A stretch of DNA of 25,469 nucleotides from a virus. Each line of letters opens with the position of its first letter. Positions within the stretch are counted from its first letter, which is position 1. Under the pieces are notes generated by a model, which was given only the letters and a program-made list of their open reading frames with translations, was not told where the DNA came from and ran no database searches. The stretch is from positions 1 through 25,469 of the IMG/VR virus record IMGVR_UViG_3300025828_000168. One strand, 5' to 3'. Below are positions 1 through 25,469 of this stretch, piece by piece. Made by a program: the position numbers and the translations under genes.

Positions 1-281
1 ACTGCCATTATAATATAATCCTTACCTTTTGTAAAGTGCAGGGATAGACCTTTCTCAATATTATTAAACACCGTATCTTTATTAAATGGATTGTCTGTCT
101 GGGCTGCGGTTCTACCCGCTCCAGCATCCTCGCCTACAATACCACCAACGTCACGAACCATAATACACACCTGACCTGTAATGTCATGTGCTCTTTTAAA
201 AAGTTCTGTATGACCATCATGCCATGGCTGCCAGCGACCAAGCATTTGCACTGTTGGTTTTTGCCAATTAAAGGTACTCAT
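1..281 (-). CDS. Nucleotidyltransferase (cytidylyltransferase-like), 3' end outside window
   Basis: The reading frame opens at an ATG at 281 and stays open to the left edge, giving at least 93 residues, so the C-terminus is missing. Residues 15-24 read GRWQPWHDGH, the (T/H)xGH-type nucleotide-binding loop of the nucleotidylyltransferase alpha/beta-phosphodiesterase superfamily (NMN adenylyltransferase, cytidylyltransferases). A GGA about 7 nt before the ATG serves as ribosome site. Related proteins in marine T4-like phages are commonly annotated as cytidylyltransferase or nicotinamide-nucleotide adenylyltransferase. The substrate cannot be told from this part. It is the last gene seen of the uvsX operon. 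An exact early-type promoter lies within the visible 3' part (7-35), so the gene may end soon after the edge or contain an internal promoter. Confidence 0.7.
   Translation of the reverse strand, partial: MSTFNWQKPTVQMLGRWQPWHDGHTELFKRAHDITGQVCIMVRDVGGIVGEDAGAGRTAAQTDNPFNKDTVFNNIEKGLSLHFTKGKDYIIMA
7..35 (-). promoter_or_regulatory. Putative early (sigma-70-like) promoter, TTTACA-N17-TATAAT
   Basis: On the minus strand TTTACA (35-30) is followed by a 17-nt spacer and TATAAT (12-7). It matches the other early-type promoters of the window exactly. It lies in the open frame of the nucleotidyltransferase and points out of the left edge, so its target gene is not visible. Confidence 0.55.
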
Positions 282-309
282 TTCTATTCCACTTCATATT
301 CAATAGAAG

Positions 310-585
310 TCATATTTTGTCCTTTGTCTCAATTACTGCAGCTGTTTCAAGAATGTTCTGTAGAATAAGACCGGCAGTTTCTTGTAGTTCAATATTAGTT
401 TCGGTATCAAGATCATTAATAGGGCTTGACACAATATTAAAATTAAAAGAGAGGTGTTCACCATCATCAGTGATTTTCAGTGTATCAAATGCGAGAACAG
501 TTTCGTTAAACTCGCCTGTAAGAATACGGATGTCCCAGTTCTCTCCAGTACCTACAATCATTTCATAATCTGTATTTTGTTTCAT
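310..585 (-). CDS. Small conserved-looking protein, function unknown
   Basis: A 91-residue, rather acidic protein with no motif I recognise. The N-terminal half alternates short hydrophobic and charged stretches, as in a small beta-rich domain, and the C-terminal part (about residues 55-91) looks helical. There is no signal peptide or membrane segment. The ATG at 585 overlaps the TGA of the upstream oxygenase gene (ATGA, 582-585), and a GAGG lies about 8 nt ahead, so translation is probably coupled. It sits between the 2OG oxygenase and the nucleotidyltransferase at the end of the uvsX operon. Function cannot be inferred. Confidence 0.7.
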   Translation of the reverse strand: MKQNTDYEMIVGTGENWDIRILTGEFNETVLAFDTLKITDDGEHLSFNFNIVSSPINDLDTETNIELQETAGLILQNILETAAVIETKDKI

Positions 586-1214
586 AGTTTATACCTCAAA
601 CTTAATCCTAATTTCATTCCTTCAAAATAACTTGTGCAGTGAATACGCTGATTGTCAAATATGATAGCAGACCCTACAATAAATGAATATGGTGACCCTG
701 ATAATCCAAATAAATCACTTGGGTGGTAATGCCGAAGATATCCATGAGCAATGTCAGGATCTATTGTAATACCTGTTTTACCTTCAATAGGATATTCGTT
801 TGGATTACCTTTTACACCTGTATTAGGATTAAATTTCAAAACTGGATGATGCATGCACCAAGTGACTCCATTCATTTTCCATTTTTGATTAAATATAACT
901 AAAGCAGGAAATTGTGCTGCTAAACAATTAACCTCTAATGGTATCACAACATTTAAATTGTTATCTAAATGTGAAAACCAATCAGTATGCGGAAGGTACG
1001 GTTTAGAGTGTTGATAGTAGTTACCACTCTTAAACTGCACCTTTTTACCTAGAATACCCTCAACGATATTGCTGATCTTGTCAATATGCACACCAGGGTC
1101 TGCCTTGTTCATTAAACCTGGGCTACGTTTTTCCTTAGAATTATAATCAGCAATGCACTCATTAATAATGTAATCAGGTATTACATTAAACTCTTGAACC
1201 GTATTAATAGGCAT
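582..1214 (-). CDS. Putative 2-oxoglutarate/Fe(II)-dependent oxygenase
   Basis: A 210-residue protein with the order of metal and cosubstrate residues expected of a double-stranded beta-helix dioxygenase: an HTD triad part at residues 76-78, a distal His at 192 (FDNQRIHCTSYF) and an Arg at 207 (LSLRY) that would bind 2-oxoglutarate. Such oxygenases are frequent in marine T4-like phages, mostly with unknown substrates. The start overlaps the end of uvsX by 11 bp and its stop overlaps the next gene as ATGA, so it belongs to the uvsX operon. I see no feature that assigns it to the TET/JBP, AlkB or prolyl-hydroxylase subgroups. The oxygenase fold is well supported by the HxD...H...R pattern, but the substrate is open. 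Confidence 0.65.
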   Translation of the reverse strand: MPINTVQEFNVIPDYIINECIADYNSKEKRSPGLMNKADPGVHIDKISNIVEGILGKKVQFKSGNYYQHSKPYLPHTDWFSHLDNNLNVVIPLEVNCLAAQFPALVIFNQKWKMNGVTWCMHHPVLKFNPNTGVKGNPNEYPIEGKTGITIDPDIAHGYLRHYHPSDLFGLSGSPYSFIVGSAIIFDNQRIHCTSYFEGMKLGLSLRYKL

Positions 1215-2262
1215 CTTCTTCTACAATCTCATCCATATTTACTGTTGATTGTTTACCCATTTGATACTGTTTGGTAATAAATTCAGCAAAGTCTGTATTA
1301 GCAAAAATAGGATCCCAAAACTCTTTTTTCTGTGTCGCATCAAGCCGAACTTTACCAGTAAGAACTTCACCTGTTTCTGGGTTTACACCTTCATACCAAC
1401 CATTGGAAGGTTTACGAGCATACTCACCTGCAAGTGCTACGTCAAGCAAACCAGAATATTCACTCACACCACCGTCCCAGGTAACACTAATAGGGATCTT
1501 TGATTTTTCTTTTACATAACGAGATTTTTCTACATTAATTACAAAGTCATAACCAATAACATCGGTACCCTTTTTATTCTGGCGCCGACCAACAATCCAG
1601 ATGTTATCCGAAGAATAATAGATGCCCGTACCACCAGACACAATATCTTTTGGAAACAAACCTTGTTCTTTATATGTGTGGTTAATTGCAATCATAGGAA
1701 TATTTTTCATTGCAAGATATGGTGTACACATACGGAACAAACCTTTCAATGCTTTTGCACGAGACATATCTGCCACTGCTTTTTCATTGATAGCATCATC
1801 TAGTTCTTTCTTTGATGCGACGTTTCCGATAGAGTCAATTACAACAATCACTTTATCATCACGTGAAAGGCTTTCAAGCTGACCAATAAGATCAAACTTG
1901 AGTTCTTCAATATTAGTAATTGGAGTGTGTAGAACACGTTCAGTATCAATACCAAACTGCTCAAAGTATGATTGTGGCGAACCAAACTCAGAATCATAGA
2001 ACAGCATTACAGCATCCTTTTCTGCTCGCAGATATGCACCTGCCATGAGTAGAGCAAAAGATGTTTTAAAGTGTTTAGAAGGTCCAGCCAAAGTAGTCAG
2101 TCCTGGTAGCAAACCACCATCAACGGAACCTGATAGTGCCACGTTAATCATTGGCACATCAGTCGGCACTGGTTTCTTTTCATTAAAAAATTTAGACTCT
2201 GAAAGAACCGAAGTATGTTTCAACTTCGAGTTCTTTTTGAGTTTATCCATAATTGAAGTCAC
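1204..2262 (-). CDS. uvsX: UvsX, RecA-like strand-exchange recombinase
   Basis: This is the phage RecA/RAD51-family protein that coats single-stranded DNA and drives strand invasion for recombination-dependent replication and repair. The Walker A loop is GPSKHFKTS at residues 60-68, close to the T4 UvsX version. The catalytic Glu lies in YDSEFG (89-94), and Walker B is VIVVIDS (138-144). It has 352 residues against 391 in T4. The acidic C-terminus ending MDEIVEEDAY is typical. The start is probably the GTG at 2262: AAGGA lies about 7 nt before it, and the GTG overlaps the TGA of the 47-aa gene upstream. The alternative ATG at 2250 has the same Shine-Dalgarno some 17-19 nt away. It would work with the gp46/gp47 nuclease and UvsW encoded elsewhere in this window. 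Confidence 0.95.
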   Translation of the reverse strand: MTSIMDKLKKNSKLKHTSVLSESKFFNEKKPVPTDVPMINVALSGSVDGGLLPGLTTLAGPSKHFKTSFALLMAGAYLRAEKDAVMLFYDSEFGSPQSYFEQFGIDTERVLHTPITNIEELKFDLIGQLESLSRDDKVIVVIDSIGNVASKKELDDAINEKAVADMSRAKALKGLFRMCTPYLAMKNIPMIAINHTYKEQGLFPKDIVSGGTGIYYSSDNIWIVGRRQNKKGTDVIGYDFVINVEKSRYVKEKSKIPISVTWDGGVSEYSGLLDVALAGEYARKPSNGWYEGVNPETGEVLTGKVRLDATQKKEFWDPIFANTDFAEFITKQYQMGKQSTVNMDEIVEEDAY

Positions 2263-2402
2263 TGTTTTTCCTTTTCATATATCTTTTTGGCAATTTCTTC
2301 TACATCACCAGATGTATAACCATATTCTATCAAATATTGTGCCTTTTGTAAATATCTAATTTGATTTTCTTCGCTCAAATCTTTCCATTCTACTTTAGAC
2401 AT
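2259..2402 (-). CDS. 47-residue conserved-looking small protein
   Basis: A short frame of 47 codons running from the ATG at 2402 to a TGA at 2261-2259 that overlaps the GTG start of uvsX (GTGA). It encodes a mostly helical, charged peptide (W6, then an LSEENQIRYL stretch, ending KKIYEKEKQ) with no cysteines, signal or membrane segment. Tight coupling on both sides, 13 bp with the HNH gene and 4 bp with uvsX, supports real translation and suggests its reading feeds ribosomes into the uvsX GTG start. I do not recognise a family. It may simply have been the first gene of the uvsX operon before the homing endonuclease gene arrived. Confidence 0.65.
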   Translation of the reverse strand: MSKVEWKDLSEENQIRYLQKAQYLIEYGYTSGDVEEIAKKIYEKEKQ

Positions 2403-2884
2403 TTTCCATCCTTATGCCATCTTCCATAGTGCCCTGGTAAGGCAGATTTACCACAGTGAGGACAATCTATCTTTTTTCTATTCTTAGCACTCTCACTTAT
2501 TTTTGCTTTAGTATCATCAGAATGCTTTAAACCCCATCTAGGACTATCTTCACCAAACTTGCCTGCATTTGGGCTAACAGTTCCATACATTGGATTATTC
2601 TTACCCATTTTTGCTTTGCTCTGCTTTGCTTTGGTTTCTTCAGATACAACTTTGCCTTTATGTACAATACTTGTCATCTGTCTTATCAATTCTTCTTTGT
2701 CTATTCTTCCAGATAATCCTTTCCATGCAAGATAATCTTGCCACCTACCATACTGCTCATACAATTTTCTATGAGCATCAGCATGCTCTTCAACAGTAAG
2801 TTTAATTAAGTTGGATGGGTCATCAGTACCACCGGCGTGTCTAGGCACGATATGATGCATGTGATAAATAGTTTTGCTGGACAT
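2390..2884 (-). CDS. HNH homing endonuclease, free-standing
   Basis: A 164-residue HNH endonuclease. The HNH core is HHIVPRHAGGTDDPSNL followed by a His cluster (H10, H11, N25, H34, H38). Next comes a Lys/Asn/Gly-rich region with NUMOD3-like DNA-binding repeats (around KMGKNNPMYG and HSDDTKAKISESAKNRK). The C-terminus has a Cys/His finger (C141, C144, H152, H157, C162). The start is the ATG at 2884, because AGGAG lies 6 nt before it; the frame extends 15 codons further but without a ribosome site. No intron flanks are visible, so it is free-standing, like the T4 seg/mob genes. Its 3' end overlaps the 47-aa gene. It stands just downstream of a TATAAATA late box and a hairpin, which may confine its expression. 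Confidence 0.88.
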   Translation of the reverse strand: MSSKTIYHMHHIVPRHAGGTDDPSNLIKLTVEEHADAHRKLYEQYGRWQDYLAWKGLSGRIDKEELIRQMTSIVHKGKVVSEETKAKQSKAKMGKNNPMYGTVSPNAGKFGEDSPRWGLKHSDDTKAKISESAKNRKKIDCPHCGKSALPGHYGRWHKDGKCLK

Positions 2885-2912
2885 AAGGTTCTCCTTTTGT
2901 ATAATGTCTAGG

Positions 2913-2942
2913 GTAGGTAGAGGCGGCAACCTCGTGACCTAC
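2913..2942 (-). repeat. Stem-loop in the HNH/uvsX operon leader
   Basis: The 6-bp arms GTAGGT/ACCTAC (2913-2918, 2937-2942) and inner 4-bp arms GAGG/CCTC (2920-2923, 2930-2933) enclose a 6-nt loop, with a 1x3 internal bulge. No T-run follows on the minus strand, so it is not a classical terminator. A transcript from the late box at 2948-2955 would start almost exactly at its outer edge, putting the hairpin at the 5' end of the late mRNA. Early read-through transcripts would carry it internally. Confidence 0.6.
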
Positions 2943-2947
2943 ACTTT

Positions 2948-2955
2948 TATTTATA
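2948..2955 (-). promoter_or_regulatory. T4-type late promoter box TATAAATA
   Basis: The minus strand reads exactly TATAAATA from 2955 to 2948, the consensus -10 element recognised by gp55 with RNA polymerase in T4. It lies between the dehydrogenase-like gene and the HNH gene, correctly oriented for the HNH/47-aa/uvsX/oxygenase operon. A late promoter here would add late transcription to the early promoter at 3020-3048. Confidence 0.75.
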
Positions 2956-2988
2956 CAAATGAAATCCTTTAGTTTATCCAATAGCTTA

Positions 2989-3789
2989 TTAATCCTTTCT
3001 ATTTGAATATGATGTGTTGATTATATCAAAATTCTCAAGAGTTGTAAACAATTCCTTATCCATATTCATAAGATTTTTAATAGCATCTACACGCATATCT
3101 TGAATACCTCTTTTAAAGTTTCTATTAGGTACTCTATTATTTGTTGATCCTACACCATGATGTGTATTGATATAACTAGATACAATATGATAATCACCAC
3201 CATACTCAGACATAAAATCATGCAACTGATTCATAAACATATACTTCATGCCAGTAATAGCAGAAATGCCTTGTTCAATCATAGCTGCTTCTACAGCCGT
3301 AGCAAGTACAACATTACCTAGAAGTGCAGTAGATTTAGTTTGTAGAATATCTTTTACAGCTAAAACAGAATTTTGTGCACCACCAAGAATATGGAATGTT
3401 TGATTCTCTGGTACAGTTTCACAAAAGAAGTTAGGATAATACACAACTTTGTCATTAGTAGAACATAAGCGATCAATGATTTCAATCGGCAAAGGTGTTT
3501 TTACAACAACACCACCAGATGTTTTAGATAGAAGTTGCAAGACCTCAGACTCTAGTGTAGAAGCAACAACAGCTCCTGTCTCCTCATCAATTGATGTAGG
3601 AGTCTGTACAAATGTCAGGTTAGGATCAAAGTTAAAAACATCTTCTAAACTAGAGGCATCTTGGTGATACATAATATCGTTAGTATCTTTAGTGAAAAGA
3701 TATTTAATTACATCTGCATTGGCATAATTAAATTCATTTCCACTATCAACAATAGCAATACGAAAAGCTTCAGGTTTCCTTTTTGGCAT
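2989..3789 (-). CDS. Degenerate UDP-glucose dehydrogenase paralogue, probably not an active dehydrogenase
   Basis: A 266-residue protein that aligns by eye with the neighbouring UDP-glucose dehydrogenase (4541-5389). Matching blocks are VVKTPLPIEIIDRL with VIKSTVTPDVIDQL, the HILGG and HVFGG segments, TAVEA...GI with TAKEA...GI, and residues 181-228 with 174-221 of the enzyme, including NQ, GG, G, VP and KRG identities. The key residues are gone. The NAD-binding GYGFVG reads as DSGNEFNYANAD. The catalytic Lys165 position is Glu172. The GGACFPKD block after KRG is replaced, so the catalytic Cys226 falls on Arg233. The frame is intact, so it is maintained, perhaps as a structural or regulatory protein. 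It directly follows gp45 with a 3-nt gap. The ATG at 3789 has a G-rich ribosome site (GGGGGT). Confidence 0.7.
   Translation of the reverse strand: MPKRKPEAFRIAIVDSGNEFNYANADVIKYLFTKDTNDIMYHQDASSLEDVFNFDPNLTFVQTPTSIDEETGAVVASTLESEVLQLLSKTSGGVVVKTPLPIEIIDRLCSTNDKVVYYPNFFCETVPENQTFHILGGAQNSVLAVKDILQTKSTALLGNVVLATAVEAAMIEQGISAITGMKYMFMNQLHDFMSEYGGDYHIVSSYINTHHGVGSTNNRVPNRNFKRGIQDMRVDAIKNLMNMDKELFTTLENFDIINTSYSNRKD
3020..3048 (-). promoter_or_regulatory. Putative early promoter for the HNH/uvsX operon
   Basis: TTTACA (3048-3043), a 17-nt spacer and TATAAT (3025-3020) on the minus strand, placed inside the last 60 bp of the dehydrogenase-like gene. It points at the HNH, 47-aa and uvsX genes, giving this operon an early as well as a late promoter. 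Confidence 0.75.
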
Positions 3790-3792
3790 ATT

Positions 3793-4479
3793 TTACCCCC
3801 ATTTGGATGTTCGTTCCAAAGCAATCCAGTATTCTAGACCTTGCTCTTCATTCTCAAGGTGAGATACCATTGCCTTAGAAACACTAACCTCATAGTCAAG
3901 AGCCATGAGTTTCAAGTTACTAATATTATAAATCATTTCAAATTCAACGCTTTCATCAGAAATAAATTTATATGGAATTTCAATGTTAAAAGTATTGGAT
4001 GTTGCATTGTTTTCATCAAACACTGTAAAACAAATATTGCCATTTCCTGCATTGGTAATTTTTACTTGATTGTGTCCGAGTGCTGTAGCTGCACGTTTAA
4101 TTTTATCCAGAATTGTATTTTCCAATGTAAATTTAAGTTCTGGATCTGGCATCTTTACATCATTTGTAGGTGTGGTAAGAATATCAATATCGGAATAGAA
4201 ATAGCGGACACGTGAAAGATTATTCACATCACTAATTGTGACTGATTTATCATCTGCAAAGTCCAGTGTAGGTGAATCAACTAGGTTAATGACACTCAGA
4301 AATTCCGATAGATCATAAATTCCAAATTCACGTGGAAATTCTTGAGTCAGTTTAGCACTTGCGACAACGTTCCGTGCCTCTGTCATAGTTTTAATTGTGT
4401 TACCTGTGCGGACAACCACGTTAGGATTGATTCCAGCAAAGTTCTGAAGTGTGTTAACAGTAGATGCATTAAGTTCCAT
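3793..4479 (-). CDS. 45: gp45 sliding clamp (DNA polymerase processivity factor)
   Basis: This encodes a trimeric ring clamp that tethers gp43 to DNA and, in T4, also activates late transcription when loaded. Starting at the ATG at 4479 the protein is 228 residues, the length of T4 gp45. The N-terminal LNASTVNTLQNFAGIN followed by FGIYDLSEFLSVINLV matches the T4 clamp (LLKNFATIN, AIYDLNGFLGILSLV). AGGAG lies about 8 nt before this ATG, so I prefer it to a TTG seven codons upstream. The gene has its own early promoter (4509-4537). Unlike T4, where 45 adjoins 44, it lies about 14 kb from the clamp-loader genes. Its product should cooperate with gp44/gp62, gp43 and gp55 from this window. Confidence 0.92.
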   Translation of the reverse strand: MELNASTVNTLQNFAGINPNVVVRTGNTIKTMTEARNVVASAKLTQEFPREFGIYDLSEFLSVINLVDSPTLDFADDKSVTISDVNNLSRVRYFYSDIDILTTPTNDVKMPDPELKFTLENTILDKIKRAATALGHNQVKITNAGNGNICFTVFDENNATSNTFNIEIPYKFISDESVEFEMIYNISNLKLMALDYEVSVSKAMVSHLENEEQGLEYWIALERTSKWG

Positions 4480-4508
4480 TGTATGGCTCCTGTGTTTCAA
4501 TAAGTACT

Positions 4509-4537
4509 ATTATATCATATATTTTAAAGAATGTAAA
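4509..4537 (-). promoter_or_regulatory. Putative early promoter for gp45
   Basis: GTGTTTACA with -35 at 4537-4532, a 17-nt spacer and TATAAT at 4514-4509 on the minus strand. The leader to the gp45 start is about 25 nt and contains AGGAG. It lies in the gap right after the UDP-glucose dehydrogenase stop codon. Confidence 0.85.
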
Positions 4538-4540
4538 CAC

Positions 4541-5389
4541 TTACTGACGAAGAAGTTCTTCTCGGGTCATGTATTCGTAATCTACATTCTGTTCTATTTC
4601 TCGTTCATCTTTTTCATAAACGGATCGCATGGCATTATTTACGGTAATTATTTCACGCAAAACAGTAAATGATTTATCGAAGTTATAAAAAGCATTTGTA
4701 TCCTTAGGAAAACAAGCTCCGCCATATCCACGTTTACCATCAAACCCAGGCACAGATGTATGAGAGGTACCAATGCGTGGATCAGATAGCATAGCATTCA
4801 GTACGGTATTAAATTTTCCGCCATTATTTTCTACACAATCAAAGAATTGGTTAAACCAAAGTACCTTCGATGCAAGAAAACAATTAATTCCATATTTTAC
4901 AAATGATGCTTCTTTAGCAGTCATAAATTTAATTGGGCAGGGTTTACAACTTGAATAATTGTGATATAGTTCTGCTACAGCTTGTGTCGTTGATCTCTTA
5001 CCACCAAAAACATGCAAAGCTGGATTTACAAAATCTTCATTTGCTGCCTTCTCGGTAAGAAACTCTGGATTGTAAACCATACGAGATTTAGCACCAGGCA
5101 AAAGCATAAGTTGATCAATGACATCTGGTGTCACTGTAGATTTAATAACCACGATTGCTTCTGTATTCTTAAGCATCCAAGCAACAGTTTCTTCTACAAT
5201 GGTAGCGTTGATTTCACCATTATCACCAAAAGGTGTAGGCACTGAAATAAAGGCAAAGTCAACATTTCTTGCATTTTCAATAGGTTTATCTAGTTTTGGA
5301 TCCACAATGATCTGTGTAACTTCTGGGTGTGAAAAACCATAAGACACTGCCTTACCAACAAACCCATATCCGATAATTCCAATTTCCAT
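4541..5389 (-). CDS. UDP-glucose/GDP-mannose dehydrogenase family, short form
   Basis: Likely oxidises a nucleotide sugar (most simply UDP-glucose to UDP-glucuronate) with NAD+. The Rossmann loop GYGFVG is at residues 7-12, followed by SVPTPFG (49-55), NPEFLTE (107-113), Lys165 in the FVKYGIN helix, and the catalytic Cys226 in GYGGACFPKD. With 282 residues it is clearly shorter than the usual 390-450 and appears to lack the C-terminal UDP-binding domain, a truncation also seen in some phage homologues. The start is the ATG at 5389, sharing one base with the TAA of the epimerase gene (TAATG). GGAG lies 8 nt before it, whereas the longer frame start lacks a ribosome site. It forms a two-gene operon with the epimerase. 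Confidence 0.87.
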   Translation of the reverse strand: MEIGIIGYGFVGKAVSYGFSHPEVTQIIVDPKLDKPIENARNVDFAFISVPTPFGDNGEINATIVEETVAWMLKNTEAIVVIKSTVTPDVIDQLMLLPGAKSRMVYNPEFLTEKAANEDFVNPALHVFGGKRSTTQAVAELYHNYSSCKPCPIKFMTAKEASFVKYGINCFLASKVLWFNQFFDCVENNGGKFNTVLNAMLSDPRIGTSHTSVPGFDGKRGYGGACFPKDTNAFYNFDKSFTVLREIITVNNAMRSVYEKDEREIEQNVDYEYMTREELLRQ

Positions 5390-6345
5390 TAATTTACTCC
5401 ATAATATTCTTTGTACCAAGAAATAAACTGAGCAACGCCTTCTTTCACAGAAGTTGTTGGTTTATACCCAAGTGCTTGTAGTTTTGTTGTATCTGACCAA
5501 GTAGCTTGAGTATCAGCAGGATGTTTAGGCACAAATTCTTTAATTGCTTCACGTCCTAGATTTTTTTCAATTTCTTTAACAAAATCCATCAACTGTACTT
5601 GTTCACCATATCCAATATTATAAATTTCTTTTTCACCACCGGTTACAAGCATACGGTATATAAGAAGATCAATACCTTGCACAATATCATCTACATATGT
5701 AAAATCTCGGATCATATCACCATTATTAAACAACTGAATAGGATTACCAGCTACGATATTTTTAGTAAAATCAAACAGTGCCATATCTGGGCGACCCCAT
5801 GGTCCATATACAGTAAAGAACCTAAGACCAATGGCATTGTTTAGATGTGGTGCTGACATCATCTGAGATTCATTTGTAAATTTAGAATAGCCATATGGGT
5901 TTAGTTGATATCCACACTTCTCATCTTCTTTCCACGGCAGCTGGTTACCCGCCATAACACAAGATGTAGAAGCATAAATACAATTTTCTATATCATTTTC
6001 TTTCATTGCCTGAATAAGATTGTGTGTGCCGATAATATTATTTTGGACATAGGATTCAGGATCCACAAGTGAGTGTCGCACGCCAGCATATGCACCTAGA
6101 TGAACCACAATGTCTGGTTTAGTTTCTTTCAGATAATTATTTAAAGAAGTGGCATCACACAAATCAACAGCTGCAATATTAATATCATTTTCACGATATA
6201 GTTTATCTGCTCTTGCATGTTTGAGTGTTGGATCATAGTAATTATTGTAACTATCAAAACCGCAAACTTCATAGTTAGGTGCTAGTTTTTTAGCCAAATG
6301 ATAAGCAATAAAACCGGCACCGCCGGTGATACAAATTTTAGTCAT
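5389..6345 (-). CDS. NAD-dependent sugar-nucleotide epimerase (UDP-glucuronate 4-epimerase-like)
   Basis: A 318-residue extended short-chain dehydrogenase. The nucleotide loop TGGAGFI is at residues 7-13, AGVRHSL at 87-93, an ST pair at 126-127, and the catalytic Tyr151-x3-Lys155 in YGYSK. The GLRFFTVYGPWGRPDMALF segment, especially WGRPDMA, is the hallmark of UDP-glucuronate 4-epimerases (LpsL/Cap1J type). Paired with the downstream dehydrogenase it would convert UDP-glucose to UDP-glucuronate and then UDP-galacturonate. The ATG at 6345 has AAGGA about 8 nt upstream and its own early promoter at 6373-6401. Substrate specificity is inferred from motif similarity; a related 4,6-dehydratase or pentose epimerase role is less likely but possible. 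Confidence 0.87.
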   Translation of the reverse strand: MTKICITGGAGFIAYHLAKKLAPNYEVCGFDSYNNYYDPTLKHARADKLYRENDINIAAVDLCDATSLNNYLKETKPDIVVHLGAYAGVRHSLVDPESYVQNNIIGTHNLIQAMKENDIENCIYASTSCVMAGNQLPWKEDEKCGYQLNPYGYSKFTNESQMMSAPHLNNAIGLRFFTVYGPWGRPDMALFDFTKNIVAGNPIQLFNNGDMIRDFTYVDDIVQGIDLLIYRMLVTGGEKEIYNIGYGEQVQLMDFVKEIEKNLGREAIKEFVPKHPADTQATWSDTTKLQALGYKPTTSVKEGVAQFISWYKEYYGVN

Positions 6346-6372
6346 ATGGAGTTCCTTGTTTTAGATAATTAC

Positions 6373-6401
6373 ATTATATACTATTATATAGTATTTGTAA
6401 A
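6373..6401 (-). promoter_or_regulatory. Putative early promoter for epimerase/dehydrogenase operon
   Basis: GGTGTTTACA with -35 at 6401-6396, a 17-nt spacer and TATAAT at 6378-6373 on the minus strand, immediately after the stop codon of the TagD-like gene. A second TATAAT at 6388-6383 has only a 7-nt spacer and is not usable with this -35. Confidence 0.85.
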
Positions 6402-6404
6402 CAC

Positions 6405-6830
6405 CTATTTTTTCTCAAATACTCTTTTTCTTAGATCAGTAGAACTAAATCTATGAGTTCTGGAATTAAAGTAGAGTTCAATGCCTTTCCGTTTACAGAT
6501 GTCTCTGCCTGTAAAATCTTGATCTCTATATTCTTCTCCCATAATTTTAACATCAATATCAAACATTTCTAAAATATCTTCAACATCTTGTTCTGTCTGA
6601 TATGGAATAATTTCATTCACATACTGAATAGCAGAAAGTTGTACATATCTTTCTACAAGTGTTTGTACTGGTTTATTTTTCGTCTCTGGTCTGTCTATAG
6701 TAGGATCTGATTGAATTCCACAAATAAGATAATCACACTGTGATTTTGCTTCCCTTAACATAGCCACATGACCAGCGTGTAGTAGATCAAATGTGGAAAA
6801 TGTAATACCTACCGTTTTAGGATTTGCCAT
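6405..6830 (-). CDS. TagD-like cytidylyltransferase/nucleotidyltransferase
   Basis: A 141-residue nucleotidyltransferase of the glycerol-3-phosphate cytidylyltransferase / heptose-1-phosphate adenylyltransferase group. The HAGH signature is at residues 18-21 inside TFSTFDLLHAGHVAML, and the C-terminal RFSSTDLRKRV contains the ISSTxxR-like motif. It would activate a sugar- or polyol-phosphate with CTP or ATP. The start is taken at the ATG at 6830, with GGAG about 6 nt ahead; the longer frame begins at a TTG that is part of this ribosome site. It overlaps the PMM-like gene by 22 bp and ends the operon that begins at 9580. The exact substrate cannot be read from the sequence. Confidence 0.82.
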   Translation of the reverse strand: MANPKTVGITFSTFDLLHAGHVAMLREAKSQCDYLICGIQSDPTIDRPETKNKPVQTLVERYVQLSAIQYVNEIIPYQTEQDVEDILEMFDIDVKIMGEEYRDQDFTGRDICKRKGIELYFNSRTHRFSSTDLRKRVFEKK

Positions 6831-7501
6831 GTTTCTCTCCAATCTTTTACATGATGTATTATGCCGCCTGAATTTGCTACTTCTAATGCCAAACTATAAT
6901 CATTACCTTTTGAGTGCATTTGGTCACCAAAAAATGTTATTTTCTTTTCTGGTCCAAAATCGTGTATAATCTGGCTTTTATCGTAACCTTTTTGCACTAT
7001 ATCTATGCCAGTTTCTCCAGCAACCTGTATATTATAATCTGGCCAGATAAGAGACAAGTTTTCTACCAATAGGTTTCTTTCACAATAATAGTTATCAAAT
7101 TCTTTATACAACTGACGTTGTTCGGTTGTAGCATTTCTACCAAGAGTACTAAAATTAAATAGCCCAGGTCTTATATCAAAGTGATTTCCTGTTTTTATTG
7201 GAGATTTACTATGTTCTAATAGTCTACCTAAAATATTTTTCCAATCTTTAGGCATCTTCATTTTATTTGTTCTGACATGACTGTTACCAGCCCAAACATC
7301 ATTACCGCTACAATTATAAACTCTAATACAAGAATTGTAATGACCATAACCTACTTGTTCAAGAGTTTTGTCTCTGTCTGAACCAGTTACCATAAATGTA
7401 GCATGATGTGTCTGGAAGTGTTCAAGCCAGTTAGAAAACTTTTGATCTATTTTTCCACGACTTGGTGTGAGAGTTCCATCTACATCAAAGATGTAGTTCA
7501 T
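6809..7501 (-). CDS. Phosphomannomutase-like HAD-family protein
   Basis: A 230-residue HAD-superfamily protein whose motifs follow the eukaryotic-type phosphomannomutase family. These are the nucleophile/acid pair in FDVDGTLTPSR (Asp6, Asp8), RPGLFNFSTLGRNAT near the middle (PMM: RNGMLNVSPIGR), GETGIDIVQKGYDKSQ (PMM: SIDVFPxGWDK), and the metal-binding FFGDQMHSKGND near residues 190-200. It could interconvert hexose-6- and hexose-1-phosphates, or be a sugar-phosphate phosphatase. Its ATG overlaps the TGA of the cupin gene (7498-7501), and a nucleotidyltransferase follows, consistent with a route from sugar phosphate to nucleotide sugar. Activity is inferred from family likeness. Confidence 0.75.
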   Translation of the reverse strand: MNYIFDVDGTLTPSRGKIDQKFSNWLEHFQTHHATFMVTGSDRDKTLEQVGYGHYNSCIRVYNCSGNDVWAGNSHVRTNKMKMPKDWKNILGRLLEHSKSPIKTGNHFDIRPGLFNFSTLGRNATTEQRQLYKEFDNYYCERNLLVENLSLIWPDYNIQVAGETGIDIVQKGYDKSQIIHDFGPEKKITFFGDQMHSKGNDYSLALEVANSGGIIHHVKDWRETWQILKR

Positions 7502-7845
7502 TTCATTTCACCAACTGATTCACGAATAATATCATTATGATTGAATTCTGCCCAGTACAGCTCATAAGCTACACCCGACTCCAAACATTCAAACTGATGG
7601 TATAGTCCAGGCTTAACCCTTGTATACTCGTTAGGGCCAATAATGGTTTCGTCTACAAGATCATAGTCACGCTGCCACACGCGCACGAGCATCTTCCCAG
7701 ACTCCACATAGAATCCATTCCATTTGTAGCGGTGTAGATGCTTAGAGCACATCCCACCTGCTTTCATTTCAATACGGTGAAATTCTAATGCACCGTTTGC
7801 TTCTATCAGTTCTGTGGTTCCCCACACCTTTCCAGCCTTGGTCAT
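7498..7845 (-). CDS. Cupin-domain protein (sugar-phosphate isomerase-like)
   Basis: A 115-residue single cupin. The first metal motif is visible as HLH (residues 36-38) within a KHLHRYKWNGFYVESGKMLV stretch, and the second as the YHQFE segment (His83) after a PG turn. The arrangement resembles the C-terminal cupin of mannose-6-phosphate isomerase / mannose-1-phosphate guanylyltransferase and WbuC-type proteins. Next to a phosphomannomutase-like gene, a role in hexose-phosphate isomerisation or binding is plausible but unproven. The ATG at 7845 lies inside a six-codon mini-frame (7842-7859) with its own AAGGA, so translation may be coupled to that leader. The stop overlaps the start of the next gene as ATGA. 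Confidence 0.75.
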   Translation of the reverse strand: MTKAGKVWGTTELIEANGALEFHRIEMKAGGMCSKHLHRYKWNGFYVESGKMLVRVWQRDYDLVDETIIGPNEYTRVKPGLYHQFECLESGVAYELYWAEFNHNDIIRESVGEMK

Positions 7846-7885
7846 CTTTCTCTATCCATACTCTTTTTCCTTCAACTAGTTTCCA

Positions 7886-8635
7886 TTATATTCCTAACAA
7901 TTTCCAAAATGCATGATGTGATGCATGAGGGTGATCATCAAATATATATTTCATAATAGGCATAAGTTTTTCTTTAGGTACAAAATAATAGTCACTTCTT
8001 CGTTTATAAACCGTCACATAATCCAGCGGCTTCAATATTTCTTCTAAAGAAATAGGATTTTCTTTCCATTCTGCAACAATTATAGGTCTAGCAGTCTCAA
8101 TGGTTTTAACAGCACCTCGAAGAACATGAGCTTCCCAACCTTCTACATCTAGTTTCATAAGAGATAATTTTGTAAAACCGTACGAGTCCAAAGTTCTCAC
8201 AGGAAGTCTAAAAAATTCATAAGACTTGGTTGGTCTTTTATGATCACCTACGAGTACTTCTTTGTCAGTCATAAAACGTGAGGTTCCACAACGATCAAAT
8301 TTCATTTTATATGGAATAACTGTTTCTTGATCAGACAGACCAATATTATATGCTTTTACATTAGAAATATTAAAATGTTCAAGATTTTTTACTAGACAAT
8401 TATATAAAGGTTTTGCAGGCTCCCAAGTATAAACTTTATCAAAATAACGAGATAATCCAATAGCCATTTGTCCTACATTGCCACCTATATCCAGACAAAT
8501 TTTAGTATCACTAGCAGATAAGAAATATTTGACAGTAAATTCTGCCATATGGTTCTGCCATTCTTCTGGCGACCAGTGTGCTAAACCGTTATCATTTTCG
8601 GTATCAAGTACCCACCAGTTATTTAATTGTTTCAT
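7886..8635 (-). CDS. FkbM-family methyltransferase
   Basis: A 249-residue SAM-dependent methyltransferase. The SAM-binding loop is LDIGGNVGQ (around residues 48-56), and the FkbM-type LMKLDVEGWEAHVLRGA segment lies near residues 158-175, with Asp/Glu at the usual positions. FkbM enzymes generally O-methylate sugars or other small hydroxyl groups. In this cluster of sugar genes, methylation of the final sugar is a reasonable inference. It follows the primase-like gene by 3 nt and precedes the cupin gene by 40 nt, all in the operon from the promoter at 9587-9615. No signal peptide or membrane segment is seen. Confidence 0.88.
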   Translation of the reverse strand: MKQLNNWWVLDTENDNGLAHWSPEEWQNHMAEFTVKYFLSASDTKICLDIGGNVGQMAIGLSRYFDKVYTWEPAKPLYNCLVKNLEHFNISNVKAYNIGLSDQETVIPYKMKFDRCGTSRFMTDKEVLVGDHKRPTKSYEFFRLPVRTLDSYGFTKLSLMKLDVEGWEAHVLRGAVKTIETARPIIVAEWKENPISLEEILKPLDYVTVYKRRSDYYFVPKEKLMPIMKYIFDDHPHASHHAFWKLLGI

Positions 8636-8638
8636 TCT

Positions 8639-9580
8639 TTATATATTCCTATATGCATATTCCAAGGCTCTATCTGCCTCAACAACCAATGGCCTCTTTT
8701 CATATCTGCGTGATGTATCTGCATCAAGTTGTTTAATAAGTTCAACAATCTCAGATGTTTGTATTGGATACTCTCTTTTAATTGCATTAGAAGCAATTGA
8801 ACACATGATCTTATATATCATTGCATAACGACCAGAATTATCTGTATGTGCAATACTTCTATATTCGTTTATCATTCTTTTATTTACAAAAGGACAATCT
8901 GTATAAGATGTCCAAGAATAATTGGTATTTTGTAATTGTCCTTTACGATATTCAATAATCTGTTTTGCTACATCTTCTGGTAATCTTTCTAGAAAAGTTC
9001 TAGCATTTTGCCTATTGTTATAGGGATGCTTTTCCGTAATTTCATTCGGATCAAGAGGGGTACCAGCATTAAAAAAATAAAAATTATCAGCACCAGCATA
9101 CATTGCAGGAATGTAATACATTCGAGATAAATCTTTAGTCTGTGCATCTCCAAGGTCTCCAAACTCTTTATTGAGTGCAAACCAAAAATGCCTGATTGCA
9201 TCTGATGGAACTTCACTATCAATATCAAAAACAAGTCTGAATTTTGGATGATCAATAGAACTACTAGCGGTACTGTAACAAATAAAATTATAATTCCCGT
9301 ATAATTTTTCCAGATCTTTTTCTAAATTATCTCTAGTAAAATCATGGTCATCAATGTCAAGAGCGCACCAACCTGCCCAACTAACAACATTGACGTTGGC
9401 CCTAGTAGTATTAGCTTTGTATATAGCCGGCGAAATAAGTTGAGCATCTTTCTTACCTTTCTTAGGCTGCTTGGACAAACCATACAACAACTTCTCTAGC
9501 TCATCAAAACTAGAGAAGTCCATGCGTTTATCAGTTTTGTTATCAAACTGTGATTTGAAGAGTGTCAAAGATTTTTTCAT
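8639..9580 (-). CDS. Primase-like protein (archaeo-eukaryotic primase fold with PriCT-like C-terminus)
   Basis: A 313-residue protein with the layout of phage/plasmid primase-polymerases. An acidic motif I is ALDIDDHD (residues 73-80). A motif II-like block reads STASSSIDHPKFRLVF (103-118). A DLSRMYYIP segment (about 150-158) corresponds to the dpSRlfylP seen in such proteins. The C-terminal helical region (about 230-313) resembles the PriCT domain that follows many AEP domains. It may make primers or act at replication start; catalytic activity is not assured. The start is taken at the ATG at 9580. Its A lies only 7 nt after an exact TATAAT, so the mRNA is probably leaderless. The alternative ATG at 9625 is upstream of the -10 box and also lacks a Shine-Dalgarno. 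Confidence 0.6.
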   Translation of the reverse strand: MKKSLTLFKSQFDNKTDKRMDFSSFDELEKLLYGLSKQPKKGKKDAQLISPAIYKANTTRANVNVVSWAGWCALDIDDHDFTRDNLEKDLEKLYGNYNFICYSTASSSIDHPKFRLVFDIDSEVPSDAIRHFWFALNKEFGDLGDAQTKDLSRMYYIPAMYAGADNFYFFNAGTPLDPNEITEKHPYNNRQNARTFLERLPEDVAKQIIEYRKGQLQNTNYSWTSYTDCPFVNKRMINEYRSIAHTDNSGRYAMIYKIMCSIASNAIKREYPIQTSEIVELIKQLDADTSRRYEKRPLVVEADRALEYAYRNI

Positions 9581-9586
9581 AATGAG

Positions 9587-9615
9587 ATTATAACATATTT
9601 CATTCAAATTGTAAA
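9587..9615 (-). promoter_or_regulatory. Putative early promoter giving a leaderless mRNA
   Basis: TTTACA (9615-9610), a 17-nt spacer and TATAAT (9592-9587) on the minus strand. The -35 lies within the last codons of the glycosyltransferase gene. Only six bases separate the -10 box from the ATG at 9580, so the expected transcription start falls on or next to the start codon. Confidence 0.78.
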
Positions 9616-10415
9616 GTGTTCTCATTTAAATCAATTTGAGGACCTTTAGGCATTTGAATAAACTTATCCCAAACACGTGAAGGTGCAATATGCCATCTTT
9701 CTTTCTTTTTTACTATTTTAAAACTACCTGGCCAATGTTTCTGCAAACCTTGTGACCTTTTTAATCTACCATCACCAGCGTAGGCGGTATCGGTATTACC
9801 GCCTTTGTATTGGCCTGTTGCTGCTTTATTCATAAGCAGTTTATTGTATAGAATTGTACAGTAGCCTTTGGTTAATATTTGCATACTGTAATCTGTGTCC
9901 TCAACACAATCATGTCTATACCAAATATCCAAATTGTTGTTAATAAGTGCGCAAGAATACACTTGTTTATTTACGGAAACATGAGAGTTTTTTGCAAAGG
10001 CAAACATATGATGTGATAATGATACGGCACCAATGTTATCAAAGTCTTTTATATATCGTTCAGCTGCACCTAAAACATTACGTGTTGGTTTGGTTACATT
10101 TTTATCATTTTCTCTGACTTTAAAGTCTTTGATATTATCATCAATGCACCAATGGAAATCATCGCCTCTACATTCAGAGTGTAATTTGCAATAATTTCTT
10201 ACATATGCAATACCCATATTATTCTTATCCATTACAATAAGTTTTTCTAAAGGGTATTCTTTTTCATAATCATCTAAATCTTGTGGTTCTATTACAACAA
10301 AATATTTAAGTTCTGCTTCATCAAGAGCTTTTGTAGTAAGCTTTACAGTGCTTCTGGCTTTAGAAGGCACGTATATTGGATACTTTACCTCGGTCCATTC
10401 ACTGAATGTACCCAT
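9600..10415 (-). CDS. TAGT-family glycosyltransferase (paralogue 1)
   Basis: The protein begins near KYPIYVPSKAR and carries the features of the TET/JBP-associated glycosyltransferases: a YPIYVPSKxR strand, a DD pair in HWCIDDNIKDF, and VEDTDYSM...GGNT toward the C-terminus. The same blocks occur in the second copy at 10740-11690. TAGT proteins are proposed to add sugars to hydroxylated or otherwise modified bases in phage DNA. I place the start at the ATG at 10415, where GAGGAG precedes it closely. An ATG at 10463, overlapping the upstream gene, is the alternative but lacks a visible ribosome site. The last codons contain the promoter of the primase-like gene. The sugar donor is unknown; the nearby UDP-sugar genes are candidates. 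Confidence 0.78.
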   Translation of the reverse strand: MGTFSEWTEVKYPIYVPSKARSTVKLTTKALDEAELKYFVVIEPQDLDDYEKEYPLEKLIVMDKNNMGIAYVRNYCKLHSECRGDDFHWCIDDNIKDFKVRENDKNVTKPTRNVLGAAERYIKDFDNIGAVSLSHHMFAFAKNSHVSVNKQVYSCALINNNLDIWYRHDCVEDTDYSMQILTKGYCTILYNKLLMNKAATGQYKGGNTDTAYAGDGRLKRSQGLQKHWPGSFKIVKKKERWHIAPSRVWDKFIQMPKGPQIDLNENTLQFE

Positions 10416-10446
10416 AATCTCCTCACCGAGGGACTCTAAGTATTCA

Positions 10447-10743
10447 TTAATTTTCGGCATCATCTTCAACCCAAAACAATGATCGGTTCTGGTCTAGATC
10501 ATATGCTGGATACCAGCAAGTTTTACGACGTTTCTTGCGTGGAATTAGATTAGGCTGACCAATCAGTTTAGCAAACTTTTCAAGATCTTCTTGATTTCTA
10601 AACCTCACTGAGACCTCATCGTGCCATTCTTCTTTTTCTTGTACAAATTCTGGCATATCATCCCAATCATATGGAGTGGCATCATCACCATCTAACATCA
10701 TAAAGATGTTATTGGATACCTTATCTACATTATTAGTACTCAT
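10447..10743 (-). CDS. Conserved-type phage protein of unknown function
   Basis: A 98-residue protein, acidic at the N-terminus (about residues 17-38, many Asp/Glu) and ending WVEDDAEN. The middle reads VRFRNQEDLEKFAKLIG and then a basic KKRRKTCWYPAY. The pattern of a strand, a helix with EDLEKFAKLIG and a following WYP recalls small proteins seen next to ParB-like and DNA-modification genes in phages, but I cannot name a domain with certainty. The ATG overlaps the TGA of the upstream glycosyltransferase (10740-10743) with GAGGTG just ahead, so the two are coupled. Being sandwiched between two paralogous glycosyltransferases suggests a shared role, perhaps as DNA-binding partner. Confidence 0.65.
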   Translation of the reverse strand: MSTNNVDKVSNNIFMMLDGDDATPYDWDDMPEFVQEKEEWHDEVSVRFRNQEDLEKFAKLIGQPNLIPRKKRRKTCWYPAYDLDQNRSLFWVEDDAEN

Positions 10744-11690
10744 TCTACACCTCTTGTCTTGTATTTAAAATATTTCTTGATTTCATCTTCTTTTAATGAT
10801 ACGAGTTTCATACCATGGTTATTAATTTTCTTTGGTATATTTAGACCTTCTTTTTTAATAGGCTGTTGTAGAAATTTTGTATAGTCTACATGGTGATGAA
10901 ATCTTCCCCATTTTTTTGTTACAACAACTACATCTGGGTGTTGTTCTTGTAATGACTCTGCAAATTCTTTTCGGTTATCATCTGATTTAAGTTCGCCATA
11001 TTCATTTCTTTCATGGGCTTGATATACCTCTTGTGTATTACCACCACTCATGGTATGTGTAGCAGCTTTACCGCAAAGTGCAAAGTTGAACAACATCGTG
11101 CAGTGACCGTCTTTCAGATAACGTAAACTCAGATCAGTATCCTCATTATACTTACCACGCCAACGTAGATCAACTTTATTAGAGTTCAGAATGCAACTAT
11201 AGACTCGAGTATTTACATAATAAGGCGGTCGTTTGAGACCAGATGGGCAAAAGAATGCGTAGTTTAATCCTGCCTGAGAGACATTGGTATAGCGATCAAC
11301 AAAATCTTCTGCATTACGAATAATGGTTGGAGTTGTGACTGGTCGCTTTTTATTACGGTTCAAGCGGTAAAAATACCGCATATTATCATCCATAATCCAA
11401 TGCCGTTCAGCACCTTCTGCTACAGAATGATCCCATACCCAATTACGGACTGGAATAGAACCGCCTACTCTACCCTTAATATCTGGTATTGCCCATTTAG
11501 GGTTACTCCTAAAATCTGTTGGCAAAACAAGAATTTTATCATCCGAAATATAACGATTATAATCATCATATTCAGAATCCTCAATTACAATCCGATATGG
11601 AACATTGAGTTCCTCAAGTGTTTTTGAGGTATGTCTGGATTCAGACCGACCTTTTGAAATGATATAAATGGGATATTTTGGTTTTAACAT
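10740..11690 (-). CDS. TAGT-family glycosyltransferase (paralogue 2)
   Basis: A 316-residue glycosyltransferase with the same block order as the copy at 9600-10415. It has KYPIYIISKGR at residues 5-15, the nucleotide-sugar/metal pair in HWIMDDNMRYF, and NEDTDLSLRYLKDGHCT followed by GKAATHTMSGGNT. It is the first gene after an early promoter (11713-11741), with AGAGGA about 5 nt before the ATG at 11690. Two diverged paralogues in one operon suggest either two sequential sugar additions or two different acceptors. The family link to DNA-base glycosylation is established for TAGT in general; that this phage modifies its DNA is inference. A role in glycosylating virion or host structures is not excluded. 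Confidence 0.8.
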   Translation of the reverse strand: MLKPKYPIYIISKGRSESRHTSKTLEELNVPYRIVIEDSEYDDYNRYISDDKILVLPTDFRSNPKWAIPDIKGRVGGSIPVRNWVWDHSVAEGAERHWIMDDNMRYFYRLNRNKKRPVTTPTIIRNAEDFVDRYTNVSQAGLNYAFFCPSGLKRPPYYVNTRVYSCILNSNKVDLRWRGKYNEDTDLSLRYLKDGHCTMLFNFALCGKAATHTMSGGNTQEVYQAHERNEYGELKSDDNRKEFAESLQEQHPDVVVVTKKWGRFHHHVDYTKFLQQPIKKEGLNIPKKINNHGMKLVSLKEDEIKKYFKYKTRGVE

Positions 11691-11712
11691 ATTTTCCTCT
11701 CAATTTACATAC

Positions 11713-11741
11713 ATTATATCATATTTAGCCACATATGTAAA
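11713..11741 (-). promoter_or_regulatory. Putative early promoter for the glycosyltransferase operon
   Basis: GGTGTTTACA with -35 at 11741-11736, a 17-nt spacer and TATAAT at 11718-11713 on the minus strand. It lies between the first MazG-like gene and the glycosyltransferase start, with a leader of about 15-20 nt containing the ribosome site. Confidence 0.87.
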
Positions 11742-11748
11742 CACCTTT

Positions 11749-12066
11749 TTATCGGTTATCTCCAGATCCACGGAGAACACCACGGTTCTTACGATCAGAT
11801 AATTTTACCATATTAGCTTCAATAGATTCAGTAGGATCCATTTCCATGGCACCGTGCAGTGCAAACCAATAGAAGATCACATCACCAAGTTCTTTTCGCA
11901 AATCTGTTTTATCAATAACACCATCTCGGTAATATTTTTTAATCTTCTCGGCAATTTCACCTGTCTCCCCTGCGAGACCTAGCGTGTTTTCTGTGACACG
12001 TGCGTCACCTTCAGTTAAGATCATGCTTTCAACAAATTCTGCATAATGTTCAATCAAGTTATCCAT
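11749..12066 (-). CDS. MazG-like nucleotide pyrophosphohydrolase (copy A)
   Basis: A 105-residue single-domain MazG/all-alpha NTP-PPase. The signature acids are in LAGETGEIAEKIKKYYRDG (the E-x-GE-x-x-E helix) and LRKELGDVIFYW (E-x-x-D helix), which bind the magnesium that activates water. Such enzymes hydrolyse NTPs or dNTPs to monophosphates. In phages they are suggested to trim unwanted nucleotides or change (p)ppGpp levels. It follows the second MazG-like gene after 2 nt and ends the polymerase operon. The ATG at 12066 has AGGA about 9 nt upstream. Confidence 0.83.
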   Translation of the reverse strand: MDNLIEHYAEFVESMILTEGDARVTENTLGLAGETGEIAEKIKKYYRDGVIDKTDLRKELGDVIFYWFALHGAMEMDPTESIEANMVKLSDRKNRGVLRGSGDNR

Positions 12067-12068
12067 AT

Positions 12069-12335
12069 TTACATATCCTCTGGTATAATTTCTGGCGTGT
12101 ATTTCATTAATTTAAACCTCTTATTAGAGGCATTATATTCAATTTCTTTTTGGGTAAATATTTCATTTTCTACAAACAAGTTTATCAGGCATTGTAAATC
12201 ACCTAGTTCTTGTAACAAAGCTTGATACTTATCGTCACTGGATCCAAACCTAGCAATTTTCATACACGCTTGAATTACCTCTCCACATTCCTCAGCAGTG
12301 CAAAATAATAGCTGTTTCATATCATCATATTTCAT
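12069..12335 (-). CDS. MazG-like nucleotide pyrophosphohydrolase (copy B, divergent)
   Basis: An 88-residue protein with a MazG-like pair of acidic helices: CTAEECGEVIQACMKIARFG and LLQELGDLQCLINLF. It is only distantly like copy A, so it is unlikely to be a recent duplicate. The start is the ATG at 12335, which overlaps the TGA of the polymerase gene (ATGA, 12332-12335) and has AGAGGA about 9 nt ahead. The frame upstream of it lies inside the polymerase gene and is discarded. Coupling to gp43 suggests a role in managing the nucleotide pool during replication; the substrate is unknown. Confidence 0.75.
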   Translation of the reverse strand: MKYDDMKQLLFCTAEECGEVIQACMKIARFGSSDDKYQALLQELGDLQCLINLFVENEIFTQKEIEYNASNKRFKLMKYTPEIIPEDM

Positions 12336-14830
12336 ACAAAGAAATCCTCTAATGATGCTTTCGGTTCTGCGGACCAACCAATTGCTGTTAAAATTAGTTC
12401 CAGAGGCGCAATAAATGTTTTCTGGAATTGTAGGTCATAGTCAATATATTTTTCTAGTTTAAATTCTGGCGGTAAATAATCTGGAAATGCAATAACATTT
12501 TCACCGATAGGATTAGGCATTTTAAGATAACAAAATTTAATTTTCTCGCCATTCTGTATTGGTTGCAGTCTGGAATCAAGACCACTTTTTCTTAGTTCAT
12601 TGTTATATAGTAAACTGCCACGAACATGGATAGGTGTGCCTTTACGATATATATTTTTACTATCCGACCAATCTGTAATATTGGACACACCACGTGGAAA
12701 GGCAACCTTTTCTGGCGGCAATTGTTTAAATACTTGTTTAAAATCTCTAATATATTTCTGGGTATTTTCTTCGGTACCACTAATTAGAACCTTAAATATT
12801 TCTCGGAACCGATCACGCACAACCTCAGGAGTTGATGATTTAATAGCCTCGATACCCATAATTTTGAGTTTAGGTTCAGCATACTGCACACCTTCGTTAT
12901 TGTGTACATTAAGAATATACCTCTTTTTGGCAGTCCAGATTGATCTGTCAGCAATAGCTTCACGCGCCATGACCATTCGATTTTTATATGAATTGGTTTT
13001 ATCTGCAAGTTCTTGATATGCATTTGCAAGGATTTTTTCAAAGTGTTCACCGCAGATTTTATCCAGAGCCTTGACAGGGTCAGCCGGTTTCAGTTTATCA
13101 ATAAACGGACCGAAGTTAATGTAGAGTGAATCTGTGTCGATTGCAATAACATAATCAACATTTTCGGTCTGTAAAGTTTTATTGAGTTCTTTGTTAATAG
13201 CACGTTCTGCCCACTGAATAGCCAGCTGACCACATAATGTAATACCTTCAGCTATACGAATATCAAAGTAGCGGAAGTGTTTATTGCCGATAGCACCATA
13301 CAAACTGTTAAGTAGAATTTTAATTGCCATCTGGCGGTTTTCAAGTTGGTTAATCTGGCGTTCAAGTTCTACTGTTTTAGTTTTTTCATATTCTTGTTTC
13401 GCACTAAGCATCTCTCGTTTAATGAGTGTTCTTTCTTCGTAATATGCCTCAATAATTTTAGGCAAAATACCTTGATTTTCTCTGCTGTAAATAGAACCGT
13501 TCGCTGCAACGGCATACTGAGACTCTACTGGTTTTTGTAAGTTCATGTAATACCCAACGCCATGAGGTTCATTCTGACCTTTAAGAGTTTCTGGAGACAT
13601 ATTCCATTGCACAATAATATTTGGGTACAGTGAGTTCAAATCAAAAGACACAACCCAGTCATGCTTTCCGGTTTTTGGGTCTTTAACATAGCCACCAGGA
13701 TAATCTGGTTTTTCTGTGTGTTGATTTGGTGGTAGAGCAACGTGTTTCTTGTTTAGTTCTCGGTAGATGATTGAATCCCATATGGCAGTGGTGCCAAAGG
13801 TTGTTTCTAGATTGACACCAGCACGGTATGCCATAGTAAGAGCCAGCTGAATCAGACCCATTTTTTCTTCAAGTCTGTCTATGATCTGAACGTCTTTGAT
13901 ATTATAATCAATAAATTTTTGGTGATTTTCTTGATACAAAGTGTATAGGTTACCATATTCCTCATATGATAATTTCTGATCACCAAGCACAACATACGCA
14001 ACGTGGTCCAGTTTATATGATTCAAGCGTGCCATATGAATAACCAAATTTTTGGAATAGTTCCATGTAATCTGCTTGTTGGATACCAACAATTTCAAATG
14101 CTTGTTCCGATTTACCGTGGTTACGGAACACAGACCTTTCGTTGACTAGGTTCCAAGGTGATAGCCGTTTTGCTGCCTCTTCGGACCCAATACGTTTAAT
14201 TCTGTTAATTAGGTAAGGAATATCAAAAAATTTAATATTCCAACCAGTTAAAATGTCTGGTCGGTTATCACACCAATATTTATGAAAAGATGCAAGCAGA
14301 TGTTCTTCTGATCTGCATTTGTGATATTGGATTAGATCACCACGCATATCCAATTCTGATTTACTGTAATCATATTCATCTAGACCCCATACATGATAAA
14401 CACTACTCTTAGAAGATTTAAGAGTAATGGATATGATAGGATATTTTGCTTCGCCGGGTTGTGGGAAACCTTCGTCGGATTGCACCTCAATGTCGAAGTT
14501 TACGATGTTGATATGTTTAGGATTCCATTTGATTTCATTTGGAAATTTTTGAGTGATATATTGAATGATGTAGTTAGTCTGACCATAGACCTTAAATTGA
14601 TCAATATCTTTGTATTGATCAAGAAATTCTTTGGCGTCACTCATCTTGGCAAACTCTACTGGTTTGACAGAAGTTCCATTCAAGGAAATCCAATCAGACT
14701 TGGAGCCATTTGAGTTGATATATAGTGTTGGTTTGAATGGTACTTTTGTTTCTATACGGTTACCGCTATCATTGTAGCCACAATATAGAATAGAGTTACC
14801 GTACCGATTGACCGATGTGTAAAAAGACAA
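12332..14830 (-). CDS. 43: gp43 DNA polymerase, family B with 3'-5' exonuclease
   Basis: The replicative polymerase, 832 residues (T4: 898). Exonuclease motifs are FDIE (112-115), WNIKFFD (197-203) and YNIKD (309-313). Polymerase motif A is DLNSLYPNI (397-405), motif B begins KILLNSLYGA (504-513), and motif C is IDTDS (564-568). All catalytic acids are present, so both activities should be intact. The N-terminus SFYTSVNRYGNSIL aligns with the start of T4 gp43, and the codon at that point is TTG (14830-14828), preceded by AGGAG with 7-nt spacing. The start is therefore TTG, an uncommon choice for this gene. An early promoter lies at 14857-14885. It would work with gp45, gp44/gp62 and be repressed by RegA if the T4 scheme holds. 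Confidence 0.97.
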   Translation of the reverse strand: MSFYTSVNRYGNSILYCGYNDSGNRIETKVPFKPTLYINSNGSKSDWISLNGTSVKPVEFAKMSDAKEFLDQYKDIDQFKVYGQTNYIIQYITQKFPNEIKWNPKHINIVNFDIEVQSDEGFPQPGEAKYPIISITLKSSKSSVYHVWGLDEYDYSKSELDMRGDLIQYHKCRSEEHLLASFHKYWCDNRPDILTGWNIKFFDIPYLINRIKRIGSEEAAKRLSPWNLVNERSVFRNHGKSEQAFEIVGIQQADYMELFQKFGYSYGTLESYKLDHVAYVVLGDQKLSYEEYGNLYTLYQENHQKFIDYNIKDVQIIDRLEEKMGLIQLALTMAYRAGVNLETTFGTTAIWDSIIYRELNKKHVALPPNQHTEKPDYPGGYVKDPKTGKHDWVVSFDLNSLYPNIIVQWNMSPETLKGQNEPHGVGYYMNLQKPVESQYAVAANGSIYSRENQGILPKIIEAYYEERTLIKREMLSAKQEYEKTKTVELERQINQLENRQMAIKILLNSLYGAIGNKHFRYFDIRIAEGITLCGQLAIQWAERAINKELNKTLQTENVDYVIAIDTDSLYINFGPFIDKLKPADPVKALDKICGEHFEKILANAYQELADKTNSYKNRMVMAREAIADRSIWTAKKRYILNVHNNEGVQYAEPKLKIMGIEAIKSSTPEVVRDRFREIFKVLISGTEENTQKYIRDFKQVFKQLPPEKVAFPRGVSNITDWSDSKNIYRKGTPIHVRGSLLYNNELRKSGLDSRLQPIQNGEKIKFCYLKMPNPIGENVIAFPDYLPPEFKLEKYIDYDLQFQKTFIAPLELILTAIGWSAEPKASLEDFFV

Positions 14831-14856
14831 AATATTCTCCTGTAATCAATGAGTTC

Positions 14857-14885
14857 ATTATATAACAAATAAAGTTGAATGTAAA
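14857..14885 (-). promoter_or_regulatory. Putative early promoter for gp43
   Basis: TTTACA (14885-14880), a 17-nt spacer and TATAAT (14862-14857) on the minus strand, in the short gap between the nuclease gene and gp43. The leader to the TTG start is about 20 nt and holds AGGAG. Confidence 0.85.
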
Positions 14886-14896
14886 CCTAATAGTAA

Positions 14897-15559
14897 TCAA
14901 ACTTGGGAATCATATTGCTTTTTTGCCTCTATAAATTTTGGTAAGTAATCATATGGTTTTGTTTTAAACACTTGTGGTTCGTGATGGTCTACTGTGATAA
15001 GTATTACACTCTGTTTAATAGGAATACCAGTTCTTTCATAAAATGCTGCAGCATAGAAAGCTGTTTGAATAAAGTAGTTTTGGATCCATTCTTCTTTCTT
15101 TGGTTTCCTAGATGTTTTAAAATCAATAATGGATAATTCATTATCAAACTCTGCAATACAGTCTACCTGTCCAGCACACTTTAACTTATCGCTGTAAAGA
15201 AATTCCTCTTGAAACCATACATTATTTAATCTATCATCTATAATCTTTTTTAAATCAAGAAAGGATGCAAGGTTATGAGGCATCACGCCTTTTTTCCATT
15301 CTGGTTCATTGTTTAGATAATCTTCAGCTAGTTTGTGTACTGCTGTACCACGGGCAGCGGCAAAAGAAGAAATTTTATTTGCTTCCTCTTCACCTACTTT
15401 TTTACGCCATTCCATAATGCCTTGTTTACTCAAGACACCAAGCACTGTTGTAATGGATGGGTAAGCATTGCCTTCTGGTGTAAAATATCTACGACCAGAC
15501 TCAGTGGTTTTTCGAGTAATTTTTGGTAATTCAATACCATGATCTACATGGGTAATCAT
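14897..15559 (-). CDS. RecB/Cas4-like PD-(D/E)XK exonuclease
   Basis: A 220-residue nuclease-fold protein. After the N-terminal YFTPEGNAYPSITTVLG segment it has the conserved His in GTAVH (residue 75). The catalytic block is AGQVDCIAEF...LSIIDFKTSRK (Asp133, Asp146, Lys148), and the RecB-type QxxxY helix is QTAFY (165-169). Homologues are common near gp43 in marine T4-like phages. It probably degrades or processes DNA ends during replication or host DNA breakdown. No iron-sulphur cysteines as in Cas4 are visible. It lies after a strong terminator (15591-15612), and I find no exact early or late promoter in front of it, so its transcription source is unclear. AGGA is 12 nt before the ATG, a long spacing. 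Confidence 0.82.
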   Translation of the reverse strand: MITHVDHGIELPKITRKTTESGRRYFTPEGNAYPSITTVLGVLSKQGIMEWRKKVGEEEANKISSFAAARGTAVHKLAEDYLNNEPEWKKGVMPHNLASFLDLKKIIDDRLNNVWFQEEFLYSDKLKCAGQVDCIAEFDNELSIIDFKTSRKPKKEEWIQNYFIQTAFYAAAFYERTGIPIKQSVILITVDHHEPQVFKTKPYDYLPKFIEAKKQYDSQV

Positions 15560-15590
15560 AATTTATTCAAGTCCTGTTTTATATAATCAA

Positions 15591-15612
15591 AGGGGCTGGA
15601 AAACCAGCCCCT
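15591..15612 (-). terminator. Strong stem-loop, probable intrinsic terminator of the Hsp20 operon
   Basis: Perfect 9-bp GC-rich arms, AGGGGCTGG and CCAGCCCCT, enclose a 4-nt loop. On the minus strand the stem is followed by TTTGATTATAT, an imperfect U-tract. It lies between the 58-aa gene and the nuclease gene and would end transcripts from the late promoter at 16496-16503. It is the only clear terminator in the window. Confidence 0.8.
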
Positions 15613-15626
15613 CTAGTGTATACTTT

Positions 15627-15803
15627 TTAACACTTTTTCAGTTTTGCAACTTCCATCATGCATCTTTTTGCTAGGTCATATTGACCTTGCTGTGCAAAAT
15701 AAGCAGCTGCTCTACTATGTCCAATAATTTCTGTCCAAATTAAAAAACTTTTCCAAAAACCACTAAGCGGATTTGCGACATAATTTGTTGTCATTTCAAT
15801 CAT
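15627..15803 (-). CDS. 58-residue small protein, function unknown
   Basis: A short protein with an aromatic, fairly hydrophobic first half (around WKSFLIWTEIIG) and an Ala/Gln-rich helical second half (SRAAAYFAQQGQYDLAKRC, ending KLKKC). The hydrophobic stretch is too interrupted to call a membrane helix. The start is the ATG at 15803, with AAGGA about 8 nt upstream; the frame extends further but inside the DUF1127 gene. It overlaps that gene by 8 bp. The second half resembles the short helical segments of small alphaproteobacterial proteins that accompany DUF1127, but I cannot name a family. It is the last gene before the terminator of a late operon. Confidence 0.65.
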   Translation of the reverse strand: MIEMTTNYVANPLSGFWKSFLIWTEIIGHSRAAAYFAQQGQYDLAKRCMMEVAKLKKC

Positions 15804-16014
15804 TAGACAATCCTTTATAAGAAACGTACCAAACATCACCTCGTGAAAGGCCAATATCACCCAATTCCTTATCAGTTAATTTTGATAATTCTTTGAATGT
15901 TTCTCGTGATAGTCTATTTTCTTTTCTTGATTTGTCAATCGATTTAAAAAATTCAAAGATGGTCTCAACCACCCTCGTTAAGTAGCTGTGCGCTACTAGT
16001 ACTGCCTGTGTCAT
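15796..16014 (-). CDS. DUF1127 (YjiS-like) small protein
   Basis: A 72-residue protein whose C-terminal part, RETFKELSKLTDKELGDIGLSRGDV, is a textbook DUF1127 domain (pattern: R-x2-eL-x2-L-x-D-x2-L-x-DIGL-x-R-x-D-i). DUF1127 proteins are abundant in alphaproteobacteria. Some bind RNA, for example CcaF1 of Rhodobacter, and some affect stress or phosphate responses. The start is placed at the ATG at 16014, which lies inside the 3' end of hsp20 (50-bp overlap); the ribosome site there is weak (GGGGA). It shares the late promoter, the Hsp20 gene and the terminator. A role in tuning host RNA metabolism late in infection is a guess. The exact start is the weakest part of this call. Confidence 0.78.
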   Translation of the reverse strand: MTQAVLVAHSYLTRVVETIFEFFKSIDKSRKENRLSRETFKELSKLTDKELGDIGLSRGDVWYVSYKGLSND

Positions 16015-16435
16015 TTGTTTTCCCCGTTTGGCCAATATGGATTTTACGAGAACGCATTTCTTCTGGAATAACATACTGCAATTTAATTGCCAGGATGCCA
16101 TCTTGAATATCTGCTCCATTAACATTTACGTGTTCGGACAGCCTAAAAGTGCGTTTAAACTTCTTTGTGGAAATACCACGATGAATAAACTCTCTACCTT
16201 TAGATTTATGTTCACCTGTTACGGTTAGTGTACGGTCTTTAACCTCAACACTAATCTCATCCTTTGAGAACCCAGCAATAGCCAGTTCGATCAAATAATC
16301 TTGATCACTTGACTTAATAATATTGTGAGGTGGATAGTGGTCATTTGCATGCTGAGCCGTAAATTCTAGCTCTTTAAGCAAGTGGTCAAATCCCACAAAA
16401 GATGCACGGGGAAATAATGTGTGTAAGCCTGTCAT
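15965..16435 (-). CDS. hsp20: Small heat-shock protein Hsp20 (IbpA-like)
   Basis: A 156-residue ATP-independent chaperone. The alpha-crystallin domain spans about residues 35-130: PPHNIIKSSDQDYLIELAIAG, then DEISVEVKDRTLTVTGEH, an RGIS...FKRTFRLSEHV segment and DGILAIKL. After the domain, the IHI triplet in RKIHIGQ serves as the I-x-I motif that docks subunits. Hsp20 is a known accessory gene of marine T4-like phages and is thought to protect structural proteins during assembly. AAGGAG lies about 7 nt before the ATG at 16435. An exact late promoter box lies 60 bp upstream, which suits such a role. The tail after residue 135 is Ser/Thr/Gly-rich. Confidence 0.93.
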   Translation of the reverse strand: MTGLHTLFPRASFVGFDHLLKELEFTAQHANDHYPPHNIIKSSDQDYLIELAIAGFSKDEISVEVKDRTLTVTGEHKSKGREFIHRGISTKKFKRTFRLSEHVNVNGADIQDGILAIKLQYVIPEEMRSRKIHIGQTGKTNDTGSTSSAQLLNEGG

Positions 16436-16495
16436 GTTTATCTCCTTTATACAAGCAAGATTTAAAAATGGACCGGGTAATTCCGCATCCTACGT

Positions 16496-16503
16496 TATTT
16501 ATA
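16496..16503 (-). promoter_or_regulatory. T4-type late promoter box TATAAATA for Hsp20 operon
   Basis: The minus strand reads TATAAATA from 16503 to 16496 in the 118-bp gap before hsp20. It is in the right orientation and distance (leader about 50 nt) to drive Hsp20, DUF1127 and the 58-aa protein. Confidence 0.85.
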
Positions 16504-16553
16504 CACTTAGTAATGTGTAAAGGTATACTGTTATGTAATACCCGCATTTCAGT

Positions 16554-17129
16554 TTAGATATATGTACAAGGATCTGGAGTACCTTCTACACCAAATGAGA
16601 AACCCACTCTGGTACTTACAGGTTCAATCAGATGAAAAGTGCCTCTAGGTATCCATATTGTGTCATACATCTTCATTCTATTCTTCTGGACTAACTCTAG
16701 CTTTTCTTTATCGCCGTGGTCAGCATTGTCCCATGTCACATCAGTTTTTTCTTTCCATATGGATAGGTCAACTTCTCCTAACCCTTGCATATAAATTACA
16801 TCCATTTTATCTCTATGGATGTTAAAACTCTGTGATGTGGTACCCCAAGACCCAAAAGCAATAAGTGATATATTATTTTTGTAAAATTTTTCTTTCAGCG
16901 TTCTACACATATTATGTATCTGCTTTGGGGCAGACGGACGTTCATTTAACTTGTGTAATGTATAATTACTTTTCCTAGCATTACCTCGGACTAAATTACG
17001 GGGATGTGAATCATATAATTTAATAAAAAGATCCCAATCTAGTTCTAAGTCTCGATCCCCAAACTTCCAAGGTCCGTAATGTTCCTTAGCAAATATTGCT
17101 TGATCAAACTTAGCACTATTCCAGGTCAT
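16554..17129 (-). CDS. JmjC/cupin-type 2OG oxygenase-like protein
   Basis: A 191-residue protein with the signature of the cupin_4/ribosomal-oxygenase (JmjC) group. NIHRDKMDVIYMQGLGEVDLSIW matches the H-x-D-x2-DV-x3-Q-x2-G pattern, giving the first His and Asp ligands. Farther on, DTIWIPRGTFHLIEP supplies the distal His, followed by a strand ending FSFGV. Known bacterial and eukaryotic relatives hydroxylate ribosomal proteins; others act on nucleic acids or small peptides. The phage substrate is unknown. It follows RegA after 3 nt and therefore should be transcribed with it from the late box at 17587-17594. The ribosome site before the ATG at 17129 is weak. Confidence 0.68.
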   Translation of the reverse strand: MTWNSAKFDQAIFAKEHYGPWKFGDRDLELDWDLFIKLYDSHPRNLVRGNARKSNYTLHKLNERPSAPKQIHNMCRTLKEKFYKNNISLIAFGSWGTTSQSFNIHRDKMDVIYMQGLGEVDLSIWKEKTDVTWDNADHGDKEKLELVQKNRMKMYDTIWIPRGTFHLIEPVSTRVGFSFGVEGTPDPCTYI

Positions 17130-17132
17130 GAA

Positions 17133-17543
17133 TTACTTAGAGCCTATATTGTATTTGGGGCATAATTCCCATTCAGATTTTTCTTTGAAGGGAATAATTT
17201 TAATCTGGCGGAGTGGTGCCATAACAAGTTCTTCTTTTTTCGCAAATTTAATAAGACCCCAATCACTTAATAGTGTAGAGATTGTATTCCTACGAGCAAT
17301 ATCATTGAGTTCAAAGTTAGATTTCTTTCCGTCTAATAGAAATAACTCTTTAAAATGAACAATAAAATATCTGCCTTGTTTATGTAAAATATGACAAGAT
17401 TGATATAGTTTTTTGTCTTGTCGAGACGCTACACCTATTCTTGTAAGAGTTTCCCGAACCTTTAGAAAATCGTCTGGTTCATTTAATGTTATCTCTAGCA
17501 TACTTGCTGGAGACCAATTTACTACCTCAGCCACTTCTTCCAT
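17133..17543 (-). CDS. regA: RegA translational repressor
   Basis: RegA binds the initiation regions of phage early mRNAs, including its own and those of clamp and clamp-loader genes in T4, and blocks translation. The protein is recognisable from MLEITLNEPDDFLKVRETLTRIGVA, LYQSCHILHKQGRYFIVHFKE, DWGLI and the C-terminal FKEKSEWELCPKYNIG, closely paralleling T4 RegA (122 residues). The start is taken at the ATG at 17543, with AAGGTG 6 nt ahead; a GTG three codons upstream is within that ribosome site. This gives 136 residues and a 14-residue N-terminal extension (EEVAEVVNWSPAS) relative to T4. It follows gp62 as in T4 but has a late promoter box in the gap. Confidence 0.93.
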   Translation of the reverse strand: MEEVAEVVNWSPASMLEITLNEPDDFLKVRETLTRIGVASRQDKKLYQSCHILHKQGRYFIVHFKELFLLDGKKSNFELNDIARRNTISTLLSDWGLIKFAKKEELVMAPLRQIKIIPFKEKSEWELCPKYNIGSK

Positions 17544-17586
17544 AATTTTCACCTTTTTATTTTTATTATAGAATAATTTACTAAAC

Positions 17587-17594
17587 TATTTATA
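17587..17594 (-). promoter_or_regulatory. T4-type late promoter box TATAAATA for regA
   Basis: The minus strand reads TATAAATA from 17594 to 17587 in the 62-bp gap between gp62 and regA, giving a leader of about 40 nt. A TATAAT at 17570-17565 lacks a fitting -35, so I do not call an early promoter here. Confidence 0.75.
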
Positions 17595-17605
17595 AAAATT
17601 AGGCT

Positions 17606-17980
17606 TCAGCGACCACCTTTATATAATTTCTTTTTAAGAAAATCCAAGTGGTCTTTATTAATAAGTGGAAGTACTTGTCGTGCTTTGGCATTGGAATAGC
17701 CATAATACTCTTTGATTAGATCAATGTCAGAAAGTTTATCTGCCTTTGCCCATTTAGAAAACCGTTTACGTTTGCGCACTATGTTGCGCAAAAAATCATA
17801 CTGCATTCTTTTGTCAATCTGATGATGAATATTCATCTCATTGGCCATTAGAACAGTATCTTGGAAATATGATAGAGAACGGTTTACCATATATGGCGCA
17901 TATGCCTTCTCTGTAATATCATCGACCATAATATCTTTTTTGGTCATATTAATACTATTTACATAATCAAACGGGTTCAT
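17606..17980 (-). CDS. 62: gp62 clamp-loader small subunit
   Basis: The 124-residue partner of gp44; together they load the gp45 ring at primer ends using ATP. The sequence is not similar to AAA+ proteins, but its order (NPFDYVNSIN, AYAPYMVNRSLSYF, MQYDFLRNIVRKRKRFSKW, EYYGYSNAKARQVLPLI) is that of gp62 of marine T4-like phages, which are shorter than T4 gp62 (187 residues). The position between gp44 and regA (here with DexA and glutaredoxin inserted) supports the call. The ATG overlaps the TGA of the glutaredoxin gene (17977-17980). Confidence 0.92.
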   Translation of the reverse strand: MNPFDYVNSINMTKKDIMVDDITEKAYAPYMVNRSLSYFQDTVLMANEMNIHHQIDKRMQYDFLRNIVRKRKRFSKWAKADKLSDIDLIKEYYGYSNAKARQVLPLINKDHLDFLKKKLYKGGR

Positions 17981-18261
17981 AAGTTACCTTCAATTCCACT
18001 ATCAATATTAGGCCATTCTACTCGGTCTATGTTGTCTTGTAAACCCCCTGAAGTAAGATTTTCTGATGGTCCTTGCATAACATCTTTGCCAGAATAATAT
18101 AGTTGTGGCACTGTTTTATGGCCTTTTTCTTTTAAAAACTCTTTAGCAATTGGGTCATGGGAAATATTAAACACTTTATATTCATATCCCCATTCACGTA
18201 GAGTTTTTTCTAATTTAGTGCACCAACCGCATTTGTTTTGTGTATATAAATGTAGCATCAT
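17977..18261 (-). CDS. Glutaredoxin
   Basis: A 94-residue thioredoxin-fold protein. The redox site CGWC is at residues 11-14 following the strand LHLYTQ, and the cis-proline TVPQ is at 50-53. The second half has the expected GG turn. In T4 the NrdC glutaredoxin/thioredoxin supplies electrons to the phage ribonucleotide reductase. No reductase gene is in this window, so the partner is presumably elsewhere. It overlaps both neighbours as ATGA and is translated together with DexA and gp62. Confidence 0.92.
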   Translation of the reverse strand: MMLHLYTQNKCGWCTKLEKTLREWGYEYKVFNISHDPIAKEFLKEKGHKTVPQLYYSGKDVMQGPSENLTSGGLQDNIDRVEWPNIDSGIEGNL

Positions 18262-18854
18262 GATATAGCCTTTACTAAAGTTTGCATCCTCATAACATCC
18301 ATTGCAATATCATGTTTTGGATCGTGTGCCACAAAATGTTCTTCCAATCCTTCAGGAATAAAACTATTATTTAGATTGTGACCCCATGCCAAAGCATCAA
18401 TAGTGCTTCGAGTATCTCGGAATTGATAAAACTTGTATGCTTCGTTTTTATCATACCCTGTTTGTTCTAAAATATAATCCATGATAATAGGATCAAAATT
18501 ATTACCACGAGTATAAATTCTGCTCAGTTGATCTGGCTTATTCTCTTGCCAAAAATCAAATAGTTTATCAATGCCTTGATCGTATGGAGTGGGTATCATT
18601 TGCTTTTGAGCATCAGCACTTTGTGTTCCCCACCAATTTAGTGTTTCTTGATCAATTTTTCTACCCCAGTTTTTAACTTGATCCTCTACATTAAACTTAA
18701 TAAATTTACATTTTTCAATAAGAGATTTATAAGTGTAAGGTCCACTCAGAAATCTTTCTGAATCAAATGATAGCATTGCCATATTCAATACAGGACAATT
18801 TACCCTGTCAGTGGATAGAGTTTCAAAGTCAAAGATTACAGAGTTATCAGGCAT
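18258..18854 (-). CDS. dexA: DexA-like 3'-5' exonuclease (DEDDh)
   Basis: A 198-residue DnaQ-superfamily exonuclease. The first acidic motif is FDFETLS (Asp9, Glu11). The internal RGNNFDPIIMDYIL carries the middle Asp. The third motif is HDPKHDIAMD near residues 177-186, with His and Asp spacing of the DEDDh class. The SFD, KIKF-like and WW stretches parallel T4 exonuclease A (227 residues). It degrades single-stranded DNA from 3' ends and probably aids host DNA breakdown or recombination. AGGA lies 7 nt before the ATG at 18854. The gene follows gp44 after 8 nt. Confidence 0.88.
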   Translation of the reverse strand: MPDNSVIFDFETLSTDRVNCPVLNMAMLSFDSERFLSGPYTYKSLIEKCKFIKFNVEDQVKNWGRKIDQETLNWWGTQSADAQKQMIPTPYDQGIDKLFDFWQENKPDQLSRIYTRGNNFDPIIMDYILEQTGYDKNEAYKFYQFRDTRSTIDALAWGHNLNNSFIPEGLEEHFVAHDPKHDIAMDVMRMQTLVKAIS

Positions 18855-18862
18855 TAGCTTTC

Positions 18863-19801
18863 CTATTTAAATTGTACATCGCCCATGATTTCAGTCATGC
18901 AAGCAACTAGATTCAGTTCATGGTCAGCAACAAACGCTGCCTTATATTGGTAATCGGCAAGAATTAGTACCAATTGCGGTACCGTTTGTGGTTGTACATA
19001 ATCCATCATCTGATCATATACACCACGGATAATAGCAGTTGTATCTAGGTCAAGATGATTTACAACCCAAGACCTCATGGTTTTAAAGTCTTTGTTTTTT
19101 AATGCAGTAAAGAGTTGTTTAAACTGTTCATCTGTACCTGTGGTCTGTGAAAGCAAAACCAATTCACCACCAACACAACTACGTTGCAACTCATTCAGAA
19201 CTCTACGCCAATCTGGCAGGTATTTTATAATCAAGTCTGCAAGATCTGATTTTACATAGTCTCTAACACCTTCGTGCAACAAAATACCTTCAATTCGTTC
19301 CATGAAATTAGCACAAAGTACCGCCATTTCTTTCTTATCGGTATTGAAATCATATACAGCACACCGTGAGTGAAGTGGCTCAATGATACGGTTTTTGAAG
19401 TTACATGTAAGAATGAACCGACAATTATCGGAAAACTGTTCGATAAATCCACGCAGAGCAGGCTGTGTGGACTGTGGATTCAGGTAGTCAGCCTCATCAA
19501 GAATAACTACTTTATAACCACCATTTAGACTTACCGTTGAAGCAAACTGTTTGATTTTACCACGCAGGGTATCAATGTTACCTTCTTCGGATCCGTTGAT
19601 AATGATATAATCGAGCCCCAGTTCATTACACAAGGCTCGAGCAGCAGTTGTCTTGCCTACACCAGCAGTACCCGTGAAAAGCATATTTTGCAGATCACCT
19701 GATTTAATCATAGATTTAAGAGATTTTTCTACTGATTTTGGTAGTATAGCTTCGGCGATTGTTTTTGGTCGCCATTTTTCAACCCAAAGAAATTCAGACA
19801 T
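18863..19801 (-). CDS. 44: gp44 clamp-loader ATPase subunit
   Basis: A 312-residue AAA+ ATPase, about the length of T4 gp44 (319). It starts with LWVEKWRPKTI, typical of clamp loaders. Walker A is GTAGVGKTT (44-52), Walker B with LDEAD at 101-105, and the SRC arginine-finger motif at 145-147. The C-terminal helical collar follows. It forms the loader with gp62 and places gp45 on primer-template junctions. It is preceded by the 72-aa gene and the early promoter at 20088-20116. A TATAAT at 19817-19812 is near the start but has no fitting -35. Confidence 0.96.
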   Translation of the reverse strand: MSEFLWVEKWRPKTIAEAILPKSVEKSLKSMIKSGDLQNMLFTGTAGVGKTTAARALCNELGLDYIIINGSEEGNIDTLRGKIKQFASTVSLNGGYKVVILDEADYLNPQSTQPALRGFIEQFSDNCRFILTCNFKNRIIEPLHSRCAVYDFNTDKKEMAVLCANFMERIEGILLHEGVRDYVKSDLADLIIKYLPDWRRVLNELQRSCVGGELVLLSQTTGTDEQFKQLFTALKNKDFKTMRSWVVNHLDLDTTAIIRGVYDQMMDYVQPQTVPQLVLILADYQYKAAFVADHELNLVACMTEIMGDVQFK

Positions 19802-19835
19802 TCACGTTTCCATTATATAAAGGGGTGTTCAGATT

Positions 19836-20054
19836 TTACTCTTCATCTTCTTGCTGTGCTGCTTCGCATAGTGCAATAATCTGCACAGCCTGATCACGCA
19901 GTTGACCGATTGTACTCAGTTCCTCACCACGAAAACCGCCACGTTGTACAATAGTATCAATAACAGCAACGGTGCTGCGGCCAACTTTATTTGCAAGGTC
20001 CTGCATAGCAGCGAGGTCGTGCTCAAGTTTGGCTACATTTTTGTTATTAGACAT
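19836..20054 (-). CDS. 72-residue conserved-looking protein, function unknown
   Basis: A small, Ala/Gln-rich, probably all-helical protein (KLEHDLAAMQDLANKVG near the start, an acidic QQEDEE tail). No catalytic motif, signal or membrane segment is seen. A GRST/GGFRGEE loop breaks the helices. GGAG precedes the ATG by 7 nt, and it is the first gene after an exact early promoter, followed by gp44. It occupies the position that gp45 holds in T4 (between 46 and 44), but it is far too short to be a clamp. Unknown function. Confidence 0.72.
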   Translation of the reverse strand: MSNNKNVAKLEHDLAAMQDLANKVGRSTVAVIDTIVQRGGFRGEELSTIGQLRDQAVQIIALCEAAQQEDEE

Positions 20055-20087
20055 TAATATTCTCCATAATTATGATTTGTAGGTTCT

Positions 20088-20116
20088 ATTATAATATATC
20101 TCAAGCAGCTTGTAAA
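20088..20116 (-). promoter_or_regulatory. Putative early promoter for the gp44/gp62 operon
   Basis: TTTACA (20116-20111), a 17-nt spacer and TATAAT (20093-20088) on the minus strand. The -35 and part of the spacer lie within the final codons of gp46. The leader to the 72-aa gene is about 30 nt. Confidence 0.83.
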
Positions 20117-21837
20117 CTAAAATCTTTACATTTAGAAAAATCTTTTTTCTTGTAAAATTCTAGTTTGTTATCAAACTTATTCTCAAGTATTTCGCCCTTG
20201 TGAGATATGACAAATACATTGGTATCGTCATCAAGAGAGTAAAGTATCTTCATCAAGTTCTCAACACCATCATGGTCCAAAGAACTATCAAAGGTTTCAT
20301 CCAGCACCAACAAGTTTGTCGCTACCGAATTTTTCATCTTGGCAATCTGCCGCCAAGTAAACAGTAGTGATAAGTCAATACGTTGCTTCTCACCTTCAGA
20401 GAATGAATCGTAAGAAAACTTATCACGATGTCTGGAACGGATTGTTTCTACAAAACTTTCATCTAGTGTGAAGTGTACAAAAAAGTCTAGAATTTGTAGA
20501 TATTCATTTACCAGTTTATTTATTACCGGAATATACTGTTTCATAATTTTTGTTTTAATTCCAGTATCTTTTAACATCTCACCCATTGCAACATTATAGC
20601 TCAGTTCTTCATTAAGTGAAATTTTTTCTTCTGTAAGAGCGTTTCGTGTTTCATACATATCATTCAATTCTGTATTGGCATTACTTAGATCACCTTCACG
20701 TGCCGTAATTCTCGTAATGTCATCATTCATACTTTTTATGCTACTATACAGAAGTGAAATATTTGTATTATTATTGTTAATTAGCATTTGCTTGTTTCTC
20801 ATATCATTGAGAAGATCGTTTTGTGTTTCTATAATCTCCTGAATCTTTTCAATTTCAAGATCAACTTTTTCAATACCAGATTGCAAATCTTTTGCTCTTG
20901 TTTTAGCGTGAGCAAGTTTTTCTTCTCGGACACTCTCTGCAATTTTTTGTTCACAGGTTGGACACTCTGTATTTTCCTCATAAAACTTAGCATCTTTTAT
21001 AACAGATTTAACAGAAGTATTAAATTCAGTTTTATACTGGATAAGTGATTGAAGTTTTTTTGTAGCTTTATGGTAATCTTCTTCTGTTTTATTACCTTCA
21101 TTTATAATGAAATTAGATGCAATAGTATTGGCGTCCTGTAAAGATACTACCTCTGATTCTGCTTTACTAATTTCTAATTTTTTAAGTTCAATTTCTTCAT
21201 CATTAATCTGTGTAATATCTCGAATGTATTTTTTCTGTGACTCTATTTTATTTTTAGTCAAATCAAGTTGATATGCAATATGTTTAAGTTCTTCTTTCAT
21301 ACGAGAACTATTTTCTTTAATGATTTTATTCATTTCAGAAAATACATTGATATCCAGAAGATCCTCAACAACTTCCCTACGATGATTTGTCGCTAGTTGC
21401 ATAAAAGGAATGAAAGAGGAAGAACCTAACACAACTACTTGGTGAAAACTTTTGTGATTTAGTTTAATGATATTTTGCTCAAGAATCTTCTGATATTCTT
21501 TACTATGCGATGATTGGTTAATCATCACACCGTTCTTCCATATCTCAAAGATATTAGGTTTAATTCCACGAACTACTTTATAGTCTGTAGACCCAATCTG
21601 AAATTTAATCTCCACAACACAATCTTTATTATTAATTGTATTCACAAGCTGTGGTTTATTAATATTTCGGTGAGGCTTACCAAATAAAGCATACGACATA
21701 GCATCCAACATAGTTGATTTGCCTGATCCATTAGAACCAACCACAAGAGTTGATTTATGTTTAATTAGATCAACTTCTGTCCATGAGTTACCAGTGGACA
21801 TGAAGTTTTTCCATTTGACGGATTGAAATACTATCAT
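20101..21837 (-). CDS. 46: gp46 recombination nuclease subunit (SbcC/Rad50-like)
   Basis: A 578-residue ABC-type ATPase that pairs with gp47 to process DNA ends and feed UvsX. The N-terminal lobe has Walker A GSNGSGKS (34-41). Long charged coiled-coil arms flank a zinc hook CPTC at 292-295. The C-terminal lobe carries the signature FSEGEKQRIDLS and Walker B LLVLDETFDSSLD. The length matches T4 gp46 (560). The ATG overlaps the TGA of gp47 (21834-21837). The last codons contain the -35 of the next early promoter. Confidence 0.96.
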   Translation of the reverse strand: MIVFQSVKWKNFMSTGNSWTEVDLIKHKSTLVVGSNGSGKSTMLDAMSYALFGKPHRNINKPQLVNTINNKDCVVEIKFQIGSTDYKVVRGIKPNIFEIWKNGVMINQSSHSKEYQKILEQNIIKLNHKSFHQVVVLGSSSFIPFMQLATNHRREVVEDLLDINVFSEMNKIIKENSSRMKEELKHIAYQLDLTKNKIESQKKYIRDITQINDEEIELKKLEISKAESEVVSLQDANTIASNFIINEGNKTEEDYHKATKKLQSLIQYKTEFNTSVKSVIKDAKFYEENTECPTCEQKIAESVREEKLAHAKTRAKDLQSGIEKVDLEIEKIQEIIETQNDLLNDMRNKQMLINNNNTNISLLYSSIKSMNDDITRITAREGDLSNANTELNDMYETRNALTEEKISLNEELSYNVAMGEMLKDTGIKTKIMKQYIPVINKLVNEYLQILDFFVHFTLDESFVETIRSRHRDKFSYDSFSEGEKQRIDLSLLFTWRQIAKMKNSVATNLLVLDETFDSSLDHDGVENLMKILYSLDDDTNVFVISHKGEILENKFDNKLEFYKKKDFSKCKDFSLQAA

Positions 21838-22898
21838 GCTACTTCCATTGTTTGTGCTTGAACCAGAACTTCTCTCATCTTTGATTTGAGTATGTCTTTA
21901 TCAAGGTCAGTATTGACCGTATCAATATAATTATCAAGTAAGAGCCCAGTATCTTCTACTTGGATCTTTTCAGTCTGTACATTACTACCTAAAAATTCAT
22001 CAAAGCTTTCTGCAATTTTAAGATCGTGAATGCGTTGTTCTTGTATTTTATCAACAAAACGATCAAATGTAAACAGATCTTGTTTATTGATTACAACAAT
22101 TTTCACAAATTTATCTGTCACATCTGGAACAAAAGCAGAATAATCTGTCTTGCTATCATCATACACAATTTTATGGAATAGAGTATGGGGATTGTAGATC
22201 TTTTCTAGTTCACGTGTGTCGGTATCTAGTACATGAAATCCTTTAGGGTCTCCAGCATCAGACCAGAAAAATTCTAGTTGAGTGCCTAGATACTTGATAT
22301 TATCTCTTTCAGACCCCACATGGAAATGTCCAGTAATGACCTTTTCAAATCTATTGAAGATTTTATGGCTCATACCGTGAGTTCCAGTATAGGTAATGCC
22401 ACGCATTACCTCAAACCCATCTAGTTCAAGATGACCACCCAACCAATCGGCTTTACAATTACTAATAAATTCCATACTGTGGTCGTGATTTTCTTGAGTG
22501 ATCCAAGGCAGCATTGCAAGTTTAAACCCATCTAGATTAATTACCTCTGGTTCCATATGAATTGTAATTTCATTCATATAATGACCGAGCAACTCTTTCA
22601 AGGAATTTAAATCATTTGTGTTCTTGAAGAATGTATCGTGATTGCCACAAATAACATTCATATGGATATTATATTCACGTAACTTGGTTAGAAAATTTTT
22701 CCGATAAGAATGCAATGCTTTAAAGTTTACAAACTTACGGTTATCAAAAACATCTCCTAGATGTACAATACGTTTAATATTATTTTCTAGTAAATACGGA
22801 AAAAATACTTCATTATAAAACTTGTTTGCATTATCTGTAAAAATATCAGAAGCATTACGGATACCAGCGTGTGTATCGTTGAGAATTGCTACCTTCAT
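21834..22898 (-). CDS. 47: gp47 recombination nuclease subunit (SbcD/Mre11-like)
   Basis: A 354-residue metallophosphoesterase nuclease (T4: 339). The five metal motifs are visible: NDTH (7-10), GDVFDNR (48-54), GNHD (85-88), GGH (154-156) and GHFH (190-193). With gp46 it forms the Mre11/Rad50-type complex that resects double-strand ends. It overlaps gp55 upstream and gp46 downstream as ATGA, so the three are translationally coupled. A TTTACA/TATAAT pair inside the gene (22812-22841) has an 18-nt spacer and is not called. Confidence 0.96.
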   Translation of the reverse strand: MKVAILNDTHAGIRNASDIFTDNANKFYNEVFFPYLLENNIKRIVHLGDVFDNRKFVNFKALHSYRKNFLTKLREYNIHMNVICGNHDTFFKNTNDLNSLKELLGHYMNEITIHMEPEVINLDGFKLAMLPWITQENHDHSMEFISNCKADWLGGHLELDGFEVMRGITYTGTHGMSHKIFNRFEKVITGHFHVGSERDNIKYLGTQLEFFWSDAGDPKGFHVLDTDTRELEKIYNPHTLFHKIVYDDSKTDYSAFVPDVTDKFVKIVVINKQDLFTFDRFVDKIQEQRIHDLKIAESFDEFLGSNVQTEKIQVEDTGLLLDNYIDTVNTDLDKDILKSKMREVLVQAQTMEVA

Positions 22899-23461
22899 TT
22901 CATAAACTTTCCTAAGCCTTCATCTGGATCAAATTTCTTTTGCCTTTTCTTTTTCTTTATAACTTCTGCAATGTACTTATCCTTTTCTTTTACGGACTCG
23001 ATTCGGCTTTTTAATTGATCTACTACTTGAGATACTTTATCTATGTCACCATCAGCAAATTCAAATGGAGAGCTTTGAGCAAGATATTTCATCTTAATAT
23101 CTTGCTGCTTCTTTTCTTTAGCAATACGTTGTAGGAAAGCATACCAACAAATCTGTGTAAAGTAGGCAAAAGCATTTGGTTTCCCAGTGCGTGTTGCCGC
23201 TTCGATGTTGTAGTTTTTGATTGCTTTAAGACAATGTTCCACACCGTCCATAACCATTTCTTCTCTGTAAGTGTATCTCACAAAGTTACCTTTATGTGAT
23301 AAACCTTCTGCAATTCTGAGAAAAGATAATGCAATATAGTCTGTAACTTTAGGAATTTCTTTTCCTTCTTTCACAGCTTCTTGTACAACTTTCACATATT
23401 CTGTAACGGCATTACTAAACTCTCTATTATTAACGTAATGCGGTCTATCTTTTGGCTTCAT
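22895..23461 (-). CDS. 55: gp55 late sigma factor
   Basis: A 188-residue sigma-70-family protein (T4 gp55: 185). HYVNNREFSNAV at the start, IAEGLSHKGNFVRYTYREEMVMDGVEHCLKAI in the middle and AFAYFTQICWYAFLQRIAKEKK correspond to the sigma region-2 part of T4 gp55. It directs host RNA polymerase to TATAAATA boxes, of which three occur in this window, with gp45 as sliding activator. It is the first gene of the 55-47-46 operon, with GGAG about 8 nt before the ATG at 23461 and an early promoter at 23487-23515. The C-terminal 30 residues are very Lys-rich. Confidence 0.93.
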   Translation of the reverse strand: MKPKDRPHYVNNREFSNAVTEYVKVVQEAVKEGKEIPKVTDYIALSFLRIAEGLSHKGNFVRYTYREEMVMDGVEHCLKAIKNYNIEAATRTGKPNAFAYFTQICWYAFLQRIAKEKKQQDIKMKYLAQSSPFEFADGDIDKVSQVVDQLKSRIESVKEKDKYIAEVIKKKKRQKKFDPDEGLGKFMK

Positions 23462-23486
23462 AATATATCTCCTGAATATGTTTCCT

Positions 23487-23515
23487 ATTATATTATAGGA
23501 TCTGGATTTTGTAAA
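23487..23515 (-). promoter_or_regulatory. Putative early promoter for the 55-47-46 operon
   Basis: TTTACA (23515-23510), a 17-nt spacer and TATAAT (23492-23487) on the minus strand. A second TATAAT at 23497-23492 has only 12 nt to the -35 and is less likely. The leader to gp55 is about 20-25 nt. Confidence 0.83.
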
Positions 23516-23550
23516 TATAAAAAAAATTTACACTTTGTTCATTTTAGGGG

Positions 23551-23579
23551 TTTACAGCCTCAAAAATCCGTGGTATAAT
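23551..23579 (+). promoter_or_regulatory. Plus-strand early-type promoter, antisense to the gene map
   Basis: TTTACA (23551-23556), exactly 17 nt, and TATAAT (23574-23579) on the plus strand. It is divergent from the gp55 promoter 36 bp away and fires into the 3' end of the gene at 23613-23981. No plus-strand gene with a ribosome site follows. The expected start near 23586 would make an antisense or short RNA. Confidence 0.65.
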
Positions 23580-23598
23580 AAAGAGTCCACCTTTGAGG
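23558..23598. repeat. Inverted repeat spanning the plus-strand promoter
   Basis: The 7-bp arms CCTCAAA (23558-23564) and TTTGAGG (23592-23598), with inner 4-bp arms GTGG (23570-23573) and CCAC (23587-23590), lie symmetrically around the -10 box of the plus-strand promoter. It could be an operator, or a stem-loop in the minus-strand transcript between the small gene and gp55. No U-tract follows, so it does not look like an intrinsic terminator. Confidence 0.6.
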
Positions 23599-23612
23599 AG
23601 CAGGGTATACAC

Positions 23613-23981
23613 TTAGTGCATTTTTGTTGGATCAAACTGGATTACATTACAATCACTGGAATCAAATATACCAATATCATTTTCTTCTGTATTTTCTATG
23701 TAATATGAATCCATTACTTTTTTATAAAGATTTACTAGTGCTTTATTTGGTTCCACAACTACTGAAATATGATCCAAATTTAACAAGTGTATTTGATTTT
23801 TCTTTGTTAAAATCATGTATGGCTTTAAAAATACAGATTTGTTAAAAACATCAACATTAAAAGGATTCCTTATTACCATAGCATCATATAGTGTATTTGA
23901 GTCATCTGTAACAAAATCTATAACCTCTGTGATGATTTCTTCACCATGCTGCAATTTAATCTGTTTTATATCAAGTTTCAT
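23613..23981 (-). CDS. Conserved-looking protein of unknown function (possible LSm-like fold)
   Basis: A 122-residue protein. The first half (LQHGEEIITEVIDF, then strands ending around YMILTKKNQIHLLNLDHISVVVEP) has the spacing of short beta-strands expected of a small barrel of the Sm/LSm kind, but this is a shape impression and not a motif match. The second half is helical and acidic (NTEENDIGIFDSSD). The ATG overlaps the TGA of uvsW (23978-23981), so it is co-translated with the helicase. The last codons face the plus-strand promoter at 23551-23579. Function unknown. Confidence 0.65.
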   Translation of the reverse strand: MKLDIKQIKLQHGEEIITEVIDFVTDDSNTLYDAMVIRNPFNVDVFNKSVFLKPYMILTKKNQIHLLNLDHISVVVEPNKALVNLYKKVMDSYYIENTEENDIGIFDSSDCNVIQFDPTKMH

Positions 23982-25469
23982 ATATCTATCTTATGTATTT
24001 CATATTTAAATTGTTCTCTGTTATATATCTTTATTCTTTCAGCAGAGTGGTTAAGAGTATAGTTCATATTCTTTTTCCAGTGCAAATCATCTGCTATATC
24101 ATACAGAGTGGTTAATTGTCCGTTGTCTGATTTTCTCAAACCACGGCCGATGGATTGTAAAACTCTTATCTGAGACTTAGAAGGGCTAGCAAAAATAATA
24201 TTATGTAAATTACGAATGTTAATTCCAGTTGAGAAGGTACCAAGTGATGCAACAATAATTGCATTTTCTTCGCTCTCAACAATTTTTCTAATTTGTTCTC
24301 TATCAGCTGTATCGGTATCACCTGATACGTAAAAAACCTTTCGATCTTGAGATGCTTTATCCTTAATCATAGCATGAAGGGGTTTACCATGTTTATCTAC
24401 AAACTGAAATAGAATAAGAGTATTTCCTTTAAGGTCTAGTGCTAAATTAGTGATAAACCTATTTCTAGGTTCATATTTTACAATGTAATCCAATTCAGTA
24501 TGATAATCTTTTTTACCCCAATTTTTTCTAATCTCACTCTTATATATCAAAAGTAAAACATTAATTTTTAAGTCAGCAAGAGTATTCATGTCTTGCAACT
24601 TTTTTGTAGTAGTTACATGAAATATTTTGCCAAATAATCCTTGAAGAACCAGTTCATGTGTCTGCGAATTATCAAGTGTGCCAGATGTACCGAAACGATA
24701 ATCTGCTTCTTTGCATTTATTCATTAACGTAGTAAGTGACTTCGATTTAAAGCCATGACACTCGTCACCAATCACACAACCGAACTGCTCGAACCAAGCA
24801 GCAGGCATTTTATAGATTGATTGCCATGTGCTAATCACTGTACCCTGATTAAACTGTTTGTCTTTACCAGAATATATTCTATGCACTCCATTCTCTACTA
24901 ACATGCCATAGTCACGAAAATCATTATACATCTGCTCAACAAGAGATGTAGTAGGGACAACAACCAGTAATTTCTTACTACCATCATTAATCATCGAGTG
25001 CCAATACTTAACAAGTAGGTAGATAATCAAAGATTTACCAGAACCAGTTGGTGATAGTAAGATGGCTCTTTTATTTTCCAAAGCATGGCATACAGCATTA
25101 AATTGGTAATCACGAACTTCAATGGCCTCACCCCGAGAGGTAAGGTTTTCAGATTTAATAAAATCCATTATATATTTTGGGCTTATTTTTTCTTTTTGGT
25201 TAGGAGAACCATAATAGTTGTCGTGTTCTACTTCTAACTTATAGTCTCTTGCCTTTGTAAAATCTTCAAGATATGTATAGAGACCAACAGGCAAGTCCAT
25301 GGATTGTATATTAAATAATCTGATTTTACCATCCCATACTCTGTTCTTATATGCAGGCATAAATTTATACCCTGGAACATAGAATGAGAAAAAATCTGAT
25401 AATTCGTTTGCGATGCCCCAATCACATTTTATATCAAGAACAGAGTGGTTTCTATTTTTAATTTTAATA
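23978..25469 (-). CDS. uvsW: UvsW helicase, 5' end outside window
   Basis: A superfamily-2 helicase that in T4 remodels recombination intermediates, unwinds R-loops and shifts replication from origin- to recombination-dependent mode. The open frame runs to the right edge, so the true N-terminus is not seen. The upstream residues FFSFYVPGYKFMPAYKN correspond to T4 UvsW FFSFEADGYRFNPRF, showing that the ATG at 25360 is internal. Visible motifs are Walker A PTGSGKS, the DECH box in VIGDECHGF, SGT (motif III), and the C-terminal VSGDTDTADRE, TGINIRNL and QSIGRGLRKS motifs (IV-VI). The gene overlaps the following small gene by 4 bp. Confidence 0.95.
   Translation of the reverse strand, partial: IKIKNRNHSVLDIKCDWGIANELSDFFSFYVPGYKFMPAYKNRVWDGKIRLFNIQSMDLPVGLYTYLEDFTKARDYKLEVEHDNYYGSPNQKEKISPKYIMDFIKSENLTSRGEAIEVRDYQFNAVCHALENKRAILLSPTGSGKSLIIYLLVKYWHSMINDGSKKLLVVVPTTSLVEQMYNDFRDYGMLVENGVHRIYSGKDKQFNQGTVISTWQSIYKMPAAWFEQFGCVIGDECHGFKSKSLTTLMNKCKEADYRFGTSGTLDNSQTHELVLQGLFGKIFHVTTTKKLQDMNTLADLKINVLLLIYKSEIRKNWGKKDYHTELDYIVKYEPRNRFITNLALDLKGNTLILFQFVDKHGKPLHAMIKDKASQDRKVFYVSGDTDTADREQIRKIVESEENAIIVASLGTFSTGINIRNLHNIIFASPSKSQIRVLQSIGRGLRKSDNGQLTTLYDIADDLHWKKNMNYTLNHSAERIKIYNREQFKYEIHKIDI

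Follow-up and report, generated by a model that had tools for sequence, protein, structure and literature searches.

The window analysed here is a 25,469-base IMG/VR virus fragment, and it carries the replication region of a T4-like phage with its genes on the - strand. Profile scans cover gp43, regA, gp62, uvsX, uvsW and the late sigma factor gene, and the names gp44, gp46 and gp47, which lie outside the genes scanned by profile, are assigned from the sequence. Within this region three consecutive genes encode a small heat-shock protein (Hsp20), a DUF1127 protein and a 58-residue protein, hereafter s58 (Table 1). The closest NCBIfam model to hsp20 is IbpA, with a score below the IbpA cut-off, and the DUF1127 protein scores 34.7 bits against a PF06568 cut-off of 23.3, placing it in that Pfam family. 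No match above chance was found for s58 in Pfam, PHROGs or NCBIfam. The DUF1127 frame starts about 50 nt inside the 3' end of hsp20 (position -49), preceded by a Shine-Dalgarno-like GGGG, and the s58 start overlaps the DUF1127 stop. The preliminary description had reported these three genes, the nesting of DUF1127 in the end of hsp20 and a single operon of overlapping genes behind a late promoter box; our analysis agrees on the genes and the nesting, and supports the operon in this phage. Elsewhere in the window (4541-8635, - strand) lies a series of genes that resemble those of sugar-nucleotide and surface-polysaccharide enzymes (dehydrogenase, epimerase, nucleotidyltransferase, cupin and FkbM-type methyltransferase).

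Table 1. Features of the hsp20 locus and its surroundings in the window (columns: feature, position, strand, remarks).
T4-type late promoter box TATAAATA	16496..16503	-	68 nt before hsp20
Leader hairpin I	16470..16490	-	outer stem, UG/G internal loop, inner stem (predicted)
Leader hairpin II	16440..16461	-	anti-SD UUGCU 16454-16458, bulged G, paired to SD AAGGAG 16442-16447 (predicted)
hsp20, small heat-shock protein, 156 aa	15965..16435	-	PF00011 E 1.7e-17; phrog_432 E 4e-36
DUF1127 small protein, 72 aa	15796..16014	-	PF06568 E 1.5e-8
s58, 58-aa small protein	15627..15803	-	overlaps DUF1127 end; conserved family
11-bp hairpin after s58	15589..15614	-	weak U-tract
regA	17133-17552	-	PF01818 E 2.2e-43; two genes upstream of hsp20
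uvsW, gp47, gp46, gp44, gp62, regA, gp43, uvsX		-	among the window genes

Related hsp20 loci were taken as the best 80 of 593, 397, 593 and 590 confirmed matches, and the proportions given below for these best-80 sets hold for them only. Besides the window-like group, three further groups were gathered with cyanophage, HTVC115P and Melnitz hsp20 queries. Together they yielded 215 distinct leaders: 52 window-like (set A), 39 from cyanophages (B), 58 HTVC115P-like (C), 59 Melnitz-like (D) and seven from named records (E).

Three copies of TATAAATA occur on the - strand of the window compared to 2.4 in shuffles, so the number alone is at chance level and the significance of the box comes from its position. 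Among the matches listed, the relatives have 58 distinct upstream stretches of 130 nt, and 37 of these contain a late box. Between -90 and -50, it was found in 32 of 47 window-like leaders and in none of the 47 control stretches; the corresponding counts are 34/57 for Melnitz-like, 5/37 for cyanophage and 3/56 for HTVC115P-like leaders, with none in the control stretches (best-80 sets). The phage also encodes a late sigma factor of its own (phrog_234, E 2.7e-50), and both elements of a putative T4-type late operon, a box before the gene and a phage late sigma, are present. When 48 window-like leaders of the best-80 set were sorted by promoter, 33 had a late box, 13 had a loosely defined sigma70-like pattern instead, and two had neither. 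The predicted late promoter is typical, not universal, among window-like relatives, and the initial view that a late box drives the operon fits the window, with its box and its sigma gene, better than it fits the group as a whole. Two further copies of the box stand on the - strand of the window, one at 17594-17587, 42 nt before regA, and one at 2955-2948, 26 nt before a homing-endonuclease-like ORF (phrog_655, E 2.9e-20).

At the other end, the hairpin after s58 is probably the end of the operon. The 71 nt from 15570 to 15640 fold at -24.6 kcal/mol (z -4.57), confirming a strong hairpin, with a stem of 11 bp and not the 9 bp reported earlier. The U-tract is poor (UUUGAUUAUAU) and the hairpin is not listed in a terminator scan of the window, which weakens its description as a strong terminator.

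Between the promoter box and hsp20 lies a two-hairpin leader (16440-16490, - strand) that the preliminary description had overlooked. It became apparent from a comparison of the upstream sequences of relatives, which share a strongly conserved 60-nt leader. Hairpin I is predicted both from the window sequence alone and on the alignment. In hairpin II, AUCUU-g-CUU is predicted to pair with AAGGAGAU, forming the U(U/C)GCU motif with a bulged G. Both hairpins emerge unprompted when RNAalifold is applied to the 52 window-like leaders, and 95.7% of the cells in the pair counts for these leaders are paired. Cells in which both sides have changed number 95 compared to 27.3 in shuffles (none of 500 shuffles reaches 95), and the covariation score is 0.325 compared to 0.03-0.07 for slid versions. 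The covariation resides mostly in hairpin I, where both sides have changed in six of the eight pairs of helix 1, and hairpin II is nearly invariant within the window-like group because the Shine-Dalgarno sequence lies in it. Comparison across groups does reveal covariation in the base pair next to the core of hairpin II (115 of 202 paired versus 76 in shuffles, with a maximum of 92 over 2000 shuffles); its outer flank shows none (83 paired versus 78 in shuffles). Taken alone, the window leader is not unusually stable (z -1.36 and -0.86), and single-sequence stability, being not significant, was dropped as evidence.

We then compared the leader with known RNA families. The best of 4227 Rfam families is ROSE_3 (RF02523), which matches 16430-16494 over the whole model with 22.4 bits (E 0.0065), below the gathering score of 43, a curated cut-off and not a biological feature. 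ROSE_3 also matches three of 12 relatives scanned (26.8-30.5 bits); no ROSE match with an E of 1 or less was obtained for the other nine. The gathering score was reached neither in the window nor in any of 38 further loci (0/38), and we therefore name the leader ROSE-like and not an Rfam ROSE element. Its placement in front of a small heat-shock gene, its two hairpins and the predicted pairing of U(U/C)GCU with the Shine-Dalgarno through a bulged G are what is seen in this class. In Pseudomonas, a leader of two hairpins with U(U/C)GCU over the Shine-Dalgarno is described as a working thermometer (PMC3669281), and the bulged G is described as a hallmark of bacterial ROSE-like elements (PMC11182007). 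On sequence grounds, the hsp20 leader thus appears to have the hallmarks of a ROSE RNA thermometer.

The same motif recurs well beyond the window. In the best-80 sets, U(U/C)GCU precedes the Shine-Dalgarno in 209 of the 215 distinct phage hsp20 leaders, of which one (L250) resembles coding sequence and is to be discounted, compared to five of 452 other Shine-Dalgarno-bearing ORFs at the same loci. By group, the motif was found in 52/52 window-like, 39/39 cyanophage, 52/58 HTVC115P-like and 59/59 Melnitz-like leaders and in 7/7 named records. A separate alignment, on which none of the counts rests, leaves out L250 and six rows without a normal leader (L245, L247, L255, L256, L259 and L276). Hairpin I with a YG/R internal loop is present in 174 of the 215 leaders of these sets compared to about 2.5 expected (A 52/52, B 39/39, C 22/58, D 55/59, E 6/7), and the identical test also detects this hairpin in the leader of E. 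coli ibpA. A covariance model (R1) built from 50 of the 52 window-like leaders (all but L010 and L037) detects Melnitz at 47.6 bits and C48C1 at 45.3 bits, matches three of four cyanophage loci and HTVC115P weakly (14.0-18.5 bits) and does not find the E. coli ibpA leader. Taken together, the shared motif, the recurrence of hairpin I and the uneven scores of the model suggest a shared ROSE-like leader that comes in sub-types. The leader counts are not independent, given the relatedness of sequences within each group; with this in mind, a ROSE-type leader appears to be a widely shared feature of phage hsp20 in four marine phage groups.

We next turned to the two small genes. Among the matches listed, hsp20 is complete to its stop codon in 105 loci, and in 101 of them a small ORF begins within the last part of the gene, nearly always at -49. 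The four exceptions are L024, L082 and L100, whose sequences stop shortly downstream of hsp20, and C48C1, where the sole overlapping ORF has 35 residues. In the best-80 sets, a nested ORF was found in 50/50 complete window-like, 34/35 cyanophage, 5/56 HTVC115P-like and 0/57 Melnitz-like loci. The nested ORF of the cyanophages (L119, L154, L187 and others) is a different one; that of L119 is phrog_2587 (E 2e-32), unrelated to DUF1127.

The content of the nested slot varies within the window-like group as well. Eight loci (L033, L047, L048, L049, L064 and L026-L028) hold, in the same slots, a protein of an SRQA-motif family followed by a DUF3563-like protein (PF12086, E 3e-6 and 1e-3). Among the matches listed, the first five of these are the closest to the window in exo and gp43, with 77-92% identity where comparable. 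Distinct pairs amount to 53 of DUF1127 with s58, five of SRQA with DUF3563-like and no mixed pair, again among the matches listed, and in seven further pairs the second gene was not found, all on loci that end soon after. DUF1127 and s58 are also found together away from hsp20, in the same order in L025 and in reversed order in Melnitz. As far as the sequences tell, the small genes are exchanged as a paired unit in a fixed slot. A movable cassette of all three genes, as first proposed, is rejected because only the two small genes are exchanged: among the matches listed, most relatives have the trio flanked by regA and gp43, and the leader, hsp20 and the nested slot stay fixed. What survives of that proposal is that the pair of small genes swaps as a unit and can occur elsewhere. 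Several relatives carry an ATP synthase subunit c gene directly after the operon (PF00137, E 3.9e-11 for the one copy scanned), downstream of s58 at L036:3818-4039 and L095:3821-4042 and followed by a short hydrophobic ORF. At L025:4001-4700, the ORF after DUF1127 and s58 has a signal-peptide-like start and resembles, by eye, a blue copper protein.

Both small genes are under purifying selection in relatives, with pN/pS of 0.27 for DUF1127 (after the overlap) and 0.32 for s58. In the 48-nt overlap of hsp20 and DUF1127 (loci L003-L109), pN/pS is about 0.65 in both frames compared to 0.17 for the main part of hsp20, a pattern that constraint on the two frames at once would produce. AlphaFold models show plain helices at moderate confidence, with a helical DUF1127 (mean pLDDT 78.1) and two helices for s58 (70.6). 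We also considered s58 as a diverged DUF1127, which a profile comparison does not support (probability 7.5%), and as a TPR protein, a match below the Pfam cut-off (E 0.059) that was not used. DUF1127 carries the PF06568 core L-x-D-x-x-L-x-D-I-G-x-x-R and is rich in lysine rather than arginine: counted by eye, five of its 72 residues (about 7%) are arginine compared to a family average of about 14% (PMC12501420), an average and not a rule of membership. Members of the family have been described as binding RNA (CcaF1) or as controlling phosphate uptake via PhoR (SDPs, YjiS) (PMC12501420), and either function would suit a phage. Among the matches listed, a C-terminal GWV is present in all but two of 54 distinct DUF1127 proteins (52), and one of the two without it is that of the window. 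The DUF3563-like proteins terminate in NLKGWI, NLRGKWI or a close variant, which gives two unrelated families a common tail. Across loci L003-L109, a tail of the form NL[KRQ]GWV or NL[KR]G.WI is common to unrelated small proteins.

DUF1127 had also been taken to point to an alphaproteobacterial host, a conclusion that the comparison does not bear out. Melnitz, whose host belongs to the Methylophilales and is called gammaproteobacterial OM43 (PMC9004378), carries both DUF1127 and s58, and the Pfam family also has matches in E. coli; we therefore rejected host assignment by DUF1127. In a comparison with plasmids, the best DUF1127 matches are alphaproteobacterial over only 30-38 residues, the conserved core being shorter than 40 residues. 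A comparison of gp43 gives C48C1 (55%, no host recorded) and then mainly cyanophages (46-47%).

Based on these observations, we propose that the locus is a translationally gated stress operon with a ROSE-like hsp20 leader, a reading to which we assign a probability of roughly 0.68. Transcription would begin just before hairpin I, from the late box or, in some relatives, from a sigma70-like promoter in the same place. Hairpin I would serve as the stable scaffold of a short two-hairpin ROSE-like element, and hairpin II would hide the hsp20 Shine-Dalgarno by UUGCU pairing through the bulged G. If warming or some other disturbance opens hairpin II, the site would become available for translation of hsp20, and ribosomes on hsp20 would then feed the nested DUF1127 start and, via the overlapping stop and start, s58. 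With such translational coupling, a single RNA gate would set the output of all three genes. Hsp20 would hold unfolding phage or host proteins, and the two small helical proteins, DUF1127 and s58, may work as a matched pair that regulates host RNA or signaling.

Thermodynamic modelling gives an uneven picture of the temperature response. Modelled exposure of the Shine-Dalgarno of the window hsp20 is 0.20 at 5 °C and climbs to 0.74 at 37 °C, compared to an average of 0.55 to 0.62 over 5-37 °C for 13 other window genes (24 were tried, 11 being without a Shine-Dalgarno by the test used). The mean for window-like leaders is already 0.56 at 5 °C, exposure changes little among Melnitz-like leaders (0.58 to 0.68), and it stays low up to 50 °C in cyanophage (0.31) and HTVC115P-like (0.35) leaders. 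When 30 nt of coding sequence are added to the window leader, the lowest-energy fold at 4-37 °C differs from the two-hairpin form. Because of the disagreement between groups and this change of fold, we infer thermosensing from the ROSE design and do not regard it as a result of the modelling.

The stimulus could alternatively be protein damage. The E. coli IbpA represses its own synthesis through its leader (PMC10474464), and by this precedent free phage Hsp20 would bind its own ROSE leader and block translation until titration by aggregates opens the operon, which would sense protein damage in infection rather than temperature. In the best-80 sets, the equivalent of Tyr34 is kept in all 45 window-like Hsp20 proteins, and the equivalent of Arg93 is arginine in 34/34 cyanophage and 49/56 Melnitz-like proteins; 17 of 48 HTVC115P-like proteins are outside the residue pattern used. 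At this position (E. coli numbering), all 45 window-like proteins of the best-80 set, including that of the window, have lysine, and R93K abolishes self-repression in E. coli (PMC10474464). Self-repression is therefore a better match for the cyanophage and Melnitz groups than for the window, and as an account of the present locus we consider it unlikely. The lysine of the window-like group and the arginine of the cyanophages suggest that the two groups may use the leader differently. A more speculative extension, which we regard as quite doubtful, is that in the window group a translationally coupled DUF1127 protein, or its substitute, has replaced Hsp20 as the RNA-binding feedback regulator of the ROSE-type leader that marine-phage hsp20 genes appear to share, since the Hsp20 of this group lacks the arginine needed for IbpA-type self-repression.

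The hairpins might instead be bound by a phage protein, such as the translational repressor RegA, or stabilize the 5' end of the mRNA. The conserved asymmetric internal loop of hairpin I is typical of protein sites and lies at the presumed 5' end, and regA is encoded only two genes upstream; the exact pairing of hairpin II with the Shine-Dalgarno through UYGCU and the likeness to bacterial ROSE elements would both be left unexplained, making this very improbable. Least credible of all is a host-derived late cassette under purely transcriptional control, for which the late box in the window and the phage late sigma gene would speak, because a leader acting as a mere ribosome binding site would keep neither compensatory changes nor the same hairpins across four phage groups, and would not stay in place while the promoter type varies.

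If the proposed gate exists, a phage gene that is widely shared may be under the control of temperature or protein stress: the presence of a ROSE-type leader in the cyanophage, Melnitz-like, HTVC115P-like and window groups suggests that the dose of Hsp20 is gated by temperature or protein damage, and RNA-based temperature control would then extend to phages whose hosts are abundant in the ocean. The fixed slot nested in hsp20, holding different small proteins in different lineages, would offer a catalogue of small host-like regulators tied to this gate.

The components of this arrangement, ROSE elements, DUF1127 and phage hsp20, are each already known. In the open-licence literature that links ROSE elements or other RNA thermometers to hsp20 of phages or cyanophages, we found no report of a ROSE element in a phage, which does not prove absence. 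The thermometer of SPbeta blyA is reportedly a fourU element, going by the title of the blyA paper. Phage RNA thermometers have been described for lambda cIII, SPbeta blyA, called only the second found in a phage genome, and, as a fourU candidate, the sigma70 gene of a gut member of the Caudoviricetes (PMC11182007). These also reside in phage leaders, and in the available part of that source none is described as ROSE or on hsp20. hsp20 itself is a core gene of T4-like cyanophages, for which a role in capsid maturation has been suggested (PMC3037559); this is the same gene in the same phage superfamily, and the available part of that paper makes no mention of a leader or of nested ORFs. The phage DUF1127 resembles CcaF1, the Agrobacterium SDPs and YjiS in its PF06568 core and differs from them in being nested in hsp20 and lysine-rich rather than arginine-rich. 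Unlike the ROSE elements of bacteria, whose Rfam family number we take to be RF00435, the leader described here is found in phages, scores below the Rfam cut-off and is followed by overlapping, exchangeable small genes, and its temperature response is a predicted one. Like the ROSE-like thermometers (ROSE_3, and the short Pseudomonas ibpA type), it precedes a small heat-shock gene and combines two predicted hairpins with a U(U/C)GCU anti-Shine-Dalgarno and a bulged G in the 3' hairpin, and like the leader of E. coli ibpA it has a YG/R internal loop in hairpin I.
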